Shown here piece by piece: positions 1 to 64,000 of a stretch of 64,000 nucleotides of DNA. The notes under the pieces were generated by a model. It worked only from the letters and a program-made list of their open reading frames with translations, had not been told where the DNA came from and did no database searches. How positions within the stretch are numbered: the stretch's first letter is position 1; each line of letters opens with the position of its first letter. The stretch lies in the IMG/VR virus record IMGVR_UViG_3300033995_001164, positions 1 to 64,000 of that record; one strand, 5' to 3'. A program made the position numbers and the translations under genes. The stretch comes from a virus.

Positions 1-237
1 GGTGTACAAGCTATTGATGATGAGTTTTTAGAATGGTTTGTTAAGAACGCAAGTTGTGAGGAGGTAAAGGTTGATAAAGCTGAACACGGAATATACAAAG
101 ACGATGTATATTACAAATTATCTAATAAGATATTTTACAAAATAATCATTCCAAAAGAAGAAGTGCTTTTACAAAGCAGTATTGATGGAGAAGTTATTTG
201 GGGCGATAAACCAGAAGATGAAAATTGCAATGAATGA
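1..237 (+). CDS. Partial paralogous accessory protein (C-terminal part)
   Basis: This open frame enters from the left edge and ends at TGA 235-237, giving 78 residues. It is clearly related to the protein at 1987-2739: both contain VQAIDDEFLEWFVKN followed by a cysteine-containing stretch and KIIIPKE. Its end (LLQSSIDGEVIWG) recurs inside the protein at 590-1135. The family is one I know from flavobacterial phages and genomes with no assigned function. The gene start lies outside the window. Confidence 0.8.
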   Translation, partial: GVQAIDDEFLEWFVKNASCEEVKVDKAEHGIYKDDVYYKLSNKIFYKIIIPKEEVLLQSSIDGEVIWGDKPEDENCNE

Positions 238-292
238 AGCTCAAGACCATCACTATAGAGGAATGATTGCTGTTAGAGATATGCTATCGTAG
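230..292 (+). CDS. Short overlapping ORF, probably truncated
   Basis: ATG at 230 overlaps the preceding stop, and the frame reads MNEAQDHHYRGMIAVRDMLS before TAG. The sequence looks like the N-terminus of a small conserved flavophage protein rather than random DNA. It stops 6 bases before the large hairpin at 298-376, so the 3' part seems to have been lost or replaced when the hairpin DNA arrived. Function unknown. Confidence 0.4.
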   Translation: MNEAQDHHYRGMIAVRDMLS

Positions 293-297
293 TATTC

Positions 298-376
298 CTG
301 GTAACGTTTGTCGCTTGTACTAATCGGCTATGCGGTTGCGTATATTCTGCCGATTAGTACAAACGATTGTTGCCAG
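298..376. repeat. 79-nt two-part hairpin element
   Basis: An outer 8-bp stem (298-305 with 369-376, one G-T pair) encloses an asymmetric internal loop and a perfect 14-bp inner stem (315-328 with 349-362) with a 20-nt loop. It is richer in G+C than its surroundings and has no T-run, so it is not a simple terminator. The outer stem has AAC on the left and GTT on the right, like the elements at 12.36-13.16 kb. Confidence 0.75.
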
Positions 377-458
377 AAGTACGGCAATTATAATTAACGA
401 GGGCAAAAAACGACTTCGTATATAAAACAAGAGTAATTAGTAAACTAAAATAAAAAAA

Positions 459-578
459 ATGGAAACAAAAGAATTATTAGAGGAATTTATTGACTGGGCG
501 AGAGATTGCGGGCAAGAAGTATGGTATGTTTTTGACAATACCGAAGAGGCAATAGAAGAATTTTTAAAACAACGTTAA
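459..578 (+). CDS. Small acidic protein, unknown
   Basis: A 39-residue frame starts METKELLEEFIDW after an A-rich leader, as is typical for Bacteroidetes translation starts. It ends LKQR and is followed after 11 bases by the next gene. I do not recognise a family. Its length, codon use and position in a tight same-strand series support a real gene. Confidence 0.55.
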   Translation: METKELLEEFIDWARDCGQEVWYVFDNTEEAIEEFLKQR

Positions 579-589
579 AAATAAAAAAA

Positions 590-1135
590 ATGGACACAAA
601 AAAAATGACAACAAGTCAAAAAGCGGCAGAATTAGTGCAGGATTTAGGTTTAAATCACGCTATTTATGTTACTGAAGAAGTAATAGCTATCCTTGAAGAT
701 TGGAAAGGAACTGAATTAGCTCAAAAAGATTGGGTTAAAATTAAAGAAATTATAAGGAGTATAGAGCCATTTAAAGAACAAGTATTACTTCAAAGTAGTA
801 TTGATGGAGAAGTTATTTGGGGAGAACCTAAAAAAGAAACACTTGAAGAAAATTGCACTTGTACAGATGAATGTCTTTGTTATTTGACAAAAACTTGTAA
901 AGGAATAGAAACACTTAAAGAAGCTGCTGAAAGATATAATTTAAGTACTACTAATGCTTTTTTTGATTATCATTCATTTATAAATGGTGCTGAATGGCAA
1001 CAAGAAAGAAGTTATAGTGAGGAAGAAGTATTGAATAAATTAACACATTTTGCAGTTGAAATTCAAAGACAAAACAAGCAAGGAATAGTTCCTTTGCAAA
1101 TTAAAGAATGGTTTGAACGAAATAAAAAGAAATAA
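590..1135 (+). CDS. Modular paralogous accessory protein
   Basis: This 181-residue protein is built from pieces found in its neighbours: LLQSSIDGEVIWGE (as in the partial gene at 1-237), a Cys-rich CTCTDECLCYL stretch, then a C-terminal module with ETLKEAAERY, NGAEWQQERSYSEEEV and a terminal EWF-basic tail ending KKK. The C-terminal module recurs in the genes at 1137, 1987, 2972 and 3392. The family is common in flavobacterial phages; its function is unknown. The stop TAA is followed by G and the next ATG, so translation is probably coupled. Confidence 0.85.
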   Translation: MDTKKMTTSQKAAELVQDLGLNHAIYVTEEVIAILEDWKGTELAQKDWVKIKEIIRSIEPFKEQVLLQSSIDGEVIWGEPKKETLEENCTCTDECLCYLTKTCKGIETLKEAAERYNLSTTNAFFDYHSFINGAEWQQERSYSEEEVLNKLTHFAVEIQRQNKQGIVPLQIKEWFERNKKK

Positions 1136-1136
1136 G

Positions 1137-1409
1137 ATGAAAGAAACACTTGAAGAAGCTGCTTTTATAGCAGGAGAAGAATCTTTTAAAGAATTTAGAA
1201 AAGGTATTTTAGAACCTAATAGATTTGATTTTGTTTGCGGGTTTACAGCAGGTGCTAAATGGGAACAAGAAAGAAGTTATAGTGAAGATGATTTAGAAAT
1301 AGCATTTAAAAATGGATTTGTAATAAGCTATGGTATAAATGATATAGATTCTATTGATAGAAAAGATGAATTATTTAAAGAATGGTTTGAACAATTTAAA
1401 AAGAAATAA
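1137..1409 (+). CDS. Paralogous ETLEEA-module protein
   Basis: Ninety residues starting MKETLEEAAFIAGEESF. I chose ATG 1137 rather than an in-frame ATG at 1113, because all paralogues start with MKETLEEA just after a TAA-G-ATG junction. It carries the shared GAKWEQERSYSEDDL motif and ends EWFEQFKKK. This is the bare C-terminal module of the gene at 590-1135 as a separate protein. Function unknown. Confidence 0.8.
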   Translation: MKETLEEAAFIAGEESFKEFRKGILEPNRFDFVCGFTAGAKWEQERSYSEDDLEIAFKNGFVISYGINDIDSIDRKDELFKEWFEQFKKK

Positions 1410-1413
1410 GATT

Positions 1414-1578
1414 ATGACGTATGAAGAATTTATGGAACAACGTAATAAGTTAGGTAACTTATATGTTGTAGTAAGGATATCAGATGGTAAAGACCTTATT
1501 AGAGGATGCAATTATAATAAAGTAATAGATTTAGTAAATATGGTAGGAAAAGAAAATATTAAAATTTATTTTTATTAA
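1414..1578 (+). CDS. Small conserved phage protein
   Basis: Fifty-four residues starting MTYEEFMEQRNKLGNL, with a central VVVRISDGKDLIRG strand-like segment. The upstream in-frame ATG at 1354 lies inside the preceding gene and is rejected. The start follows the same AAAGAAATAAGA leader seen before its neighbours. No function can be assigned. Confidence 0.65.
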   Translation: MTYEEFMEQRNKLGNLYVVVRISDGKDLIRGCNYNKVIDLVNMVGKENIKIYFY

Positions 1579-1579
1579 T

Positions 1580-1732
1580 ATGATTTTTTGGAAAGAAGAA
1601 ACACCATTGCAATTTATAGGTAGTTGTATTTGGAATACAAGTGAATATTTATATATACCATTAGGAAGATTTGCTCCAATAGTATTTGGATGGATGATTG
1701 GTGTTAAATGCAAACAATTTAAAAACAAATAA
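1580..1732 (+). CDS. Small membrane-associated protein
   Basis: A 50-residue frame that starts 1 base after the previous stop. It contains a hydrophobic stretch (IPLGRFAPIVFGWMIGV) and ends in the basic CKQFKNK tail typical of this block. One membrane segment is likely. Unknown function. Confidence 0.55.
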   Translation: MIFWKEETPLQFIGSCIWNTSEYLYIPLGRFAPIVFGWMIGVKCKQFKNK

Positions 1733-1735
1733 GAT

Positions 1736-1885
1736 ATGATAAAAGATTTTATAAGATTTGTAATACTACGTCGTTGGAATAAAGTAGATGAATCTCACAT
1801 TAGGTTTGCTGAATTAAGTGAATTTAAACCTAAAGGGTTACACTTGAAATTATACAATAAAATTAAAAAAATTAACAACCTTTAA
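1736..1885 (+). CDS. Small basic protein, unknown
   Basis: A 49-residue frame starting MIKDFIRFVILRRW and ending in a Lys-rich tail. It begins 3 bases after the preceding stop in the same spacing pattern as its neighbours. No family recognised. Confidence 0.5.
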   Translation: MIKDFIRFVILRRWNKVDESHIRFAELSEFKPKGLHLKLYNKIKKINNL

Positions 1886-1898
1886 AAACAAATAAGTT

Positions 1899-1982
1899 AT
1901 GGAATATCAAGAATGTTTAGCCTTCATCTTGGCTTATATAGTAGCGATTATTACATTAATTTCAATAGGAATAAACAAATAG
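1899..1982 (+). CDS. 27-residue single-span membrane peptide
   Basis: ATG 1899 opens a frame reading MEYQECLAFILAYIVAIITL and ending GINK. Nearly the whole peptide is one transmembrane helix. It lies in the tightly spaced block, with the next ATG 4 bases after its stop. Function unknown. Confidence 0.45.
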   Translation: MEYQECLAFILAYIVAIITLISIGINK

Positions 1983-1986
1983 GATT

Positions 1987-2739
1987 ATGAAAAACATACA
2001 CGTAATACCAACAGATAACCCAAGTAGGTTACATTTTGATTCAGAATTATTTATCAGTCCAAAAATACAATTGAGTAAAAGTATAAATTCAATTGTTGAG
2101 GGAAGAAACATCTACATCACTAATGATGAAGAAATTAAAGAAGGAGATTGGTATTATGATGATTTTATTAAGCAAATAATTATTGCCGATAATAGACCTA
2201 TTGGAAATGATTGTAAAAAAATCATTCTAACAACAGACCAAGAATTAATCAAAGATAGTGTACAAGCTATTGACGATGAATTTTTAGAGTGGTTTGTAAA
2301 AAATCCAAGTTGTGAGTTTGTTAAAACTGAAAGATATAAAACCATATATCACACTTGGATATACAAAATCATCATTCCAAAAGAAGATTTTGATTTTGAT
2401 AAATTACATTATAAAGAAACATTTGAAAGTCGTCAATACTACATTCCAAAAGAAGAACCTACGGATTTTTCAAAAATTGTAAGCCAAGAGTTTTTTAACC
2501 TTATGGATTTGAAAGAAGAACCAAAACAAGAAACACTTGAAGAAGCTGCTGAAAGAGAATATCCAAAAGAAGGGGAGGATTCAACTTATTGTGATTTAGG
2601 ATTGATACAACAAGAAAGAAGTTATACTGATGGAATAGATTTATTTATTGCTGAAATAAAGTCTGAATTTAAAGATGATAATTGGGACTACCTAGAATTT
2701 ATAAAAGAAAGAGTGCTTGAACAATTTAAAAAGAAATAA
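1987..2739 (+). CDS. MKNIHVIPTDNPSRL-type flavophage protein
   Basis: A 250-residue protein. The N-terminus MKNIHVIPTDNPSRL, then IYITNDEEIKEGDWYYD, is the hallmark of a family I know from flavobacterial phages and prophages, of unknown function. A second module (VQAIDDEFLEWFVKN to KIIIPKED) matches the partial gene at 1-237. The C-terminus is the ETLEEAAER...QQERSYT...EQFKKK module of its neighbours. It appears to be the full-length form from which other genes here are fragments or duplicates. Confidence 0.85.
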   Translation: MKNIHVIPTDNPSRLHFDSELFISPKIQLSKSINSIVEGRNIYITNDEEIKEGDWYYDDFIKQIIIADNRPIGNDCKKIILTTDQELIKDSVQAIDDEFLEWFVKNPSCEFVKTERYKTIYHTWIYKIIIPKEDFDFDKLHYKETFESRQYYIPKEEPTDFSKIVSQEFFNLMDLKEEPKQETLEEAAEREYPKEGEDSTYCDLGLIQQERSYTDGIDLFIAEIKSEFKDDNWDYLEFIKERVLEQFKKK

Positions 2740-2740
2740 G

Positions 2741-2860
2741 ATGGGAAAAATATTAGAAGTTATAGTAATATTCTTTTTTATGATTGGGTTTTTAACAATT
2801 GCTGGACTATTGATAAACTATGGCGTGGATTTTTGGTTTGAAAAAATAAAAAAGAAATAA
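2741..2860 (+). CDS. 39-residue membrane peptide
   Basis: Starts 1 base after the preceding stop (TAA-G-ATG). One hydrophobic span (ILEVIVIFFFMIGFLTIAGL) is followed by WFEKIKKK, the same basic tail that ends the soluble paralogues. The tail seems to be a reused C-terminal module. Function unknown. Confidence 0.55.
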   Translation: MGKILEVIVIFFFMIGFLTIAGLLINYGVDFWFEKIKKK

Positions 2861-2861
2861 G

Positions 2862-2960
2862 ATGGAAAAATTTATAAAAGAATGGGGGTTATCTATTGTT
2901 GTATATGGTGGATTAATTGTTTTTTTTGTTTTTTTATTATTTGGAATATTAACAATTTAA
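2862..2960 (+). CDS. 32-residue membrane peptide
   Basis: ATG 2862 follows TAA-G directly. The peptide MEKFIKEWGLSIVVYG continues into a Phe/Leu-rich transmembrane helix and ends GILTI. Its stop lies within the repeated AACAATTTAAAAAG junction sequence, so it has lost the usual KKK tail by reading it in another frame. Function unknown. Confidence 0.5.
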   Translation: MEKFIKEWGLSIVVYGGLIVFFVFLLFGILTI

Positions 2961-2971
2961 AAAGAAATAAG

Positions 2972-3205
2972 ATGAAAGAAACACTTGAAGAAGCAAAGGA
3001 AAGATATTTAGATTCTCCATTACCTCATTCATACAAGTTAGCAGTAGAATTTGGTGCTAAATGGCAACAACAAAATAGTTATAGTGAGGGAGAAGTTTTT
3101 GTTTTATTAAACGCTTTCAATAAACATACGTTGAAATTACAATCTTTAAAATTAGGTAATAGCTTTGATGTAAAAGAATGGTTTGAAAAATTTAAAAAGA
3201 AATAG
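2972..3205 (+). CDS. Paralogous ETLEEA-module protein
   Basis: Seventy-seven residues starting MKETLEEAKERYLDSP, with EFGAKWQQQNSYSEGEV and the terminal EWFEKFKKK. The longer frame back to 2882 runs through the membrane peptide gene in another frame and is rejected. It is another copy of the module found at 1137 and at the end of 590 and 1987. Confidence 0.8.
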   Translation: MKETLEEAKERYLDSPLPHSYKLAVEFGAKWQQQNSYSEGEVFVLLNAFNKHTLKLQSLKLGNSFDVKEWFEKFKKK

Positions 3206-3206
3206 T

Positions 3207-3371
3207 ATGATTAAAACGGAAGTTTATAAACACGATGGTAATTATGATTTAGAAGAACATATCAAATCTAAAATTCGACAAGGTTATAAATTATTATCTT
3301 GTTCCACTAAAGATATTTTTTGGACTTTTTCTCTTTATAATAAGGAAAGCACATTAGTTTGGGAAAAATGA
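3207..3371 (+). CDS. Small conserved phage protein
   Basis: Fifty-four residues starting MIKTEVYKHDGNYDLEE, ending STLVWEK. The start at 3207 follows the standard AAATAGT junction; the in-frame ATG at 3183 is inside the previous gene. The pattern of alternating strands (TFSLYNKES) suggests a small beta-rich fold. Function unknown. Confidence 0.65.
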   Translation: MIKTEVYKHDGNYDLEEHIKSKIRQGYKLLSCSTKDIFWTFSLYNKESTLVWEK

Positions 3372-3391
3372 ACAATTTAAAAATAAATAGT

Positions 3392-3655
3392 GTGGAAAAA
3401 GAAACGATTGAAGAAGCGAAACAAAGATATGCTGAATTAACTTATGTATATCCATTAGAAAAAGCTAAAACATTTGATAAAGAACCTCAAATGGAATTAC
3501 TTAAAAGACAATTTGAATTAGGTACTAAATGGCAACAAGAACAAGATAAAAAATTATTTGACGAGTACAATCAATACACTATGGATTGTATAGAAGTAGA
3601 GTTAACAAGACCTTTACCATTCAATAAATGGTTTGAACAATTTAGATACAGATGA
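3392..3655 (+). CDS. Paralogous ETIEEA-module protein (GTG start)
   Basis: Eighty-seven residues beginning VEKETIEEAKQRY and ending WFEQFRYR. I prefer GTG 3392, because it follows the duplicated AATTTAAAAATAAATAGT junction exactly where the paralogues have ATG; ATG 3368 would add 8 residues that are a remnant of the previous module tail. It holds the shared LGTKWQQEQ motif. Function unknown. Confidence 0.7.
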   Translation: MEKETIEEAKQRYAELTYVYPLEKAKTFDKEPQMELLKRQFELGTKWQQEQDKKLFDEYNQYTMDCIEVELTRPLPFNKWFEQFRYR

Positions 3656-4049
3656 TTACAGATAAACTAAAACAACTAATTTTTAATAAATTAACCGATG
3701 CCTATCTCATGTGGAATTGATTTTATATGCAGATTCCCTTTGGTTTATTGACAGAGAAAAAAAATGTTGGTATTTGGAATTTCATAAAAATGGTACATTA
3801 TGTTGGAGATGGGATTTTTTTTACGATTATTTCCAATTATTTTGTATGGTGAGAAGTGAATATGAACCACTTATAAAAGAATGGGTGGTGTCAGTATTAA
3901 ATTGTGGGGTAACAACAACTATTTCCGATTACGGCTTGAAAGACCACTTAGTGGAGTCAATATTGAATTGTGGTGTTACAACGACGATAGGGACGCGATT
4001 GAAAGATAAAAGGAAAATAGATGAAGTTTTAAATATCACCGTAATGTGA
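3652..4049 (+). pseudogene. Frameshifted VLN-repeat protein gene
   Basis: The first frame (3652-3720) reads MITDKLKQLIFNKLTDA and stops at TGA. The rest of a known flavophage family continues in another frame as LSHVELILYADSLWFIDRE, a WRWDFF motif, and tandem ~20-residue repeats VVSVLNCGVTTT, VESILNCGVTTT and a cut DEVLN (to 4049). Read together they make one protein with a frame break near 3690-3702. It could be a dead gene, a phase-variable gene or a programmed frameshift. A GTG at 3711 could also start the second part alone. Confidence 0.6.
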
Positions 4050-4065
4050 TTACTTTTTGTGTTAA

Positions 4066-4087
4066 GATAAACCCCGCCCCTTAGGGT
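4066..4087 (+). terminator. Possible hairpin after the repeat gene
   Basis: AAACCC and GGGTTT flank a short C-rich loop just after the repeat gene. There is no long T-run, so termination is uncertain. Confidence 0.3.
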
Positions 4088-4136
4088 TTATATATCCACG
4101 ATTGGTAAAATGTAACCTCCGGACTATTTATAAAAT

Positions 4137-4442
4137 ATGAAATACATTATAACTGAAAGCAGAATTAATAACTTACTTGAAAAATATATTCTTGAGAGAT
4201 ATCCTATGGTCAAAAATGTTTTTTTTACAACAAAGTTAGTCCAATTAGCTGGTGAACCAAATAGTAGAGGTGAGAAGATAATAAATAGAAATACAATAAA
4301 CATTGACTTCATTGATGGTAAGATGACACATAGCCCAACTTGGACATCTAAATATATTATAAATGATATTAATCTTATGTTTAGTTTAGGAGTTGGAGAA
4401 TACGGTTCTGATTGGGACATTGAATGGAAAATGGTACGCTAA
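4137..4442 (+). CDS. Putative virion-packaged protein with MKYIITE leader
   Basis: A 101-residue protein starting MKYIITESRINNLLEKYI. The first eight residues are almost identical to those of the next two genes and similar to those at 7117, 7986 and 31388. They end in IxE followed by Ser, the form of a T4-type prohead protease cleavage site, so I infer a capsid-targeting peptide. The rest (FIDGKMTHSPTW, IINDINLMFSLG) is unrecognised. It sits in a run of three small genes spaced by one base. Confidence 0.75.
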   Translation: MKYIITESRINNLLEKYILERYPMVKNVFFTTKLVQLAGEPNSRGEKIINRNTINIDFIDGKMTHSPTWTSKYIINDINLMFSLGVGEYGSDWDIEWKMVR

Positions 4443-4443
4443 T

Positions 4444-4719
4444 ATGAAATATATTATAACAGAACAACAAAATAAAAATTTGATTGAATTAATGAAGAAA
4501 TTTGCTAATCAATACTCGGAAGAACGAGTAATTCAAACAGATGTTGAAATTGAATATTCTCCGGAAAAAGATTTGTATATTTTATACCCCATTTTTTATG
4601 TAAAAAATAAAAAAAATTTCCCACATTATATCTATAAACATAGGTTGTTAGAACGACTTGAGAATATGTTTGGTGTTTCGGTTCATTCCACACCTGTAAG
4701 AGTTAAAGAAATCAATTAA
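4444..4719 (+). CDS. Putative virion-packaged protein with MKYIITE leader
   Basis: Ninety-one residues starting MKYIITEQQNKNLIELMKKF; the start at 4444 is chosen over 4393 because it restores the shared leader and directly follows the previous stop. The C-terminal part (RLLERLENMFGVSVHS) resembles that of the small protein at 8425, hinting at a common small fold. Function after the putative leader cleavage is unknown. Confidence 0.75.
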   Translation: MKYIITEQQNKNLIELMKKFANQYSEERVIQTDVEIEYSPEKDLYILYPIFYVKNKKNFPHYIYKHRLLERLENMFGVSVHSTPVRVKEIN

Positions 4720-4720
4720 C

Positions 4721-5119
4721 ATGAAATATATTATAACAGAAACTCAATACAATACCATTGTTGAAGGTAATAAACGAATTGATGCGTTTCAAGAATTTAT
4801 CAATCGAGAGATTAATTCAATTAAAGAAGAGTGCGGATTTAATCCTGAGACAGGAGATTATGATGATAATACTGAAGACTTTAAACTTTGTGACGAAGTC
4901 TCAAGTATTGAACACATAATTGTTAAAGATGTTGAAACTTTTTCAGCACATAAAGTTACATCAATAACTATTAAAGTTGTTATTATATATGATTTTTTCA
5001 AATACAAAGACTATGACTCAGTTATTTATGAATTAGAATATTCAATTAAGAAGTCCACCGGATTACCTATCAAACTTGAATATGAATCCCGTAATCTAAA
5101 GTCAGATTTTCAATGGTAA
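4721..5119 (+). CDS. Putative virion-packaged protein with MKYIITE leader
   Basis: A 132-residue protein starting MKYIITETQYNTIVEGNKR. It is the third consecutive gene with this leader. The body is rich in beta-strand-like alternations (SITIKVVIIYDFFKY, YELEYSIKKSTG). No catalytic motif is visible. A terminator follows at 5153-5187. Confidence 0.75.
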   Translation: MKYIITETQYNTIVEGNKRIDAFQEFINREINSIKEECGFNPETGDYDDNTEDFKLCDEVSSIEHIIVKDVETFSAHKVTSITIKVVIIYDFFKYKDYDSVIYELEYSIKKSTGLPIKLEYESRNLKSDFQW

Positions 5120-5152
5120 TATAACGAAGGTAAAAATTACTCCCGTTATCAC

Positions 5153-5195
5153 AACGAAGGTAATATAACCACCATTTTACCTTCGTTTTTTTTTT
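5153..5195 (+). terminator. Rho-independent terminator
   Basis: AACGAAGGTAA (5153-5163) pairs with TTACCTTCGTT (5177-5187), followed by a run of T to 5195. A degenerate copy of the left arm lies at 5123. It closes the 4137-5119 unit. Confidence 0.85.
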
Positions 5196-5216
5196 GTATA
5201 TTCTTAAATAATTTTA

Positions 5217-5224
5217 TACCTTTG
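5217..5224 (+). promoter_or_regulatory. TAnnTTTG promoter, leaderless type
   Basis: TACCTTTG ends 4 bases before ATG 5229. In Bacteroidetes the start of transcription lies a few bases downstream of this element, so the mRNA probably starts at or next to the start codon. Confidence 0.65.
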
Positions 5225-5228
5225 TCCT

Positions 5229-5585
5229 ATGGAAAAACTAATCACCTTTACCCTTATCAGATTATTCACAAAAAGTAACAACGACGCCATTAGAATTTTT
5301 AAATCAATTAATTCTTTGGATAAGAGACAATCACCTAAAACAACACCGTCAAAAGTTGTGAAGGTTGTTAGACCTCCTAAACCCACTCTTCCGGTAAGTA
5401 AACCGACACCTATTAAAGTTGTTAATGTACCCAAACCCATTCTACCCGCAAGAGAACTACACAAACCAATTGGTAAAAAGGAAGAGTTATTGGAGTCATT
5501 ATCATACTTTCAAAACAAATCATACCAAACAAAAGATGATAAAGAATCTATCCGAATGATTAAGGTAATGTTAAAGAACTTGTAA
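5229..5585 (+). CDS. Pro/Lys-rich protein, unknown
   Basis: A 118-residue protein starting MEKLITFTLIRLFTK. Residues ~36-80 are a basic, proline-rich linker with PPKPTLPVSKPTP-like repeats. The C-terminus (LLESLSYFQNKSYQTKDDKES) looks helical. It has its own promoter and a bidirectional terminator after it. Function unknown. Confidence 0.65.
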   Translation: MEKLITFTLIRLFTKSNNDAIRIFKSINSLDKRQSPKTTPSKVVKVVRPPKPTLPVSKPTPIKVVNVPKPILPARELHKPIGKKEELLESLSYFQNKSYQTKDDKESIRMIKVMLKNL

Positions 5586-5590
5586 TAAAA

Positions 5591-5622
5591 AACCCTCATC
5601 AATTTGGTGAGGGTTTGTTTTT
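5591..5622. terminator. Bidirectional terminator
   Basis: AACCCTCA (5591-5598) pairs with TGAGGGTT (5608-5615), with A-run before and T-run after. It separates the convergent genes at 5229 (+) and 5621 (-). Confidence 0.85.
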
Positions 5623-6148
5623 ACTTTACATCTATTTCTAAATGAGTCAGTCCATTTTCTTTTTTATAATCTTCCAAGAATTTTCTAATGTTATTATACT
5701 TGTTTAACACTTCCTCATAGGTTGAATTTAAATTAGGATTACTTCTAAGACGAACTATAACCTTTGGTGTTACAACATCACTTGTATCAAATTTAATTGA
5801 AGTAATCATTGGGAAATATTCACTTTTTTTAAAGTATTTTTTTAAATCAGGTAATAACTTTTTAGCGAATAATTCTTTATTCTTATATTTAACAAAATAG
5901 TTAATATTATCAATTCCAAACATCTTAGGACTCATTTTATTTATATTACTTCTAAGAATATCCGCATTAGGGACTTTACCATCCACAACATCTTCAATGT
6001 CTATCCAAATAGAATAAAAGATAGAACTTTTGGTGTTATGATTAAAAATACTGACAATGCGAATATCATCAACACCAAGTTCTTTAATTTGGTCCAAATA
6101 ATATCGGTAATTCTTCGGTAATTCTTCGTATTTTAAATAATCCGTCAT
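5621..6148 (-). CDS. Conserved phage protein, unknown
   Basis: A 175-residue protein starting MTDYLKYEELPKNYRYYLDQ and ending THLEIDVK. It has regular alternation of charged helices and strands (VTPKVIVRLRSNPN) but no motif I can name. It is the last gene of a minus-strand run that includes several leader-bearing proteins, starting 2 bases after the preceding stop. Confidence 0.65.
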   Translation of the reverse strand: MTDYLKYEELPKNYRYYLDQIKELGVDDIRIVSIFNHNTKSSIFYSIWIDIEDVVDGKVPNADILRSNINKMSPKMFGIDNINYFVKYKNKELFAKKLLPDLKKYFKKSEYFPMITSIKFDTSDVVTPKVIVRLRSNPNLNSTYEEVLNKYNNIRKFLEDYKKENGLTHLEIDVK

Positions 6149-6150
6149 GA

Positions 6151-6771
6151 TTAATTATTTAATTGTATATTATAAACACTTCTGTATCTATGTTTTAAAC
6201 CATCATCACTAAATTTTTCAATCTCACTACGCGTATAAGCGGTATTATCGTCAAGATAATCAATCATTTCTTCTCTACTCAAATTATCAGTATCGATATT
6301 CTGATAACATTTACGAGTAGAATCAGTTTCATGGGTCTCGTCAATCTCTATTTCCGGATGACCTATCTCTTGAGCAAACTTGGTAGTGTATTTATCATCA
6401 TACCATTCAGTAATAACATTCAATATAAAGGATTTCCTAACTAATAACATTTTAGTTAAAAATTCAATTATTTCTTTATCAACATATAAATCACCAGCAA
6501 AAAACTTATTCTCCTCAACATAATCGGGTCCAATATTTTCAAATTCCTCATCATTACCAAAATGGTACCTCGCCTCAATAACAATCTTATCCCCATCACA
6601 CCATTCTTCATTATGGTTTCCATAATTCTCTTCAGTAGGTGGAGTGACTCGTGTTGTGTTAGAAATAATCTTCTCCATATGTTTTTTGATAAAGTTTTCT
6701 TTCTCAACATTTCCTTTAGTAAATCTTTTACTAACTTCTTCCCTTAACACTTTTCTAATTAAATCTTTCAT
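6151..6771 (-). CDS. Acidic protein with MKDLIRKVLREE leader
   Basis: A 206-residue protein. The N-terminus MKDLIRKVLREEVSKRF is a short basic helix ending LRE-E, an (L/I)xE site of the prohead-protease type, as in the 50442 gene (VLNEE). The body is acidic with a conserved-looking YHFGNDEEFENIGPDYVEE segment. I infer packaging in the head; the activity is unknown. It overlaps the start of the upstream gene by 17 bases. Confidence 0.65.
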   Translation of the reverse strand: MKDLIRKVLREEVSKRFTKGNVEKENFIKKHMEKIISNTTRVTPPTEENYGNHNEEWCDGDKIVIEARYHFGNDEEFENIGPDYVEENKFFAGDLYVDKEIIEFLTKMLLVRKSFILNVITEWYDDKYTTKFAQEIGHPEIEIDETHETDSTRKCYQNIDTDNLSREEMIDYLDDNTAYTRSEIEKFSDDGLKHRYRSVYNIQLNN

Positions 6772-7117
6772 ATCTTATTTTAGTTTCTATAATATCCCAA
6801 GTATTACGAGTTGAGTCTGACATAAACCTCACATCATATATTTTTAATTTTAAGTTTTTCTCAGCCCACAGTTTTAACCAATTTTTAGCTTGACCGTAGT
6901 CAACACCAAAATATGATTCTAATGAGTCACAAACATCCATTTTGAACCTAATTTGTTCTATATCTTTTCTATATTCAAATTCTATTTTCCCATCTTTTTG
7001 GAAAAAGATATAAGTAGGAAACCCTTTCGCATTATATGGTTCTACATCTTTAAATTTATCATTTATCAAATTGATAGCGAGTTTCTCTAATTTACTTTCG
7101 GTTATTATTATTTTCAT
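6755..7117 (-). CDS. Putative virion-packaged protein with MKIIITE leader
   Basis: A 120-residue protein starting MKIIITESKLEKLAINLI; the six codons upstream are ignored because the leader defines the start. The body includes FQKDGKIEFEYRKDIEQ and YFGVDYGQAKNWLKLW. The Ser after IITE matches the other members. No enzyme motif is seen. It overlaps the end of the next upstream gene by 4 bases, so translation is likely coupled. Confidence 0.75.
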   Translation of the reverse strand: MKIIITESKLEKLAINLINDKFKDVEPYNAKGFPTYIFFQKDGKIEFEYRKDIEQIRFKMDVCDSLESYFGVDYGQAKNWLKLWAEKNLKLKIYDVRFMSDSTRNTWDIIETKIRYERFN

Positions 7118-7986
7118 AATTGATTTGATTGCCAATAGTCTCTAATATGTTCATAAAAGTTACTACGAATATATTGTTTTATCTGATTTCTAAAGGTAAT
7201 GTATTCATCATCATCCAAATTCAATTCATTTGCCATTTCAACAGCTACATTATCTGCGATATGTAATATCAAATGGTCTAATGGGACATAATGTAAATCA
7301 TTTTGAAGTTTGGCCATCATAAGTTGATTATCAATTCTGTGTTTCATATCTGATTCTCTCCTAACTAATCGATACTTATCTTCTTTTAGTATTCTAAATC
7401 TTAAGAGTGGTTTACCATTGATTGTTATATCACCCTTTTCATTCTTATCAATCGTCTTAACAACAATTTTTTTATTCTTAAACTTCCCACCCATTATTGT
7501 ATCACCAACATTGATGTCCAATTTAATCATCTCACTCAATGTTAATTCAGTTTCATCATTATCATATGGTGTGTACTGTCCATCACCTTTATGAATTAAT
7601 TTAACAGAGTCTTTAGGAATATCATCAAAAGTAACAATATGTTTATACTCATCATCAAAATGTGCATCTTTATACCATTGAACATTGGCTCTTTCAGTAT
7701 CAATAACCCATATATCATCACCAATTGTTGAGTCAAACATATCTTTCTTTTTTAGACTATTTGTGGCAAATACTGCCGGCACACATTCTTCTTCATCACT
7801 ATATTCACTAGCAGCATGAGATAAATAACAATCACCCAAACCTGTTCTAATACCATAGTCCATTATACTATCTCGATTTCTTCTATTTGAAGCATGAACA
7901 ACATATTTTCCGGGAGTAACTTCTTCACCCTTAACCCTTTGTTCTTGTAATCTCACATACTGAGATTCAGTTATTTTTATCTTCAT
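7114..7986 (-). CDS. Putative packaged ADP-ribosyltransferase-like protein
   Basis: A 290-residue protein starting MKIKITESQYVRLQEQ; the extra 18 codons to 8040 would remove the leader and overlap the promoter. After the leader comes YVVHASNRRNRDSIMDYGI, then AVFATNS and FDDIPKDSVKLIH. This order (His-Ala-Ser near a GI turn, a beta strand with A-T-N, then an IPxxxV segment) resembles ADP-ribosyltransferase-fold proteins, but I cannot prove the catalytic residues. T4 packages such an enzyme (Alt) with the same type of leader. A TATCTTTG promoter lies 22 bases upstream. Confidence 0.5.
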   Translation of the reverse strand: MKIKITESQYVRLQEQRVKGEEVTPGKYVVHASNRRNRDSIMDYGIRTGLGDCYLSHAASEYSDEEECVPAVFATNSLKKKDMFDSTIGDDIWVIDTERANVQWYKDAHFDDEYKHIVTFDDIPKDSVKLIHKGDGQYTPYDNDETELTLSEMIKLDINVGDTIMGGKFKNKKIVVKTIDKNEKGDITINGKPLLRFRILKEDKYRLVRRESDMKHRIDNQLMMAKLQNDLHYVPLDHLILHIADNVAVEMANELNLDDDEYITFRNQIKQYIRSNFYEHIRDYWQSNQL

Positions 7987-8008
7987 AATAATAAATACCT
8001 TGAAGATA

Positions 8009-8016
8009 CAAAGATA
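8009..8016 (-). promoter_or_regulatory. TAnnTTTG promoter
   Basis: TATCTTTG on the minus strand, 22 bases upstream of the start at 7986. It lies back to back with the plus-strand promoter at 8049. Confidence 0.6.
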
Positions 8017-8048
8017 GTGAATTAATTGTATAATCAACATATTCTTTA

Positions 8049-8056
8049 TATCTTTG
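8049..8056 (+). promoter_or_regulatory. TAnnTTTG promoter, leaderless type
   Basis: TATCTTTG ends 4 bases before ATG 8061, the same spacing as at 5217 and 23994. Confidence 0.65.
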
Positions 8057-8060
8057 CGTT

Positions 8061-8381
8061 ATGAAAGAGTTGGTATTTAAATTTTTAGATAATAGACACG
8101 GAGATAATTTGAAACTTACCTATCGTGGTCGAGGAGGATTTGGTAATGAGTACGAATTGAACGATTCGTTGGGTTCTCCGATGCTTGTCATATTCCCAAA
8201 TGAAGGTGGAACATTATCAATTTTATTCACGAATAAAACAATAGTAACAATTAAAAAATGGTTTGGAATTTCATCCATGGACTCCAATAAGTTTTACACC
8301 GAATGGATGGTCTCAAAAACCGGATATAAAAAACCAAGTGAAATGTATAACGCGGCGGAAGAACAACATAATGGTCGTTAA
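8061..8381 (+). CDS. Small conserved protein, unknown
   Basis: A 106-residue protein starting MKELVFKFLDNRHGDNLKL. It has a Gly-rich YRGRGGFGNEYEL segment and ends in a charged tail EEQHNGR. The short promoter-to-start spacing predicts a leaderless mRNA. No family recognised. Confidence 0.6.
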   Translation: MKELVFKFLDNRHGDNLKLTYRGRGGFGNEYELNDSLGSPMLVIFPNEGGTLSILFTNKTIVTIKKWFGISSMDSNKFYTEWMVSKTGYKKPSEMYNAAEEQHNGR

Positions 8382-8424
8382 TTCGAGCACGAAAACGATA
8401 TAGTATCTTAAATAACAAACATTT

Positions 8425-8685
8425 ATGACAAAGAATGAAATGAGGACATCATTAAAATTGATTAACTCTTATACAAAACAAGAGTATCCAAATATTAATG
8501 AAATTACAATAGTAAATTATGAACCATTAATCTCTGATTACACAATAAGATTCCGTGTTATTACTGATGACGACCTCAAGTTCAGTGAAAGATACTTCAT
8601 ATCTAAAAGACTACAAACAATATTTAATACATTTGGATATGATATTAATTGTGAAGTGGTGTTTCAATATAAATCCTCAGAATAA
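8425..8685 (+). CDS. Small protein, unknown
   Basis: Eighty-six residues starting MTKNEMRTSLKLINSYTK. The C-terminal part (RYFISKRLQTIFNTFGYDIN) resembles the end of the leader protein at 4444. The last 22 bases overlap the convergent gene at 8664. Function unknown. Confidence 0.6.
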   Translation: MTKNEMRTSLKLINSYTKQEYPNINEITIVNYEPLISDYTIRFRVITDDDLKFSERYFISKRLQTIFNTFGYDINCEVVFQYKSSE

Positions 8686-8987
8686 AGAGTAATTACATGT
8701 TGTTCTATTTGTCCCGCATCAAAGGCGATTTGAGCCGCCTCTTCTCTATCGACAAATCTGTTAGTGTTGGTTAAAAACCCTTGTTCGTGTTCACCCGAAC
8801 AGTCTTCACCAAATGTACATGTCCGTAATCCCGTTAATGAACTCATCGTCCATAAAGCTTGTCCGTGTCTATGACCCAACACAACCAATCCTCTATCACA
8901 ATTTTTTGGTAAGACTTCTGGAATTTCTTTCTTTAGTGGCATGTCTTTGTACCAAACAGCGCTTATTAAAATGTATTCTTTTTTCAT
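8664..8987 (-). CDS. Conserved phage protein (GHRHGQ / NRFVDREEA type)
   Basis: A 107-residue protein. The motifs LGHRHGQALW and TNTNRFVDREEAAQIAF followed by AGQI define a widespread small phage family of unknown function that I recognise but cannot name. The start MKKEYILISAVWY follows the upstream stop by 2 bases. Confidence 0.75.
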   Translation of the reverse strand: MKKEYILISAVWYKDMPLKKEIPEVLPKNCDRGLVVLGHRHGQALWTMSSLTGLRTCTFGEDCSGEHEQGFLTNTNRFVDREEAAQIAFDAGQIEQHVITLYSEDLY

Positions 8988-8989
8988 AT

Positions 8990-9367
8990 TTAATTTTCTT
9001 TAAGTATAAACGATATCCATTCACTATGTGCTTCTAATTGGCCCCCTTGAATGTCCGGGTCACAAGGTGAAAGGTCGATGAACTTTTCAGCAGCTAAACA
9101 TCTTTCTTTCCAATAGTTATAAGGTTCTTCTTCCTTAACTTCCGTTACAATCTTGGCATATTCAACCATACCTTCCATATCGAAGTCACCAACCTCCCAC
9201 TGTTCAACGATTTTAAAACTAACCTCACTACCAACAACAAATAACTCTCTGTCCTTTGGAAATGTCGTTTCATCCATTAATAGGGGTAATTCCCCAACAA
9301 ATGGTGGACCCGGGAAAACATATTCCACGACCCACCCTCTCGATAATTTATTTAATCTTCCTTTCAT
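8990..9367 (-). CDS. Conserved phage protein, unknown
   Basis: A 125-residue protein starting MKGRLNKLSRGWVVEY, a beginning shared by small flavophage proteins of the MKGKLIKTEKGW type. Residues ~85-125 look like a separate helical tail (YWKERCLAAEKFI). It is in a tightly packed minus-strand run with 1-2 base spacing. Confidence 0.65.
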   Translation of the reverse strand: MKGRLNKLSRGWVVEYVFPGPPFVGELPLLMDETTFPKDRELFVVGSEVSFKIVEQWEVGDFDMEGMVEYAKIVTEVKEEEPYNYWKERCLAAEKFIDLSPCDPDIQGGQLEAHSEWISFILKEN

Positions 9368-9368
9368 A

Positions 9369-9839
9369 TTATGTGTGTTCTATTCTTACTCTTACACAGG
9401 TTTGGTCTTGACCTTCGTTCATTAAGAAATTGTTGCCGTAACCACAGATATTGTGAGCACCCACAGGATTTGCTGAATGTGAATACACCTTTGGGAACAC
9501 AAATTGATGTTTCTTTCTTTCACTTCTACTCATGTTGAATCTTTCTTCATTAGTGTTGTAGAATAATGACACCAAGAATTTGATTGCATCATATCCGGTC
9601 TTCTCGTGGATGTTATTGTAATCCAATGTGTAGTTCGGAGACACATTATCGAAATACTCTTTCATAGCAGTGTCGCCCAAGTCATGGTCCAATGAAATAG
9701 TCTCGATATTAACTAATCCAATTTCATTCACTTTCTTTACGAACTCATCGTAATCCCTAACAACAATCCAATCTTTATCGATTGGAGTCCGAATGTCATC
9801 AAGATAGATGCGATAAGGTGGTTTAATGTTATTTCCCAT
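9369..9839 (-). CDS. Cyclic-phosphate processing receiver (cREC) domain protein
   Basis: A 156-residue protein with YRIYLDDIRTPIDKDW near residue 10 and TISLDHDLGDT near residue 55, then KTGYDAIKFLV. This LDDxR...SLDHDLG...GYDA pattern marks the cREC family, receiver-like domains linked to cyclic-phosphate RNA end processing. The C-terminal AHNICGYGNNFL extends the domain. Neighbours include a deoxyribonucleotidase and a CCA-adding enzyme. A role in RNA repair is possible but only inferred. Confidence 0.75.
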   Translation of the reverse strand: MGNNIKPPYRIYLDDIRTPIDKDWIVVRDYDEFVKKVNEIGLVNIETISLDHDLGDTAMKEYFDNVSPNYTLDYNNIHEKTGYDAIKFLVSLFYNTNEERFNMSRSERKKHQFVFPKVYSHSANPVGAHNICGYGNNFLMNEGQDQTCVRVRIEHT

Positions 9840-9840
9840 T

Positions 9841-10314
9841 TTATAATAATTTTTTTAATACACTATCCCAATCAGGATATTCATTCCAAACTTTTTTCTC
9901 ATAATTCCACCCAAAATGAATTAATTCTCCGGTGAAATCTCCAGCACCATTTGCCGTTCTATCATCAATCAAATAATCACCAAGTAATAAATCTTTTCGG
10001 TGAGTAATAACCATTTTCTTATGAAATAACTTACCAAAATACTTCTCAATCCAATATCTTTTATCCGTAGAAGCGTAAGGGTTTCCCCAAGGCGCTGCCG
10101 TAGCAATCAATAATTCATATTCCCCACTCTCAACCAATTTGTTAATTGCATCAATTGCCCCATCGTATGGTTTAGGGTCTCTAAAAATTCCCGGTATATG
10201 GTCAGGACAATGTTTGTATTTGTGAATTAAATTTGGATGTTCTTCAAACCATTTGTCAAACTCCGCCCCTAAATCGACCAAGACACCATCCATATCTATA
10301 AAAATTCTTTTCAT
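9841..10314 (-). CDS. 5'(3')-deoxyribonucleotidase (HAD superfamily)
   Basis: A 157-residue HAD phosphatase. MKRIFIDMDGVLVDL holds the catalytic DxDGV, IATAAPW is motif II, and LLGDYLIDDRTANG gives the DD motif IV. FRDPKPYDGAIDAINKL is typical of the NT5C/YqfW branch. The enzyme removes phosphate from deoxynucleotides. Phages carry it to adjust nucleotide pools. Length is normal for the family. Confidence 0.85.
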   Translation of the reverse strand: MKRIFIDMDGVLVDLGAEFDKWFEEHPNLIHKYKHCPDHIPGIFRDPKPYDGAIDAINKLVESGEYELLIATAAPWGNPYASTDKRYWIEKYFGKLFHKKMVITHRKDLLLGDYLIDDRTANGAGDFTGELIHFGWNYEKKVWNEYPDWDSVLKKLL

Positions 10315-10315
10315 A

Positions 10316-10654
10316 TTACAACACCTCAGTTAAAATTCTCCAACTCTTCAGTGTATTCCCTTCAAAGGTCACCTCAACGGGTTTTCCTTTTAATTTGTCA
10401 ACTGAGTCAACTTTTGCCTCTTTCAATAATTTTGAAACATATCTCATAATTTCTGCATACCAACCATCTCTGTCTGACTCAGACCAAGTAGAGCGCCCAT
10501 TACTATCAATCATCTCGGCATCCCAATTGGCCCTTGAATCACCGACACCCCAACCTCCATCACCTAATGTAACGTGAAGACCTAACATTGCCCCTTGATA
10601 TCCACCAAGACCAAAACGAACTTCCTCAATTTTTCCTAATTTCTTTTCCATCAT
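10316..10654 (-). CDS. Conserved phage protein (FGLGGYQGAMLG type)
   Basis: A 112-residue protein with VRFGLGGYQGAMLGL and GDGGWGVGDSRANWD near the N-terminus, a pattern seen in many small phage proteins of unknown function. The start at 10654 overlaps the stop of the upstream membrane protein by 4 bases; the second Met at 10651 is an alternative. Confidence 0.7.
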   Translation of the reverse strand: MMEKKLGKIEEVRFGLGGYQGAMLGLHVTLGDGGWGVGDSRANWDAEMIDSNGRSTWSESDRDGWYAEIMRYVSKLLKEAKVDSVDKLKGKPVEVTFEGNTLKSWRILTEVL

Positions 10655-10986
10655 TTTTCTTTATCTAACCAATTATTAAATCCACTAATAGTATTTTCAT
10701 AAAATTTCATACATCCGTAGATGATTCCATAAATAATCACCATAAACCAAACTAACGGTGTGAACCACATCCATATGTGTTTATCTAAACTCTTACCATC
10801 ATCACCCGAGCCATTAAGTAACACAACTATAGAGAAAATTGACATTATCACCGACATAGTCGTCAGTAGTTCCAAACTCATAATGCTGACAACAATTAAC
10901 CCAAGTAAAAGTAATCCGTTCCAAAATTTTACACTGTTTGGAGTTTTTCTCCAATTCTCTTTAATATTTAATAGTAACTTTTTCAT
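10651..10986 (-). CDS. Membrane protein, unknown
   Basis: A 111-residue protein starting MKKLLLNIKENW. It has two or three hydrophobic spans (WNGLLLLGLIVVSIMSL, TMSVIMSIFSIVVLL, WFTPLVWFMVIIYGII). It ends with a short amphipathic tail. No enzyme motif is present. Confidence 0.6.
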   Translation of the reverse strand: MKKLLLNIKENWRKTPNSVKFWNGLLLLGLIVVSIMSLELLTTMSVIMSIFSIVVLLNGSGDDGKSLDKHIWMWFTPLVWFMVIIYGIIYGCMKFYENTISGFNNWLDKEK

Positions 10987-10997
10987 ATTTAATTAGT

Positions 10998-11717
10998 TTA
11001 TTGTTCCATAGTTGGTTTTAACCATAATCCACTATCCTTGAAGATGTAATTTTTGAGTAATGGGAATTCATCAAGAACTCTTAATGTTTTCAAAGTATCG
11101 TGTTTAAAACATTTGAATAATTCCTCTCTAATTCTTTCAGTTGACACCACACTCATCTTCTCATCGTAATTGTAAACCATCATTGTGATTGCCATTGTTC
11201 CCGGAATGGTAAATCCTTTTGTAATAGAAAAACGCAAACATCTCAAAATTCTAAGTGGGTCATCATTAAATGTTGTCTCCGTCGGTAATGGTGTTCTCAA
11301 AATTTTATCACTCAAATCATTAAGTCCATTGAAATAGTCAATGATTGTTCCATCCTCATCTTTAGCAAGAGCATTCAAGGTAAAGTCACGTCTTTCCAAA
11401 TCATCGTATAGAGTCCCTGGCTTAACGATTGGAGTTCTTGTTCCCGGAATGTAACCAATCTCTTTACGGGCCATTACCACGTCTTTAACCTCTTTGGTTT
11501 CTCTATCTTTATATCTGATAGTATAACAGCTTGGTGTTGATAGGAATATTTCACCTCTTTCTTGAATAACCTTAGTCATATCATCAAAACATTCCGCGGC
11601 AGTTTGGTCATCATTTAGGTTATCAAAAACAAAAACATAATCTAAATCTTTACTACTTATCCCTAAAATCTCATCTCTAACCGCACCTCCAACTAAATAT
11701 TCTTTATATGTCCTCAT
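10998..11717 (-). CDS. cca: CCA-adding tRNA nucleotidyltransferase
   Basis: A 239-residue protein with YLVGGAVRDEILG and the catalytic DLDYVF, then RRDFTLNALAKDEDG, DYFNGLNDLSDKILRT and DPLRILRCLRF. These are the class II nucleotidyltransferase head and neck motifs that rebuild tRNA 3' CCA ends. It is shorter than cellular enzymes (~400 residues), lacking most of the tail. The tRNA-like genes in this window do not encode CCA, so a phage-borne enzyme makes sense. A poly(A) polymerase role cannot be excluded. A TATCTTTG promoter lies 16 bases upstream. Confidence 0.85.
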   Translation of the reverse strand: MRTYKEYLVGGAVRDEILGISSKDLDYVFVFDNLNDDQTAAECFDDMTKVIQERGEIFLSTPSCYTIRYKDRETKEVKDVVMARKEIGYIPGTRTPIVKPGTLYDDLERRDFTLNALAKDEDGTIIDYFNGLNDLSDKILRTPLPTETTFNDDPLRILRCLRFSITKGFTIPGTMAITMMVYNYDEKMSVVSTERIREELFKCFKHDTLKTLRVLDEFPLLKNYIFKDSGLWLKPTMEQ

Positions 11718-11733
11718 ATCAATTTATTTTGAG

Positions 11734-11741
11734 CAAAGATA
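11734..11741 (-). promoter_or_regulatory. TAnnTTTG promoter for the CCA-adding enzyme
   Basis: TATCTTTG on the minus strand, 16 bases upstream of the start at 11717. Confidence 0.6.
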
Positions 11742-11756
11742 ATCTTTTATTTTGAT

Positions 11757-12308
11757 TTACCAAAATAAAAACTTCTTCTTTCTTGATTCCGTAATTCTTG
11801 ATTGTTGTATATTAACATTTCTTGTAACTCTATCTATCTCCATCTCCCAAGCTCGTTTCATTCCTTCCTCTATTTCTCTATTAGTTTTCCATTCCCGATA
11901 CTGACGGTATTTTGGATGTCTAATTATCATATGATGCTGATAACCCCTACCACTCTCACCTATTCCATCCATTATCTCAAAATAACTAAAATGTTGATTT
12001 CTTCCATTAGTTATAATAACAATACTAAGATTAACCATGTCTCTTAAGTCAACCCAATCAAACAACATATCACAGGTTTCTAAAACACTTTCCAATTGTA
12101 TTGTCGGATTATTATAGACTCCTCGGAAAATGAATAGTAAATCATATCGATATTCATATCCACGCTCAATTAATTTACAATCTAATAAATTATCACCAAA
12201 AACCGGTGATAATTTATGTCGAATTAATTCGTTGAATATTTTAACAACCCGACACTCCGAATACATGTGATTCGTACTTCTATGTTGTTCAATACACCAT
12301 TCTTCCAT
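11757..12308 (-). CDS. Unknown protein downstream of structured element
   Basis: A 183-residue protein starting MEEWCIEQHRSTNHMYSE; the frame extends upstream to 12389, but the extension runs through the hairpin element at 12357 and is rejected. It contains RYDLLFIFRGVYNNP and a basic C-terminus with ITESRKKKFLFW. No family recognised. It is the last gene of the series separated by the three hairpin elements. Confidence 0.65.
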   Translation of the reverse strand: MEEWCIEQHRSTNHMYSECRVVKIFNELIRHKLSPVFGDNLLDCKLIERGYEYRYDLLFIFRGVYNNPTIQLESVLETCDMLFDWVDLRDMVNLSIVIITNGRNQHFSYFEIMDGIGESGRGYQHHMIIRHPKYRQYREWKTNREIEEGMKRAWEMEIDRVTRNVNIQQSRITESRKKKFLFW

Positions 12309-12348
12309 AATATTTTTTTTTATAAGGTAAAACAAATTAATGACAAAA

Positions 12349-12400
12349 CCTAACAAATGATAAACAACATTAAAACGATTGTTTATCATCGGACGTTATA
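12349..12400 (-). repeat. Structured element copy 1
   Basis: An 11-bp stem (12357-12367 with 12379-12389) encloses the 11-nt loop CATTAAAACGA. On the plus strand TAACAA precedes the stem, and a 4-nt spacer then CGTTATA follows it. TAAC and GTTA can form an outer stem. The stem sequence differs from copies 2 and 3, but the loop, spacings and outer motif are the same. Confidence 0.85.
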
Positions 12401-12416
12401 TTCAATATCAAAAATT

Positions 12417-12659
12417 TTATGAGTTTATTATTTCAAAGTGTTCGTAGAATCTTCTTTCATCAAAACCAGTAGGATTTTCTTTTCCGTGTTTAGGATGTAT
12501 AACTGACATACCATTTCCAAATGGAGTTACCTCTTCAAAATAATCATATTCACTACCCATTTGAAAAGAAAATCTACCACCATTTAATTTAGAATTTTCG
12601 TCAAAGGAATCATCAATTAAAAACCAAGAAGATTCTTTAATACATTTACATTTTTTCAT
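12417..12659 (-). CDS. Small conserved phage protein (MKKCKCIKES type)
   Basis: Eighty residues starting MKKCKCIKESSWFLIDDSF and ending RRFYEHFEIINS. The pattern of an N-terminal CIK motif and C-terminal FxExxFYEHFE is that of a common small phage family of unknown function. The gene sits alone between elements 2 and 1. Confidence 0.7.
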   Translation of the reverse strand: MKKCKCIKESSWFLIDDSFDENSKLNGGRFSFQMGSEYDYFEEVTPFGNGMSVIHPKHGKENPTGFDERRFYEHFEIINS

Positions 12660-12685
12660 TTGTATAAAATTTTTGATACTAAATA

Positions 12686-12735
12686 TAACAAAGAATATGT
12701 GTCATTAAAACGAACACATATTCTCAGTCGTTATA
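12686..12735 (-). repeat. Structured element copy 2
   Basis: An 11-bp stem (12692-12702 with 12714-12724), the invariant loop CATTAAAACGA, a 4-nt spacer and CGTTATA at 12729-12735. TATAAC before the stem pairs with GTTATA after it. The outer right arm overlaps the last codons of the gene at 12724-13068. Confidence 0.85.
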
Positions 12736-13068
12736 AGTAATATTATTTTTTGTTATTATAGGTGAAGTAAAAAATGGAATTTCATTACTGATATTCCGTT
12801 CAAAACAAGTAATTGGTTCAAAAACCTCCGCTTTCTTTTTTAAATATTCACCTATTTCAGTTGTTGATAATTTATTTATTTTAGTTAAACTAATTTCAAT
12901 TTCCACTTTCTCTAAATCAATAATATCTACTTTAGAGTTTCGATTCTCTGAATCACCTAAAATAAACAAATTTCGTGTGATTTTTTTTCCATCACAAGTA
13001 AATACAACCCTTCTTAATGGTAGTTTTTGTTTAATGTCCCAAATACCTTCTTCTATTATTGTTTCCAT
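12724..13068 (-). CDS. Small unknown protein
   Basis: A 114-residue protein starting METIIEEGIWDIKQKLPLR and ending ITKNNITYND. The last codons lie inside structured element 2. It has alternating strands (VDIIDLEKVEIEISL) but no recognised motif. It sits between elements 3 and 2 in the same orientation as its neighbours. Confidence 0.65.
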   Translation of the reverse strand: METIIEEGIWDIKQKLPLRRVVFTCDGKKITRNLFILGDSENRNSKVDIIDLEKVEIEISLTKINKLSTTEIGEYLKKKAEVFEPITCFERNISNEIPFFTSPIITKNNITYND

Positions 13069-13109
13069 TTTTTACTTCATTAAATTTTTTTAAAAAATAA
13101 TACATACTT

Positions 13110-13160
13110 ATAACAACAAATAAAACACATTAAAACGATGTTTTATTTGCAACCGTTATA
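13110..13160 (-). repeat. Structured element copy 3
   Basis: An 11-bp stem (13117-13127 with 13139-13149), the invariant loop CATTAAAACGA, a 4-nt spacer and CGTTATA at 13154-13160. TTATAAC before the stem pairs with GTTATAA after it (7 bp). Confidence 0.85.
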
Positions 13161-13167
13161 AGTAATA

Positions 13168-13386
13168 TTATTTTTGTTTTGAGAATGTTGATATAACACT
13201 ATCAATAACTTCTTCTTTACTTCCAATATTCCACCAATCTGGATTTTGTTTCAGTTTATACTCTGGATTATCATTGTGATAAGTTTCTACCAAACCATCA
13301 ACCAATCCATTCCACGAAATATTGTTCTGTTCTAAAACTGAAACAATCTCCGCATATTTCATCATATTTTTTGACATTTCTTCCAT
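13168..13386 (-). CDS. Small unknown protein
   Basis: Seventy-two residues starting MEEMSKNMMKYAEIVSVLE, followed by NNISWNGLVDGLVETY. It ends TFSKQK just before structured element 3. A TACTTTTG promoter lies 14 bases upstream. It is the first gene of the element-separated series on the minus strand. Confidence 0.65.
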   Translation of the reverse strand: MEEMSKNMMKYAEIVSVLEQNNISWNGLVDGLVETYHNDNPEYKLKQNPDWWNIGSKEEVIDSVISTFSKQK

Positions 13387-13400
13387 AATATTTTTTTTTA

Positions 13401-13408
13401 CAAAAGTA
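13401..13408 (-). promoter_or_regulatory. TAnnTTTG promoter for the element-separated series
   Basis: TACTTTTG on the minus strand, 14 bases upstream of the start at 13386. A small palindrome lies just behind it near 13459-13477. Confidence 0.5.
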
Positions 13409-13499
13409 TAAAAAATTAATTTAAATTACAAATTAAGTTAAGACGAAGTATTTATATTATATCGATAATAACGATATTTAAACAAAAAACACAAATATT

Positions 13500-13835
13500 A
13501 TGTTAATAGCAAAAATCAATCCACCGGCAATTAAAATTGTTGAGACAACTCCTTTTAGTTCAACAACTAAAAATTTAGATTATATGACTGCAATTGCAAG
13601 ACCATATATCTTAAACTCTCCATCAACAAACTTCCAAATTCAATTTGGTTCAATAGTATTAAATGAAAACGAGGTAATCGTGAGGTTTAATAACGAAACA
13701 AGTAGTCAAATAACCATGACAAGTGAAGAATTAAGTGATTGGGGGGCCAACGATGAGGATTTATTAGAGTTAATTGCCACTAAATTAAATGTTTCAATAC
13801 TTGAGACAATTAATGTTCCAGGAGGTAATTTTTAA
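13500..13835 (+). CDS. Unknown protein, isolated plus-strand gene
   Basis: A 111-residue protein starting MLIAKINPPAIKIVETTPF. It is beta-rich (NFQIQFGSIVLNENEVIVRF) with an acidic C-terminal helix (ELSDWGANDEDLLELIATKL). Its composition resembles small structural phage proteins such as decoration or tail proteins, but this is only an impression. A bidirectional terminator follows. Confidence 0.6.
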   Translation: MLIAKINPPAIKIVETTPFSSTTKNLDYMTAIARPYILNSPSTNFQIQFGSIVLNENEVIVRFNNETSSQITMTSEELSDWGANDEDLLELIATKLNVSILETINVPGGNF

Positions 13836-13863
13836 TTAAACCTCAATATTCAAACAAAAAAAA

Positions 13864-13891
13864 AAACCTTTATCACCGAAGGTTTTTTTTG
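13864..13891. terminator. Bidirectional terminator
   Basis: AAACCTT (13864-13870) pairs with AAGGTTT (13879-13885), with A-run before and T-run after. It separates convergent genes at 13500 (+) and 13896 (-). Confidence 0.85.
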
Positions 13892-13895
13892 TCAT

Positions 13896-14126
13896 CTACT
13901 TCATTGGTAGTAAAATAATCTCCAATGTCGCTCGATATGCTGATTTTTTAAAAATATCAGTAGTTTCTTCAACCGCACCCTCAAATAATTCAATTGCTCT
14001 ATCCAACCCTTCATACTCCATAATCATCTTACCAGCGGAAGGAACCGTAATTGGTTGTTTCAAATTATGTTTCTCACATATTCTATCAACAGTCTCATTA
14101 ATTTGTTCTCCGAATGTTTTCTCCAT
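13896..14126 (-). CDS. Small helical protein, unknown
   Basis: Seventy-six residues starting MEKTFGEQINETVDRIC; the longer frame to 14183 overlaps the upstream gene and is rejected. Sequence such as MEYEGLDRAIELFEGAVEE suggests helical hairpins. No function known. Confidence 0.6.
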   Translation of the reverse strand: MEKTFGEQINETVDRICEKHNLKQPITVPSAGKMIMEYEGLDRAIELFEGAVEETTDIFKKSAYRATLEIILLPMK

Positions 14127-14127
14127 C

Positions 14128-14385
14128 TTAATACTCTGTAATGTTATACATACCACATATTCTATGTGACCTACTAAACTCATCTTTGAATGTTATACAT
14201 CCATCTTTCTCCACATATTTTTCAGTATAGAAACTTGTCTCTTGTCGTTTATTACCCGGGATGGAGATTTCATATAAATGACTCCCCTTTTTAATCCCAC
14301 TAATCAAATATACTTTATAACCAACAGAGGTTACGATAAGTAATAAAATTATCACCATAAAACCTATTATACCATTTCTTCTCAT
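14128..14385 (-). CDS. Membrane-anchored small protein
   Basis: Eighty-five residues. MRRNGIIGFMVIILLLIVTS is an N-terminal membrane anchor. The rest (YEISIPGNKRQETSFYTEKY, two Cys) is likely extracytoplasmic. The start overlaps the stop of the upstream gene by one base. Function unknown. Confidence 0.6.
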   Translation of the reverse strand: MRRNGIIGFMVIILLLIVTSVGYKVYLISGIKKGSHLYEISIPGNKRQETSFYTEKYVEKDGCITFKDEFSRSHRICGMYNITEY

Positions 14386-14816
14386 TACTCTCTAAATTTT
14401 TCTAATTGTTTTCTAATCTTATCCGCCAATTCATAATCCTCATCTTCGATTGCCTTATTCAAATAAGCCTGACATTCCGTTTCATTCATTGAACTAATAT
14501 CTTTACCATTTGTTTTACCATTGTCAGTCTCACTATATGTAAATAATTCACCTCCTTTATGATAAGCTAAACCTTCATTTAACATTCTCATATATTTGAA
14601 GAGTTCCGGATATAATGTGTGACTATCAGGTTTATATCCACGATGATTTAATTTATATTTTTTGGTCGCATCATTATAAAGAATATCAAAATGACAATAT
14701 TCATTATATGTTTTATCACCACTCCCATAGCTAATATTCCAAGTTCCGGATTTACTATAAACAACCTCAAACTCACCTTTAGGTTTGATTCCCAATAATT
14801 TATTTAACCATTTCAT
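14385..14816 (-). CDS. Protein with UVR-like C-terminal tail
   Basis: A 143-residue protein starting MKWLNKLLGIKPKGEFE. The last ~35 residues (MNETECQAYLNKAIEDEDYE, then ADKIRKQLEKF) match the UVR-type helical hairpin of UvrB/UvrC and McsA, a protein-interaction element. The same tail occurs at 15257 and 42251. The N-terminal part (YLYSG-free, YCHFDILYN) is not recognised. Confidence 0.65.
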   Translation of the reverse strand: MKWLNKLLGIKPKGEFEVVYSKSGTWNISYGSGDKTYNEYCHFDILYNDATKKYKLNHRGYKPDSHTLYPELFKYMRMLNEGLAYHKGGELFTYSETDNGKTNGKDISSMNETECQAYLNKAIEDEDYELADKIRKQLEKFRE

Positions 14817-15255
14817 ATTTAACTAATTTTAATCCTTCTTGTAATCCTGCTTCTAATGAAATTTCATAGGTTCTATCTAAACCCCAATTTTCATTTTGTA
14901 TCGGAAAAACCCAATCCCATTCCTTATCACTTAAATCTTTTGGGTTACCTACAAATTGTTTTATATCAAAACTAAATTTAGGTGCCGATGTACAATCAGT
15001 GTTTACCTCAACAAATATATTATGAACGTCTCTTAACCATTTTTGAAGAAGTGATTGTGTCGGTCTTTGTATTTGATGCTCATCTTTGTTGTTACAGTAT
15101 ATACTTTTGTAAAATGAGTAAGTCCCTAAAAATGGATAACTATCACCCTTCAAATCACCAAAATCACCGTGCCAACCTACATTACAAAGTTCTAAATCAA
15201 AACCTTTTTCTTTAGCTATTTTAGCTGTATCAAATATTATCAATTGTTCTTCCAT
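14800..15255 (-). CDS. Conserved Bacteroidetes phage protein (PTQSLLQKWLR family)
   Basis: A 151-residue protein. IAKEKGFD near the start, RPTQSLLQKWLRDVHNIFV in the middle and YEISLEAGLQEGLKLVKYE at the end define a family common in Bacteroidetes phages and prophages, function unknown. The genes at 15751 and 16134 are distant members with FREK in place of WLR. Confidence 0.75.
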   Translation of the reverse strand: MEEQLIIFDTAKIAKEKGFDLELCNVGWHGDFGDLKGDSYPFLGTYSFYKSIYCNNKDEHQIQRPTQSLLQKWLRDVHNIFVEVNTDCTSAPKFSFDIKQFVGNPKDLSDKEWDWVFPIQNENWGLDRTYEISLEAGLQEGLKLVKYEMVK

Positions 15256-15256
15256 C

Positions 15257-15754
15257 TTATCTAAATTTTTCCATTCTTTTTTTAATTAACTCCGCGGTAT
15301 CAAAATCCTCATTCTCAATTGCACGTTTCAAATAAACTTCACATTCAATTTCATTCATTAAGTCCACGGGTTTACCATCAACTTTTTTACCAGTAGATTT
15401 ACTACTTTCTCCTACACCACCTGTGAATCCGGGTTCACAACCCATTACTTTTTTAGCATCATCATAGTTCTGTCTCCAAGTCGCAGACTTATTGAAATTC
15501 ATAACATTCCAATTTACTTGATATGTCATATTATTACCACAACTAATATAAAGATTATTCAAATCCCAACCTTCAAGGGTTGCAAACTCTTTACTATTTT
15601 GTTCCAAAATTCTGTGATAATCACCTCTAATTAAAGATAGTTTATCTCCAACTTTCCAATTTTTACAAGTTTTCTTTCTATTCTTATCTTTGACAGAACC
15701 ACAAATACCAATTATCATCAGTATCACTAAAATAACCCCCAATAAAATTATCAT
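15257..15754 (-). CDS. Membrane-anchored protein with UVR-like tail
   Basis: A 165-residue protein. MIILLGVILVILMIIGICG is an N-terminal membrane anchor. A central soluble region (WKVGDKLSLIRGDYHRIL) follows. The C-terminus (MNEIECEVYLKRAIENEDFD...ELIKKRMEKF) is the UVR-like hairpin also seen at 14385. Function unknown. Confidence 0.65.
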   Translation of the reverse strand: MIILLGVILVILMIIGICGSVKDKNRKKTCKNWKVGDKLSLIRGDYHRILEQNSKEFATLEGWDLNNLYISCGNNMTYQVNWNVMNFNKSATWRQNYDDAKKVMGCEPGFTGGVGESSKSTGKKVDGKPVDLMNEIECEVYLKRAIENEDFDTAELIKKRMEKFR

Positions 15755-16134
15755 ACTACTTTTCTTTTAACAATTTCTATTAATTTTTTTAGACATTCAA
15801 GTTCTGCTTCTTCGTAGGTTTGATATTCAGAAACTTTACCTAAACCTACACCTCTCCTTATATTAGATACCGAATATAAACCATTCAAATTTGGATATAT
15901 CCAACTATCAATTTGATACTTCTCTCTAAACCATCGGAAGCATTGTTGGTAAAGTGGTGCATGATAAACATTGTCTGTCCATTGAAATTGTTCTTTTTCT
16001 GATTGTATTTGTACAAGTTTAAATGGGTCGTCTTTACTATCACCAAGACCAACATAATAACCAAAACAAGACTCATCAAATCCTAATTCTTTTAAAGCTA
16101 ATGCTTCTGTGTAATTTATAAATTCTTTGTTCAT
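15751..16134 (-). CDS. Conserved Bacteroidetes phage protein (ALALKELGFDE family)
   Basis: A 127-residue protein starting MNKEFINYTEALALKELGFD, with APLYQQCFRWFREKYQI and a closing YEEAELECLKKLIEIVK. This family is very common in flavobacterial phages. The gene at 16134 is a tandem paralogue. Function unknown. It overlaps the next gene by 4 bases. Confidence 0.8.
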   Translation of the reverse strand: MNKEFINYTEALALKELGFDESCFGYYVGLGDSKDDPFKLVQIQSEKEQFQWTDNVYHAPLYQQCFRWFREKYQIDSWIYPNLNGLYSVSNIRRGVGLGKVSEYQTYEEAELECLKKLIEIVKRKVV

Positions 16135-16505
16135 TATTTCTTTTCTTTAACTATTTCTATTAATTTAATCAAACATTCAAGTTCTGCTTCTTCGGAAGTA
16201 CTAAAACTGTCTGATGTAATTTGTTCTTTCCAATCTTGTTGAATAAAATACTTAAACCAATAATTTGTTTGGCTGCTTTGAGAAAAAGGATAACCATATA
16301 TTCCATACTTCTCTCTAAAAAATCTAAATGCTTGTGAGAATGTTGGTGCCTTAGTATATCTTTCGGAGACAACTCTTTTAAATTCTTCAGGATTTACTAA
16401 TGTTGTAAAAAGCATTGTTTTTTCCCAAATCTTTAAACAATGTTCATCAAATCCTAATTCTTTTAAAGCTAATGCTTGTTCGTAAGGTATAAATTCTTTT
16501 TCCAT
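16134..16505 (-). CDS. Conserved Bacteroidetes phage protein (ALALKELGFDE family)
   Basis: A 123-residue tandem paralogue of the gene at 15751: FIPYEQALALKELGFDE, APTFSQAFRFFREKYGIYG and EEAELECLIKLIEIVKEK. Its stop overlaps the start of the paralogue by one base. A TATCTTTG promoter lies 16 bases upstream and probably drives the run down to 13896. Confidence 0.8.
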   Translation of the reverse strand: MEKEFIPYEQALALKELGFDEHCLKIWEKTMLFTTLVNPEEFKRVVSERYTKAPTFSQAFRFFREKYGIYGYPFSQSSQTNYWFKYFIQQDWKEQITSDSFSTSEEAELECLIKLIEIVKEKK

Positions 16506-16521
16506 CTCTATTAATTTTTTA

Positions 16522-16529
16522 CAAAGATA
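16522..16529 (-). promoter_or_regulatory. TAnnTTTG promoter
   Basis: TATCTTTG on the minus strand, 16 bases upstream of the start at 16505. Confidence 0.6.
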
Positions 16530-16569
16530 TAAAAAAAGTTTGACTTACACCAAACTTTTTATTATATTT

Positions 16570-16716
16570 TTATAATTTTCCTTTCCTTAATATTTTACGG
16601 GCCATCTCACTCTCTTTCACGAAATCCACTGTATGTTTTTTATCTAAATTCTCCTGAGCTTTCTTTTCAAACTTCTCCGCTTCTTCACCCTCCAATGTTG
16701 GTATTCCTTTATTCAT
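16570..16716 (-). CDS. Small charged helical protein
   Basis: Forty-eight residues starting MNKGIPTLEGEEAEKFEKK. I chose ATG 16716 because it follows the upstream stop as TAA-G-ATG, the junction used throughout this genome; a longer frame to 16779 would overlap the upstream gene. Function unknown. Confidence 0.55.
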   Translation of the reverse strand: MNKGIPTLEGEEAEKFEKKAQENLDKKHTVDFVKESEMARKILRKGKL

Positions 16717-16717
16717 C

Positions 16718-17311
16718 TTAATTGTCAAACCAAAATACGATTCTAAACTTTTTATCAAACTTTGAAGTATCTTCATCATCTTCCCTAACCCAAAATTCTT
16801 TCCTCATTCTGGTGTCTACTTTATCAACTATTTTTTTTAATGATGATACCTTTTTCCATTCTCGGTATTCTAAATCAGGATGAGACCATTCACTCCAAAT
16901 ATATGGTGTATGGTTATCTTCGTCTAATTCTTTGATTTGTTGTTTACTTAAAAATCCATTGTGAGATGTGTGTGAATTATTTTTAAAATAATTTTTCAAC
17001 TCGTCGAGTGTAAAATAACTATGACTATGTCCATCACCATCCCATCGGTCCGATTCTTTTTTTACAATAGATGAAACATCCTCCGGTAATCCTCTTGGTG
17101 GGGATATAGAAGGACCACTACCTCTTACTTCGGCAAGAACATTGAATAGGTCATAATTCCTGTCGTCATATATTGAAACAATTTCTAATTCTCGTTCATC
17201 TTCATCAGTCCCAAAATAAGGATTTATTGTCCAATAATCCGCATTTACCCATATTTCTTTATCGTTTATAGTTTTTTTCTTTTCACTAAATAAATGGATG
17301 TCCGCCCCCAT
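16718..17311 (-). CDS. Conserved phage protein (MGADIHLF family)
   Basis: A 197-residue protein starting MGADIHLFSEKK, with DRNYDLFNVLAEVRG, PISPPRGLPEDVS-like text and HSHSYFTLDELKNY. These are the marks of a family spread across many unrelated phages, of unknown function. The 10 codons upstream of MGADIH are ignored, because the family begins there. Confidence 0.8.
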   Translation of the reverse strand: MGADIHLFSEKKKTINDKEIWVNADYWTINPYFGTDEDERELEIVSIYDDRNYDLFNVLAEVRGSGPSISPPRGLPEDVSSIVKKESDRWDGDGHSHSYFTLDELKNYFKNNSHTSHNGFLSKQQIKELDEDNHTPYIWSEWSHPDLEYREWKKVSSLKKIVDKVDTRMRKEFWVREDDEDTSKFDKKFRIVFWFDN

Positions 17312-17337
17312 AATTTTCTTTTTTTTTTCATTAATTA

Positions 17338-18177
17338 TCACATTCCCAATCTTCTCATTATATCTGTAATATGCGACTGAGAGTCAGTATCTATAACCCA
17401 TTCTCTACCGTAAGGATTACTTGACCCTTGAAATCCTCCATATGATGGTAAACTTGATAATATTTTTTCTTTTTTGTTAACCACCGGAACATTAATTCCA
17501 TGTTTAGATTGAAGTTCAAATATAGTATCTGTTTTATTAACCTCACAAAGAATAACACTCATAACCTCAATTGGTAGTGGGAGTAACATTGGACTCGATT
17601 CATCATCATTCGACATCCAAGCTTGAACTTTTTTATTGTCTTCCCGATGTCTTGAAACCGCATATTTCTCATTCGTCTTTTTATTTTGAATATAGATTAA
17701 CTTATATGTCTTATAATAATCCTCCCAATATCTTTCTTGAGTTGTACACCATTTGGTATTGGTACCATATGTTTTAGATGCCTCATAACTCAATGGAATT
17801 ACAACAGACCACTCATCATTATCATAAAGTTTAATGACTTGTTTCTCGAGTTCTTTCATTTTAACTTTCTCTTTCGCTTCTTTAACAGAATTTTCAAGTT
17901 GGTTAAAATCATCATATTGACTAATATCCGGATTGACAATTCTATTTGCTTTTGTATGAATTTCAAACTCGTTGAGTATTTCCATATTTTCACTACCCAT
18001 CATTTCCATACCTAACCCAATCGTCCAATCATCATAGTCTCCATAAAATTCCTTGAATTTTTTAACCAAGAATTCCGTGTATTTGTAAGTATTTGTTGGG
18101 TCTAATTTGGCGATAACGTCCATTACGGACGTATTAAGTTCCGGGTGTTGTTCTTTTAATCTATCTAATCTTGACAT
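17338..18177 (-). CDS. TKWCT-domain protein
   Basis: A 279-residue protein starting MSRLDRLKEQHPELN. It has a helical N-terminal region with KYTEFLVKKF and PDISQYDDFNQLENSV, then YEASKTYGTNTKWCTTQERY (residues ~131-150), LIYIQNK, KYAVSR and an acidic DDES. The genes at 34920 and 42612 share this order, so it is a defined but unnamed domain. The invariant Trp-Cys-Thr suggests a catalytic or metal/cofactor role. The 17 codons upstream are rejected; a promoter sits 20 bases before the start. Confidence 0.7.
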   Translation of the reverse strand: MSRLDRLKEQHPELNTSVMDVIAKLDPTNTYKYTEFLVKKFKEFYGDYDDWTIGLGMEMMGSENMEILNEFEIHTKANRIVNPDISQYDDFNQLENSVKEAKEKVKMKELEKQVIKLYDNDEWSVVIPLSYEASKTYGTNTKWCTTQERYWEDYYKTYKLIYIQNKKTNEKYAVSRHREDNKKVQAWMSNDDESSPMLLPLPIEVMSVILCEVNKTDTIFELQSKHGINVPVVNKKEKILSSLPSYGGFQGSSNPYGREWVIDTDSQSHITDIMRRLGM

Positions 18178-18197
18178 ATTTGAGTTATTAATGAAAG

Positions 18198-18205
18198 CAA
18201 AGATA
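18198..18205 (-). promoter_or_regulatory. TAnnTTTG promoter
   Basis: TATCTTTG on the minus strand, 20 bases upstream of the start at 18177. Confidence 0.6.
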
Positions 18206-18275
18206 TGAATAAAATTTTGATTTACCAATACTCCATTGAGTTATATTTATAAATCAGTTTACCAAAGTGTAAAAA

Positions 18276-18680
18276 TTAATTTTTCCCGTAAAGTAAATCG
18301 TCAAACTCAGGATGGTCTTTCTCAAATTGTTTGACGAATATCCCGGACAATACATTGCACATATTCTCTTCAGGACCACCAATGTTTTGAATTGGTTTTG
18401 AATCATCAACTCCAAGTTTTTGAGTTTGGAATTCATGTATCCATTCATGAGATAAAGTTCTCAAAATATCTATTGGTAATCTACCGGCAGATAAGACCTG
18501 AATTTTATTACCCGGATATCTAACACCGGTAGTCATATTACCTTGTCTCGTATCTAAAAATTCCACGGTAATATCATTGTTTAAAGGTGATTGTGATTGT
18601 AAAAATTCACAAAAACTTTTAACTAATTCTTTTCCTCCCTCAATAGGAAAGTTTTTCATACCTTTTAAACATACTCTCAT
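18276..18680 (-). CDS. HExxH zinc metallopeptidase-like protein
   Basis: A 134-residue protein with LRTLSHEWIHEFQTQKLG, an HEWIH zinc site, and GGPEENMCNVLSG about 20 residues later, which could give the third ligand (Glu). This is the gluzincin layout. Substrate unknown; phage peptidases of this size may act on host proteins or during virion maturation. A terminator lies just upstream at 18699. Confidence 0.7.
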   Translation of the reverse strand: MRVCLKGMKNFPIEGGKELVKSFCEFLQSQSPLNNDITVEFLDTRQGNMTTGVRYPGNKIQVLSAGRLPIDILRTLSHEWIHEFQTQKLGVDDSKPIQNIGGPEENMCNVLSGIFVKQFEKDHPEFDDLLYGKN

Positions 18681-18698
18681 AACATATAAATAGTCAAA

Positions 18699-18722
18699 AA
18701 CCCTCTAATTTCTTAGAGGGTT
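18699..18722 (-). terminator. Terminator for the minus-strand run above
   Basis: A 10-bp hairpin (18699-18708 with 18713-18722) has a T-run on its minus-strand 3' side. It ends transcripts coming from the 18918-21102 genes. Confidence 0.75.
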
Positions 18723-18917
18723 AGGTTATAGTCAGGTTGGAAGTTCAATAAGTAAGTTAAAAAGAGTTTTAAGTTTTGACAAATTAATTTTGAACTGCTG
18801 TGTGTTGAGATTTGAATACTTAATCATCATCAAAACATCGAGGACTCTGTTAATAGTTTGTATGTAGAATATTGATAGCCAATATTACATTACATTAAAT
18901 CCCTCCCGGACACTGAA
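18723..18917. other. Non-coding gap of about 195 bases
   Basis: No convincing frame is present. On the plus strand AGTCAGGTTGG near 18731 repeats the start of the tRNA-like gene at 27776-27868, and AGTTCAA and TTGAACT can form a 7-bp stem across ~40 bases. No T-arm was found, so I do not call a tRNA. Confidence 0.4.
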
Positions 18918-19106
18918 CTATATTTTTGGTTCCCCACATTCATTACAAGTCTTCACAATAATAAAGTATCCACCTTCATTATATAACTTTAAATATTCCT
19001 CAGGGTTTTCCGGCTTAACATATTTGGTTGGTCTTAAATAAGTTCTCCCAACCGGTTTTTCGACATGGCAAAAATCACATTTATCAAACTCAACATCACC
19101 ACTCAT
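18918..19106 (-). CDS. Small zinc-ribbon protein
   Basis: Sixty-two residues starting MSGDVEFDKCDFCHVEKP and ending VKTCNECGEPKI. Two CxxC pairs (CDFC, CNEC) about 40 residues apart form a zinc ribbon. The longer frame to 19199 overlaps the upstream gene; the chosen start is 2 bases after that gene's stop. Likely a small nucleic-acid or protein-binding adaptor. Confidence 0.7.
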   Translation of the reverse strand: MSGDVEFDKCDFCHVEKPVGRTYLRPTKYVKPENPEEYLKLYNEGGYFIIVKTCNECGEPKI

Positions 19107-19107
19107 A

Positions 19108-19545
19108 TTATATTTGAGTGATTTGATTATGGTTGTCCAAAATATCCTGAATTTCTTCAATTTGACCTTCCATGTGTTTAACCATCTCATCTCTTTCAAT
19201 AATTGAGATTTCCGTCACTTTCACTGCAGGTGTCTCACGATTTCTTGAATAGTAATCCTGAACAATACCTTCATTACAATCCAAGTTTTTGATTCTTGCA
19301 ATTGTAGATTTCAACTCAGACAATCTAAAAATGTGATGATAGATTGGAGCGTTTGCTTTGTGGATGTTTGTTTTAAGTTCCACCAACTCATTACTCAACT
19401 GATTGATTTTCTCCATCGATTCCTTAGCCGAGTATGGTCTAACATTTCCAACTTCAACTGAGTTATATGTTGCCACTCTACCGTGTAAATCCTGAATCTC
19501 TTTAACCAATTGGTTCTTCTTCTTTAACGCTTGTTTTATAGTCAT
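19108..19545 (-). CDS. DIP1984-like conserved protein
   Basis: A 145-residue helical protein starting MTIKQALKKKNQLVKEIQD, with HKANAPIYHHIFRLSELKS and a C-terminal coiled coil (HMEGQIEEIQDILDNHN). It resembles the DIP1984 family found in bacteria and in Bacteroidetes phages, with no known function. The match is by pattern memory only. Confidence 0.65.
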   Translation of the reverse strand: MTIKQALKKKNQLVKEIQDLHGRVATYNSVEVGNVRPYSAKESMEKINQLSNELVELKTNIHKANAPIYHHIFRLSELKSTIARIKNLDCNEGIVQDYYSRNRETPAVKVTEISIIERDEMVKHMEGQIEEIQDILDNHNQITQI

Positions 19546-19569
19546 TTCTTATGTTTTTATTTAATTATA

Positions 19570-19797
19570 CTAAACTGATTCGGGATTGTCAAATTTATTT
19601 AATAAATTTTCCCAATACCCGTCTTCATTTTTATACTTTTGAACAACACTCACCTCATCCGGGAATCCAAATGACAACTTATATTGATTACCAAAGTCAG
19701 CAGACATAATTGTCTTGAAGAGGTTTGTAGTAAACGAACCTGCTTGACCTTTCATAAAGAAATAAAATTCTAATTCTACTTTATCCATTTTTCCCAT
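19570..19797 (-). CDS. Small protein, unknown
   Basis: Seventy-five residues, or 72 if the second Met (MDKVELEFYFFMKG) is the start. It ends NKFDNPESV. No family recognised. It starts 3 bases after the upstream stop. Confidence 0.6.
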   Translation of the reverse strand: MGKMDKVELEFYFFMKGQAGSFTTNLFKTIMSADFGNQYKLSFGFPDEVSVVQKYKNEDGYWENLLNKFDNPESV

Positions 19798-19800
19798 AAC

Positions 19801-20028
19801 TTATCTTTCTTGTTTATAAATGAATAAAGTATCTACTACCTTTCCATCTGTTGTTAATCGTTTCTCCGGTTCAATTCTTTTATAAGATTCAATAATCATT
19901 ATTCTATCAAAAAGTGTTGCAAGTGTAAAAATCGCACATAGAATAAACCCTAACATCACTCCAACTAAAAAAGTTGACCCTGAATTAGTTGTAGTTGTTG
20001 ACCCACTTACTGTTGAATTATTCCCCAT
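19801..20028 (-). CDS. Small membrane-anchored protein
   Basis: Seventy-five residues. A Ser/Thr-rich start is followed by one membrane span (TFLVGVMLGFILCAIFTLAT) and a soluble tail ending TLFIYKQER. Function unknown. Confidence 0.6.
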   Translation of the reverse strand: MGNNSTVSGSTTTTNSGSTFLVGVMLGFILCAIFTLATLFDRIMIIESYKRIEPEKRLTTDGKVVDTLFIYKQER

Positions 20029-20030
20029 AT

Positions 20031-20357
20031 CTATTCAAGTTTTTTTAATTCATCATCTAATCTACTCAAAAATGATTCCTCACCATCATCACCTGATAAT
20101 AACCAATCAACCCTTTGAGCATATACCTGAGCAATCTTAAGAGCCTTAATTGCTTCTTTCATCTTCTCAATAACCTCATCCGGATATTTGTAATGAAATT
20201 TATCCTCAGGGTATTTTTTATACCAATCATCATTATGCCAGTCATCTTTTATCTCTTCCGGGGTCTTCTCGACCCCGTTCTTGATAACTGTTTCTTCTAT
20301 TTGGTCTGCGATGTAACCAATCTTATATTGGTTGTAATCAAATGCTCCTCCACTCAT
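20031..20357 (-). CDS. Conserved phage/bacterial protein (MSGGAFDY family)
   Basis: A 108-residue protein starting MSGGAFDYNQYKIGYIADQI, a widely found beginning in phages and bacteria, followed by acidic and aromatic DDWHNDDWYKKYPED and a helical C-terminus (ALKIAQVYAQRVDWLLSGDD). Function unknown. Confidence 0.75.
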   Translation of the reverse strand: MSGGAFDYNQYKIGYIADQIEETVIKNGVEKTPEEIKDDWHNDDWYKKYPEDKFHYKYPDEVIEKMKEAIKALKIAQVYAQRVDWLLSGDDGEESFLSRLDDELKKLE

Positions 20358-20367
20358 AATTTATAAT

Positions 20368-21102
20368 TTACATTGTTCTTAATATCGTCTCTGTCATCCC
20401 ATCCCATTTCACAATTTGTGACTTTGGTATCCAAAACACCATTTCTCCAATCTCCTCAACTCTTTCAAGGTATTCGTTACGGAATCTCTCTGCTTGACTC
20501 TTGTCGGTGATGTAAGGAACTCTGATGTGTTTAGCACATAACTTACCAATTCCGGTCAACATTGAGAACTCATCAGTTAATGTTCTTCCACAACAAGTAC
20601 AAACTTTTCCTCGTTTGATTGTCATCTTCCCTGCGAATTGAACAGCCTTTGGACTAACCGCTTTCAATCTTGTAATGTCAAGTAAGATAGGGTTGAATTG
20701 AAGACCATAAGTCTTTTTCAATTCCTCACCAACTTTACGAGTGATTTTAATCGTCTCCCCTTCGGTTGGCCAATTCATACGAATTGTTTTTTCTTTATCC
20801 TCTTCCTTTTGGATTTGGTTAATAGCAGCACTAACTTGTTTTTCACTTAATGTACCGTATTGTTTGAACTTAGAACCTATCTCTTTAACAAAAGAGTTCT
20901 CTCCGGTGTAATCAACAATTCTTTTAACGTCTTCAGGTAATTCTTTAGACACAACAACTGTTGATGATTTTAAACATTTTTCGACCGCTTCCACTTGTTT
21001 GATTGTTAATGAACCATATTGATTTACAACTGATTTCATTTTGTTTACGAATGAATTTGTTCCTTGGTAATTACGAACTTTAAAGATTGTACTTTGTGAC
21101 AT
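20368..21102 (-). CDS. Zinc-finger protein with duplicated helical repeats
   Basis: A 244-residue protein. Two copies of a ~35-residue repeat occupy the N-terminal half (NSFVNKMKS..QYGSLTIKQV and NSFVKEIGS..QYGTLSEKQV). The C-terminal half has CTCCGRTLTDEFSMLTGIGK followed by C-A-K-H, a C4/C3H-type zinc site of the DUF6011 kind. It may bind nucleic acid. A TATCTTTG promoter is 23 bases upstream. Confidence 0.7.
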   Translation of the reverse strand: MSQSTIFKVRNYQGTNSFVNKMKSVVNQYGSLTIKQVEAVEKCLKSSTVVVSKELPEDVKRIVDYTGENSFVKEIGSKFKQYGTLSEKQVSAAINQIQKEEDKEKTIRMNWPTEGETIKITRKVGEELKKTYGLQFNPILLDITRLKAVSPKAVQFAGKMTIKRGKVCTCCGRTLTDEFSMLTGIGKLCAKHIRVPYITDKSQAERFRNEYLERVEEIGEMVFWIPKSQIVKWDGMTETILRTM

Positions 21103-21125
21103 AAGGTATGGGTTTTTGTTGGGTA

Positions 21126-21133
21126 CAAAGATA
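21126..21133 (-). promoter_or_regulatory. TAnnTTTG promoter
   Basis: TATCTTTG on the minus strand, 23 bases upstream of the start at 21102. Confidence 0.6.
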
Positions 21134-21160
21134 ATACATTATTTCATTCCTACAACTATT

Positions 21161-21451
21161 TTATTTATTTTTTTTCAAACATTTTTCAGGAGAGAAACAT
21201 CCTTGACCCGCACCACGAACATACCCAACTCTTAAATCAATATGAGTCGACTTACTATAAGGGGTTAATTTACCACAAACCAAGCACACCTCAGGTTCAT
21301 CGTCCGGGATTTGACCCAGAGATAACATATCAATATCTCTATTCATTGTTTCTTTTTGAATCATATATTTTTTTCTAATATACGAACCTAATTGAATATC
21401 GTTTGTCATCGATAAAATTTCTTCTTCAGTTATTTTAATTTTAATTCCCAT
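21161..21451 (-). CDS. Zinc-binding protein with leader-like N-terminus
   Basis: Ninety-six residues starting MGIKIKITEEEILSMTND, which resembles the MKIKITESQ leader at 7986. The body has CLVCGKLTPYSKS and later CFSPEKC, a likely four-Cys zinc site with GYVRGAGQG between. The 7 codons upstream to 21472 overlap the TAAATTTG promoter at 21470 and are rejected. Confidence 0.6.
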   Translation of the reverse strand: MGIKIKITEEEILSMTNDIQLGSYIRKKYMIQKETMNRDIDMLSLGQIPDDEPEVCLVCGKLTPYSKSTHIDLRVGYVRGAGQGCFSPEKCLKKNK

Positions 21452-21469
21452 AGTGATTAATTTATTAGG

Positions 21470-21477
21470 CAAATTTA
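21470..21477 (-). promoter_or_regulatory. TAnnTTTG promoter
   Basis: TAAATTTG on the minus strand, 18 bases upstream of the start at 21451. Confidence 0.45.
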
Positions 21478-21527
21478 GTAAATAAATCTATTTATAACAA
21501 TACCCTTGGTATTATTTTATATAAAGT

Positions 21528-22382
21528 ATGAACGAAAAATTAAAAAGACTTGCATTAAAATTAGAGGACTACGTAGAGTATTACGATATTCCTCAACAAG
21601 TATATGATGAATTACTTGAGTTGGCAACAAAACAAAAAGATTATTTCGAAATGATTGGTGCTGAAAATATAATAAAATTAACATTTTTAATTTATTCATA
21701 TAAACGAACTAGTAGTTTTGAATTAGGTGAACAAATGTTGAATGATTCAATGTTTTTATTCACACTCTCCAGTAAAGGTAATAATCATCGTAAAATTTGT
21801 CAAGAATGTGGTGGTGAAGGTCAAATTGATTGTCAAGAATGTGATGGAGAAGGTGAAGTCCCTTGTAGTGAATGTTATGAATCTGGAGAGATTACTTGCG
21901 ATACTTGTAATGGAAGTGGAGTTGACCCTTACAACGAAGAAGAATCCTGTTGGGATTGCAATGGTGCCGGTAATCTAACTTGCCCCCAATGTGATGGTAG
22001 TACTGTTGAAACTTGTCCCGAATGTTATGGGAGTAAATTAGAAACATGTCCAGCTTGTCACGACACCGGTGAAGTCGAAACTGATGACTGGGATTACAAC
22101 ATTGAGACAATTCTAACTTGGGACCCAAAACTAATCTCAACTTCAATAGAACATGAAAATACTTTGGTCCCAATAATGGAAACGTCTGATTTTAATAATT
22201 TTTATAAAAACTACATTCTACTTAATTTTTATGGTGATGCTTATATGGAATTTAAAAAAGGGTTTAGGGCAGATGAAACTTATTGTTTTGGACATGATGA
22301 TAATCCTACGGTATTACTATCAACTCAGAGAAAGTCGATAGATGTTGACACACCTTGGAGAAATTTAAAACATTATGAATAA
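21528..22382 (+). CDS. Protein with extended DnaJ-type Cys-rich zinc fingers
   Basis: A 284-residue protein starting MNEKLKRLALKLEDYVEYYD. Residues ~88-185 carry nine CxxC units, several as CxxCxGxG (CQECGGEG, CQECDGEG, CDTCNGSG, CWDCNGAG), as in the DnaJ central domain but about twice as long and with no J domain. It may act as a folding scaffold or protein-binding module. A separate true DnaJ is at 46042. The next gene overlaps its stop by 8 bases. Confidence 0.75.
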   Translation: MNEKLKRLALKLEDYVEYYDIPQQVYDELLELATKQKDYFEMIGAENIIKLTFLIYSYKRTSSFELGEQMLNDSMFLFTLSSKGNNHRKICQECGGEGQIDCQECDGEGEVPCSECYESGEITCDTCNGSGVDPYNEEESCWDCNGAGNLTCPQCDGSTVETCPECYGSKLETCPACHDTGEVETDDWDYNIETILTWDPKLISTSIEHENTLVPIMETSDFNNFYKNYILLNFYGDAYMEFKKGFRADETYCFGHDDNPTVLLSTQRKSIDVDTPWRNLKHYE

Positions 22383-22881
22383 TATGAGCGAGCTAAACAA
22401 ATTTTTAAAAGTAATGAATAAGATGGGTTACCCAAACCCAAACACTAAATCAATTGCCCGGTCAATGGAGTATAATTTAGATGAATTTTTACCTGATTTA
22501 GTTGATGAGGTAGGCGAAGAAAGAGCAGAAGAATTTACTGAAAAAGCATTAGAAAAGTTAAGTGAAGGAGGTAAAGGTATTAAAATATTATTACAAGAGG
22601 ATGGCTCTGAATACATATACCTCGAAATCTATGAATCAAGAATTGATTTATATGAAACAGATACTCAAGTTCTTATTAATTGGGGTTGGGGGGAAAGTAA
22701 GTTATTATCTCAAGATGAAAATGGTGATGACAATTATAAAACACTGTCTCAAATATATGATGATGTTGGAATGGGAGAATGGGGTGAGTGGGATGAGATG
22801 ATTGATTCTTTTAAAGATTCTGCATATGAACACATTAGAGATAATTGTGGTTTTGGTATTTGGTTTGACTATGAACAATAA
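22375..22881 (+). CDS. Acidic protein, unknown
   Basis: A 168-residue protein starting MNNMSELNKFLKVMNKMGY; Met4 is an alternative start. Motifs include DEVGEERAEEFTEKALEKLS and repeated WGWGE / EWGEWDEM patches. It is probably co-transcribed with 21528. Function unknown. Confidence 0.65.
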   Translation: MNNMSELNKFLKVMNKMGYPNPNTKSIARSMEYNLDEFLPDLVDEVGEERAEEFTEKALEKLSEGGKGIKILLQEDGSEYIYLEIYESRIDLYETDTQVLINWGWGESKLLSQDENGDDNYKTLSQIYDDVGMGEWGEWDEMIDSFKDSAYEHIRDNCGFGIWFDYEQ

Positions 22882-22883
22882 AA

Positions 22884-22911
22884 AAAGAGGGACACGATGT
22901 CCCTCTTTTAG
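22884..22911. terminator. Bidirectional terminator
   Basis: An 11-bp hairpin (22884-22894 with 22898-22908) with a 3-nt loop and A- and T-runs at its ends. It separates convergent units. Confidence 0.85.
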
Positions 22912-22966
22912 GTCTGTACTAGTTTGTACCGACTCCACCACCAAGTTTAATCTAACTTGGAAATCC

Positions 22967-23215
22967 TTAGTATTCCAAATCCACAAGTTTTGATTCCAAT
23001 AACATTAAGTTATATTCATCTTTTTTTGTTTTGTTTTTCTTTTGTTTTAACTCATCAATCAGGTCTTTTAGATGGTCAATTTCTTCTTTATCAGCATCAC
23101 TCATCACGCTTCTTCGACCTTTATCTTCACCCTCGTGTTCTCCAAACTTGTACGCTCCGTAAGCGACACCACCCACAATTGCAACCTTAAGTAAATTGCT
23201 TAAAAAATTTCCCAT
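22967..23215 (-). CDS. Membrane-anchored coiled-coil protein
   Basis: Eighty-two residues. MGNFLSNLLKVAIVGGVAYG gives a short glycine-rich membrane anchor. The rest (EEIDHLKDLIDELKQKKN) is a charged coiled coil. Such proteins occur in phage lysis or membrane regions, but no lysis genes are adjacent here. Confidence 0.65.
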   Translation of the reverse strand: MGNFLSNLLKVAIVGGVAYGAYKFGEHEGEDKGRRSVMSDADKEEIDHLKDLIDELKQKKNKTKKDEYNLMLLESKLVDLEY

Positions 23216-23218
23216 ATA

Positions 23219-23494
23219 TTACGCTGTTTCTAATTTTGATTTTTGTATTAAATGTTCTGCCAATGTTAATGACGCATCCACATTAGTTGTAATAATCGAC
23301 TCAACCAGATGTTTGTGAGGAATATGAACTAAAAAGTCGGAACCATTAAAGAATGTTAAATCATTCTTAAGTTCAATACATCCTTGAATCATACTCAAAA
23401 ATATCTTGAATTGAGTGGCGTTCATGAATGTTTCATTTACTAATACACCAAATTTTTCGTGTTGAATCTTAATATTGTGTTGAGGTAGGTTCAT
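23219..23494 (-). CDS. Small protein, unknown
   Basis: Ninety-one residues starting MNLPQHNIKIQHEKFGVLVN, with FLVHIPHKHLVESII in the middle. Own TATCTTTG promoter 19 bases upstream. No family recognised. Confidence 0.6.
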   Translation of the reverse strand: MNLPQHNIKIQHEKFGVLVNETFMNATQFKIFLSMIQGCIELKNDLTFFNGSDFLVHIPHKHLVESIITTNVDASLTLAEHLIQKSKLETA

Positions 23495-23513
23495 ATCTTT
23501 CGTTTTGTGAGTA

Positions 23514-23521
23514 CAAAGATA
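23514..23521 (-). promoter_or_regulatory. TAnnTTTG promoter
   Basis: TATCTTTG on the minus strand, 19 bases upstream of the start at 23494. Confidence 0.6.
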
Positions 23522-23548
23522 GTTATTATTTTCATTCTACCAAACATT

Positions 23549-23989
23549 TTATCGATTTATTTCTCTTTTTATATCCCGGTCAATATCTCTCTCTTTTATT
23601 GAATTTTTCTTATCATGAATCTTTTTACCTTTGGCAAGAGCAATCTCCATTTTAATCAATCCCTTCTCATTGATGAAGACCCGGTAAGGAACGATGGTTA
23701 AACCATTCATAAGTTTTGACTCCAAACTATTCAACTCTTTTCTTTTCAATAGTAGTTTACGGTCCCTGACAGTCTCATGGAATGAACCAAACCCATAGTC
23801 GGAGATATTCATCCCCTTAACAAATAACTCACCGTCCTTGAAGTAACAGTACCCTTCGGAGATAGAAACTTTTCCCTGACGGATGGATTTGACCTCGCTA
23901 CCAAATAGTGAAATTCCCACAATATCTGTTTGGAGGAATTCATATTCAAACCTGGCTTTCTTATTAATTATGTTTATCGACTTCTTCAT
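23549..23989 (-). CDS. smpB: SsrA-binding protein SmpB
   Basis: A 146-residue protein of normal SmpB length. NKKARFEYEFLQTDIVGISL, LFGSEVKSIRQGKVSISEGY, then RDRKLLLKRKELNSL, a YRVFINEKGLIKMEIALAKGK-like block cut here for length, and a KKIHDKK tail are the family signatures. SmpB loads tmRNA on stalled ribosomes. I start at ATG 23989; the frame upstream overlaps the promoter. The promoter TATCTTTG ends 4 bases before the ATG, so the mRNA is probably leaderless. A long structured RNA lies directly upstream. Confidence 0.95.
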   Translation of the reverse strand: MKKSINIINKKARFEYEFLQTDIVGISLFGSEVKSIRQGKVSISEGYCYFKDGELFVKGMNISDYGFGSFHETVRDRKLLLKRKELNSLESKLMNGLTIVPYRVFINEKGLIKMEIALAKGKKIHDKKNSIKERDIDRDIKREINR

Positions 23990-23993
23990 AAGG

Positions 23994-24001
23994 CAAAGAT
24001 A
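23994..24001 (-). promoter_or_regulatory. TAnnTTTG promoter for smpB, leaderless type
   Basis: TATCTTTG on the minus strand with a 4-base gap to ATG 23989. Confidence 0.65.
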
Positions 24002-24023
24002 ATATAAAAATTGATATAAACAA

Positions 24024-24056
24024 AAAAAGGTGTCACATTTCTGTAACACCTTTTTG
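24024..24056. terminator. Bidirectional terminator between smpB and the structured RNA
   Basis: AAAAAGGTGT and ACACCTTTTT arms (24024-24035 with 24043-24055) with A- and T-runs at the ends. On the minus strand it would end the RNA at 24057-24840. Confidence 0.8.
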
Positions 24057-24840
24057 GCTTAATACGATGAGAATACTCGTCTTATTGAGAATCTTTGGAA
24101 GTTTTATTGTTTGACTTCTTTTCCACACCCTTTTGGGATGTAATCCTCATTGCCGATTGGTTAGACCAATCACTTCTTACGATATCATCTACTCTCTCAT
24201 TATTCAACTCTCTTCAAGCTTGCGACCTGACTCCGGATTCGACTCCGTAGAGGTTTTTGGTAAGAATACATTCAGACTTGCGGTCTTTGTGTGCTATGGA
24301 CATCCCATAACTAAGTAGGCAACTTGTCAATGACATCGGGTAGACATTTTTGCTATGTTTCTTTTAGTTTTTCACCATATTGAAAATAGTAATTGTGTTG
24401 TGGATGTATTCAAGAAGTAGTCTACCATAAGCTTCGTATCCTTTTGAGACACAAAATACTAAACTTCTCGATGAGATATCCCTATCTCCAAATTTCAAGA
24501 ATTCTTCAAATCAACATCTTGGTAGATGTTTGATAAGGACAAAGTCAGCACCACCTGTTACTTAATCTTGCCTTTCGGCGTTAAGATTCCTTTAATTTTG
24601 GAACTCGCAATTATAAGGTTGGATGACCTTACTTCTCACATAATTCCTATGAGTTATTCTTAATTTGGGGTTCCCCCCTCAACCGAAAGACCCACATCTC
24701 CCGGTCAGTAATCCATTTCCCTACGAAGTTATCCTCGGTACTACAGGCTCACTGATATCTCACTTGTATACTCGAGCTCCCTTTCAGAAGCCCCAAACTT
24801 AATAACACAACTAAGTTCGGTTTATATTGATTTTCATCAA
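24057..24840 (-). ncRNA. Long structured non-coding RNA candidate
   Basis: About 780 bases without a convincing gene but full of short perfect hairpins: 24155-24161 with 24165-24171 (7 bp), an AGAC/GTCT hairpin near 24273, ACATCT/AGATGT near 24513, AAGGT/ACCTT near 24617, and GCC-GAAA-GGC on the minus strand near 24575 inside a longer AATCTT/AAGATT stem. A minus-strand frame near 24370-24560 is broken by a TGA. It ends at a terminator next to smpB, so an altered tmRNA is a natural guess, but I could not build a tRNA-like domain or a tag frame. Confidence 0.5.
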
Positions 24841-25008
24841 TTTATTTAAGGATGATATACCACCCATTATCGTTTTTTACTCCACCGAAGTGGGTAAAGG
24901 ATAATCTAAAATTTCTAAGAACGTCTTTAAGGTTTCCCTTAAATGTTTTATAAGTATAACATACTTTTTTCGCTTGTCAAGTACTTTCTAAAACTTTTTT
25001 TTTTTAAT

Positions 25009-25125
25009 CTGTGATAAGACCTTAAGATTTACTCATTCGTAGGTCACCCATTCTGTACTACCTAAAACTCGCACTCCCTAATGGGATAGTCTGCTGTAAT
25101 AGGTCTATCTGCTATCTTATCACAG
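25009..25125 (-). ncRNA. 117-nt multibranched RNA candidate
   Basis: An 11-bp stem closes the element (25009-25019 with 25115-25125). Inside are CCC-TAAT-GGG flanked by ACT/AGT, and a GTAG/CTAC hairpin. It lies between the tRNA-like gene at 25139 and the long RNA, on a stretch with no gene. Strand is assumed from the neighbours. Confidence 0.45.
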
Positions 25126-25138
25126 AGTAAACTATTTG

Positions 25139-25229
25139 TGGTATCGGCGGGGTTCGAACCTGCGACACAGAGACTTTCGAGACTCCTGCTCTACCAAGGA
25201 AGATAAATCCCCCACTGAGCTACAATACC
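25139..25229 (-). tRNA. tRNA with expanded D-loop (anticodon uncertain)
   Basis: Ninety-one bases. The acceptor stem is perfect apart from one G-T pair (25223-25229 with 25140-25146), the D-stem GCTC/GAGC is intact, and the T-loop TTCGAAC is canonical. Departures: ~16 extra bases in the D-loop, one A-C mismatch in the T-stem, and an anticodon arm with one extra base and weak pairing. The anticodon could be GAA (Phe) with an extra C, or CGA. No CCA is encoded. Confidence 0.55.
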
Positions 25230-25390
25230 AATTTAATTCTAACTTGTAATGGCGATTACATTTTACAGTAATACTTTGAATGCGAAGGACTTCTGCTTTA
25301 TTTCGTACAGTTGTATGTTTGTCCCGTAGTCATTTTCCTCACATACCATTACAGCCCTACGGACCTAAACTTGTAATTAGAATATATTAT
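25230..25390 (-). ncRNA. Structured spacer between tRNA-like genes
   Basis: TGTAAT-CGCC-ATTACA forms a tight hairpin near 25246-25261 (minus strand), and 25321-25329 pairs with 25357-25364 around a ~27-base loop. ATTACAAGTT occurs twice. No gene frame is seen. It may be processed spacer RNA of the tRNA transcript. Confidence 0.35.
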
Positions 25391-25467
25391 AATGTGGGTG
25401 TATGCTCTACCATCTGAGCTACGGATGAATCCGGAGGGACTTGAAACCTCGACACAACACCCACACT
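25391..25467 (-). tRNA. Circularly permuted tRNA-like element
   Basis: On the minus strand the order is anticodon-stem 3' side, T-arm, acceptor 3' side, 2-base linker, acceptor 5' side, D-arm, anticodon-stem 5' side. A 9-bp outer stem (25457-25465 with 25393-25401) replaces the anticodon loop. The acceptor CGGAT/ATCCG is 5 bp (25429-25433 and 25422-25426). The T-arm is 25434-25450 (one T-C mismatch, loop TTCAAGT). The D-arm is 25404-25419 (GCTC/GAGC, loop with GG). Everything needed for a cloverleaf is present in permuted order. Whether it matures to a tRNA is unknown. Confidence 0.55.
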
Positions 25468-25503
25468 AATCTTTCAATATTTTTAAGAACTTTATTTCTT
25501 CGA

Positions 25504-25511
25504 CAAAGGTA
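25504..25511 (-). promoter_or_regulatory. TAnnTTTG promoter upstream of the RNA cluster
   Basis: TACCTTTG on the minus strand, ~37 bases upstream of the permuted tRNA-like element. No protein gene follows, so it probably drives the RNAs at 24.06-25.47 kb. Confidence 0.55.
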
Positions 25512-25559
25512 AAACTTTTATTTTGATTTGTCAAAAACTTTAACACTTTTTTTTTTTAA

Positions 25560-25910
25560 TTATTTTACTTTATACCAAAAGAACCCTATTGTAACTTTTT
25601 TTAACTCCACAATCCTACTATCTTGGTATACTTGAAAGTTAGGACTAATTGAAACTCCGTTAATAACCGGAACTATAGCACTGAGAGTAATTTGAGTACC
25701 TGAATCCACTATTACTTTTATCTCTTGTCCCTCACTATCGTAGTGAACTTTATTCAACCAATACTCAAAAGGTTTACCTTCATTTGATATATGAATGGTG
25801 TGTTGTACCTCATCAGATGATGGAATATAGTCAGGACTACAACTTACTAAAGATACTATTACAGTGAAAAAGAATAATCTCAATACAATTACCAATAATA
25901 TGTCTTTCAT
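25560..25910 (-). CDS. Predicted lipoprotein
   Basis: A 116-residue protein. MKDILLVIVLRLFFFTVIVS followed by LVSC-SPD is a signal peptide with a lipobox, so the mature protein would start at Cys ~23. The rest is beta-rich (IKVIVDSGTQITLSAIVPVI). I start at 25910; the upstream frame covers the promoter. It may be a surface or superinfection-exclusion protein, which is speculation. Confidence 0.65.
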   Translation of the reverse strand: MKDILLVIVLRLFFFTVIVSLVSCSPDYIPSSDEVQHTIHISNEGKPFEYWLNKVHYDSEGQEIKVIVDSGTQITLSAIVPVINGVSISPNFQVYQDSRIVELKKVTIGFFWYKVK

Positions 25911-25932
25911 GTTTTTTGTTTTAATTCGAGTA

Positions 25933-25940
25933 CAAAGATA
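25933..25940 (-). promoter_or_regulatory. TAnnTTTG promoter for the lipoprotein
   Basis: TATCTTTG on the minus strand, 22 bases upstream of the start at 25910. Confidence 0.6.
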
Positions 25941-25982
25941 ATACTTTATTTTTAATATCCAAACACCAATCAAACTTTTTTC

Positions 25983-26040
25983 AAAAAAAAAACCCACATA
26001 CATAAATTCTCTCGAACATACATCTGTGGGATATATGTTT
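25983..26040 (-). ncRNA. Small RNA candidate with own promoter and terminator
   Basis: A TACCTTTG promoter (26043-26050) is followed at once by ~58 bases with no gene, ending in a hairpin (CCCACA/TGTGGG arms at 25993-25998 and 26025-26030) and a minus-strand T-run (25983-25992). The hairpin tip carries a GAGA tetraloop closed by GTTC/GAAT. This looks like a complete small transcription unit. Confidence 0.5.
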
Positions 26041-26042
26041 CA

Positions 26043-26050
26043 CAAAGGTA
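26043..26050 (-). promoter_or_regulatory. TAnnTTTG promoter for the small RNA
   Basis: TACCTTTG on the minus strand, immediately before the 25983-26040 hairpin unit. Confidence 0.5.
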
Positions 26051-26105
26051 AGTAATAGTTTTGTTACTATCAAATTTTTTATGAAACTTTTGTTGGGGTG
26101 TTTTG

Positions 26106-26142
26106 GTTCTCTCGAACCGTGAGATAATAAATATCTCATAAC
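26106..26142 (-). other. Twin hairpins with GAGA tetraloop
   Basis: GGTTC-GAGA-GAACC (minus strand) is a perfect 5-bp hairpin with a GNRA loop. Next to it GAGATA and ATATCTC form a second hairpin. The tip matches the one in the small RNA at 25983-26040. Confidence 0.4.
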
Positions 26143-26185
26143 ATCACCAAAAGTCAATACCTTTGTTATTTTTTTTTTTAATTCG

Positions 26186-26272
26186 TAGTCAGGACAGGAT
26201 TCGAACCTGTATGAGTTTATTTCATCTCCACTCCTTAATAGAGTTGCGTCTCTCCAATTCCGCCACCTGACT
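26186..26272 (-). tRNA. tRNA-Leu-like (probably UAA)
   Basis: Eighty-seven bases with a perfect 7-bp acceptor (AGTCAGG/CCTGACT), discriminator A, perfect T-arm (ACAGG-TTCGAAT-CCTGT), the leucine-type GTGGCGGAATTGG D-region and a class II variable arm. The anticodon arm is irregular: ACTCT-ATTAA-GGAGT gives only a 5-base loop, or a 7-base loop with A at position 33. UAA (Leu) is the likeliest anticodon by analogy. No CCA is encoded. Confidence 0.6.
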
Positions 26273-26277
26273 ATTGT

Positions 26278-26514
26278 TTATCTTGTTTCTACTCTTATAC
26301 GAAATAATTTATCACTTAATCGTTTTTCATCAATAACATCACGGATTTCCTCAGCAACTTTTTGATGATTATAACCAAATACCTCAATAATATACTTCGC
26401 TTTTCCTAAATTTTTACTTTTCGAATCGGGATTAAAGTATGAAGTTGGGTTTTCATTAACAGGTTTAACTTTATTACTCTTTGTCGATACAAAAAATGTT
26501 TCTGTGTGTGGCAT
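26278..26514 (-). CDS. Small protein between tRNA-like genes
   Basis: Seventy-eight residues starting MPHTETFFVSTKSNKVKPVN and ending RLSDKLFRIRVETR. It contains IIEVFGYNHQKVAEEIRDVI. It lies between two tRNA-like genes on the same strand with no promoter motif of its own nearby. Function unknown. Confidence 0.6.
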   Translation of the reverse strand: MPHTETFFVSTKSNKVKPVNENPTSYFNPDSKSKNLGKAKYIIEVFGYNHQKVAEEIRDVIDEKRLSDKLFRIRVETR

Positions 26515-26528
26515 ATTGTTTTGTTTAG

Positions 26529-26672
26529 TAGTCAGGACAGGACTCGAACCTGTAAGGTATAACCACTAAAACGTGGAGATGGAGGTTAAACCCTCTTTTA
26601 CAATACCAACCTGTGAGCGTCTACCTCGTTATAACAGGATTTCTCACATTATAAGCTTTCCGCCACCTGACT
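26529..26672 (-). tRNA. tRNA-like RNA with large internal insertions
   Basis: The acceptor (AGTCAGG/CCTGACT) and T-arm (ACAGG-TTCGAGT-CCTGT) are perfect and nearly identical to those of the Leu-like gene at 26186; GTGGCGGAA and GGTAGACGC give a leucine-type D-region. But the D-loop holds ~30 extra bases, and the middle folds as its own three-way junction: GGTAT/ATACC closing GAGG/CCTC and CCAC/GTGG hairpins. Total length is 144 bases. It may be a tRNA with introns or a tRNA-mimicking RNA. Confidence 0.45.
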
Positions 26673-26743
26673 GTTTGTAACGTTTAATCTGATAACCTTA
26701 CGAAGAGTTGTTTCTATATTAATCCAATTGCGTGTAAATAATT

Positions 26744-26808
26744 ACAAGGTTGGTTGTTGGAGGGAAAGTTACACGTCTAAACCCGTCAGGAGCTACCAAC
26801 ACCCCTTG
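26744..26808 (-). ncRNA. Hairpin RNA next to a tRNA-like gene
   Basis: ACAAGG (26744-26749) and GGTTGTTGG (26752-26760) pair with CCAACACC (26796-26803) and CCTTGT (26804-26809), a long stem with small bulges around a ~35-base loop. It abuts the 3' end of the tRNA-like gene at 26809. The loop shares GACGGGT and TAGCTCC words with the tRNA-like gene at 27776. Confidence 0.4.
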
Positions 26809-26883
26809 TAGTCATGGTGGGACTCGAACCCACAGACATAAGTCCCATCCACTCTAAAAGAGCTCGACCTTATAATCATGACT
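26809..26883 (-). tRNA. tRNA-like RNA of normal size, irregular core
   Basis: Seventy-five bases. The acceptor AGTCATG/CATGACT and T-arm GTGGG-TTCGAGT-CCCAC are perfect, and the length fits a tRNA. The D-arm does not form a normal stem, and the best anticodon arm (4 bp, loop GGATGGG) lacks the universal T33. A decayed tRNA or a tRNA-like RNA are both possible. Confidence 0.45.
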
Positions 26884-26891
26884 ATCTGAGT

Positions 26892-27407
26892 TTAGTATAC
26901 CTCAAATCTATTAACAACAGTACCTTTGGGTACAATTATTTTATATTTACTATTTTCCACATCCAAATATCTAAATAACCCCGACTTTGATTCATAATGA
27001 GTTATCTTAACCTCAACGTGTGGTTTATCATTTGTTGTTTCAACAATAAAAGTCTCATCAACCGGTTTCTTACCTCTAACATAACCTTCCACTGATTTGT
27101 AATAGTAGTAGTAATACTCTGTCTGTTCTATATTACCACAACCCAACATAAAATGTCCTCCAACCTCATCACTATTCTTAATTGATTGGATGTTAACTCT
27201 ACGTGAGTAATACTCAGTACTATCAGAATCAATCCATCTAACAATCGGGAAGATGGCAATTATTAATAACAATGAACTAACAATCGCACAAGACCAACGT
27301 AAGAATGATGGAAATTCATCATCTGTATCTAACTTTTTGAATAAAACCACTAAACCAATTGATAATGTAATCATCAAACCTAACAAAAATTGTTCTTCTG
27401 AAATCAT
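26892..27407 (-). CDS. Membrane protein, unknown
   Basis: A 171-residue protein. Two N-terminal spans (QFLLGLMITLSIGLVVLF and WSCAIVSSLLLIIAIFPIV) precede an extracytoplasmic domain rich in beta-strands with a tyrosine run (TEYYYYYYKS). TATCTTTG promoter 24 bases upstream. Function unknown. Confidence 0.65.
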   Translation of the reverse strand: MISEEQFLLGLMITLSIGLVVLFKKLDTDDEFPSFLRWSCAIVSSLLLIIAIFPIVRWIDSDSTEYYSRRVNIQSIKNSDEVGGHFMLGCGNIEQTEYYYYYYKSVEGYVRGKKPVDETFIVETTNDKPHVEVKITHYESKSGLFRYLDVENSKYKIIVPKGTVVNRFEVY

Positions 27408-27431
27408 AATTTTTTATTTATTTTTATGGCA

Positions 27432-27439
27432 CAAAGATA
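27432..27439 (-). promoter_or_regulatory. TAnnTTTG promoter
   Basis: TATCTTTG on the minus strand, 24 bases upstream of the start at 27407. Confidence 0.6.
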
Positions 27440-27478
27440 ATACTTTTTTTAATATAACAACTAAATTCTTGTTTTTTT

Positions 27479-27760
27479 TTATCTTCCCTCATATTGCCAT
27501 AAAACAGCATTACAATAAGCGTGTACCGCACCTTCGGTCATATTTGTTTTATGACAATGTTGAAGATGTATCGGATGTTGTAAAAATCCCTCCGGGAACA
27601 ACTTCCAATTAATCGGTTTACCTGTTATTCTATTGGGTGCAACCTCATCTAAAGTCTCCCCGCAATACATACACAGATTGTTCTGTTCCTTTATGTATTG
27701 TATCCTAACCTCTCTTCTTTGTTTAGGCGCTAGTTTTGTGTAATCCGTTGGTAATTCCAT
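27479..27760 (-). CDS. HNH-type endonuclease, small
   Basis: Ninety-three residues with CMYCGETLDEVAPNR, then HLQHCHKTNMTEGAVHAYCN and LWQYEGR. The CxxC and the H-x2-HxH core with a following Cys match short phage HNH/endonuclease VII-like nucleases. It lies within the tRNA island, a usual place for homing nucleases. Confidence 0.7.
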   Translation of the reverse strand: MELPTDYTKLAPKQRREVRIQYIKEQNNLCMYCGETLDEVAPNRITGKPINWKLFPEGFLQHPIHLQHCHKTNMTEGAVHAYCNAVLWQYEGR

Positions 27761-27775
27761 TTAATTTAATCTTTG

Positions 27776-27868
27776 TAGTCAGGAGAGGAATCGAACCTCT
27801 CTACAGGGAGCTACCCGTCATCCATAACCTTCCATCGGACTCGAACCGACCTTGTATCCAACCTGACT
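27776..27868 (-). tRNA. tRNA-like RNA with a second T-arm-like hairpin
   Basis: Ninety-three bases. The acceptor AGTCAGG/CCTGACT and T-arm AGAGG-TTCGATT-CCTCT are perfect. The interior contains a further T-arm-like hairpin (GTCGG-TTCGAGT-CCGAT) where the D-arm should be, and a GGG-TAGCT-CCC hairpin near the variable-arm position. No anticodon arm can be drawn with confidence. Confidence 0.45.
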
Positions 27869-27931
27869 ATTTTCGTTAATGTTAAAAACTAGTCCAATCC
27901 CCCTAAAAACCATTAACTTCCTTATTACCTA

Positions 27932-27962
27932 TATGGGCGCAGCCATCCCGTTTATATATAGT
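27932..27962. other. Stem-loop in non-coding gap
   Basis: TATAT and GGG/CCC arms around a GC-rich loop form a hairpin. The 27869-28019 gap otherwise holds only a short minus-strand frame starting TTG that I cannot support. Confidence 0.35.
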
Positions 27963-28019
27963 TTTACCTGAAACTTCTTTGGGTTGTTGATTGACCACTC
28001 CCACTTACTCAAGTAGTTT

Positions 28020-28121
28020 TTATTTCTCTTTATTATTGGACACTAATCCAACCATTAACACAACTCCTAAAACAATTCCCACAATAACTCCCGTAAAGAA
28101 TGCGTCCCCTAATTCCGTCAT
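28020..28121 (-). CDS. 33-residue membrane peptide
   Basis: ATG 28121 opens MTELGDAFFTGVIVGIVLGV followed by VLMVGLVSNNKEK. It is one transmembrane helix with a basic tail, 3 bases after the stop of the upstream gene. Function unknown. Confidence 0.5.
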   Translation of the reverse strand: MTELGDAFFTGVIVGIVLGVVLMVGLVSNNKEK

Positions 28122-28124
28122 ATC

Positions 28125-28592
28125 TTAATAAATTTTTAATTTGTAACCTGTTAGTCTACTAATCTCATCTTTAGGTGAAGTATAAGAATACTTACTAATA
28201 CTTTTCTCATAAAGACTATAATCACCTCCAAGTAAAATATTTTTGTTAGGAAGTTCATATTCAAACTTATTTCGGTTTGATATAACAATATCTTCATTAT
28301 CTATCGAACACAAATTCAAATCACTCTTCAGTTCTCTCTTAATGTAGGACTGTAAAAGATTCATTTTAGAAGTGTTAATCTTATTCTCACCATCATACTG
28401 TAAAGATAATATATCACACCGAATTCGATATCCACCGCCATAATCTAATGTTATTGTTCTCACCCGGAAAGAAACTATAAAGGGAAGTCCATTTACATTT
28501 TTGTATCCGTCGTATATCTTACCATTAAAGAATTTATTGTAAGCCGTTATAGGACCTTGCCCACTTAACTCATTTACATTGACATCATCCAT
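28125..28592 (-). CDS. Unknown protein
   Basis: A 155-residue protein starting MDDVNVNELSGQGPITAYNK. Beta-rich middle (FRVRTITLDYGGGYRIRCDI). It overlaps the upstream gene by 19 bases in another frame. No family recognised. Confidence 0.6.
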   Translation of the reverse strand: MDDVNVNELSGQGPITAYNKFFNGKIYDGYKNVNGLPFIVSFRVRTITLDYGGGYRIRCDILSLQYDGENKINTSKMNLLQSYIKRELKSDLNLCSIDNEDIVISNRNKFEYELPNKNILLGGDYSLYEKSISKYSYTSPKDEISRLTGYKLKIY

Positions 28593-28828
28593 CCCATTCG
28601 GTTTTGCGCTTGATACTCAGTGTAGGTACATTTCCTCATTGAATTGTAGTCCGGAGTCAACTTAACATGTGTTGGATATTTCTTCGCACTTTCTCTTCTT
28701 TCTCTCATCACCTTAGCATAAGCCTCCCTTTTACTTGAAGCCCACACATCATTAAATCCTCCACCTATCCAATTGAATAAGTACAAATACTCTCCGTTAA
28801 CACTTCTATACAATTTCTCTTTAGCCAT
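28574..28828 (-). CDS. Conserved phage protein (FNWIGGGFNDVWASSKREA family)
   Basis: Eighty-four residues starting MAKEKLYRSVNGEYLY. The FNWIGGGFNDVWASSKREA block marks a small family spread in phages, function unknown. The 17 codons upstream are rejected, because the TATCTTTG promoter at 28850 lies within them. Confidence 0.7.
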   Translation of the reverse strand: MAKEKLYRSVNGEYLYLFNWIGGGFNDVWASSKREAYAKVMRERRESAKKYPTHVKLTPDYNSMRKCTYTEYQAQNRMGWMMSM

Positions 28829-28849
28829 ATCTTTATCGTTTTGTGAGTA

Positions 28850-28857
28850 CAAAGATA
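28850..28857 (-). promoter_or_regulatory. TAnnTTTG promoter
   Basis: TATCTTTG on the minus strand, 21 bases upstream of the start at 28828. Confidence 0.6.
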
Positions 28858-28891
28858 CTATTAATTTTGGTACCTCCAAATAAAAAATGAA

Positions 28892-29314
28892 TTATTTTTT
28901 CATTACTATCGAAATAAGTTTGTGTAAGTTCACTCCGGTCTGTTCCGGTTTGATTTGATTGAGTGTGAAGTATTCCCAATTGCTATGTTCATCACCTGAC
29001 ATAGCATTATCAAAATCAGGCTTTAATTCTTTATCAGTATCCAATTGATAAACATACATTATACCCCTGATTTTCGTACCGTCACGATTTGTCCTTGGTA
29101 CAACACCGATAAAGGTTAAATCGTAATCGTCAATATCAATATCCGTTTCTTCGAAATGTTCTCTTTTTGCACAATCCATTGTTGTCTCCCCATCTTCAAG
29201 ATGACCTCCGGGTAATGACCACATTCCGGGATATAATCCTTTGGCGTTTCTCTTACATAGTAAAACTTTATCACCACATTTTACTAAAACACCAGCATAC
29301 CTTGTAATTTCCAT
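28892..29314 (-). CDS. Nudix hydrolase
   Basis: A 140-residue protein starting MEITRYAGVLVKCGDKVLLC. The Nudix box is GGHLEDGETTMDCAKREHFE followed by E, the GX5EX7REX2EE pattern with D instead of G near its end. Nudix enzymes cleave nucleoside diphosphate linkages; in phages they sanitise dNTPs, decap RNA or remove ADP-ribose. The 11 codons upstream are rejected. The gene diverges from DUF192 at 29327 with only 12 bases between. Confidence 0.85.
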   Translation of the reverse strand: MEITRYAGVLVKCGDKVLLCKRNAKGLYPGMWSLPGGHLEDGETTMDCAKREHFEETDIDIDDYDLTFIGVVPRTNRDGTKIRGIMYVYQLDTDKELKPDFDNAMSGDEHSNWEYFTLNQIKPEQTGVNLHKLISIVMKK

Positions 29315-29326
29315 ATATTTATTGTT

Positions 29327-29674
29327 ATGAATGTAAAAATTAATCAAAATATCTTCAAAGTCAAAACCCTAATTGATAAGAAATCTCAAGCGATTGGCAT
29401 GATGGGAAAAACATTTGACAAATCTTTTGAAGGTTTGTTATTCCTAATGGGAGGTAACAAACAATGTTTTTGGATGAAGAATTGTATAACCAATTTGGAT
29501 ATCATAATCATCCGTAATAATGTTATTGTAAATATCCACCACAACTGTCCTCCATGTGAAGGTGAAGAATGTTCAAGTTATTGTGGTAACGGTAATATCG
29601 TACTAGAACTTGAAGGTGGAACCTGTGAATATTTAAATATCGAAGCGGGTGATGTTATAGAATACTTACTCTAA
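29327..29674 (+). CDS. DUF192 family protein
   Basis: A 115-residue protein with QAIGMMGKTFDKSFEGLLFL, CFWMKNCITNLDIIII and NIVLELEGGTCEYLNIEAGD, the classic GMM...WM..N...LD...LEL..G pattern of DUF192. It has a four-Cys insertion (CPPCEGEECSSYC) that may bind metal. It lacks a signal peptide. Function of the family is unsettled. Confidence 0.8.
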   Translation: MNVKINQNIFKVKTLIDKKSQAIGMMGKTFDKSFEGLLFLMGGNKQCFWMKNCITNLDIIIIRNNVIVNIHHNCPPCEGEECSSYCGNGNIVLELEGGTCEYLNIEAGDVIEYLL

Positions 29675-29732
29675 TTTTTGCCCCTCAGGTGTTCTTGTAT
29701 TTCTTCCCCTTCTTGAAAAGATTACAAGATAC

Positions 29733-29918
29733 TTGAACAAAACCCAATGGCTACGACATAATAAAAAAACCCTCATCAGGATTATTTCTAAATGGGGTAT
29801 ATCTACCATAAGACCTATGTTTGAACATACTACCTCAATTGTATTGAAAGATAATGTTGTTGCCGATATATGGAAACCCCTACATCGATACTTTATAATC
29901 TTAAACATTTTTCTTTAA
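29733..29918 (+). CDS. Possible small protein (TTG start)
   Basis: A 61-residue frame, TLIRIISKWGISTIRPMFEH followed by a hydrophobic end. The start codon would be TTG and the frame stays open upstream, so the true start is unclear. A minus-strand frame covers the same bases. Weakly supported. Confidence 0.25.
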   Translation: MNKTQWLRHNKKTLIRIISKWGISTIRPMFEHTTSIVLKDNVVADIWKPLHRYFIILNIFL

Positions 29919-29953
29919 TCGTTCTGATTTAACGTTATTCACTTTTTTTCATA

Positions 29954-30301
29954 TCACACTGAAGGTGTCATTATAATAGCAATCACATCCCCACCTTTTA
30001 ACCCTTTTGATAATTGACAACTTTTATTAGTTGCAATTATTTCGTCAACACTACTAACACCAGGATATTTCGATGCAATACCACTTAATGTATCACCAGT
30101 TCTAACTTTATGTAATACAACATTATTTCCGTAAGTTGATTTCATTCGTTGTGGGTTCCCAAAACAATATTTTCCACCCATTTCAGGTTTAATTTTAGTC
30201 ATTTGAATATCAATCGGTGATTGAGTATTCATTTGTTCTTCAATAACTCTTCTAACAATATTTGTTAAATCTGATTCAGTTAATCTTATAATCTTTGTCA
30301 T
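29954..30301 (-). CDS. LysM-domain protein with leader peptide
   Basis: A 115-residue protein. MTKIIRLTESDLTNIVRRVI is a leader of the (L/I)xE type (RLTE-S). Residues ~64-112 are a LysM domain (HKVRTGDTLSGIASKYPG ... NKSCQLSKGLKGGDVI), which binds peptidoglycan. I infer a head-packaged or virion-attached cell-wall binder. A second cleavage-like site, VIEE, lies ~20 residues in. Confidence 0.75.
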   Translation of the reverse strand: MTKIIRLTESDLTNIVRRVIEEQMNTQSPIDIQMTKIKPEMGGKYCFGNPQRMKSTYGNNVVLHKVRTGDTLSGIASKYPGVSSVDEIIATNKSCQLSKGLKGGDVIAIIMTPSV

Positions 30302-30329
30302 GTGTATTTTTTTTATTATTATTTATATA

Positions 30330-31388
30330 TTACATTCCCGGTATTGGGTTTAATTTACCCATAAGAATCCCTTTCAACATTTGATTAAATGGGTCGTCTT
30401 TAATACCATTATCCGAACTTGGTTGTGTGGGAGGTGCAGGAGGTGTTGGTGTAGTTGTTTCTTGTGACACTCCACTCATATCTTCACCCCAATTTTTCTG
30501 ACCTTCCTGAGTTTTTGAATATTCAATCATTTTTTGTTTTACATTCTCTTCTCCCATCTTTTCAGATAATTCTTCAGGTCCAACAAAGTTTCCAACACCC
30601 AAATAATCAAGCAATCCCGCATAGAATTTAGTTTTTCTCATTAATCCGGTTAATTCTCTATTTCTAAGTGAAACTCCAGGCCAAACATATTTAGCCATAA
30701 ATGAAGGGTCAGTCATTTTATAATCTCTTAATGTCCTACTACTTTTACCTAACTGTGTTTTTAATTGTTTTACCAATGCAGTTGCAGTTGCCGGGTCAGC
30801 CGCTTTAATTCTTTTAGCAAAATTTGCAGTTACTTTAGTAACATTTTTTCTTTGTCTAGCTACACCAGTAAAAAGGTCAATCCAATCTATTAATGTTTTT
30901 CTTAACCCCGCAGTTAATTTTCCGCCAGGGATTCTATCAATAATTTGTCTTAATTTACCTCCCCAACTAATTGAAGTGTTTAACAATTTACTAAATAGTG
31001 GTGAAGCCTTTCCTGCATCAGATAATATTTTACTAGCGTCTGCAACATTACCCCCATTTTTTACAATACCCATCGCCTCATTTACACCTCTCATAGCTTT
31101 ACTACCTTTCGATACCCCCATAAGTGGTTTGGCAATTACATCTCCAACATAAGGAACAATTGCTATCATAGACAAAAACCCAAATAAATATTCCCCTTGA
31201 CGAATATAATCAAGACCATTAACCAAATCAACAACTCCTGTTGGGTCGAAAATACCCACAACATCTCCAAGAGTGTTCCACCATTCTTCGTTTAACATTT
31301 GGGTGTTTTCATCATATAATGATTCCCCACCGATATATCTTTCTTGGATGGATTTCAAATGAGATTCTGTTATAATGATATTCTTCAT
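30330..31388 (-). CDS. Putative packaged membrane-active or toxin-like protein
   Basis: A 352-residue protein starting with the leader MKNIIITESHLKSIQERYI. Residues ~35-80 (WWNTLGDVVGIFDPTGVVDL, then a hydrophobic GFLSMIAIVPYVGDVIAKPL) resemble the glycine-rich hydrophobic segment before toxin domains in polymorphic toxins. Helical middle, Pro/Thr-rich linker near 310-325 (TTTPTPPAPPTQP). I infer an ejected protein that crosses or acts on the host membrane. The catalytic activity, if any, is unknown. Confidence 0.55.
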   Translation of the reverse strand: MKNIIITESHLKSIQERYIGGESLYDENTQMLNEEWWNTLGDVVGIFDPTGVVDLVNGLDYIRQGEYLFGFLSMIAIVPYVGDVIAKPLMGVSKGSKAMRGVNEAMGIVKNGGNVADASKILSDAGKASPLFSKLLNTSISWGGKLRQIIDRIPGGKLTAGLRKTLIDWIDLFTGVARQRKNVTKVTANFAKRIKAADPATATALVKQLKTQLGKSSRTLRDYKMTDPSFMAKYVWPGVSLRNRELTGLMRKTKFYAGLLDYLGVGNFVGPEELSEKMGEENVKQKMIEYSKTQEGQKNWGEDMSGVSQETTTPTPPAPPTQPSSDNGIKDDPFNQMLKGILMGKLNPIPGM

Positions 31389-31423
31389 TTTTTATTTTAA
31401 TTATAAATATCAATACAAACAAA

Positions 31424-31445
31424 AAAAGGGTCTTACGACCCTTTT
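31424..31445 (-). terminator. Terminator between 30330 and 31446 genes
   Basis: AAAAGGGTC (31424-31432) pairs with GACCCTTTT (31437-31445); on the minus strand a T-run follows. It ends transcripts just past the methylase gene. Confidence 0.75.
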
Positions 31446-32297
31446 CTATTTTAATTCTAATTCAATTTGTTCTCGTTCTCTAATAAAATTTTTAATTCTA
31501 TTTCTTGCGACCTCACAATAACCCGGAGATACTTCAATTCCAATCCATCTGCGGCCCAACGTTTCAGCACTGACCGCCGAAGTCCCGCTACCCATGAAGG
31601 GGTCAAGAACAATATCGTTCTTATAAGATAATATCTTAATCGCTTTGCTCGGAATGTCTAAACTAAATGTTGCCTTGGTTAATGATTTAGTATCTGCAAA
31701 GTATTCCCACCTTCCAAAAACCAAGTTCATAAACTCTTTCTTATCCTCATCTTTATAAACCATTTTATTTTTAATGGTTCCGTCTTCTTGAATTACTTTA
31801 GTTGGGTTTCCCGTCCATTGAGATTCACCTTTGGTTAATTTTTTACTTGTCTTCTTATAAGCCAATATAATACATTCTTTTGGGTTATAGATATAGGGAC
31901 TGGATGCTGACATCCACGAACCCCAAGCGGTTTGTCTCACTCTATGTGGTGAATCTTCAGTTAAATCAACCATCCCGTAGAACTTAAACCCGACTTCCTT
32001 CATCTTCATCCAAAATTCAGCGTTGAATAGTATTCTCCCACCTCTTTCTTGAACATTCACTTCTATTGGAACATTGATAGCAATTCTTCCGTCATCCTTT
32101 AATACTCTATACGCTTCAGTTAACCATTTTGTTGTAAAATCCCAATATTCATCCATTGGAATACTATCGTTATAGACATCGTATTTGATGTTAACTGAAT
32201 ATGGAGGACTAGTCACCACTAAATCCACACAACCTTCAGGAAATGTTCCCATAACCTCAACACACTCACCATTTATAATCTTTCCTGTTTCTATCAT
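31446..32297 (-). CDS. DNA methyltransferase, beta-type (N4-C or N6-A)
   Basis: A 283-residue protein. Motif IV is DLVVTSPPYSVN near residue 26, and motif I is VLDPFMGSGTSAVSAETLGR near residue 233, the order of beta-class amino methyltransferases. TSPPY is seen in both N4-cytosine and N6-adenine enzymes. No partner restriction gene is adjacent. Probable role is protecting phage DNA. Confidence 0.85.
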   Translation of the reverse strand: MIETGKIINGECVEVMGTFPEGCVDLVVTSPPYSVNIKYDVYNDSIPMDEYWDFTTKWLTEAYRVLKDDGRIAINVPIEVNVQERGGRILFNAEFWMKMKEVGFKFYGMVDLTEDSPHRVRQTAWGSWMSASSPYIYNPKECIILAYKKTSKKLTKGESQWTGNPTKVIQEDGTIKNKMVYKDEDKKEFMNLVFGRWEYFADTKSLTKATFSLDIPSKAIKILSYKNDIVLDPFMGSGTSAVSAETLGRRWIGIEVSPGYCEVARNRIKNFIREREQIELELK

Positions 32298-32298
32298 A

Positions 32299-32595
32299 CT
32301 ATTCTATTAATTGGTATTCCCAACCATCTTCTTTTTTTATTGGTGTAATCTCTAAATCTAAAAATACTGGTGTTAATTCGCCCGCATATAAACCTAATAT
32401 ATTATAATCATAAAACTCTTCAGCTTCACCATAAGTCATTAAATCTCTTTCTTGTAGGATGTGTAATATTCTTGGTTTAGAATATAACATTTTTCTTCCC
32501 GGAGAACCAAAATCCTCAACAATCCCAATAATTGCGTCCTCTAACCCATCTAATAAAACCGCACCTTCCGCGTATTGGTCAATATCTACTGTCAT
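32299..32595 (-). CDS. Conserved phage protein (LDGLEDAIIG family)
   Basis: Ninety-eight residues. VLLDGLEDAIIGIVEDFGSP, RKMLYSKPRILHIL, GEAEEFYDYNILGLYAGELT and PVFLD define a small family common in large phages, function unknown. Start is coupled to the upstream stop with a 4-base overlap. Confidence 0.75.
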   Translation of the reverse strand: MTVDIDQYAEGAVLLDGLEDAIIGIVEDFGSPGRKMLYSKPRILHILQERDLMTYGEAEEFYDYNILGLYAGELTPVFLDLEITPIKKEDGWEYQLIE

Positions 32596-33002
32596 AACTT
32601 ACCATCCTTTTTCATCTGTTCCCTAATTTTGGTTGCAGAAATATTCTTAATCTCATCCGGTGGGAAATGTTCAATTACATCATATCCAACACCTCGACCA
32701 ATATTAATACTATCAATGTCCGGAATGACTTGAATTACCAATCGACCTTCTTCAATTAATTCTTTTAATTCATTGTTTAAATTATTCACAACCCATTCAG
32801 TCGAAAATGGGTTTTTATCGTCAATCTCAACATCTCTTACACAAAGTAATACATTTTTGTCTAAATTAAGTTGTTGGTCAATCAAGGCTCTGTGTCCATG
32901 GTGCCATGGTTGCCATCTTCCAACAAACATTGAATATTTTTTATTTGTTGATGATGAAGCAAACGCAGCTTGTACGTGTTTTTTTCTTTCCCAATTTTCC
33001 AT
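32592..33002 (-). CDS. Nucleotidyltransferase-like protein (HxGH family)
   Basis: A 136-residue protein with MFVGRWQPWHHGHRALI, the HxGH site of cytidylyl/NMN-adenylyltransferase folds, and ISATKIREQMK, the closing (S/T)xxIR motif. It overlaps the APS-kinase-like gene by one base, so the two products likely act together on one nucleotide substrate. Candidates are NMN adenylyltransferase or a sulfate/phosphate nucleotide enzyme. Confidence 0.75.
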   Translation of the reverse strand: MENWERKKHVQAAFASSSTNKKYSMFVGRWQPWHHGHRALIDQQLNLDKNVLLCVRDVEIDDKNPFSTEWVVNNLNNELKELIEEGRLVIQVIPDIDSINIGRGVGYDVIEHFPPDEIKNISATKIREQMKKDGKL

Positions 33003-33448
33003 TACTTACTAATATGTTCGTCAATTTTATCTATTAATTCACCAATTGAATCGAATTCAGAAATACCTGTGGTGTCAATGTCTATATAATTTTCAGTTGG
33101 TTTTTCATAATTCTCAACATGAAAATTTTCTCTACCTCGGATATCCGTTGTATGAATATAAATTTCAACTACTTCACTTTTTTCTTTTAATTCATCCCTC
33201 AAATCTTTATAAGGTGAAACTAATGATATTATGACATTAAACCCCTTAACATTTAAAAACGTTGCAATGTCTTGAGCTCTTTGAATATTTTTTCTTCTAC
33301 CTTCTTCAGAGTAATCTTTATTTTGAAAGATGTCTCTGATATCATCCCCATCTATTTGAATAATGTTTTGCGAGGATAAATGGTCTTTTAATAATTTGGA
33401 CAATGTGGTCTTACCAGCGTGAGGTTGTCCGACTAAATAATATATCAT
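33002..33448 (-). CDS. Adenylylsulfate kinase-like P-loop kinase
   Basis: A 148-residue protein. GQPHAGKTTLSKLL is the Walker A loop, QIDGDDIRDIF the substrate motif, EEGRRKNIQRAQDIATFL and SLVSPYKDLRDELK follow as in CysC. VEIYIHTTDIRGRENFHVEN is shortened compared with cellular enzymes. The family phosphorylates APS, but phage versions may act on other adenosine compounds. Tightly coupled to the HxGH gene. Confidence 0.75.
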   Translation of the reverse strand: MIYYLVGQPHAGKTTLSKLLKDHLSSQNIIQIDGDDIRDIFQNKDYSEEGRRKNIQRAQDIATFLNVKGFNVIISLVSPYKDLRDELKEKSEVVEIYIHTTDIRGRENFHVENYEKPTENYIDIDTTGISEFDSIGELIDKIDEHISK

Positions 33449-33663
33449 TTTTCTAAATTTTTTATCTTTCTATCCAAATAAAACATCGCTTTTTTCAAAT
33501 CTTCAATTTCTTTATCAGGATTTTTTTTACCGGCCCTTGAGATATACTTTACAGTATTACCCAAATGAAAATCTAAAGACCAATTTTCTATCACCTTAAT
33601 AGCCTCATATGGGTTATCTACGCCCCCATAATGGTCAGGGTTGTTCACCATTTCTTTAGTCAT
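33445..33663 (-). CDS. DUF3310 family protein
   Basis: Seventy-two residues. NPDHYGG, LDFHLGNTVKYISRAGKK and EDLKKAMFYLDRKI are the DUF3310 pattern, widely found in phages and thought to act in nucleotide or DNA metabolism. Overlaps the kinase gene by 4 bases. Confidence 0.85.
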   Translation of the reverse strand: MTKEMVNNPDHYGGVDNPYEAIKVIENWSLDFHLGNTVKYISRAGKKNPDKEIEDLKKAMFYLDRKIKNLEK

Positions 33664-33668
33664 AATAA

Positions 33669-33899
33669 TTACTGAATATTATTCTTACCTCTTTTGGTAA
33701 TAGGTTTATCCTCAGAACCTTCTTCAGTTTCTTTCTTAATAACAGGTTTAACTCTCCTTGTTAACGCTTTCCATTCACTCTTTGGACAATACGCCCAAAC
33801 ACCTGTACTCACTCTTATGTCAGCATCTTTTTCTTCAGTTCTGATTACTTCTCCAATCTCTCTTGAGTTGGTTTTTTTAATTGTTTTAATGCACTTCAT
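33669..33899 (-). CDS. Conserved Bacteroidetes phage protein
   Basis: Seventy-six residues starting MKCIKTIKKTNSREIGEVIR, with VSTGVWAYCPKSEWKALTR. This small family (KTIK at the start, W-Y-PKSEWK later) is common in Bacteroidetes phages. The basic, low-complexity C-terminus (KKETEEGSEDKPITKRGK) is variable. Function unknown. Confidence 0.65.
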   Translation of the reverse strand: MKCIKTIKKTNSREIGEVIRTEEKDADIRVSTGVWAYCPKSEWKALTRRVKPVIKKETEEGSEDKPITKRGKNNIQ

Positions 33900-34095
33900 C
33901 TTTTTCCGTGTTTAAATTAATAATGTTTAGTATTTCCTGTTCGGGTTTCCCGGACAAGTATAAGTCATAAATGATTTCACTAAGGTCATCTTCAAATATC
34001 ATCGTATCGGCCCGACCATAATAGAGTTTTAATCCATTACAGTTGAGAGCCTCTAAAGATGATTGTTTTGTTATATATCTTTTGTTAAATCCCAC
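33886..34095 (-). CDS. Small protein, unknown
   Basis: Sixty-nine residues starting MGFNKRYITKQSSLEALNCN and ending INLNTEKDEVH. It overlaps the next gene by 14 bases. No family recognised. Confidence 0.6.
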   Translation of the reverse strand: MGFNKRYITKQSSLEALNCNGLKLYYGRADTMIFEDDLSEIIYDLYLSGKPEQEILNIINLNTEKDEVH

Positions 34096-34113
34096 AAGGG
34101 AATAATAATCAAA

Positions 34114-34893
34114 TTATTTTTCAAAGTCAAAGTTATTTAACTTTTCTGAATTAACAATTTGATAAATATATGAAGTAAGTTTTCTCTTCATGATAGGAAC
34201 TAAAGTTTGTTCCATTGGAAAATTTTGTGAAGATTGTATTTCAAATATTGGGAGGTCTTTAAAATAATCCGTTTGATTCCAAGTTGAAAAGGCTTCGATT
34301 ATTTCAGGGACTAGTAAATCTTCTGAAGAACCACTATAAATCGAAGTAACATATGTTTTATGGCTATGTCTGTCTTCTTTAGATTTTTTAATTTCATATT
34401 CCCATACGAATATTTTTGTATCTAATTTATTATGATAAAAAACATAACCATGTCCAGTTGCAATTGATTTTCTATTCTTCTTGATATACAAGTCAATATT
34501 GTCGTAAGCCAAATTCCATATTGATTTTGCAATATTAAATGCATCAAATAATCTTGAATTCGAGAACTTTAAAGTTTTTACTAGTTCCTCTTCTTCTTCT
34601 TTCGTTAAATCCCTTGGTTTTTTCGGTGTAAGTTCCTTAACTAAAATTTCATCATCACAAGATTCAAATTTCTTATTTGTTAATAATAATGTATTTTCTT
34701 TAACTAATGATTGTAAATTTGCTAAGTGCAATGAAATTTCAACAAAGTCAGGATAAATCTCCAACTTGTCAAATCCTTTTTCACATTTTTGAATATAATC
34801 TAACAAAGTATATTTGTTATATTCAAAATCTAATGGTTCCTTCAACATCCACTCAGGATTTAATTTGAAGGACAATTTCTTTTTTCTACCCAT
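34114..34893 (-). CDS. Large-phage conserved protein, unknown
   Basis: A 259-residue protein starting MGRKKKLSFKLNPEWMLKEP. Its central acidic region (DLTKEEEEELVKTLKFSNSR) is probably helical. I have seen similar proteins in large flavobacterial phages without function. Ends before the WCT gene's 3' side with ~26 bases to the next start. Confidence 0.6.
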   Translation of the reverse strand: MGRKKKLSFKLNPEWMLKEPLDFEYNKYTLLDYIQKCEKGFDKLEIYPDFVEISLHLANLQSLVKENTLLLTNKKFESCDDEILVKELTPKKPRDLTKEEEEELVKTLKFSNSRLFDAFNIAKSIWNLAYDNIDLYIKKNRKSIATGHGYVFYHNKLDTKIFVWEYEIKKSKEDRHSHKTYVTSIYSGSSEDLLVPEIIEAFSTWNQTDYFKDLPIFEIQSSQNFPMEQTLVPIMKRKLTSYIYQIVNSEKLNNFDFEK

Positions 34894-34919
34894 AAGACTA
34901 ATATATAAACTAAAAAAAA

Positions 34920-36680
34920 TTAATCAATCCTCATTACATAAAACCATTGGTCTCCAACTTTAATTTCGTCGACATTTCCATCATAATGATTGAGTGTGGT
35001 CCCATATCCATCTTCATTTACAACACCTTCAATAAAATCATCTTTATCAATATAGTTATCCCATTCCAATCCATATTCATTTAAAAATTCTTCAGGGTCA
35101 TCTCTAACCTCTCTAACTCTGTCATGAACCATATTTTCAATTAAGTCATCGGGGAAATCACCTTCAGGATTTTCCTCAATTTCCGTAATTTCTTCTTCAT
35201 AGGTTTCAATAGATTCTTTTAACTCATCAATTTTTTCTTGAATCTCGTCATCATTATCTCCATCCATTTGGTCTTCCATCATGGATATTTGATTTTCCGC
35301 TCTCTCAATAAAAAGTCTAGCAACTTTAATATCCTCTTCTTGTCTATCCGATAATTCTCGTTGGTCATCATCAAAATAACTTTCCGGAGAATCATTAATA
35401 TCATAATTAAACAGTTCTTCAGCATAATCAACAATAGCTTCTGTGTCTAAATAATTCATTGCGAATGATTTATTAAATCCTTCATACCCTATATCATCAA
35501 TTAAATTTTCAACACTTTCATAAGCACTTCTACTCATATCATCTTCATCCCCAACCGCATATCTTCTGTCGTCTAACCCAGCATCAATAACCTCAAATTC
35601 GCTACAATGCCAAAAATTACCTGTTGGTATAATATTATAAACATCAATCTTGTTTCTTAATTCTTCTAACTCATCCTCTAATTCAAATTTTTGGTCAAGT
35701 AACTCCGGTCTTGGGTCTTCGCTATTATCATATTCTTGGTCTAATCGTTCAATCTCATTCTCCAATCTTGTAATTTCAACCCTATCTTCATTGGTTATTG
35801 CCTCAACATCACTATTGTTTACCAACCAATCTAATAAAGCATGAGCTTTTAATCCTTCCTCATCCATATTTTCATATGTTCCACCCCATTCACCTTCTTC
35901 TCTCCTATCTTGGGCCTGTTCTCTCTTTTCTCGTGTTTCTCTCTCAATTCTTAATCTTTCAAGTCGTTCTTTTTCTTTTTTAGCCGCGGCTTTATCAGCA
36001 TATAGTTTAACTTGTTCTGGGTATACCTCCCCCAAGAATTGGTCTACAGATGACATAATTTCATTATATTTTTTTTCTCCAAAAATACTTTCGACATTTA
36101 TAACTCTATCATCCTTCGCATCCCAAAACGATATGTCACCATCGAATTTCTTTAATAACGCAACTTTATAATTTGGGTCGTTACTCGCCTTTGTTCGGTC
36201 TATAATATAAAATAATTTACCATCCTCATTATATCTTTTAAAATGAGAGTCTGTTTCAGCAGCAGTACACCATTTTGTCCCTTTACCATAATAACAAGAT
36301 GATTCATAGTTTAGCGGATTAACAACAAAGTAAACTCCATCATCGTAAACTACATTACCACCTTTAACTTGTTTTACTTCTCTTCTAATACGACTATCAT
36401 AACTTGTAATGGAATCATATAACTCATCAAAACTTTTGTATTGGTTAATATCCGTTTGAGGTAGATTTGTTGAGATATTTTGAAATCTGTTTACGGTAGG
36501 AACCAATTTTGAAAATGTTTCATCAAAATTTATTTCGTCAATAACCTTTCCAACCCAATCTAGGTATTTTGGGGCGACATCTTTTGTAATTTTTTCTAAG
36601 TTTTGTGGTGAAAATTTCTTCGAATACTTCTTTTTGAAGTCATCTTCTCTACTTTCTATAATTAATTCTGAAAATTGCAT
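34920..36680 (-). CDS. TKWCT-domain protein, long, with leader
   Basis: A 586-residue protein. MQFSELIIESREDDFKKKYS is a leader (LIIE-S). The N-terminal helical region has PKYLDWVGKVIDEI and DINQYKSFDELYDSI, then NPLNYESSCYYGKGTKWCTA (residues ~121-140), KLFYIID, YKVALLKKFDGDISFWDAKD. The rest (residues ~225-586) is strongly acidic with coiled coil. Same architecture as 17338 and 42612. Likely packaged; activity unknown. Confidence 0.7.
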   Translation of the reverse strand: MQFSELIIESREDDFKKKYSKKFSPQNLEKITKDVAPKYLDWVGKVIDEINFDETFSKLVPTVNRFQNISTNLPQTDINQYKSFDELYDSITSYDSRIRREVKQVKGGNVVYDDGVYFVVNPLNYESSCYYGKGTKWCTAAETDSHFKRYNEDGKLFYIIDRTKASNDPNYKVALLKKFDGDISFWDAKDDRVINVESIFGEKKYNEIMSSVDQFLGEVYPEQVKLYADKAAAKKEKERLERLRIERETREKREQAQDRREEGEWGGTYENMDEEGLKAHALLDWLVNNSDVEAITNEDRVEITRLENEIERLDQEYDNSEDPRPELLDQKFELEDELEELRNKIDVYNIIPTGNFWHCSEFEVIDAGLDDRRYAVGDEDDMSRSAYESVENLIDDIGYEGFNKSFAMNYLDTEAIVDYAEELFNYDINDSPESYFDDDQRELSDRQEEDIKVARLFIERAENQISMMEDQMDGDNDDEIQEKIDELKESIETYEEEITEIEENPEGDFPDDLIENMVHDRVREVRDDPEEFLNEYGLEWDNYIDKDDFIEGVVNEDGYGTTLNHYDGNVDEIKVGDQWFYVMRID

Positions 36681-36767
36681 AAATCTTTTATTTAATAAAT
36701 ATCGTTTTTATATTATAATTAAACCATAATCACTATTTATAGTAATAAACAATTAAAAATTATCAAG

Positions 36768-36929
36768 ATGGGTTGTGGATGCAAGGGTAAACAAAATCAA
36801 ACACCAGAACAACAAGTCGTTCAAATTCAACAAGCACAAGCTGTTAAACAACAACAAACAGAGAGTGTAAAAGCTGCAATTAAGAAGACGGTTGAGAAGT
36901 ATTACAATGTGAATAAAACCTCAAATTAA
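36768..36929 (+). CDS. Small Cys/Gln-rich protein
   Basis: A 53-residue frame starting MGCGCKGKQNQTPEQQVVQ and ending EKYYNVNKTSN. The CGC start recalls small Cys-headed proteins of marine T4-like phages and the CSSC protein at 45849. A terminator follows at 36951. Confidence 0.6.
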   Translation: MGCGCKGKQNQTPEQQVVQIQQAQAVKQQQTESVKAAIKKTVEKYYNVNKTSN

Positions 36930-36950
36930 TCTTCAAGGAGTTAAAAAATA

Positions 36951-36982
36951 AAAAAGGAACATTAAATTTGTTCCTTTTTTTA
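36951..36982 (+). terminator. Terminator
   Basis: AAAAAGGAAC (36951-36960) pairs with GTTCCTTTTT (36970-36979), followed by more T. Confidence 0.8.
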
Positions 36983-36993
36983 TATTTATAGAT

Positions 36994-37977
36994 ATGGATA
37001 TAGATGAAATAATAGAATTATACAATGATGGTGATTTAGATATTGAGAAATATTTTAATGACTCCGAAACATTTTTTAAAATAATGGATAAAAGAGGTCG
37101 CTTAGACGAACTTAATTTGGAAAACAATTATATGAAAAATGATTACCTTCTTTATTTATCAGAAACTAACACTGAGAAATTTAGAGAAGAGGTTGCAAGA
37201 CAAATTAGTGATGTTAGATTTGAAGAAGGTAAACCACCTGTTTTAATCTTGAGAGATTCAACTGACTTAAAAAAACTTTTTTGTGACGGTGGTAGAAATG
37301 ATATTAGTCAAGACACAATTGGTGAAATTCTTTCAGGTGAATCTGATTTTGATAGATATTGGGACACGACCGATGATGTTTATAGAGATGTTATTGAAGA
37401 ACTCAATGAAGAAAATTTAAAACATTTATACAATTATATTGTTACAAATTTGGACGGTATTGAAATAGATGTTCAAACTGATTTACTTCAGGATATTTCA
37501 TCTCAACAAAATACCGATTATGCGACCATTAATATGGAAAATGTTGCATCAGTTGTTAATGACTCAGAGACAATGGGTTATTTATTAGACCACGATTTAC
37601 CCGATTTAGATAGCGAATTAACTTCAATCCATTCAAATGCATATAACAGTGCTTATGAATCCGATGTGTATAAAGGAGTATGGGATAAACTTGATAATTT
37701 ATTTGATGTTGAAAACCGTAAATACGAATATCAACAACATCCATATAAAAAAGACACTCAGATTGAAGTACTTGAGATGCCTATTAGGGATTTTTACACT
37801 CCAATCGAAGATTATTTATATAATAGTAAAGGAAGTAGTCAAACTTTAGAATATTTTGGAGACTTTATTAATATTCTTGATGATAATGGTGATTGTTTAT
37901 CTTATTGGGCTCCTGACTATCCAAGTTGGACTGAGATAAAAAAGAACATCAACGAAATATTTGGTGATTACATATAA
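36994..37977 (+). CDS. Large acidic protein, unknown
   Basis: A 327-residue protein starting MDIDEIIELYNDGDLDIEKY. Very acidic throughout, with segments like YWDTTDDVYRDVIEELNEEN. It resembles the acidic C-terminal half of the WCT protein at 34920 in style. Highly acidic phage proteins can mimic DNA, but nothing here proves that. Followed by a terminator. Confidence 0.6.
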   Translation: MDIDEIIELYNDGDLDIEKYFNDSETFFKIMDKRGRLDELNLENNYMKNDYLLYLSETNTEKFREEVARQISDVRFEEGKPPVLILRDSTDLKKLFCDGGRNDISQDTIGEILSGESDFDRYWDTTDDVYRDVIEELNEENLKHLYNYIVTNLDGIEIDVQTDLLQDISSQQNTDYATINMENVASVVNDSETMGYLLDHDLPDLDSELTSIHSNAYNSAYESDVYKGVWDKLDNLFDVENRKYEYQQHPYKKDTQIEVLEMPIRDFYTPIEDYLYNSKGSSQTLEYFGDFINILDDNGDCLSYWAPDYPSWTEIKKNINEIFGDYI

Positions 37978-37978
37978 A

Positions 37979-38007
37979 AAAAAGGGATTCAAAACGAATC
38001 CCTTTTC
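37979..38007 (+). terminator. Terminator
   Basis: AAAAGGGATTC and GAATCCCTTTT form an 11-bp hairpin immediately after the 36994 gene. Confidence 0.8.
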
Positions 38008-38071
38008 TATTTCTTTATTTTTTAGAATTGTTTATAATTCCCAAAACATTAAACATTTATCATAATTTAAC

Positions 38072-38833
38072 ATGGTTTTAAAAAATATAGGTAGTAGAAT
38101 ATTAATTACCAATTTATTTGCCGATTTCATAATATCAAAAATACCACATAATGAAGAGACAATAATCAAAGTAGTTGATTGTAAAAATTTCTTCGTAATT
38201 AAAGGGAAAACAAGTTATAACCAAGTATTGGATTTACCAATAATATTAGAGGAATTCCTCAAAAAATATGAAGACCTTATCGGTAAAGTCAAACTTTCAC
38301 ATACTGTAGACTTAATTGAATATGAAGTCAAAATGTCCAAACCCATTGATTTTGAATTTGTTTATCACGACACTTCTAATTGTTCTTATAGTCATTTTCA
38401 AATAGAATCATATCAAAATAAAAAGTCATCATACGACTATAATCATATCATTACAGAAATAACTGATGATGAGATGGTTTCCGTTTCTGAGTTTCCTCAT
38501 GGTTATTCATTAGGACAAGGCAGGTTACATTATTATTATGGTAAACATATCTTTTATAGTATTCCACCAAACTATCCCGTAAACACCCTTATTTTCAATA
38601 TGTCTAAAAATAAAACTGAAGATGGTGAACCAATATTTTCAGTAAAGAAAACCGATACATACATACCTTCATTAGATAAAACTCTAACCTCATCAATACT
38701 TGATGTGTTTGATTTTGATATGGCTTGGTTAGAAAAAGAAATAAAAAAAGTGGATTGGAGCTTTGAACTACTCAATCCACTTGATGATTATGATTTTATT
38801 AAAAAAATTAATAAAAATTTAGTAATACTTTAA
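38072..38833 (+). CDS. Large-phage conserved protein, unknown
   Basis: A 253-residue protein starting MVLKNIGSRILITNLFADF, with VVDCKNFFVIKGKTSYNQVL and FPHGYSLGQGRLHYYYGKHI. I recall this family from marine T4-like flavophages without function. It overlaps the glutaredoxin gene by 4 bases at their 3' ends. Confidence 0.65.
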   Translation: MVLKNIGSRILITNLFADFIISKIPHNEETIIKVVDCKNFFVIKGKTSYNQVLDLPIILEEFLKKYEDLIGKVKLSHTVDLIEYEVKMSKPIDFEFVYHDTSNCSYSHFQIESYQNKKSSYDYNHIITEITDDEMVSVSEFPHGYSLGQGRLHYYYGKHIFYSIPPNYPVNTLIFNMSKNKTEDGEPIFSVKKTDTYIPSLDKTLTSSILDVFDFDMAWLEKEIKKVDWSFELLNPLDDYDFIKKINKNLVIL

Positions 38834-39129
38834 ATTATACCAATTTTCTTTCTATGTTGATTAATAATATCAACCGCTTCAGTTAATTCGTTATAGTTTC
38901 TCTCCGGAGTATACAAGAACGATTCGTAGTTGGTATCATCCCCCTCAATAATCAGTAAGGCTGGAATCATATCATTTTCTGTTATTTGAGTGAAAGTATC
39001 ATACTCATCTTTGTATTTATCAATATCCCGGTCAAAAAATTCTATACCTTCCTTGGTTAGTATTTTTTTGAAATCTACACAGAAAGGACATCCCTTCATT
39101 GTGTAGACTATAACATTTAAATCTTTCAT
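38830..39129 (-). CDS. Glutaredoxin
   Basis: Ninety-nine residues. VIVYTMKGCPFCVDFKKIL holds the CPFC active site at residues ~15-18, and IPALLI supplies the cis-Pro loop. Phage glutaredoxins supply electrons to ribonucleotide reductase. Next to thioredoxin. Confidence 0.85.
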   Translation of the reverse strand: MKDLNVIVYTMKGCPFCVDFKKILTKEGIEFFDRDIDKYKDEYDTFTQITENDMIPALLIIEGDDTNYESFLYTPERNYNELTEAVDIINQHRKKIGII

Positions 39130-39131
39130 GA

Positions 39132-39452
39132 TTAATTCAACAAATCTTCAACTAATTGTTTAATTTGAGATTCCATTTTCATTCCCGGTTGAGAATAGAC
39201 TTCTTTCCCGTTTGAAAAAGATTTTAATGTTGGTACGGCTCTAACACCTAATTCTACTGCTAAATCTCGATTCTCTTCCACATCTAAGGTATATAACTGA
39301 ACTTCCGAGTTACCTTCTCTTAGTTCCTCAGATACTTTATCAAAAGCCGGTTTCATAACTTTGCACGGTCCGCAAAATTTTGCCCAAAAGTCAATAATAA
39401 GTTTATCCCCATTTTTAATTTTTTGTTTTAATTCTTCTTGTGTAATTTCCAT
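39132..39452 (-). CDS. Thioredoxin
   Basis: A 106-residue protein. LIIDFWAKFCGPCKVMKPAF has CGPC at ~28-31 with the usual W two residues earlier replaced by a KF pair; VRAVPTLKSFSNG gives the cis-Pro and beta-strand. Full-length. Works with the glutaredoxin in electron supply to ribonucleotide reductase. Confidence 0.9.
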   Translation of the reverse strand: MEITQEELKQKIKNGDKLIIDFWAKFCGPCKVMKPAFDKVSEELREGNSEVQLYTLDVEENRDLAVELGVRAVPTLKSFSNGKEVYSQPGMKMESQIKQLVEDLLN

Positions 39453-39456
39453 AGTT

Positions 39457-40125
39457 TTAATTTATATTAGACCAACTTCTACCATTTTTTAATTCATAGA
39501 AAAAATTTTCTCTGACTTGAGGGTAAAGTTCTTTTAATTGCTTAACTTTTAACCCTTCATTTATTTTTTGTTTAATCTCTTTAACTAATTCAACACCATA
39601 CTTAGAGTTTTTTTGTTTAGTTTCTTTTCCTTTATTAACTCGTTTTTCTTTTTCATCATCAGAAATTGACACCCAACCTTTTTTAACTGATAATCGTCGT
39701 TTTTCTCGTTGTTCATCTGCTTTATCACCATATAGTTCCTCATATGTTTTACCTTTATGAGAATTACCATTTTTAACTGCCTCAGATATTTTAACCCTCA
39801 TTTCCGGAGAGTGAACATACCCTAAACAACCTTCACCACCTATTGTAGCGTTTAACCCATTATTATATGAATTATATTGGTCTATATATTTTTTTTCTGT
39901 TTCGTAAATAAAATTAAAATCACATTCTTCAATCAATTCTATGGTAAAATTTTCTTGACCATATTTTTTCATTGAGTTATATAACTTTGATTTATAATTT
40001 GAGGTAAAACATCTTGATAAATGTTCCTTAAACCTTTTATCTAATGACGATATAGTACAACCTATATAAATTAAACCATTTTCTTTATTTGTTATTTTAT
40101 ATATTCTCCCTTTTTCTACGCTCAT
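39457..40125 (-). CDS. GIY-YIG homing endonuclease
   Basis: A 222-residue protein. GRIYKITNKENGLIYIG holds the IY...YIG motif; RFKEHLSRC, LYNSMKKYGQENFTI and the catalytic-type Glu in YIDQYNSYNNGLNATIGGEG-like text follow. The C-terminal NUMOD-like part (NSHKGKTYEE, KQKINEGLKVKQLKELYPQV) would bind DNA. Free-standing, inserted between thioredoxin and the 40167 gene. No intron is visible. Confidence 0.85.
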   Translation of the reverse strand: MSVEKGRIYKITNKENGLIYIGCTISSLDKRFKEHLSRCFTSNYKSKLYNSMKKYGQENFTIELIEECDFNFIYETEKKYIDQYNSYNNGLNATIGGEGCLGYVHSPEMRVKISEAVKNGNSHKGKTYEELYGDKADEQREKRRLSVKKGWVSISDDEKEKRVNKGKETKQKNSKYGVELVKEIKQKINEGLKVKQLKELYPQVRENFFYELKNGRSWSNIN

Positions 40126-40166
40126 TGGTGTCTTTTATTATAAATATCACCAAGTAACCCAAAAAA

Positions 40167-40490
40167 TCATTTCCATAAATTTGTTTGTTTTAAAATTTGT
40201 CCGACGATTAATCTAAGTTCGTCTAATTGTTTCTGTTTATAATAGACTACACTTTGAATACTGTCATTCTCAGTTATTATTAAATATAAATAAAATTCTT
40301 GTTTTGTTTTATAAAGTTTCTCTTTGAAGGTGATTTTAAAATTTTGTCCAATATCTGAAATACTATGAACTAATTCAAATTTACCATCAATAAATTTTTC
40401 AAACTCAATATTAGCACACGGTAAATTCATGACTGAAAAATTATTTCCTTCATCTACCTCAATTCTTTCAATGTAATTCGACTTCTTCAT
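40167..40490 (-). CDS. Small protein, unknown
   Basis: A 107-residue protein starting MKKSNYIERIEVDEGNNFSV; six codons upstream overlap the PcfJ-like gene and are rejected. Beta-rich, with CANIEFEKFIDGKFE. No family recognised. Confidence 0.6.
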   Translation of the reverse strand: MKKSNYIERIEVDEGNNFSVMNLPCANIEFEKFIDGKFELVHSISDIGQNFKITFKEKLYKTKQEFYLYLIITENDSIQSVVYYKQKQLDELRLIVGQILKQTNLWK

Positions 40491-40495
40491 ATCAA

Positions 40496-42187
40496 TTAAA
40501 TAAACCATAAAAAACTATCATTATTAGATATTCTTGGATTTTCCCATTCTAATTGAGTTGACCCCCAACTAGTCAACACCCATTTAGAATCAGAACTAAT
40601 CTTCATCCCCATACCATTTTCTTTAATAACCTTAACCAATTCAAAATTTTTATCTTTAATGAATGATAACATTATTTTATCTAAACTCAACATAACATCA
40701 TCCCAATCAGTAGTTAAGGTTTGATTACGCTTACCTAAAGATTGAACTCGATTAATTGTAATTTTTTCATCAATTAATTTAACTTGGTATTCGATAGTCG
40801 CACGCTCATCACCATTTCTTAATGAAACAATAATTGATTCGGGTCTTCCCACATATCCTTTAACACAATTTGATTGTGTTAAACTTTCTTCATTATATTC
40901 TTCAGATGTCGTTAATAATACTGGTACACAATCTCCAATCTTTTCAGTTAATAACTTATGGAGTATTTCCGGATAAATTCTAGTATAAGTACCATTTTTA
41001 TAATGAGATAGTTTATCCGTCCAATCAAGATGTTCATTATGGAAAGCATCTCTATCTGTTCCATCTGTCATCCATTTTACATCCAAACCATATCTTCGTA
41101 ATTCCAAATACATTCTAACATGGTCTGCCAAAGTATAAGTGTCCATATTTAAATTTACAAATACTTCTTTAAACGCCTTATAGTATTTATCCAACTCACT
41201 ATTCATCATTAGTTCTTTTAATGAGGTTCCCGATTGTTGGTTATTAACATGATTAGTTGTTTCTAGTAATGAAACTATTACTCCGGGGTCTTGATTTAAT
41301 CTATCATCACCAAACATATCTTTAGCGTAATTATATGTTTCAAGATTTAATCTTTTACATTCATGTAATGATTTTTTTAAAACTTTACCTTGTAATTTAA
41401 ATTCATCCATGAAGGCGTCAACTAGTTTACCCCCGTTCTTTTTTAATTTTTTTCTAATTGATGGTCCAATTAAATGATTCATATAAGACCCAAAATTATT
41501 AGGATATTTAATACCTCTCTTATCCAAATAAAATTTGAATAGTCTATCATCAATAGTCAAATCTTCATATCGGTTTTTATCTATTTCATCTATAAATCTA
41601 TTGACAAGGTCAGTTGCAATACTGGTCGAGTTTTCAATTTTATATAAATTTAAATAGTTCCGTATTTTACTTTTCATCCAATCCAACGAAGATTCCATAA
41701 AATAATTTCGACGAATTTTTTTACTATAATTTCTCTTCTTTTGGAATCCTTTCAAGTATCCACTATACACATCACCAGTCTTTACATTAACGGTAATATA
41801 TTCAACATTTTTATTAACTTTAAAGTATTTGGTCCCTTTGGTTCTTACTTTACCTCCATAAAATAACTTCATCGCAATCTTATCCTCATCCCTTTCAATA
41901 ACAACCATAACATAATCCTTCCTAACAGTGCAAATTGGATTACCGTAATTTTCAACATAGACTTGTTCATCGTTATTAATTTTGTCTACAATATATAATG
42001 GTTTCTTGGCCGAATATCTTGAATCCGGTTTTTCTTCAGGTTTATTATTGCAACCAAATAAATCATCCTCATCCAACCAAATATCGGTAGGAATTGTTCG
42101 AGGTTCCTTATAATCAATAGGGTTTGAACTCTTATGAATAATAGTATGGTACTCTTCATGCTGAAATTTTATTATCTCTTGTTTCAT
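40496..42187 (-). CDS. PcfJ-like protein
   Basis: A 563-residue protein. Near residue 450 it has EESLTQSNCVKGYVGRPESI, then IVSLRNGDERATIEYQV and NRVQSLGKRNQTL, the pattern of the PcfJ family found on conjugative elements and phages, whose function is unsettled. The N-terminal half has an HxxH-free beta region (VKTGDVYSGYLKGF). The TATCTTTG promoter ends 5 bases before the ATG, so the mRNA may be leaderless. Confidence 0.7.
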   Translation of the reverse strand: MKQEIIKFQHEEYHTIIHKSSNPIDYKEPRTIPTDIWLDEDDLFGCNNKPEEKPDSRYSAKKPLYIVDKINNDEQVYVENYGNPICTVRKDYVMVVIERDEDKIAMKLFYGGKVRTKGTKYFKVNKNVEYITVNVKTGDVYSGYLKGFQKKRNYSKKIRRNYFMESSLDWMKSKIRNYLNLYKIENSTSIATDLVNRFIDEIDKNRYEDLTIDDRLFKFYLDKRGIKYPNNFGSYMNHLIGPSIRKKLKKNGGKLVDAFMDEFKLQGKVLKKSLHECKRLNLETYNYAKDMFGDDRLNQDPGVIVSLLETTNHVNNQQSGTSLKELMMNSELDKYYKAFKEVFVNLNMDTYTLADHVRMYLELRRYGLDVKWMTDGTDRDAFHNEHLDWTDKLSHYKNGTYTRIYPEILHKLLTEKIGDCVPVLLTTSEEYNEESLTQSNCVKGYVGRPESIIVSLRNGDERATIEYQVKLIDEKITINRVQSLGKRNQTLTTDWDDVMLSLDKIMLSFIKDKNFELVKVIKENGMGMKISSDSKWVLTSWGSTQLEWENPRISNNDSFLWFI

Positions 42188-42192
42188 AAGAG

Positions 42193-42200
42193 CAAAGATA
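42193..42200 (-). promoter_or_regulatory. TAnnTTTG promoter, leaderless type
   Basis: TATCTTTG on the minus strand with a 5-base gap to ATG 42187. Confidence 0.6.
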
Positions 42201-42210
42201 GTAAAAAATA

Positions 42211-42245
42211 AAAAAGGAGAACAAATTTGTTCTCCTTTTTTTTTA
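42211..42245 (-). terminator. Perfect palindromic terminator
   Basis: 42211-42225 pairs exactly with 42226-42240, with A- and T-runs at the two ends; works in both directions. Confidence 0.8.
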
Positions 42246-42250
42246 TTATT

Positions 42251-42598
42251 TTATGATATTTCTTTTATTTTATCCCTAATTTTCGCAGCCTCTTCATAAT
42301 TTTCATCATTGAGTTCTTTATCAAGTATTAACTTTAATTCATCCAACTCATTCTCATCAATTAATTTAGGAAAAACTAAAATATTTTTCGAATCACTTAA
42401 CTGGACACATATTTCAAGTATTTGATTCCGGGTTAAAACATAGTCGTGTCCTTTATCATGATTGTCACATGAGAATTTTCTCAACATAGAGTAAAAATCA
42501 CTTTCTTTATCTTTAGGAACTAAACTGAGTAAATCCTTTGGATTATCCTTAAAGAATTTAATTAATCCACTTAAATATACTTCAATATCTACATTCAT
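42251..42598 (-). CDS. Protein with UVR-like C-terminal tail
   Basis: A 115-residue protein starting MNVDIEVYLSGLIKFFKDNP. The C-terminus (LKLILDKELNDENYEEAAKI followed by RDKIKEI) is a UVR-type helical hairpin, a closer match to UvrB/McsA than those at 14385 and 15257. N-terminal function unknown. Confidence 0.65.
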   Translation of the reverse strand: MNVDIEVYLSGLIKFFKDNPKDLLSLVPKDKESDFYSMLRKFSCDNHDKGHDYVLTRNQILEICVQLSDSKNILVFPKLIDENELDELKLILDKELNDENYEEAAKIRDKIKEIS

Positions 42599-42611
42599 AT
42601 TTTTTTCTTAA

Positions 42612-43940
42612 TTAGTCTTGTAAATCCCACATACCACCGCCCATGTCGGTTCCTTTTTCTCTAATAGCTTGAGGTACATCAACATTTGGACTACCTTTCA
42701 AGTTAAGGAATAATAATGCTGGTAAGTTTGAAACACATTCAGGAATTGATTTAAGTTGTTTATTATTAATCAAAGCTAAAAACTTAAGTTTTGGTAAGTT
42801 ACAAACAGAATCCGGAATACTATCAACACAATTATCCAACATAATCATATTTAAATCTTTAAATCTTCCAATATCTTCGGGAATAGTGATAACAATATTA
42901 TTATTAGCATCTTTATTTTGGATTTGGAATTCTTTCAAAGTTGCAGGTAAATTACCAATTAAATCTTCTAATCCATAAAGTGCGATGAATTTACCAACAG
43001 CACCGTGAGTGAAACTATCAATAACTAATTTCTCACCACCGACTGTAAGCCCTTTAGCGAACTCGGGTTTGAAGAAGTCTTTCAATTCAGACATAGGACC
43101 AGTCAATAACTGAACTAAATCTTGTTGACGGTCATCCTTATCCATAAACTGATTTGATGGAAAGTGAAACTGATATCTATTTTTAGGTAAACCTGTTGTT
43201 GTTGAGATGTCAGTATCATTAGGATTATAAATAACATATAATGGACCATCTTTAATATATCTATTAAACCATTGGTCAGTTCCCGGAGTTGAGGTACACC
43301 ACCTAGTTTCTACGTTATTACCTCCATAGAAACAAGCTGCCTCTTTACCTACCGGTCCTTTATCTTCAATTTCAATAACTCTCCAATCAGACCCATCGTA
43401 GACTAACTTAGACCCAGGATGAACATCCGCAGACTTTCTCTCCGACTTAGTTGTTGACGCTAATGTTAAATCAAAATCTTTAACCGCATCATATAATTGG
43501 TCCACAGTTAATTTATTAATATCTTTCTCCCCTTGGATTCTATTTTTAAATCTTTCAAATTTCTTCAAGTCATCCGTAACTTTATAAAGGTCTTCCATGA
43601 AAGTTTCTCTCACGTTTGCAAGTTCACGGTCATATCCGTTTTCTCCCGGTTGTCTTTCAGTTTTAAGAGTCAAATATTGTCTAATTAACCATTCGACATA
43701 TTTACCCGCCTTGATTTTATTAAAATCTTCTTTAGACATACTATCCAACTCAACATCATTTAATCTTGTTGTTGGGTCAGCTAAAACTAAATCGTTTAAT
43801 TCTTTTTTTGTTAATTTTGGTTTTTGTTTTTTACCTTGCTTATCAAGTGAAGGTTGAGTAAGGGCGTCATATAGTATTTCAAATCTTGTTTTTTTTGATT
43901 GTTCTAAAATAATTGACTTTAATATCGGTGTGAATTTCAT
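42612..43940 (-). CDS. TRWCT-domain protein with leucine-rich repeats and leader
   Basis: A 442-residue protein. MKFTPILKSIILEQSKKTR is a leader (IILE-Q). A helical region with KYVEWLIRQYL and DINKLTVDQLYDAV precedes CFYGGNNVETRWCTSTPG (~203-220) and GPLYVIYNP. Residues ~330-430 are leucine-rich repeats (LNMIMLDNCVDSIPDSVCNL, LKFLALINNKQLKSIPECV), a protein-binding scaffold. Shares the WCT architecture with 17338 and 34920. Likely ejected into the host. Confidence 0.7.
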   Translation of the reverse strand: MKFTPILKSIILEQSKKTRFEILYDALTQPSLDKQGKKQKPKLTKKELNDLVLADPTTRLNDVELDSMSKEDFNKIKAGKYVEWLIRQYLTLKTERQPGENGYDRELANVRETFMEDLYKVTDDLKKFERFKNRIQGEKDINKLTVDQLYDAVKDFDLTLASTTKSERKSADVHPGSKLVYDGSDWRVIEIEDKGPVGKEAACFYGGNNVETRWCTSTPGTDQWFNRYIKDGPLYVIYNPNDTDISTTTGLPKNRYQFHFPSNQFMDKDDRQQDLVQLLTGPMSELKDFFKPEFAKGLTVGGEKLVIDSFTHGAVGKFIALYGLEDLIGNLPATLKEFQIQNKDANNNIVITIPEDIGRFKDLNMIMLDNCVDSIPDSVCNLPKLKFLALINNKQLKSIPECVSNLPALLFLNLKGSPNVDVPQAIREKGTDMGGGMWDLQD

Positions 43941-43973
43941 GTTATTTTAATTTAATTATAAATATATCGAATG

Positions 43974-43981
43974 CAAATATA
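43974..43981 (-). promoter_or_regulatory. TAnnTTTG promoter
   Basis: TATATTTG on the minus strand, 33 bases upstream of the start at 43940. Confidence 0.45.
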
Positions 43982-44023
43982 ATCAATAATTTATTACCTA
44001 CAATCGTTTACTTCTTTTTTTTT

Positions 44024-44875
44024 TTAATAATTCATAATTAAAAGTTCTTCACCTTTAGTTTGACTTTGGCCTTTTTTTGCCCCAGCGGCTTTAGAAAATT
44101 CTTTTCTCTCCCATCTAAATTCATCTTCAGGAAACCACTCATGTAGTTGGGGAAAGTCATAATATGATAGTGAGAACTTACCTTGGACACCTTTTAGACA
44201 ATTTGCTAATCTTACATGGTCTTGTCTTCCAAAATCGTGATTTGAATAATAACTACCTTCCCCTACGATGTGGTAGGGTGGGTCAACATAAAAATAAGTT
44301 GTTGGACCATCATATTTTTTAATCACTTCCTGAAAATCCATATTTTCCACAAAAGTAATTCTTTCAAACATTTTTTGCCATTCCGGTTTTTTTAATTTGT
44401 TTTTAAATGAAGTAAATTTTGAGTGATACTTACCTTTTAAATCAATAAATTTTGATTTAGATGGGTTAGCACCTGAAAATACTTGGGTTAAAACATAAAC
44501 ATATTTTGCAGCAACAACGTAATCGTAAGGATGTACTTTAAAATTTTCATCAAATATTTCAGACTGAAACCTAATAAACGTCTCCTCACAGATTGGATTT
44601 GTTGGGAATACATCTTTTTCTTGAACTATTAGTTTTTCACATTCTTCTAACAATCTTTGATGGTTTTGTAAACATTGATACATATTATAATTTAATGGAT
44701 TAAAATCATTATAAACTACTGTTTTAAGATTTGGATAATCTTCTAATTTCATTTTAAAAAATGTCCAAAATTGACCACTAAAAGGTTCAACAAATATTTC
44801 AATATCTTTTGGAATATTTGGGATTATTAATTGTGGGGCGATTTTAGATTTACCCCCGACATAAGATACACACAT
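44024..44875 (-). CDS. DNA adenine methylase (D12 class)
   Basis: A 283-residue protein. SYVGGKSKIAPQLI is motif X, VEPFSGQFWTFFKM motif I (FxGxG-like with Gln) and TYFYVDPPYHIVG motif IV (DPPY). This is the Dam/D12 N6-adenine family. The LAGLIDADG gene starts right upstream, one base away. Role: DNA modification or protection. Confidence 0.85.
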   Translation of the reverse strand: MCVSYVGGKSKIAPQLIIPNIPKDIEIFVEPFSGQFWTFFKMKLEDYPNLKTVVYNDFNPLNYNMYQCLQNHQRLLEECEKLIVQEKDVFPTNPICEETFIRFQSEIFDENFKVHPYDYVVAAKYVYVLTQVFSGANPSKSKFIDLKGKYHSKFTSFKNKLKKPEWQKMFERITFVENMDFQEVIKKYDGPTTYFYVDPPYHIVGEGSYYSNHDFGRQDHVRLANCLKGVQGKFSLSYYDFPQLHEWFPEDEFRWERKEFSKAAGAKKGQSQTKGEELLIMNY

Positions 44876-44876
44876 A

Positions 44877-45656
44877 TTATTTAAATTTTTCTTTTTTTCT
44901 TTTTAGGTAATAATCATTAGATGAAGTATATAAAATATTTTGAATTAGTTCAATATCCGATTTTGAATTTACTTGAATTGAATGGATATTTTTATTTTTA
45001 CTAATTTTGGGGGTTGTTTTCATTCCTTTATTTTTAAAAAAATTTAAAATCCAACTTAACAAATCATTTGTCCCCAATAAACTAAATTTAAGTCTTCCAT
45101 TGTATCTACCAATAGACCCGTCACCGTCAAAATAACCTCTAATAAAATGAGGGATAAAATCATCAGTTAAATTAGGGGGTAATAATACTAAACTTTTATT
45201 TGGGACACAACCTAAATTAATCAAATCATCGGTCATTTTTGAGCTATTAACTTCTAACTTATAACTTAAAAATTCATCTTTAATTTGTTTAGTGAGTTTA
45301 TATGTTGACTCCAAGTCAATAATTAATTTCTCTAACAAATATTCATCCCCATTTTTTAATGATATCCCAACAATTCCACCTTGTTTGTGTTTCCCATTAA
45401 ATTGTTTTCGTTTTCTAACACACCCGTCCGCAAATAACAAACCTAACCAATACGCCTTCTCATTACTATTTATTTTTTCAAAATAATTTTCATTACAACT
45501 ATGTTTACGGATTCGACTTTTAATATTATTTTTTCTTAAAACATTACCAATACTCCAAGTACAAATATTATATTTTTCTGATAATAAATTATAGGACAAA
45601 CCTAACAAATAATCATCACAAATACGACTACAATCAATTTCAGTCAATTTTCTCAT
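44877..45656 (-). CDS. LAGLIDADG-type homing endonuclease
   Basis: A 259-residue protein. AYWLGLLFADGCV and FIRGYFDGDGSIG are the two LAGLIDADG helices with their catalytic Asp. The N-terminal ~45 residues look like a helix-turn-helix (LTEIDCSRICDDYLLGLSYN). No intron or intein around it, so it is free-standing. It overlaps the small RHH gene by 17 bases. Confidence 0.85.
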   Translation of the reverse strand: MRKLTEIDCSRICDDYLLGLSYNLLSEKYNICTWSIGNVLRKNNIKSRIRKHSCNENYFEKINSNEKAYWLGLLFADGCVRKRKQFNGKHKQGGIVGISLKNGDEYLLEKLIIDLESTYKLTKQIKDEFLSYKLEVNSSKMTDDLINLGCVPNKSLVLLPPNLTDDFIPHFIRGYFDGDGSIGRYNGRLKFSLLGTNDLLSWILNFFKNKGMKTTPKISKNKNIHSIQVNSKSDIELIQNILYTSSNDYYLKRKKEKFK

Positions 45657-45801
45657 AATACTCTTTAACTAATTTTTGAATAAACTTGGAGATACTACCC
45701 CCCTCGTTTTTCATTTTATCGAAAAGATATCGGTCAATACTTATCCCATATTTAACTTTTTTATCTTTGTCTTCTTTATTAGGTCGTCCTATCTTTCCCA
45801 T
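45640..45801 (-). CDS. Small ribbon-helix-helix-like DNA-binding protein
   Basis: Fifty-three residues starting MGKIGRPNKEDKDKKVKYGI, followed by SIDRYLFDKM and GGSISKFIQKLVKEYYEK. The strand (VKYGISI) and two helices fit an Arc/CopG-type RHH repressor. It overlaps the start of the homing endonuclease gene, so it may regulate it or belong to the methylase locus. Confidence 0.6.
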   Translation of the reverse strand: MGKIGRPNKEDKDKKVKYGISIDRYLFDKMKNEGGSISKFIQKLVKEYYEKID

Positions 45802-45848
45802 ATATTATAAATATCACAAAGTATAGTAAAAGTGCGTTAAAAAGTAAA

Positions 45849-46040
45849 TTAATTAAACAACGATAATAAATTTTTTATCATCACAATAGTACCATAAACC
45901 GCAGCACCCATAATATAAATTCCTAAAATAACTGACCCCATTTGCCCCTTTTTAATACCTTTTTGTTTACAAGATGAACATCCTCCACCATCTCGATTAA
46001 CTTCGTTCTCTTCAATAATTTTTCCTTCAACTGTTTCCAT
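45849..46040 (-). CDS. Small CSSC membrane protein
   Basis: Sixty-three residues starting METVEGKIIEENEVNRDGGG. CSSC near residue 22 is followed by one membrane span (GSVILGIYIMGAAVYGTIVM). The ATG at 46055 is an alternative, but it overlaps the dnaJ stop. Similar small Cys-headed proteins occur in marine T4-like phages. Confidence 0.6.
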   Translation of the reverse strand: METVEGKIIEENEVNRDGGGCSSCKQKGIKKGQMGSVILGIYIMGAAVYGTIVMIKNLLSLFN

Positions 46041-46041
46041 A

Positions 46042-46965
46042 TTAATTTCTTTCAAATTTCACATTTAGTTTAACATACATATCACCGCCATTATATCCCT
46101 TACCTTTCAGTCTTAATGGTTTTGACGTATCAAATATTTTAGGTTGACCTATCATTAATTCACCATCCGGGTGAGGTACTTTTAATTTATCGTCTTTTAT
46201 TCCTTCTAAGTCAAGAAATAGACTATAAATTAAGTCATTATTCATTTTTTCAAACCCATCTTTTTCAATTAATTCTATTTGAATAACTAAGTCACCAATT
46301 TCTCCATTTTTAAAATCCCCAAAGTTTTCTAATTTTAAAAATTGACCACTATCAACCCCTTTAGGTAATTTAAAATTAACGGTACTCATTTCACTCTTAG
46401 TTCCATGTCCATTACAAGTTTGACATTTATGGACTAAAGTATAACCTCGACCACCACAACTCGTACATGATTGTCTTATTTGTTGAACCATAAATCCGGT
46501 TCCAAATGTTTTAATTTGAAATCCGGCACCGTTACATCCGGTACAAGTTTGTTGTTGTCCACCATTACCACTACATCCCCCACATTGGATATCCTTCAAA
46601 TATTGTATTTTCTTTTCAATCCCTTGATATGATTCAATGGGGTCTATAAACACTTTAACTAGTTTATCAGGTACAGATTTTCTTCGAGTTCTTTGAGCGT
46701 TACCTCGATTAAACATTTGATTAAATATGTCTTCAAATGTATGACCTCCGGTATTTGCAAATGGATTATTCTTAGTTTGGTCATATTGCGCCCGTTTTTG
46801 CACATCACCTATTATATCATAAGCTTCAGCAATATCTTTAAATTGTTCTCCACCCTCAGGATTTATATCCGGGTGATATTTCTTAGATAGAGTACGATAA
46901 CTCTTTTTTATATCTTGTTGTGAAGCTTTCTCTTCAACTTCTAAAATTTTGTAGTAATCTTTCAT
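46042..46965 (-). CDS. dnaJ: DnaJ chaperone
   Basis: A 307-residue protein. The J domain is at 2-65 with KKYHPDINPEGG (HPD motif), then a short G/F linker. Four zinc motifs follow (CGGCSGNG, CTGCNGAG, CTSCGGRG, CQTCNGHG), and the C-terminal substrate domain ends ERN. It is slightly shorter than cellular DnaJ. It stimulates host DnaK, probably for virion protein folding or DNA replication. Confidence 0.9.
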   Translation of the reverse strand: MKDYYKILEVEEKASQQDIKKSYRTLSKKYHPDINPEGGEQFKDIAEAYDIIGDVQKRAQYDQTKNNPFANTGGHTFEDIFNQMFNRGNAQRTRRKSVPDKLVKVFIDPIESYQGIEKKIQYLKDIQCGGCSGNGGQQQTCTGCNGAGFQIKTFGTGFMVQQIRQSCTSCGGRGYTLVHKCQTCNGHGTKSEMSTVNFKLPKGVDSGQFLKLENFGDFKNGEIGDLVIQIELIEKDGFEKMNNDLIYSLFLDLEGIKDDKLKVPHPDGELMIGQPKIFDTSKPLRLKGKGYNGGDMYVKLNVKFERN

Positions 46966-46967
46966 AT

Positions 46968-47612
46968 ATGGTAAACTATGTTGTTGTCTTGTTTAAAAAT
47001 AAGAAACGTAAAAAAATAATAAATAAGTTCGTAACCTTTTCACGAGCTAAACAATATTACGACAAATTATTAAAAGAATCAAATGATGTCATTTTTAATG
47101 TTGAAATTGAAAATGGTATGGACACCAGATATGAATTAGGTTTAATTGAGTTGAGCGATAATCAATTTATCCCTGTATATATGACTGACGAATATGGTAG
47201 AAGTTCTAAAGTTAAACTTGAAGAGGATGGGATGACATTATTTAATATTGGGTATTATAAAAAAGAAGAAAGGGTTTATGACTTAACTAAAAACAAAAAA
47301 ATAACTACTCAACAACTAATTAAAACTTATTTAAAAGGAGATGGGTTAAAAATGATATCAAGTCTCAATAATAAAATTATTATCCAAGAGGATGAGAAAA
47401 TTAACCTTTTCACTTTAAAATCGGAATTCGAATCGTTAAGATTTATCGATAGTCTTTCATCGTACTTTTTTAAAATAAAAAGAGGAGATTGTCTTTTTGT
47501 TAAAGACCACTCCTCCGCTCAAAGAAAATACCTTTTTAGTGTGTTAGAATCTTATGGTATTGATAAGAAAATATTATATCGAAAATTTACTTCTCCACTT
47601 CAGTCAAAATAA
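46968..47612 (+). CDS. Unknown protein
   Basis: A 214-residue protein starting MVNYVVVLFKNKKRKKIINK; the frame upstream overlaps dnaJ and is rejected. IENGMDTRYELGLIELSDNQ and KIKRGDCLFVKDHSS are notable strands. Own plus-strand gene between convergent and divergent minus-strand units. Function unknown. Confidence 0.6.
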   Translation: MVNYVVVLFKNKKRKKIINKFVTFSRAKQYYDKLLKESNDVIFNVEIENGMDTRYELGLIELSDNQFIPVYMTDEYGRSSKVKLEEDGMTLFNIGYYKKEERVYDLTKNKKITTQQLIKTYLKGDGLKMISSLNNKIIIQEDEKINLFTLKSEFESLRFIDSLSSYFFKIKRGDCLFVKDHSSAQRKYLFSVLESYGIDKKILYRKFTSPLQSK

Positions 47613-47817
47613 AATGGAATTCGGTTCCGGAAATGTCTAAGGAAAATTGTTTGTGATGCCTATCTATTTCTCTAAAATGATTAATTACGCTAGTGTACTC
47701 ACCGATTGGTAATTCAAAGACTATCGTCCCTTTCCCACTAAAAATAGATTGACATGACTCAGCAATTAACGCCAATTTTTCTAACTCCCCAAGAGCAATA
47801 TTTTTATTTTCGTCCAT
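47587..47817 (-). CDS. Small protein, unknown
   Basis: Seventy-six residues starting MDENKNIALGELEKLALIAE, with GTIVFELPIGEYTSV. Convergent overlap with the 46968 gene by 26 bases. It overlaps the upstream gene by 37 bases. No family recognised. Confidence 0.55.
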   Translation of the reverse strand: MDENKNIALGELEKLALIAESCQSIFSGKGTIVFELPIGEYTSVINHFREIDRHHKQFSLDISGTEFHFILTEVEK

Positions 47818-47975
47818 AATGTTATTTTTTTAGGTTGAGGAAACATATCCTCTTTCTTTATATTTTTAATCTCCCAAATAAGTCGTTTCTTACTATTTTC
47901 AAGTTGTCTATCGTCCTTCTTCTTCTCGCTCGTCAACCAATTCAATAGTTGTTGGCTCTTGTCCGTTTTGCTCAT
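47781..47975 (-). CDS. Small basic protein
   Basis: Sixty-four residues starting MSKTDKSQQLLNWLTSEKKK; the end (KEDMFPQPKKITLWTKIKIL) matches a small family I know from T4-like flavophages. Overlaps both neighbours. Unknown function. Confidence 0.55.
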   Translation of the reverse strand: MSKTDKSQQLLNWLTSEKKKDDRQLENSKKRLIWEIKNIKKEDMFPQPKKITLWTKIKILLLGS

Positions 47976-48366
47976 CTAAATCTAAATTTGGTGTGGTATC
48001 CGTTTCAAAATCAAAATAAAGATTTTGTAATTTATCCAAATCATTTTTCTCAAATGTTTGTTTTAATTGGTCAATTGTCTGTTTAAAAAGTTGTTCTTTC
48101 AACTCTCTTTCCTTGTTCAATTTAATTATTTTAGCAATTTTAATCAACATCGTTGAAATATCATTCTCATTAATCTGAGAAACAAAAGTTATTCCTTTTG
48201 AATTTTGGTTCTCAACATTAAATGAAATTGATTGCCCCTCTTCAATTATACTTTTAGGTAATGACCATTTAGTTGGAAATACCATGTCGAAACTCAAATA
48301 GTTCTCTAATTTTCTTATTGAATGTATGTATTGCACAAATGGCGCTAATTCTTTATAAAAACTCAT
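47908..48366 (-). CDS. Unknown protein
   Basis: A 152-residue protein starting MSFYKELAPFVQYIHSIRKL, with VFPTKWSLPKSIIEEGQSIS. Acidic C-terminus (LVDEREEEGR). It overlaps the next upstream gene by 4 bases. Style resembles T4-like structural accessory proteins; no firm match. Confidence 0.6.
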   Translation of the reverse strand: MSFYKELAPFVQYIHSIRKLENYLSFDMVFPTKWSLPKSIIEEGQSISFNVENQNSKGITFVSQINENDISTMLIKIAKIIKLNKERELKEQLFKQTIDQLKQTFEKNDLDKLQNLYFDFETDTTPNLDLDEQNGQEPTTIELVDEREEEGR

Positions 48367-48548
48367 TGTAATATGTATGTAATTAAATAACTTAATGATA
48401 ATCCAAGGAAAATAAGTTCCCTATTATTATAAACCAATAGTTTTGGTTCTGATGATAACAGGGCTCTTATAAACTTTGTGATGTTTTTTAACACCACCAA
48501 TATTGTAAACACAAATATAAAAAGATATATTGTTTCAATATTATGCAT
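48363..48548 (-). CDS. Small membrane protein
   Basis: Sixty-one residues with two hydrophobic spans (TIYLFIFVFTILVVLKNI and ELIFLGLSLSYLITYIL). Coupled to its neighbours by 4- and 8-base overlaps. Function unknown. Confidence 0.55.
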   Translation of the reverse strand: MHNIETIYLFIFVFTILVVLKNITKFIRALLSSEPKLLVYNNRELIFLGLSLSYLITYILQ

Positions 48549-48726
48549 TCACATCCCCTTTTTTACTATGTTCAAGTATCTCAATTCTAAATTCTTGAAG
48601 TAAGGTTTTTAATTCTTGAGCGGATTTTCTAGTTCTTGTACCAGCACTTTTATTTCCGTTATAGAATTTTGTCGCGTCTACTGATAATTGTTCTGTCAAC
48701 GCTTTGATTTTTTCTAATGTTTCCAT
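48541..48726 (-). CDS. Histone H1-like protein (Hc1 family)
   Basis: Sixty-one residues. KFYNGNKSAGTRTRKSAQEL is the NKxAGTRxRKxxxEL signature of the small H1-like proteins of Bacteroidetes, which bind and compact DNA. A phage copy could condense phage DNA, act in the virion or compete with the host nucleoid protein. Confidence 0.8.
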   Translation of the reverse strand: METLEKIKALTEQLSVDATKFYNGNKSAGTRTRKSAQELKTLLQEFRIEILEHSKKGDVNA

Positions 48727-48807
48727 TTTTAAAAAGTTATTTTGTTTATTGTTATAGAGGAATATTAAGTTTTTTTACTCTGGTGTAAATACCAATAAGG
48801 TTTTTTT

Positions 48808-49266
48808 TTAATCAACATACCTTTGGAGTATTTTATAAAATTCAGTTAATATATCTAAATCAGGTTTAACAAAAGTTTTATCAACATTAAAAATATCTAT
48901 TAAAAAAGTATCAATAGACTCTCGAACTTTTTTATCTGATTGATTATAAAAAGTGTCATGGAAAAAAGATATAAAATAGTCTCTATGTTCACCATACTCA
49001 TCAATTATAATATTTTCTTTACGAAAATCATCAATCATTTTAATCCAACACCATGCAAAATGATTTTCATTATCTTCTTTAGTTAAGATAATTTTAGTTT
49101 CACGGTGCTCATCTCCCATATAAGTCCCAACAATAATATAATTTAGTGATTTAAATATGTCACCATATAATTCGATTTTTTCATAATACATATTATGTAT
49201 ATTAAACCAAATTATTATTTCGTCTTTTGGTATTGTCTTGGTCATATAATTAAAAAAATTCTCCAT
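48808..49266 (-). CDS. Conserved large-flavophage protein
   Basis: A 152-residue protein starting MENFFNYMTKTIPKDE; Met at 49245 (MTKTIPKDEIIIWFNIHNMY) is an alternative and perhaps better start. HFAWCWIKMIDDFRKENIII and EHRDYFISFFHDTFY are characteristic. I recall related proteins in T4-like flavophages, function unknown. Confidence 0.65.
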   Translation of the reverse strand: MENFFNYMTKTIPKDEIIIWFNIHNMYYEKIELYGDIFKSLNYIIVGTYMGDEHRETKIILTKEDNENHFAWCWIKMIDDFRKENIIIDEYGEHRDYFISFFHDTFYNQSDKKVRESIDTFLIDIFNVDKTFVKPDLDILTEFYKILQRYVD

Positions 49267-49281
49267 AGAGGTCATCTATGG
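49261..49281. other. Hairpin at gene start
   Basis: CTCCATAGA pairs with TCTATGGAG around a 3-base loop, overlapping the possible start of the 48808 gene. No T-run, so it may affect translation rather than termination. Confidence 0.4.
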
Positions 49282-49314
49282 AGAATATAGTATAATCATT
49301 CGAAATGTGAATTT

Positions 49315-50442
49315 TTATTGTGTTTTTCTATTGTACCCGATTAAGTTTTTCATCTTAGCCATCTCTTCAGAAACAATTTTGTCTTTTTTGTTTTCAGTTG
49401 ATTCGAGTTTGTTTAAAATACTATTAGCCTTAGCAACTGAACCTTTTTTTGAACTTAACGAACCACTTTCAGTTTTTTCACCAGCAACATCTACAGGTTG
49501 TGGCACTCTTTTATACGAACCGTTCATTTGTTCCGCCCCATATAAGTTTTCATCATAGTTCTTTTTAAATCTATCCCCAACTTTACTTTTAGTAACATTA
49601 CCCAAAGCCTTACCATCTTTATCTGTTACAGCGTTTCCAGTTGTTGAGTCACCCTTAAGGTATTTATCTATCTTTTCATCATCCGGTTTAATTTCATCAT
49701 AAACAAGATTTGTCATACCAGGATATGAAAACGCTTCAATATATTCTTCAACCGCATCCGATGGATTATATTTCATAACCTTTTCATCTTTGTCAATATC
49801 ATAATTACTTCGTGGGAAATCTTCAGGATTCTCATTGTAATCCGCTTTAGTCATATCTTTAAGATATTCTTTCATCTTTTTAACAACTTCCTTTGTGTGG
49901 TCATCATTTACCTTTTTATTTTGTGTTAAAACTCTATCAGTGTCTTTTAATCCTTGAGGTGTTTTTTTACTAATATTTTCTTTCTCATCAATATCCTTAA
50001 CTTTCTGTTCCATTACTATTTTTTCAATCATATCTATTAACTCATTTTCAGTTAATTTCAACGACCCTTTATTTTCTTTAACCGAATATTTTTTACCGTC
50101 AACTTCAAAAGAATCTTTACCGCTTTTCTTTGCATCTGCCAAAGCCCCTGAAAAAGCGTTTCCTTCTTCTGTTTCTTGTTCTCCCATACCGTATTTACCA
50201 CCATATTTCTTACTAACTTCAGATTCCTTAGTTTTTCTAAGTTTTTTAAAATCAGCCCCTGTTATTTTACCTTTTGGTTTTGCAACATCAAGTTTCTTTT
50301 GACCACCTTTAAGACCTTCTCCCATTTCAATTTCAGTCCATTCCCCACTCATCTCTTGGGTGATTTGTTTAACTTTACTTTCAATTTCCTCATTAAGTAC
50401 TTTTGAAACTAACTTATCAATATGATTTTTAAAATTATCCAT
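49315..50442 (-). CDS. Prohead core / internal protein candidate
   Basis: A 375-residue charged protein. The start MDNFKNHIDKLVSKVLNEEI contains VLNE-E, a prohead-protease-like site; a second is LKLTENELIDMIEKIVMEQK near residue 133. The rest is a lysine/glutamate-rich, low-complexity chain typical of scaffolds or internal proteins, ending MKNLIGYNRKTQ, similar to ends I recall in marine T4-like structural proteins. Part of a likely head-assembly run with 50469 and 51523. Confidence 0.6.
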   Translation of the reverse strand: MDNFKNHIDKLVSKVLNEEIESKVKQITQEMSGEWTEIEMGEGLKGGQKKLDVAKPKGKITGADFKKLRKTKESEVSKKYGGKYGMGEQETEEGNAFSGALADAKKSGKDSFEVDGKKYSVKENKGSLKLTENELIDMIEKIVMEQKVKDIDEKENISKKTPQGLKDTDRVLTQNKKVNDDHTKEVVKKMKEYLKDMTKADYNENPEDFPRSNYDIDKDEKVMKYNPSDAVEEYIEAFSYPGMTNLVYDEIKPDDEKIDKYLKGDSTTGNAVTDKDGKALGNVTKSKVGDRFKKNYDENLYGAEQMNGSYKRVPQPVDVAGEKTESGSLSSKKGSVAKANSILNKLESTENKKDKIVSEEMAKMKNLIGYNRKTQ

Positions 50443-50468
50443 TCGTGTATTTTATTTAATAAATATCT

Positions 50469-51530
50469 TTATTTGTGTCTTTTATTAACTTTTTCGTATT
50501 CGTGTTCCAAAATAGTTATAATAATGTTTTCATTAACCCCCATTTTACTTGCAACTTGTTTGATAGCCTCTTTAACTGATTCATTTTTAGTTATTTTAAG
50601 TGCGTTGATATCCCCTTGGTTACAATATGGGAACTTAGTACACTTTTTCTTAACTTTAACAAAACCCCCACCAGGTATTTGAGTCTTTCTACTTGGTCCC
50701 CAATCTTTTTTCTTAGTCGATTTTGCCCACATAGCGGGACTCTCATAACCACCACTTGAACCTGAACCTGTCGCTTCTGTTGCTTCGACCTTTTCAATTT
50801 GTTCTTTAACATTGATTGACTCATCATAATGAGTCATGGTTGGTTTGTTACCTTTACCAATTTTTGGGTTTTTTCTCTCCGCTCTTCTTTTTTGTTGAGT
50901 CATTTTTTCTTTCTCATCTTTATCATAGGATGATACGACTTTTGGAGTATCTTTGGATACTTTTTTAGATGGTCTACATTTAGGGTATGACTTACCGTCA
51001 GCATCTTTTCTCCCACAAGGAGGATGTTTACCATCAACTTTTTTACTAACATCAACCCATTTTTCTTTAAACCATCGCCCAAGGTCCTCAGTAACTCCTT
51101 TTTTCTCAGAATTACTTTTCTTAATATATTCATCAGAAAACCCAATAGGGCTTATACGTCCATTTGGAGATTCCTTTGTTTCAACTTTATCTAAATTAGG
51201 TTCTTCCCCAGAAAACATTGGAGCTGAATAAGCCCCTGATGAGCCTGAGCCAGTAGCTTCATTAGGTTCCCCTTTAGATTTAGCCCTTTCTTTTTTTTGT
51301 TCTTGGTCAACCTTAGTACCTTTCATGAGTTGTTTTCTTAATAAAGGTATCATATCTTGAATGTCTAAATATTTTGTTTCTTTTTCTCCTTCATCGTCAT
51401 TCTCTTTGAATGATTGTTTGTATTTTGTTATATCTTTCATTGTATCACTATTTAATGACATCCCCGGACTGGTATAGGCCTTTTCCAAACTTTTTTTAAA
51501 TAAATTAGCTGATGAATCCATGTTACGCAT
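50469..51530 (-). CDS. Virion/core protein with repeated EATGSGSSG modules
   Basis: A 353-residue protein. Two copies of EATGSGSSGxY (residues ~92 and ~253) are each followed by a P-x(2)-(F/W) word (SAPMF, ESPAMW). Between them WFKEKWVDVSKKVDGKHPPC and RKDADGKSYPKCRPS match a DUF5872-like motif common in marine T4-like phages. Low-complexity, highly charged. Likely a head core protein. Confidence 0.65.
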   Translation of the reverse strand: MRNMDSSANLFKKSLEKAYTSPGMSLNSDTMKDITKYKQSFKENDDEGEKETKYLDIQDMIPLLRKQLMKGTKVDQEQKKERAKSKGEPNEATGSGSSGAYSAPMFSGEEPNLDKVETKESPNGRISPIGFSDEYIKKSNSEKKGVTEDLGRWFKEKWVDVSKKVDGKHPPCGRKDADGKSYPKCRPSKKVSKDTPKVVSSYDKDEKEKMTQQKRRAERKNPKIGKGNKPTMTHYDESINVKEQIEKVEATEATGSGSSGGYESPAMWAKSTKKKDWGPSRKTQIPGGGFVKVKKKCTKFPYCNQGDINALKITKNESVKEAIKQVASKMGVNENIIITILEHEYEKVNKRHK

Positions 51531-51768
51531 TTTTTAATCTTGGTTCCCAATAACTTCTATTCATCCACATAAATTGATAGAACTCACGGAACATTCTTAA
51601 TGTGATGTCTTTAACATCACCTTCGAGCTTTCCTCGTTTTATTTCTCGACCAATTCTATCCAACAATTTGTCCTCAAATTGTTTTAAAGTACTATTACCC
51701 ATAAAGTCTCTAATTTCTTTACGAATCATTGTCTCAATTTCTTTCTTATCCGTGGTTGTTAACGCCAT
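51523..51768 (-). CDS. Conserved small structural-region protein
   Basis: Eighty-one residues starting MALTTTDKKEIETMIRKEIR and ending NRSYWEPRLKNA. The closing FxQFMWxxRxYWEPRLKN block recurs in T4-like flavophages next to head genes. Function unknown. Confidence 0.65.
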   Translation of the reverse strand: MALTTTDKKEIETMIRKEIRDFMGNSTLKQFEDKLLDRIGREIKRGKLEGDVKDITLRMFREFYQFMWMNRSYWEPRLKNA

Positions 51769-51770
51769 AA

Positions 51771-52175
51771 TTATTTAACTATTATTAGATATGTTGTTGT
51801 TATAACTCCAAGAAAAGTCCCAACTTTCCATAAGAAAGTTTTATTTCTCTGGCCTTTAAGTTCTTTATGTAAACTATTTGTTAATTCTTCAGACACTTTT
51901 AATTGTTCGTCTTTTTTACCTAACATAAAATTATTATTCTTATCTTTCTCTTCAAGAAAAACAATATGAGAATCTTTTTCTTTTTCTCTTTCTTCCGTTT
52001 TGATTAATTTTTTTTGAGTTTCTTTCAACTCCAACTGACATCCATCACCTTTAATAATATCTTTTATTGCTAATTTAGCAACCGGAACTTTTAACCTAAC
52101 CTTAGTCGTATCTGTTTGTGAAAAACTGCTCAAGCTCGTTAGTAGTAAGAGTGTCAACACTATTAACTTTTTCAT
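51771..52175 (-). CDS. Exported coiled-coil protein, spanin-like
   Basis: A 134-residue protein. MKKLIVLTLLLLTSLSSFSQ is a signal peptide without a lipobox Cys. A charged coiled coil (ELKETQKKLIKTEEREKEKD) and a C-terminal membrane span (WKVGTFLGVITTTYLIIVK) follow. It overlaps the next gene by 74 bases in another frame, as Rz/Rz1 pairs do. With the amidase nearby, a role in lysis is likely. Confidence 0.6.
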   Translation of the reverse strand: MKKLIVLTLLLLTSLSSFSQTDTTKVRLKVPVAKLAIKDIIKGDGCQLELKETQKKLIKTEEREKEKDSHIVFLEEKDKNNNFMLGKKDEQLKVSEELTNSLHKELKGQRNKTFLWKVGTFLGVITTTYLIIVK

Positions 52176-52449
52176 TCGTTTGTTTTTTAATTATTGTTAT
52201 GTTATTATCTATTTGGTGAATTTCTTTTGTAATTTTAAACACGTTACCTTTTACCGAATCAATTTTAATATCAATTCCTTTATTAACCGCCTTAGCAGAA
52301 TCAACATCCTTTTGGATTGATTCAATCTGTTTTTTGTATAATTTAACATCTGTTTTAACACCATTAGTTGTCAAAATATTCCATCCCGCCAACACAATAA
52401 CGATAATTAATAATATATTTTGCTTGTTATTACTTACAATATCTTTCAT
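52102..52449 (-). CDS. i-spanin-like membrane coiled-coil protein
   Basis: A 115-residue protein. One N-terminal span (ILLIIVIVLAGWNIL) is followed by a long periplasmic coiled coil (KKQIESIQKDVDSAKAVN). This is the layout of an Rz-type inner-membrane spanin. The 74-base overlap with 51771 and the position next to the endolysin support it. Confidence 0.55.
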   Translation of the reverse strand: MKDIVSNNKQNILLIIVIVLAGWNILTTNGVKTDVKLYKKQIESIQKDVDSAKAVNKGIDIKIDSVKGNVFKITKEIHQIDNNITIIKKQTNEKVNSVDTLTTNELEQFFTNRYD

Positions 52450-53024
52450 TATTCAGGTGATTCTGATGTTTTCTTTCTATTAGACAAAACTCTACCCCAT
52501 TTAGATTTGAATTTTTGGTAATATTGTTGAAGTTTATTAATTGTATCTATGAAGTCTTTATCTAATTTAATCATTTGACCATTAATATACACCCCACTAT
52601 CTTCACCAATTGTAAAAATAAAGTCAATATCTTCATCAATTAATTTACCGGACCATTCAACATTAATAGGATAAACATTCAAAGTATTAAAATCTACAAG
52701 TCCGGATACTTCATCAAGAAATTCATCCATAGTTTCTTGAAACGCCAATTTCTCATCAGTAGTTATATCTAATTCACTTCGGTCTTTCCCGTGAAGAGCC
52801 AATATCCCTCCTGATATTCTATATTTCTGTTGTTTATCTCTTGGTGACGATATTTCATCACCTATTTCAACTCCATTGTCCGCAGTTTCATATTCTTGGT
52901 CTTGTTGAAGACGTGATTCCACATCTTTCGCAACATTTATTTGTCCGCCCTGTTCTATAATCATTCTTGATTTTTGTAACAGAGATTTCATTTCATCGTA
53001 TCTTTCGTTAATTAAATTGCTCAT
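52449..53024 (-). CDS. Large-flavophage conserved protein
   Basis: A 191-residue protein starting MSNLINERYDEMKSLLQKSR, with MIIEQGGQINVAKDVE (a possible IIE site) and a soluble acidic domain (IDFIFTIGEDSGVYINGQMI). It overlaps the amidase gene by 17 bases. Possibly structural. Function unknown. Confidence 0.55.
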   Translation of the reverse strand: MSNLINERYDEMKSLLQKSRMIIEQGGQINVAKDVESRLQQDQEYETADNGVEIGDEISSPRDKQQKYRISGGILALHGKDRSELDITTDEKLAFQETMDEFLDEVSGLVDFNTLNVYPINVEWSGKLIDEDIDFIFTIGEDSGVYINGQMIKLDKDFIDTINKLQQYYQKFKSKWGRVLSNRKKTSESPE

Positions 53025-53613
53025 TTTCTAAATGTTTTATAAAGGTTTCAAAATTGAATGATGGATTTAAATCCGTATAGGTTGAGTCATAATTACTCTT
53101 ACTTACAATTCCCTCGTAGTTAGACACCCCTTCGAACCGGGTATTGTGACCAACACATCTTTTTTCAATGTTAAGGGATTCTGACAAATGTTTACATAAC
53201 TCAGCAGTCATTTCTATCTGAATCGGTGTATATGGTTGCCAAAAAAAGAAATCTCTCCATTTTTTTTCAAACGCTTTCTCATTATAAATACTTCCTTTCC
53301 AGTTAATATAATAGTTTGTTAATGGTTTCTTTTCTAACCAACCTAAATTTTCCAAACAGATAATAATTGAGTTCTTATTAATTTGTTCATTATTGGTATA
53401 GTTTGAATAGGTATTGTCGGGTAATAGTTGTAGTATCTCACCCTTTCTAGTTAAAACATAATTCGGTATTTTATCATAATGACCATTATACCTATGTTTA
53501 AGGGAGGTTAAATATTCTTGAACCTCCCTCGTAGTATGACACAGGATTATTTGTTTTTTCCTTTTTTGTTTACCTTTTGGTATAAAATTTCCAAATTGGA
53601 TTATGTTAGGCAT
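53008..53613 (-). CDS. N-acetylmuramoyl-L-alanine amidase (endolysin)
   Basis: A 201-residue protein of the Amidase_2/PGRP type. IILCHTTREV supplies the first His, CVGHNTRFEG the second zinc His, and DLNPSFNFETF the closing motif (usually DPG.F). YVLTRKGEILQLLPD is the conserved beta hairpin. It cuts peptidoglycan for host lysis. No signal peptide, so a holin is needed. Next to membrane coiled-coil proteins. Confidence 0.8.
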   Translation of the reverse strand: MPNIIQFGNFIPKGKQKRKKQIILCHTTREVQEYLTSLKHRYNGHYDKIPNYVLTRKGEILQLLPDNTYSNYTNNEQINKNSIIICLENLGWLEKKPLTNYYINWKGSIYNEKAFEKKWRDFFFWQPYTPIQIEMTAELCKHLSESLNIEKRCVGHNTRFEGVSNYEGIVSKSNYDSTYTDLNPSFNFETFIKHLENEQFN

Positions 53614-54349
53614 CCCTTCTTAAATAACTTAATCTTTTAATTTCATTAGTTGGAATCTCCCCTACTTCAAAAAGAGACGAATTATCAGAATCATTATTCC
53701 CAATTGGTCCTTCTTCAAGAACTCCAAATTTTTGTTCATTTAATTTTATTAACTCAATTTCCAATTTCTCCAATTCTTCTATGGTTGGAGTATATTTTTC
53801 TTTATCAAACTCAGCCTCTTGTTTACCAATGACAGTACTTAACTCCTCAATATTAATTTCTTTTGGGGGGTGAACTTCTTTTTTTTTATCTTCTTCTTCA
53901 AATTTTACTAACATATGTAAAAAAGACAATGAGATTATTGGGAGCATTCCCCCGGAAAATAATGATAAGAATCTTTTATGACCAAGAGGGTCTCCTGATT
54001 CAACACCCAAGAAACTTACAATAGGGTCAACTAAATCCATCCAATCTTTAAAAGATTGAGAGTCAACATTAATATATTGATAAGCGAAGAAAATATTACC
54101 AATAAATTGAATTAAGGTCACAATTCCAAATGGGAAATAAACTTTTTTACCCATCTGTGCAGATATTGCTGCAAGAGCGGACAACGCAGCAATCTCAATA
54201 CCAACAGATAAATAAATTGCCCAACTAAAAGGGTTCGATAAACCATACCACGAAGTAACATGTGATATTGAAACGAATGCGACTGTTAGTATCGGTACTA
54301 AGAACGCAACATAAATTATCGATTTAAAATTTTTTTGAAACCAATTCAT
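53606..54349 (-). CDS. Four-span membrane protein, holin candidate
   Basis: A 247-residue protein. Spans: SIIYVAFLVPILTVAFVSI, FSWAIYLSVGIEIAALSALA, FGIVTLIQFIGNIFFAYQY, LFSGGMLPIISLSFLHMLV. A long acidic cytoplasmic tail (KEINIEELSTVIGKQEAEFD) follows. It overlaps the endolysin gene by 8 bases. Larger than classic holins, so this role is only a guess. Confidence 0.55.
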   Translation of the reverse strand: MNWFQKNFKSIIYVAFLVPILTVAFVSISHVTSWYGLSNPFSWAIYLSVGIEIAALSALAAISAQMGKKVYFPFGIVTLIQFIGNIFFAYQYINVDSQSFKDWMDLVDPIVSFLGVESGDPLGHKRFLSLFSGGMLPIISLSFLHMLVKFEEEDKKKEVHPPKEINIEELSTVIGKQEAEFDKEKYTPTIEELEKLEIELIKLNEQKFGVLEEGPIGNNDSDNSSLFEVGEIPTNEIKRLSYLRRDA

Positions 54350-54633
54350 TATTTGTTTGTTTTTAGTTTTTTTATCTCTTCCTCGATTTGAGTTTGTCTT
54401 TGAACGTCCAGCAGTTTTCGGTCAGTTGCTTGAATCATTCTCTTTTCAGCTTCTAATCCCATAAGTTTTAATTCAATGTTTAATTCTTTTTTAGTGTAAG
54501 TAGAATCATTAATAGTTTCAACTTCTTTTCTTAGTTTAGATAATTCTCTTGAGTCTCCACATCCTTTAAAGAAGGTTAGAAGTGTAATTACTAACACAAT
54601 AACAATGAAGTTTTTTTGAATGAAATTTTTCAT
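54349..54633 (-). CDS. Membrane-anchored coiled-coil protein
   Basis: Ninety-four residues. One span (FIVIVLVITLLTFFKGCGDS; the Cys could be a lipobox) and a coiled coil (RKEVETINDSTYTKKELNIE). Stop overlaps the start of the membrane protein by one base. It may be an o-spanin or another lysis protein. Confidence 0.5.
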   Translation of the reverse strand: MKNFIQKNFIVIVLVITLLTFFKGCGDSRELSKLRKEVETINDSTYTKKELNIELKLMGLEAEKRMIQATDRKLLDVQRQTQIEEEIKKLKTNK

Positions 54634-54663
54634 AAGTATGTTTTTTTTTATTTATCTTTAAAT

Positions 54664-54693
54664 ATAAAAGGTGTATCATATAAATACACCCTT
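54664..54693 (-). terminator. Possible terminator
   Basis: AAAGGTGTAT and ATACACCCTTT arms around a 7-base loop after the sigma factor gene. Minus-strand T-run is short. Confidence 0.5.
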
Positions 54694-54702
54694 TAATTTA
54701 TT

Positions 54703-55500
54703 TTATAAGTATTCAAATAAGTCCGCAGTCTCATTCCTTAATTTTCTAAGGGATTTCTCTTTTATCTGTCGTACCCTCTCTTTTGTTAAATTAAAATCAT
54801 TACCAATATCCTCTAATGTTCTTGTCGAACCCGATAACCCGAAATAATCTTGTATGATTGTCTTCTCTCTATCGTCTAATACATCCAACATATTCAATAA
54901 TTTATCCTTTAAAGTGTCCTCTGTTGATAGACCCGCATCCGGAGCCTCAGCATTTGGATTATTCAAGATATCAACCAAAGTATCACCTTCCTCATTTAGT
55001 GGGTTATCCAAATTAATGGTATAAGGTAAATTCGCAAATTTATCAGGTAATTCCATTCCACCTCTCTCTAACTCTTTTTTCGCTTTATGTAACTCTTGAA
55101 CCACATTAACCGGGAGACGAATGGTACGGGCATTTTCATTTAACGATTGTAATATCGATTGTCTCACCCACCAAACAGCGTAAGAGATAAACCTTAATTT
55201 TTTAGACCAATCAAAATTTTCAATTGCCTTCATAAGACCAAGATTCCCTTCCGCAATTAAATCCGGAAAATCTAATCCTTGGTTTTGATACTGTTTTGCA
55301 ACGGTAATAACAAATCTCAAATTACCCTCCAATAACTCCTTATGGATTTTTTTTATTTCACTTTCCGTGATATTATCCGATAGTATTCTTTCGGATAAGT
55401 GTCGTTCTCTTTCAGGTGTCATAACCTTTATCTTACGGATATCCTTAAGATAATGACTAATTTCTTCCTGATTGATTGGCATCCCTGCTTTTTCCTTCAT
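54703..55500 (-). CDS. Sigma-70 family RNA polymerase sigma factor
   Basis: A 265-residue protein. Region 1.2 (INQEEISHYLKDIRKIKVM), region 2 (DFPDLIAEGNLGLMKAIENF and YAVWWVRQSILQSL), region 3 and region 4 (LEDIGNDFNLTKERVRQIKE) are all present, so it is a compact primary-type sigma with no long region 1.1. It should redirect host RNA polymerase. The TAnnTTTG motifs across the window match the promoter type of Bacteroidetes primary sigma. Confidence 0.9.
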   Translation of the reverse strand: MKEKAGMPINQEEISHYLKDIRKIKVMTPERERHLSERILSDNITESEIKKIHKELLEGNLRFVITVAKQYQNQGLDFPDLIAEGNLGLMKAIENFDWSKKLRFISYAVWWVRQSILQSLNENARTIRLPVNVVQELHKAKKELERGGMELPDKFANLPYTINLDNPLNEEGDTLVDILNNPNAEAPDAGLSTEDTLKDKLLNMLDVLDDREKTIIQDYFGLSGSTRTLEDIGNDFNLTKERVRQIKEKSLRKLRNETADLFEYL

Positions 55501-55503
55501 AAT

Positions 55504-56037
55504 TTAGTTTTGACTATAAGTTTCTAATATATTTTTTTCTTTTGAACTCAAGGAATCAATTCCCTCCGAGTATAACTTGTCTAATATTTGGTCTAAGGTA
55601 GGGTTGGGGTCAGTGGTTTTATTTTTGAAGATTAATGACATAATATCAGCAGCATCGTCTTCATCATCGTCTTCATCATCAAAAGAAAAATCTAAATTTT
55701 TCTTTATTCGTTCCATATCTAATTTCATTGTTACGTTTTCACCGACATTTTCTAAATCAAAAAGATGGTCTTTAATGTCATCAGGTAAAGATATTGAAAA
55801 ATCATCAACAACTTCAGTTAAAATAAATATTTCAACAAGACCATGTAGAATTCCCTTAATGTATTCAAATATTTCGTCTTTTGGTGTTTCAGTTCCAAAC
55901 GAAAATATAATTTGGTTTCTTGTATAATGAAACTTTAAATTCGGTGAGTCAACAATTGGACTAATCGATAAGGCAATTTCTTTACACATCTCTTCAGACG
56001 CAAAATTATCGGTGACAGATAATAAGTAGTAATTCAT
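55504..56037 (-). CDS. Acidic protein, unknown
   Basis: A 177-residue protein starting MNYYLLSVTDNFASEEMCKE; nine codons upstream are rejected. It has a run of Asp/Glu (FSFDDEDDDEDDAADIM) and a C-terminal ILDKLYSEGIDSLSSKEKNI, a helical motif also found at the end of bacterial rhomboid-family proteins. TACCTTTG promoter 24 bases upstream; next to the sigma gene. Confidence 0.6.
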   Translation of the reverse strand: MNYYLLSVTDNFASEEMCKEIALSISPIVDSPNLKFHYTRNQIIFSFGTETPKDEIFEYIKGILHGLVEIFILTEVVDDFSISLPDDIKDHLFDLENVGENVTMKLDMERIKKNLDFSFDDEDDDEDDAADIMSLIFKNKTTDPNPTLDQILDKLYSEGIDSLSSKEKNILETYSQN

Positions 56038-56061
56038 ATTTATTGTATTAATTTTATTTGA

Positions 56062-56069
56062 CAAAGGTA
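56062..56069 (-). promoter_or_regulatory. TAnnTTTG promoter for the 55504-sigma unit
   Basis: TACCTTTG on the minus strand, 24 bases upstream of the start at 56037; it overlaps the closing stretch of the 56071 gene. Confidence 0.5.
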
Positions 56070-56070
56070 A

Positions 56071-56598
56071 TTAAACTCTTTTGGAATACCCAACAATTTG
56101 GTAAAAATCTTTCTTTCCTTCACAGTATTCTTTTACTAATGTTAGTAATCCTCTGAACATAAATGCTCCCGTTGTTTGTTTTTCACATATTGAAAATAAT
56201 TCAATGAAAGCCGTTAGTGTTGAAACGCTATAATACCCATGTTGATTCAATACGTTATACTTATCATTAGCAACCGTATGATGTCTCAAAACATACTCAT
56301 CCCTCTCTTGAACAGAACTCACAGGTACGGTATTATCGTACAACTCAATCAAATCATTAACATAATTTAAAACAATCGTCTTATTATATTCACACTTAAC
56401 AAGTAAATCGACAATCCAATGAGTGTGGGATGGAGTTCTTAATCTCTTACCCTCCTCCTTGTATTTTACAATAAAATCAAGGTCCGGGTTCTCACCTCTA
56501 ACACCTTGATAAATTGCAATTGTTGTTTTATCATCAGTTTGCCAGTAAAGGAGGGGAGTATGTGACTCCCCTTTTCTATTATATGTTAGTTGTTTCAT
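56071..56598 (-). CDS. Unknown protein
   Basis: A 175-residue protein starting MKQLTYNRKGESHTPLLYWQ. RGENPDLDFIVKYKEEGKRL and TPSHTHWIVDLLVKCEYNKT are notable. Its stop lies 2 bases before the promoter of the next unit. It overlaps the restriction-modification gene by 4 bases. No family recognised. Confidence 0.6.
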   Translation of the reverse strand: MKQLTYNRKGESHTPLLYWQTDDKTTIAIYQGVRGENPDLDFIVKYKEEGKRLRTPSHTHWIVDLLVKCEYNKTIVLNYVNDLIELYDNTVPVSSVQERDEYVLRHHTVANDKYNVLNQHGYYSVSTLTAFIELFSICEKQTTGAFMFRGLLTLVKEYCEGKKDFYQIVGYSKRV

Positions 56599-58898
56599 CT
56601 TTTCCTATAATTTAAATTATTCATAAACTCATCAATAAATTCAAAATCGACATCTCCGTTAGTTGATGGAAGAAATATTTTACTTTTTTTCATTAACCCA
56701 CTTGTCCATTTCCTACCATAGTTAAATCTAAACTTTTCATTTGTTATTATGGATGAAATAAAAATACCTCTTAGAGTATTTAATTCAAATTTTGAGTATA
56801 ACACATTAACACTATCTAGTGCCCAAAAATTGAAAGGTTGGTAAAAAGACTCCGCAACTGAACCATCATAATTTACAGTCAAACAATTACCACTGAAAAT
56901 TGGTTCTTCAGAAATTTTACCTGTCAACCCATTGTTAAATTCCGAAGAACTTATAAAATAATTATTGCCAGGATTCATTTGAAATTTAGTTAACCTTTTT
57001 CCTTTATTAATCTCAAATAAATCAGATAAATTAAATTCTTTCCAAGATTTTACTCCAGAAATACAAATTTCATCCAATTGTGAACTTATAGCAATATTGT
57101 CAAACAAATCAAAATGATTTTCTTTAATTAAAAAAGAAAGGTAATTGCGAAGTCTTTGACTAAAGATATTATTATTTAATTTAGAAATATCTGTAGGTAA
57201 GTGAGCTTCAGCACACCAATCGTCATCAAACGAAATTTCTTTAAAAACAGATATACCTAACTTCTCTTCTCTATTTCTATAAGTACTAACCCAAAATTCT
57301 TTTATTTTTTCCCATTTTTTATTAACATCAATCCTTCCTTTATTTTTTCTTTTTTCAAACCCATCATCTTTAAAATACCCAAAGAAAGTTTTGTAATTTT
57401 TTGGATGTGGAATGTGAGCCTGAAAAATCATAACACAAGTAACAACAGTTGCAGTTGTATTATAGAAAAGTTCATCCGGATTTGAAAAACAAGCCAACAG
57501 TTTATGTTTAGATAATAATCGTTTTTTTAACTCCGTAATTTTTCCATTTGGATTTAAAGCACTACTCATAGGTAAAACCGCAGCAACAACACCACCACTT
57601 CTCATTTCCTCTAATTGATTTATAACAAATTCTAATTCCTCTCTATCATTTTTTTTATCTGATTTATAAGGAGGATTAAGGAATCCAATGTCTGGTTTTA
57701 TCTTTGAGACTTTTTTTATGATTTCCTCATCGAAAGTATCTCCACTGTAAATATATGGTGATATAACCCCATGTAATATAAAATTAAACATAGATAAAGC
57801 CCATATATGTGGTTGATACTCGATTCCAATAAAATTTTCACTAAATTCTTCAAGTGGTTTATTTGGATTTTGAGTCCTCATTTTTTTTAATCCACTAATT
57901 AAAAATCCTGCAGTTCCACAACATCCATCAAGTAATATTGAATTTTCATTAACATCAAGAATATCACATAAAAAATCAGTGTAATGATGAGGAGTTAAAA
58001 CAATTCCAAGACCTTTTTCATTATTAGCATATTGTAGAGTTTGATTATGAAAGTCCATTAATATGTCATTATATTTATAAGTTTCAACATATCTTTTAAT
58101 ATTTTTTTCAACACCAATAATAATGTCTTTTAAGATTGAATAATTAAATAACCCATCATCTTTAATAAAATTAAGATGAGATATTAATTTTTGTTTTTGA
58201 AAATCATTAATCTTTAATTTACCTAATATTAAATCAACAGATTGAATTAAAAGGTCAGGAAGATTTTCGTTATAACATATAAAATTATCTCTAAATTCTT
58301 TATTGTCCAAAGCAATTAAAACGGCGGAAATTAAAAAACTTCTCTGCATTTCCATGATTTTCTTACCATGTAGTTGATTATTCAGTTCACCTAAATATTT
58401 TAATAACTTATCATAATCTTGAGATAGTTTATACTCACTTTTTTTATAATTTTGAATTAATTCTTCTATTGTTAATGGTACATTTGTTTCAATTTTTTCT
58501 ATTTTACAATTTTTAGGTTGAAAAAAATAACTTATCTTTAAATTACTTTCTTTATCTCCTGAAAACGCAATTGAGATTACATCGTATTCTTTAGAAACAA
58601 ATGATGAATAATGAATAACTCCGTCAACCGCGTATTCTACAGGGTAATTTAATTCATTACTTTCATGTTTTAAATTATTTTTTTTTCCTTCAGTAATAAT
58701 TAATAAATCGGGTGTTAGCTTATGTTGTATAATGTGTTCCGGTTTTCCGGTACCACCTTTATTTGTTTTTGACGCACCTTTTAGTAAATTTCTAATACTT
58801 TCATAATTTGATGTTTGATATTCAATAATCAAATCATCATTAGTTAAATTAATATCAACTATTCTTTCAAATATTCTTTCAGTTTTCGCTTCGCTCAT
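56595..58898 (-). CDS. One-chain restriction-modification enzyme (type IIG/RM.S-like)
   Basis: A 767-residue protein. Residues ~63-73 (PDLLIITEGKK) form a PD-(D/E)xK nuclease motif. TPHHYTDF (~302), LLDGCCGTAGFL (322-333) and GFLNPPYKSDK (405-415) are an N6-adenine methylase of the HsdM type. From ~595 (WKEFNLSDLFEINKGKRLTK, then SSSEFNNGLTG) it is a type I specificity domain. So cutting, methylation and recognition lie on one chain. The 31 codons upstream of MSEAKTERIF are rejected. Confidence 0.8.
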   Translation of the reverse strand: MSEAKTERIFERIVDINLTNDDLIIEYQTSNYESIRNLLKGASKTNKGGTGKPEHIIQHKLTPDLLIITEGKKNNLKHESNELNYPVEYAVDGVIHYSSFVSKEYDVISIAFSGDKESNLKISYFFQPKNCKIEKIETNVPLTIEELIQNYKKSEYKLSQDYDKLLKYLGELNNQLHGKKIMEMQRSFLISAVLIALDNKEFRDNFICYNENLPDLLIQSVDLILGKLKINDFQKQKLISHLNFIKDDGLFNYSILKDIIIGVEKNIKRYVETYKYNDILMDFHNQTLQYANNEKGLGIVLTPHHYTDFLCDILDVNENSILLDGCCGTAGFLISGLKKMRTQNPNKPLEEFSENFIGIEYQPHIWALSMFNFILHGVISPYIYSGDTFDEEIIKKVSKIKPDIGFLNPPYKSDKKNDREELEFVINQLEEMRSGGVVAAVLPMSSALNPNGKITELKKRLLSKHKLLACFSNPDELFYNTTATVVTCVMIFQAHIPHPKNYKTFFGYFKDDGFEKRKNKGRIDVNKKWEKIKEFWVSTYRNREEKLGISVFKEISFDDDWCAEAHLPTDISKLNNNIFSQRLRNYLSFLIKENHFDLFDNIAISSQLDEICISGVKSWKEFNLSDLFEINKGKRLTKFQMNPGNNYFISSSEFNNGLTGKISEEPIFSGNCLTVNYDGSVAESFYQPFNFWALDSVNVLYSKFELNTLRGIFISSIITNEKFRFNYGRKWTSGLMKKSKIFLPSTNGDVDFEFIDEFMNNLNYRKR

Positions 58899-59011
58899 AA
58901 ATTTTAATTTTATACTATAAATATAGTTATTATTCATGATAAATACAACTATATTTGTATTTTTATATGAATTATAAATACTAAAATACAAAAATATTTT
59001 GATAAAACAAA

Positions 59012-59040
59012 AAAAAGTCCCCCATTATTGGGAGACTTTT
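59012..59040 (-). terminator. Terminator after the gp46-like gene
   Basis: AAAAAGTC-CCCA and TGGG-GACTTTT arms with one mismatch around a short loop; on the minus strand T-run follows. It overlaps the last codons of the gp46-like gene. Confidence 0.7.
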
Positions 59041-61397
59041 GAAACATTTTCTGTTTTTGTAATCTTGACGACCGTATTGGCCCAATTTGATATCATTGGG
59101 TTATGTGATATGACAAATATCTTTTCAAAGTAGGTTTTTAATTTATCAAAAAATTCCCCAACCATATCGAGATTATCATTCGCAACCTTACCCCAAACCT
59201 CATCGTAAACCGATAATTGTGGTTTTGGTAAAGAACAGACTTTGGACAACACCGCCCGGATGGCCAACGCCCCCACCGTCTTCTCATAACCCGAACCTGA
59301 TGTAATTGGTCGTTCAATTCCGGTAGAGTTATCAATCATAATAAAGTCCACCTCATTCTTATCGTTAATTCGAATCTCTAAGTTGAATAAACAAGAATCC
59401 TGAAGTAACCTCTGAAGTTCAGCGTTAATCACTGGCATCATTGTCTTCATAATAATCTTACTTATACCATTCTTTCCAAAAATCTCATTATAGATTTTAT
59501 AGATTTTTTCTTTTTCAAATTCTTCGGCAATCTTTAACACAAGACCATGGTTCTTTTCAATACGAGACAAGAGATTATCAATTTGATTTTGATTGGTACT
59601 TTGAATTTTCTCATACCCTCTCTTTTGACTAATCAACTCATCAATACGAAGGTTCGCCTTAATCAATTTGGAGTCAATATCGTTGTTCTGTTTAATCTTA
59701 TCCTGAACTTCTTCGTATCTTGTTAGTTTCAACCTTATCGCCTCTAATTTCAAGTTATTTGACTCCAAAGACACTTCATGTTTCTCTTTAATAAGTTTGT
59801 TTCTTTCATACTCATCGAATTCTTTCTTAAGTTGGACATAAGTCTTTTCTTCTTTATCCAATTCTTCAATCAACCCATTAAGAATTTTAACTTCTTCTTT
59901 TCTTCCGTCAAGTTCCCCAATCTTCTTTTTGGTGATTTCAGCGTCCATCAATTTAATCCCACAATGCTCACATTGAATACCGTCACCAAACTTTTTAACA
60001 AGGTCTTCAATTTCACCAACCTTATGTGTTGTATTTCCTAATTGAATCTTATGATTGGTTAATAATTCTTTAACCGCATCGTGTTTATCCTCATGGTAAT
60101 ACCCACTTGGTTCAACAACCTTAATATTATCAATTTGTAGTTGGATGGTTTTACTATTTGAAACATAAGTGGTAATCTCTGTCTGTAGTTTAACCGGGTC
60201 CAAAATAATAAGTTCCTGACTCAAATCAGCATGTTTTGAATTCAATAATCCATCTTTATAATCTTGACCTTTTTTCAATGAATTATCTACTTCACCAATA
60301 CTTTCGGTTGCTGTTGTAATCTCACCCTTTAATCTTTCGATTTCAGTCGTTGATGTCTCATTATCTTGTTTCAGGGTCTCCGTGTTATATACATTGGAAA
60401 TCATCCCTTTCGAGAACTCTGAATAGATTTCTTTTCCGGTTTCTTCTTTCTTTTTCAAGAACTCAAGTCCCAGGAATCTTGATAATACCTGACCTCTCGC
60501 AGTTGGTTTTGACTCCAATAAGTCCTCCAAGTTAGATGCCGTGGTTAGAATGGTCATTAAGAAATCGTCCATTGTCCCAATAGACCTTTTCATAAACGCT
60601 TCCGTCTCTCTCCTTTGCTCACCAGTGAAATTTTGTAATTGACCATCAGATAGTTTTTTAAAGAACTCTAACTCCGTCTTTACATTCCATTCGCCAGCCT
60701 TGGACATCTTTCTTTCAATTTGACGAGCAATGATATACTCCTCACCATCGATAAGAATATCCCCACGAACACTAACTTTGTTCTTGTCGGTAAACCTGTT
60801 GAAGATTTCTTCGGCTTTCTGTGTCTTAGTTGTTGTGTTAAAGAATAAGAACAATAGTAAATCCACAGTTAGAACCGTTTTACCACCAAAGTTTGGGGGG
60901 TCGGATTCCACCACCGTAATTCCCTCACACTTATCAAAATCAATAACTTGATTATCTCCATAAGATAAGAAATTACTAAACTCAATTTTCTTGATGTACC
61001 ATTTTTTAAATGGTGTCACCTCAACTTCGTTGGCTGCCATTCGGTTTTCAACCATACTATCAATACTCATTACTTGGTCCAAGTATTGTTCTTGACCCTT
61101 ACTTTCAAGTAATGATTTGATAAGTTCCTTTTGATAGTTCTTATCCAGGATATTTACAGACACATCAATCGTTTGTTGAGTGTCCTCGGTCGTTTTAACC
61201 TTCGTAATTACATTCACATTGGTTGAGTTATACTTTTTGGTAAAGTATTGTTTTGTCGACTTAATTCTCTCTTGAGTGAAGTTTTCCGGTGTATCTTCCC
61301 AAACAACCTGAATGTATGGATTATCTAATGTATCCACATCTAAATTGTGTTGCATTTCTTTTAAATTAAAAATTGGTGGTGGATTGAATAAATCCAT
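59025..61397 (-). CDS. Recombination nuclease subunit, T4 gp46 / Rad50 / SbcC type
   Basis: A 790-residue SMC-like ATPase. A unique ~110-residue N-terminal extension precedes the start of the ATPase (KKIEFSNFLSYGDNQVIDFD). The P-loop (PPNFGGKTVL, ~175) is atypical. Long coiled coils flank the zinc hook CEHCGIKL (~477). The C-terminal lobe has SGSGYEKTVGALAIRAVL (signature) and LSVYDEVWGKV (Walker B-like). It partners the gp47-like nuclease at the window end for DNA end processing and recombination-dependent replication. Confidence 0.85.
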   Translation of the reverse strand: MDLFNPPPIFNLKEMQHNLDVDTLDNPYIQVVWEDTPENFTQERIKSTKQYFTKKYNSTNVNVITKVKTTEDTQQTIDVSVNILDKNYQKELIKSLLESKGQEQYLDQVMSIDSMVENRMAANEVEVTPFKKWYIKKIEFSNFLSYGDNQVIDFDKCEGITVVESDPPNFGGKTVLTVDLLLFLFFNTTTKTQKAEEIFNRFTDKNKVSVRGDILIDGEEYIIARQIERKMSKAGEWNVKTELEFFKKLSDGQLQNFTGEQRRETEAFMKRSIGTMDDFLMTILTTASNLEDLLESKPTARGQVLSRFLGLEFLKKKEETGKEIYSEFSKGMISNVYNTETLKQDNETSTTEIERLKGEITTATESIGEVDNSLKKGQDYKDGLLNSKHADLSQELIILDPVKLQTEITTYVSNSKTIQLQIDNIKVVEPSGYYHEDKHDAVKELLTNHKIQLGNTTHKVGEIEDLVKKFGDGIQCEHCGIKLMDAEITKKKIGELDGRKEEVKILNGLIEELDKEEKTYVQLKKEFDEYERNKLIKEKHEVSLESNNLKLEAIRLKLTRYEEVQDKIKQNNDIDSKLIKANLRIDELISQKRGYEKIQSTNQNQIDNLLSRIEKNHGLVLKIAEEFEKEKIYKIYNEIFGKNGISKIIMKTMMPVINAELQRLLQDSCLFNLEIRINDKNEVDFIMIDNSTGIERPITSGSGYEKTVGALAIRAVLSKVCSLPKPQLSVYDEVWGKVANDNLDMVGEFFDKLKTYFEKIFVISHNPMISNWANTVVKITKTENVSKVSQ

Positions 61398-61403
61398 AGT
61401 TTA

Positions 61404-61598
61404 TTATTGTGATACTAACTCAACATTTTGAGTGTTTCCACTTTGGGCTTGAGCTTCAGCATATTTCTTCTTCAACTCTTCCATTTGTTGATTCATGATT
61501 GTTTGAAATGCTTTTGATTCCCCTTTAAGTCTATTATTTCTCTCTTGAACTTTCTTTGCGTGAGCCCTTACTCCACCTCTTTTTTTCGATACTCCCAT
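61404..61598 (-). CDS. Small basic helical protein
   Basis: Sixty-four residues starting MGVSKKRGGVRAHAKKVQER. Rich in Lys/Arg at the start and Gln/Glu in a helix later (MNQQMEELKKKYAEAQAQSG). Known from other flavophages; may bind nucleic acid. Function unknown. Confidence 0.6.
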   Translation of the reverse strand: MGVSKKRGGVRAHAKKVQERNNRLKGESKAFQTIMNQQMEELKKKYAEAQAQSGNTQNVELVSQ

Positions 61599-61634
61599 AA
61601 TTGTTTTTATTTATTAATGTTTATTTTTTCTAAG

Positions 61635-62162
61635 TTAAAATCCTTCACCGGTTATATCACCTGTGTTAATTTCATTATCAATTTCTCGTTGTAAATCCTC
61701 TAAAGTTATTCCCGGTTCATTCTCAACTTGGTCTCGAAGTCTTTGAGTTAACATATCAGTAATTCTTTGATACTGATTATTATCCTCGTTAATTGTTGCC
61801 TTTTTATTAGGGTCCTCTTCATCATCCATGTAATTATTTAACCATGTCGGTCTTTCCGGGACTTTAATTGAATCTATTTTTTCAATCATCAGTTGGACTT
61901 CTGTTTTACTTCCTCTTAACATTCGACCCATCTTAACTTTATTCTCAAGTCGAACAAAATCTTTGTAAAATTGGTCACCACCTATAAAATTAATATCAAT
62001 TTCATTATTCTCCAAATACTCGATAATGTCAATCATAAGTTCATCATCATCAAGAATTCCCATGTTATTACATAAAGCAAACAAATCGGTTGCTTTAATA
62101 ATCCATCTTTGGACTTTACTATCGCTAAGTTGTTTTATAATAAATTCATTTAGTTTTTCCAT
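61635..62162 (-). CDS. Unknown acidic protein
   Basis: A 175-residue protein starting MEKLNEFIIKQLSDSKVQRW; eight codons upstream are rejected since they overlap the membrane protein gene. Segments: NNMGILDDDELMIDIIEYLE, VPERPTWLNNYMDDEED. Placed between gp46 and gp47, it may belong to replication/recombination. Confidence 0.55.
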   Translation of the reverse strand: MEKLNEFIIKQLSDSKVQRWIIKATDLFALCNNMGILDDDELMIDIIEYLENNEIDINFIGGDQFYKDFVRLENKVKMGRMLRGSKTEVQLMIEKIDSIKVPERPTWLNNYMDDEEDPNKKATINEDNNQYQRITDMLTQRLRDQVENEPGITLEDLQREIDNEINTGDITGEGF

Positions 62163-62163
62163 C

Positions 62164-62508
62164 TTATTTTGGTCGGTTCTCTTCAAACCATTCTACTATT
62201 GCGTTTATCACCCATACCGCACCTGATGATAGAATCCCGTCAAAAAACCAACCAATCCATAGTGGAGTTCCAAACAATACAGATGTTGGTGAGAATACGG
62301 TTAATGATAGGAACCAACCTCCGTGAAAAGAAAAGCACATTGGACAGGTTAATATACCTGAGATGAAGTGTCCTAATCCATTGAGTGGTGTGTATATATT
62401 ATCACCCCATTTTTTAAAGAAGTCCCTAACCCCTTGAAAGATTGACCCGTATACCATAATATTCATAAGCCCGTAACTTAAAATGAACCAAGTTAAAATG
62501 TTAGTCAT
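62164..62508 (-). CDS. Membrane protein with CPMC motif
   Basis: A 114-residue protein with three hydrophobic regions (ILTWFILSYGLMNIMVYGSI, CPMCFSFHGGWFLSLTVF, LWIGWFFDGILSSGAVWVI). The GILTCPMCFSFHGG motif recurs in small membrane proteins of other phages, function unknown. Confidence 0.6.
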   Translation of the reverse strand: MTNILTWFILSYGLMNIMVYGSIFQGVRDFFKKWGDNIYTPLNGLGHFISGILTCPMCFSFHGGWFLSLTVFSPTSVLFGTPLWIGWFFDGILSSGAVWVINAIVEWFEENRPK

Positions 62509-62524
62509 ATTTTCTATTTTTTTT

Positions 62525-63043
62525 TTAAATTTTATTATCTAAATTTGAACCTTTCAAATACATCGCTTTGGTTCCTTCATTATATTTTTGAATATCTTGA
62601 ATTGTTTTCTCATATTCTTTTATTGTTCGGTCCTTCTCAATATTATCAAGTTTTAATTTTTCAACTGTGTTTTGGAGAGCATCTAATTTAAGTTTTAATT
62701 TATTGTCGGATGTCTCTTTTTCAACAATAACTTCTTTATTTACCTCAACTATCTTTTCTATCGGAACCTCTTTTATCACTTCAACAAGTTTCTCAATCTC
62801 AACATATTCAATCTTGACAACTTCTTTTTCTTCAACCACAGGAACCTCAACATACTTGATAACTTCTTTGATAACTTCTTTTTCAAAAACATTCCCCGAA
62901 CCTGACAATAGTCCGTACTTCTCAATTGAAAATCCTTCTGAATAACATTTCTTAATAATCTCTTCAGGGTTAAACTTATTAAGTTTACAATAACTTAATA
63001 AGTCCTTGTGTTCTCCGGAGGTTAGTTCAAGATTGATATTCAT
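62525..63043 (-). CDS. Coiled-coil protein with VEVP/VEKE repeats
   Basis: A 172-residue protein starting MNINLELTSGEHKDLLSYCK. Residues ~60-115 consist of loose repeats built from K-E-V-I-x-Y-V-E-V-P and E-K-(I/L)-V-E words, then a coiled coil to the end. Such repeats suggest an extended fibre or scaffold. It overlaps the next gene by 4 bases. Confidence 0.55.
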   Translation of the reverse strand: MNINLELTSGEHKDLLSYCKLNKFNPEEIIKKCYSEGFSIEKYGLLSGSGNVFEKEVIKEVIKYVEVPVVEEKEVVKIEYVEIEKLVEVIKEVPIEKIVEVNKEVIVEKETSDNKLKLKLDALQNTVEKLKLDNIEKDRTIKEYEKTIQDIQKYNEGTKAMYLKGSNLDNKI

Positions 63044-63594
63044 TTTAATTTTCTTTTAGGTGTTGGCTCATAATAATCATTATCCCAATCAGGTTCGATA
63101 GTTGGTGTATATTGCATCCCAGTTTGATAGTTATTACCAAACCATTTCCTATATCTTTCTTCGTAAGTCAATTCCTCACAACAATTCCCACCCCACTTTT
63201 GGTAGAAGTCATCGTCAAATAATAATTTATCAATAAATTGCCATTTATCCCAAATTAAATCGGGGTCAGCATCCGGGTCAGGAGTATCCAAAAATGTGTG
63301 AAATAACCTATCTGTTGTATTCATCGGAATAATATCCGGATTCGGTTCACCACCTCGTAATTGATTTAGAATCTCTTGGTCAATTTCTTTTTGAACTTCT
63401 TTGAATATCTCAGAAGTTAATTCATCGTGTTCTTTTTGTTTTTTAATTTCTCTTTCAAAAGTTTCCGGAGTTAATTGATGTAAACTATCAATATGAAACC
63501 ATTGAGTTGGAATTGTAAAAACCTTATACCCATCAGTTGGATTACCACCAATTGTAATACCATTTCTTATGTATTCGTAAATCTTGTTATCCAT
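63040..63594 (-). CDS. Unknown protein between gp46 and gp47
   Basis: A 184-residue protein starting MDNKIYEYIRNGITIGGNPT. NCCEELTYEERYRKWFGNNY near the C-terminus is notable. Overlaps the gp47-like gene by 8 bases, so probably in the same operon. Function unknown. Confidence 0.6.
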   Translation of the reverse strand: MDNKIYEYIRNGITIGGNPTDGYKVFTIPTQWFHIDSLHQLTPETFEREIKKQKEHDELTSEIFKEVQKEIDQEILNQLRGGEPNPDIIPMNTTDRLFHTFLDTPDPDADPDLIWDKWQFIDKLLFDDDFYQKWGGNCCEELTYEERYRKWFGNNYQTGMQYTPTIEPDWDNDYYEPTPKRKLK

Positions 63595-64000
63595 TATTCA
63601 TAAGTTTTTCAGTTCCTTTTTCAATACAGTCAAACGAGTCTATCGAAAATTTAAGATATGGTTTTGAGTTAGGTAAATCAACAAAAGAGTACTTATCAGT
63701 ATCAATGTCGTAAACTCCGTATCCATGTTTACCAACACTCTCACCAAAATTTTGTTGTATTGTTGACCCAATCATAACACCTCTTTTCCCATTTGGGATA
63801 TTAAAGGTCGCACGTTTGTGAATATCTCCACATAGAATAAGGTCTAGCCCATTAAATTTTTCAATATCGTATGCATGAGAACCAAAGTCAAACCCTAAAT
63901 CCGTAGTTAATCCTACAACCGGGTCATGAAATAACCCTATTTTAAATCCAGTCGCAGTATCAATTTCCGGAGGAATGTTTCCTTGGAATTGTGAATATAC
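63587..64000 (-). CDS. Recombination nuclease, T4 gp47 / Mre11 / SbcD type (partial)
   Basis: 138 codons are visible, entering from the right edge and ending at 63587. FKIGLFHDPVVG holds a metallophosphoesterase His-Asp motif and LILCGDIHKRATFNI the GDxHxR motif typical of gp47/Mre11. MIGSTIQQNFGESVGKHGYG continues the conserved capping region (SxxQ.N.GE....HG). It is the nuclease partner of the gp46-like ATPase. The N-terminal part lies outside the window. Confidence 0.85.
   Translation of the reverse strand, partial: VYSQFQGNIPPEIDTATGFKIGLFHDPVVGLTTDLGFDFGSHAYDIEKFNGLDLILCGDIHKRATFNIPNGKRGVMIGSTIQQNFGESVGKHGYGVYDIDTDKYSFVDLPNSKPYLKFSIDSFDCIEKGTEKLMNNG

What the first reader, a model, noticed from the sequence alone, without database searches (positions are those of the whole stretch)
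12349..13160. Three covarying hairpin elements between single small genes, resembling recombination sites
Three copies share one geometry: TAACAA, an 11-bp stem, the invariant 11-nt loop CATTAAAACGA, the matching stem, a 4-nt spacer, then CGTTATA. The stem sequences are entirely different in the three copies, yet pair perfectly, so pairing itself is conserved. TATAAC before and GTTATA after the hairpin can form an outer stem with an asymmetric internal loop. An outer AAC/GTT stem plus asymmetric bulge plus inner stem is the plan of integron attC sites, and each copy lies at the 3' side of a single small gene in one orientation, like gene cassettes. I see no integrase in the window, and the R-box consensus is not met, so this could instead be a new RNA or DNA regulatory repeat.
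Basis: partly seen in the sequence, partly recalled or inferred. Interest (0 to 1): 0.87.

Follow-up and report, generated by a model that had tools for sequence, protein, structure and literature searches.

The report
Phage-borne integron-like gene cassette hairpins
Three DNA hairpins in a giant phage genome are the docking sites of a gene-swapping system, like the integrons that collect resistance genes in bacteria but run by a simpler enzyme, and cultured marine phages show the same kind of system gaining and losing genes.

Summary
Three sites (12351-12398, 12686-12733, 13111-13158) share TAAC-AA-stem11-CATTAAAACGA-stem11-N4-CGTTA. Across 65 distinct sites all 11 inner-stem pairs covary; G-U pairs are rare with and without selection for pairing, so pairing is probably selected in DNA. 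The sites bound gene cassettes: a cassette's start (GTTAnnnn) is complementary to its own end (nnnnTAAC). In viral contigs they lie beside a ~266-aa Xer/IntI-type tyrosine recombinase, after an attI-like sequence mostly 22-52 nt before its start codon. Of 68 such loci with room, 65 have sites there, 306 in one orientation, 0 in the other. The window's phage keeps a truncated recombinase gene at 235 kb beside further sites. Seven Freya isolates (cultured Polaribacter phage, recombinase 38% identical) are otherwise near-identical but carry nested inserts at one point 46 nt from that gene, one block apparently lost: cassette capture in practice. It works like an integron but is not a classical one: the recombinase lacks room for the IntI additional domain, phage cassette genes mostly face attI, the R-box consensus mostly fails, and the window's sites lack extrahelical bases. 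Verdict: a new phage variant of the integron. Single-strand recombination is inferred.

The parts
12351..12398 (+). attC-like site 1 (TAAC AA, 11-bp stem, loop CATTAAAACGA, CGGA, CGTTA); its stem is the commonest one in the viral loci fetched
   Evidence: sequence; CM hit 62.9 bits; stem counts
12686..12733 (+). attC-like site 2
   Evidence: sequence; CM hit 63.0 bits
13111..13158 (+). attC-like site 3
   Evidence: sequence; CM hit 68.4 bits; DNA fold z -6.5 and -6.2 on the two strands
12395..12730 (+). cassette between sites 1 and 2 (crossover G|TT inferred at each end); ends GTTATATT / AATATAAC complementary
   Evidence: homology breaks in other loci
12417..12659 (-). 80-aa cassette gene, no family hit; viral locus L009 has two sites at the same spacing with similar cassette ends (the genes were not compared)
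12730..13155 (+). cassette between sites 2 and 3; ends GTTATAAGTA / TACTTATAAC complementary
12724..13068 (-). 114-aa cassette gene whose stop lies inside site 2
13155..13386 (-). start of a third cassette (GTTATAAGTAATATT...) with a 72-aa gene at 13168-13386; my finder gives no closing site
11757..12308 (-). 183-aa gene left of site 1; similar DNA and a 170-aa ORF stand at the same place in L350, where my finder gives no site, so it may be a resident gene rather than cassette cargo
302..372 (-). further attC-like site with a longer loop, opposite strand, at the window edge

Best explanation
The hairpins are attC-like recombination sites of an integron-like gene-cassette system carried by phages, probably mostly of Bacteroidota. 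A phage-encoded Xer/IntI-type tyrosine recombinase recombines a G|TT in a short attI-like sequence just upstream of its own gene with the G|TT of a hairpin site, so that cassettes (GTTAnnnn ... nnnnTAAC + hairpin) enter at attI, stack up and can be lost. Shown here: covarying hairpins, cassette-end complementarity, fixed polarity to the recombinase gene, the attI-like motif, one cassette in two contexts, and nested insertions in Freya isolates. Inferred: that the hairpin is recombined as folded single-stranded DNA, that this recombinase is the catalyst, that cassettes pass through circles, and the exact phosphate of the crossover. In the window's phage the recombinase gene is truncated, so its clusters, including the one in the window, are probably stranded unless an enzyme acts in trans.
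For: 65 distinct sites: 11 of 11 inner-stem pairs have compensatory changes, covariation 0.585 against 0.143 shuffled and at most 0.129 slid; 6 G-U cells among 890 standard pairs. These 65 were preselected for at least 6 of 9 Watson-Crick pairs; without that filter, 140 of 147 distinct sites reach 6 of 9, with 23 G-U in 1183 pairs against 111.5 when partners are shuffled. The best 80 of 500 viral relatives of the recombinase: 68 have at least 600 nt upstream of the start codon, 65 of these carry sites there; over all 80, 306 sites (227 distinct) in one orientation and 0 in the other; on the other side of the gene 3 and 1; reversed-sequence control 2. 206 distinct cassettes: ends complementary for 10 nt or more in 93, 2.1 expected by shuffling. 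attI-like motif ending ...ATATATAATA|GTTA: in 41 of 50 loci where a cassette start could be assigned it lies 22-124 nt upstream of the gene, 38 of them at 22-52; L002 and L074 are identical through GTTATA, then diverge. One cassette ending in a CATTAAAACGA site is 318/325 identical in two contexts with unrelated flanks, breaks at C|GTTA. Freya: outside the inserts 0-4 mismatches over ~43.9 kb; arrays none, A, BA, CBA, DBA, EDBA, EDA, all at one point 46 nt from the annotated recombinase start. This phage: 43-aa recombinase remnant at 235174-235305, then an attI-like sequence and sites. Terminase in G000 and in 12 of 29 recombinase-bearing records tested.
Against: No intact recombinase was found in the 309-kb record, which may be incomplete. 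No recombination assay exists. Freya's recombinase is only 38% identical to the window-type recombinase, and my finder recognises only 0-2 sites per Freya isolate, so turnover is shown in a relative, not in this phage; Freya blocks carry one to several ORFs, so not all are single-gene cassettes; that EDA arose from EDBA by loss of B is the simplest reading, not proven. Relatives of the window array lack the whole region rather than one cassette, and three near-identical contigs carry the same array unchanged, so no single-cassette difference was seen at this place. In 9 of the 50 loci the best start lay 245 nt or more from the gene. The enzyme lacks the domain held necessary for IntI activity (title of Messier and Roy 2001 as cited).
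Confidence: 0.92

Rival explanations
1. Ordinary integron debris: attC sites and cassettes captured from host integrons by a classical IntI (a CALIN), the neighbouring tyrosine recombinase being only a prophage integrase.
For: Integrons and CALINs in phages are known, including Polaribacter phage P12002L, one of whose two tested sites was recombined by IntI1 (PMC9892861, section 3.4 read). P12002L carries four sites that my finder accepts. The Freya integrase was read by its authors as giving the potential for a temperate lifestyle (PMC8776804, passages).
Against: The polarity 306 to 0 and the attI-like motif tie the sites to this recombinase. Freya insertions are at 46 nt from its start codon. 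0 of 48 site-bearing bacterial genomes have a match over the TIGR02249 cut-off.
Confidence: 0.05
2. An RNA element (terminator, processing or regulatory hairpin) between small genes.
For: Intergenic position, strong hairpin, invariant loop.
Against: Few G-U pairs. The inverted ends enclose whole cassettes. Sites and recombinase have fixed polarity. No Rfam match at the sites at gathering thresholds.
Confidence: 0.01
3. Gene exchange by homologous recombination or an HUH/Y1 transposase at short repeats, with hairpins as by-products.
For: The same hairpins recur in many genomes and could serve as short homologies.
Against: Freya insertions enter a point that shares little more than GTT with the block ends, always at the same base; the fixed neighbour is a tyrosine recombinase. 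No search for HUH enzymes was made.
Confidence: 0.02

Closest known systems
Integron attC sites and cassettes (class 1, Vibrio superintegrons)
   Same: AAC/GTT boxes, a C before GTT, unpaired central spacer, terminal loop, crossover consistent with G|TT, R'' of a cassette complementary to its own start, insertion at an attI next to the recombinase gene (canonical TAACAA...CGTTA ends are recalled)
   Different: mostly no GTTRRRY; perfect inner stem without extrahelical base in the window's sites; short invariant loop in one subfamily; recombinase without room for the IntI additional domain; in phages the cassette genes mostly face attI
Integrons and CALINs in phages (Qi et al. 2023, PMC9892861: abstract, section list and section 3.4 read, other passages searched)
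   Same: attC sites, gene cassettes and, per the abstract, integron-integrase genes in phages; methyltransferase cassettes; a Polaribacter phage among them
   Different: the cases named there are Vibrio and Shewanella integrons, a class 1 mosaic in P1 and CALINs; in the parts read no dedicated Xer-like phage recombinase with its own attI and array is described, and no turnover between isolates
XerA-type tyrosine recombinases (NF040815, PDB 5hxy, 4a8e)
   Same: best family and structure matches of the phage enzyme, with IntI4 and XerH close behind; same length class
   Different: here beside cassette arrays; XerA working at a single dif-like site is recalled
IntI4 of Vibrio (PDB 2a3v)
   Same: fold and catalytic motifs (VIA Z 18.0, rmsd 7.0, 261 residues)
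   Different: between the two aligned blocks the phage enzyme has 37 residues where IntI4 has 85

Membership tests
attC site | AAC/GTT box pair with crossover at G|TT | tested here: met
   AAC and GTT invariant in the 65 rows of A1, which were collected with these letters in the pattern; breaks at or within GTT (the exact phosphate cannot be told from shared letters)
attC site | R box consensus GTTRRRY | tested here: not met
   20 of 206 cassette starts; the window's starts are GTTATAT, GTTATAA, GTTATAA
attC site | R'' complementary to the start of the same cassette | tested here: met
   93 of 206 for 10 nt or more, 2.1 expected
attC site | folded strand with unpaired central spacer and terminal structure | tested here: met
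   (the outer stem is in the DNA fold of both strands of sites 2 and 3 and of one strand of site 1)
attC site | extrahelical bases on the R''-L'' arm | tested here: not met
   the three window sites have a perfect 11-bp stem; feature as described in PMC2727003 (passages)
attC site | recombined as single strand by IntI | not testable with these tools
   needs a conjugation assay; reported by others for one of two tested sites of P12002L, whose sequence I did not see
complete integron | IntI with its additional domain of about 30 residues | tested here: not met
   phage recombinase 37 residues where IntI4 has 85; TIGR02249 matched in two blocks, 155.5 bits against a cut-off of 265; definition in PMC7784347 and PMC9668308 (passages)
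complete integron | attI next to the integrase gene and an array of cassettes | tested here: met
   in related phages, not in the window:
complete integron | cassette genes oriented with the site at their 3' end | tested here: not met
   173 of 179 phage cassettes with an ORF of 40 aa or more point the other way; 339 of 350 in a wider, overlapping set
CALIN | two or more attC sites without a nearby integrase | tested here: inconclusive
   three sites in the window and no recombinase match in this record except a remnant at 235 kb, but the sites fail some attC features

The most novel reading that the evidence does not exclude
A widespread, so far unrecognised class of integron, at home in phages (probably of Bacteroidota) with genomes from tens to more than 300 kb, whose Xer-like recombinase handles folded hairpin sites without the IntI additional domain. 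The domain and the extrahelical bases would then be a later, strand-selecting addition of bacterial integrons, or two independent origins would exist. In it cassettes face the attI, so order and expression must be governed differently from the Pc promoter model.
Probability: 0.6. Interest if true: 0.92.

Novelty: new variant of a known kind. Interest (0 to 1): 0.86.

Why it matters
IntegronFinder, as described in PMC9668308 (passages), recognises an integrase only if it matches a profile of the IntI-specific domain, so the enzyme of such a system would be passed over even where its sites were seen. Here the system occurs in many phage contigs, its cargo includes methyltransferases, and cultured isolates of one phage differ by almost nothing else. 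That makes the question whether the IntI additional domain is needed for hairpin recombination directly testable with a cultured phage, and gives phages a dedicated route for exchanging accessory genes in small steps.

Tried and rejected
RNA element: rejected on scarce G-U pairs, polarity and cassette logic. Rfam at gathering thresholds gave only GOLLD and two tRNAs. Pfam/PHROG scans of the window's cassette genes gave no significant family (two of the three again). A -7 promoter motif TAnnTTTGT (recalled from Bacteroidota) is enriched but present in only 30 of 263 cassettes (5.9 shuffled, 4 reversed); the shorter TAnnTTTG was commoner in reversed sequence (54) than in the real one (38), so a promoter per cassette is not shown. 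Looking for the same cassette in several places gave few cases: of 361 cassettes, 8 homologous pairs had enough flank; 2 differ on both sides, 3 downstream only, 3 are the same. In bacterial loci the integrase is codirectional with the sites in L227, L229 and L201 and divergent in L164; few cases, not pursued. The TIGR02249 hits in 48 of 48 genomes look like generic recombinases (it also rings in 14 of 14 controls, over the cut-off in none). BLAST with an 83-nt query found two huge-phage records and no plasmid. Literature: 10 searches; none of the listed titles and abstract openings describes this system, but only the top rows were shown, and preprints and most subscription papers are not held.

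Limits of counts: the 80 recombinase loci are the best 80 of 500 and include near-duplicates (for example L291/L293/L294, L285/L287, L260/L261), so the counts are not independent events. The 65 rows of A1 were picked by me from 120 distinct sites that had passed a filter for length and for 6 of 9 pairs; one search repeats the pairing test without that filter. In one search one window cassette was left out of the orientation count because its ORF crosses the site; loci 120-123 and 205-226 were dropped there as duplicates. In one search, 50 of the 81 loci were given and 48 searched. The 29 records were chosen by me, mostly the larger ones of the 80. Seven of ten Freya isolates were compared; the other three have lengths equal to one of the seven. 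In one search the cassette proteins scanned were 8 of 284 family representatives, picked because they looked recognisable, so the methyltransferase share is not a rate.

Full report
Observation. The three hairpins stand as described: TAAC, AA, an 11-bp stem, CATTAAAACGA, the matching stem, four bases, CGTTA. Such hairpins are not expected by chance in this window. The loop alone, allowing two mismatches, is at chance level; it is the whole plan that matters. The window is bases 1-64000 of a 309,177-bp virus record, G000.

Relatives. Of 185 exact loop occurrences in the loci then held (own record included more than once), 137 have 8 or more uninterrupted stem pairs, although the scan asked for no stem. 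A second pattern found 81 stretches in bacterial genome contigs; by their record titles most are Bacteroidota, with a few Patescibacteria, Omnitrophota and others, some of which may be chance. In an alignment of 65 distinct sites all 11 inner-stem pairs show compensatory change; 91.3% of 975 cells form standard pairs, and only 6 are G-U. Those 65 had been filtered for pairing. Without the filter, 140 of 147 distinct sites still have at least 6 Watson-Crick pairs in the 9 next to the loop, and G-U makes up 23 of 1183 pairs, against 111.5 expected with shuffled partners. RNA helices usually drift through G-U (general knowledge); its scarcity points to pairing as DNA. A covariance model finds five sites in this phage: the three here and two near 235.6-236.2 kb.

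Cassettes. In classical integrons the R'' box at the end of a cassette matches the start of the same cassette. The same holds here: the cassette between sites 1 and 2 starts GTTATATT and ends AATATAAC; the next starts GTTATAAGTA and ends TACTTATAAC. In 206 distinct phage cassettes the match is 10 nt or more in 93, where shuffling gives 2.1; 21 have only the fixed 3 nt. Their median length is 322 nt. Some bacterial arrays mix the short fixed-loop sites with longer ones in one orientation.

The recombinase. Searching the fetched loci with two bacterial recombinases found beside sites turned up tyrosine recombinases of about 265-280 aa in nine viral loci (one of them internally shortened), each with a site on the divergent side. 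Searching viral contigs with an alignment of these enzymes gave 500 relatives, of which the best 80 were kept. Of the 68 with at least 600 nt upstream of the gene, 65 carry sites there. Over all 80 there are 306 sites (227 distinct) in the one orientation and none in the other; the other side of the gene has 3 and 1, and reversed sequence gives 2. The contigs with sites include records of 310,542, 281,114, 265,845 and 256,029 bases. A terminase gene lies on G000 and on 12 of 29 recombinase-bearing records tested.

attI. Where a first cassette start could be assigned (50 loci), 41 starts lie 22-124 nt before the recombinase start codon, 38 of them within 22-52, mostly after a motif close to ATATATAATA; the other 9 lie 245 nt or more away and seem to be inner sites. 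Two loci, L002 and L074, are identical through GTTATA and then differ, each with another first cassette. The crossover is therefore at or near GTT.

Movement. One cassette that ends in a CATTAAAACGA site is 318/325 identical in two phage contigs whose flanks are unrelated on both sides (30 of 61 and 34 of 65 aligned columns). The stronger evidence is from cultured phages. The nearest annotated recombinases, under 60% identical, are mostly in flavobacterial phages. Ten Freya isolates have seven different genome lengths. I compared one of each. Outside the inserts they have 0 to 4 mismatches over about 43.9 kb. At one point, 46 nt from the annotated recombinase start, they carry nothing, A, BA, CBA, DBA, EDBA or EDA, each block exact. 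In the nested series the newest block is always nearest the recombinase; EDA is most simply EDBA with B cleanly lost. Blocks run from 307 to 2891 nt, all begin GTT, and hold one to several ORFs. This is what integron capture and excision should look like. In the original paper the words integron and cassette were not found, and the integrase is taken as giving the potential for a temperate life (PMC8776804, passages only).

This phage. A 43-aa ORF at 235174-235305 matches the first 38 positions of the recombinase alignment (E 2.7e-5). It is followed by an attI-like ATTACATATATAACATA|GTTA, a 70-aa cassette gene and further sites. So the phage's line probably once had the full system and this record has lost most of the enzyme. 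The window's three sites lie far from it and look stranded. Relatives with a conserved tRNA nucleotidyltransferase gene next door lack this region (L334, L335, L343), while three near-identical contigs have it unchanged.

What it is not. The phage enzyme matches XerA-type proteins best, with XerH and IntI4 close. Between the two blocks aligned with IntI4 it has 37 residues where IntI4 has 85, so there is no room for the IntI additional domain, described as the mark of integron integrases and as involved in single-strand binding (PMC7784347, passages). The window's sites have perfect stems and so no extrahelical bases, which in attC sites steer strand choice (PMC2727003, passages). That both are missing together is suggestive; that the two go together is my inference. 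The R consensus is rarely met, and 173 of 179 cassette genes point towards attI, the reverse of the usual order. I therefore call the sites attC-like and the system integron-like.

Cargo. Of 284 cassette protein families, I scanned eight that looked recognisable: four methyltransferase families (N6_N4_Mtase, MethyltransfD12, DNA_methylase, MT-A70), an RNA ligase, a YopX-family phage protein, a helix-turn-helix protein, and one without a hit. The window's cassette proteins have no family hit.

Confidence. That these are cassette recombination sites of a recombinase-driven, integron-like system: high. That the hairpin is recombined as a folded single strand and that this recombinase does it: likely but untested. 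That the class is new: none of ten searches of an open-access library listed it; phage integrons and CALINs (PMC9892861) are the nearest report, and one of their tested phages, P12002L, carries sites that fit this family.

Noticed in passing
window 302-372 (-): A fourth attC-like site with a longer loop; its own two ends (CTGGCAAC / GTTACCAG) nearly match each other, as for a lone cassette or closed site.
   Followed up: partly
L031 near 4771, L055 and L108, G000 about 235680-235708: Gene-less 'cassettes': GTTAnnnn-CATTAAAACGA-nnnnTAAC, with the loop sequence standing where the gene would be.
   Followed up: no
window 24064-24471 (-), 25138-25229, 26185-26272, 27775-27868: GOLLD RNA (284.7 bits) beside tRNA genes, one with a four-base anticodon call by ARAGORN.
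   Followed up: no
L230 579-917, 4652-4990, 6005-6343, 7495-7833: Four ORF stretches of the same length, each matching a part of the recombinase, along a contig with attC-like sites (Flavivirga jejuensis by the title of L131).
   Followed up: no
L415 (Polaribacter phage P12002L) 38879-38936 and 32223-32281: Sites of this family in the phage from which one attC was shown by others to be recombined by IntI1; whether it is the same site was not checked.
   Followed up: partly
Freya block E (307 nt, isolates Freya_8 and Freya_10): The site of this cassette seems to span most of its own gene: R'' lies inside the ORF and the matching arm beyond the start codon.
   Followed up: no
L130, L137, L164, L182: Sites of the same plan in contigs titled as Patescibacteria (Uhrbacteria, Magasanikbacteria, Buchananbacteria), one with a divergent recombinase (L164).
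   Followed up: partly
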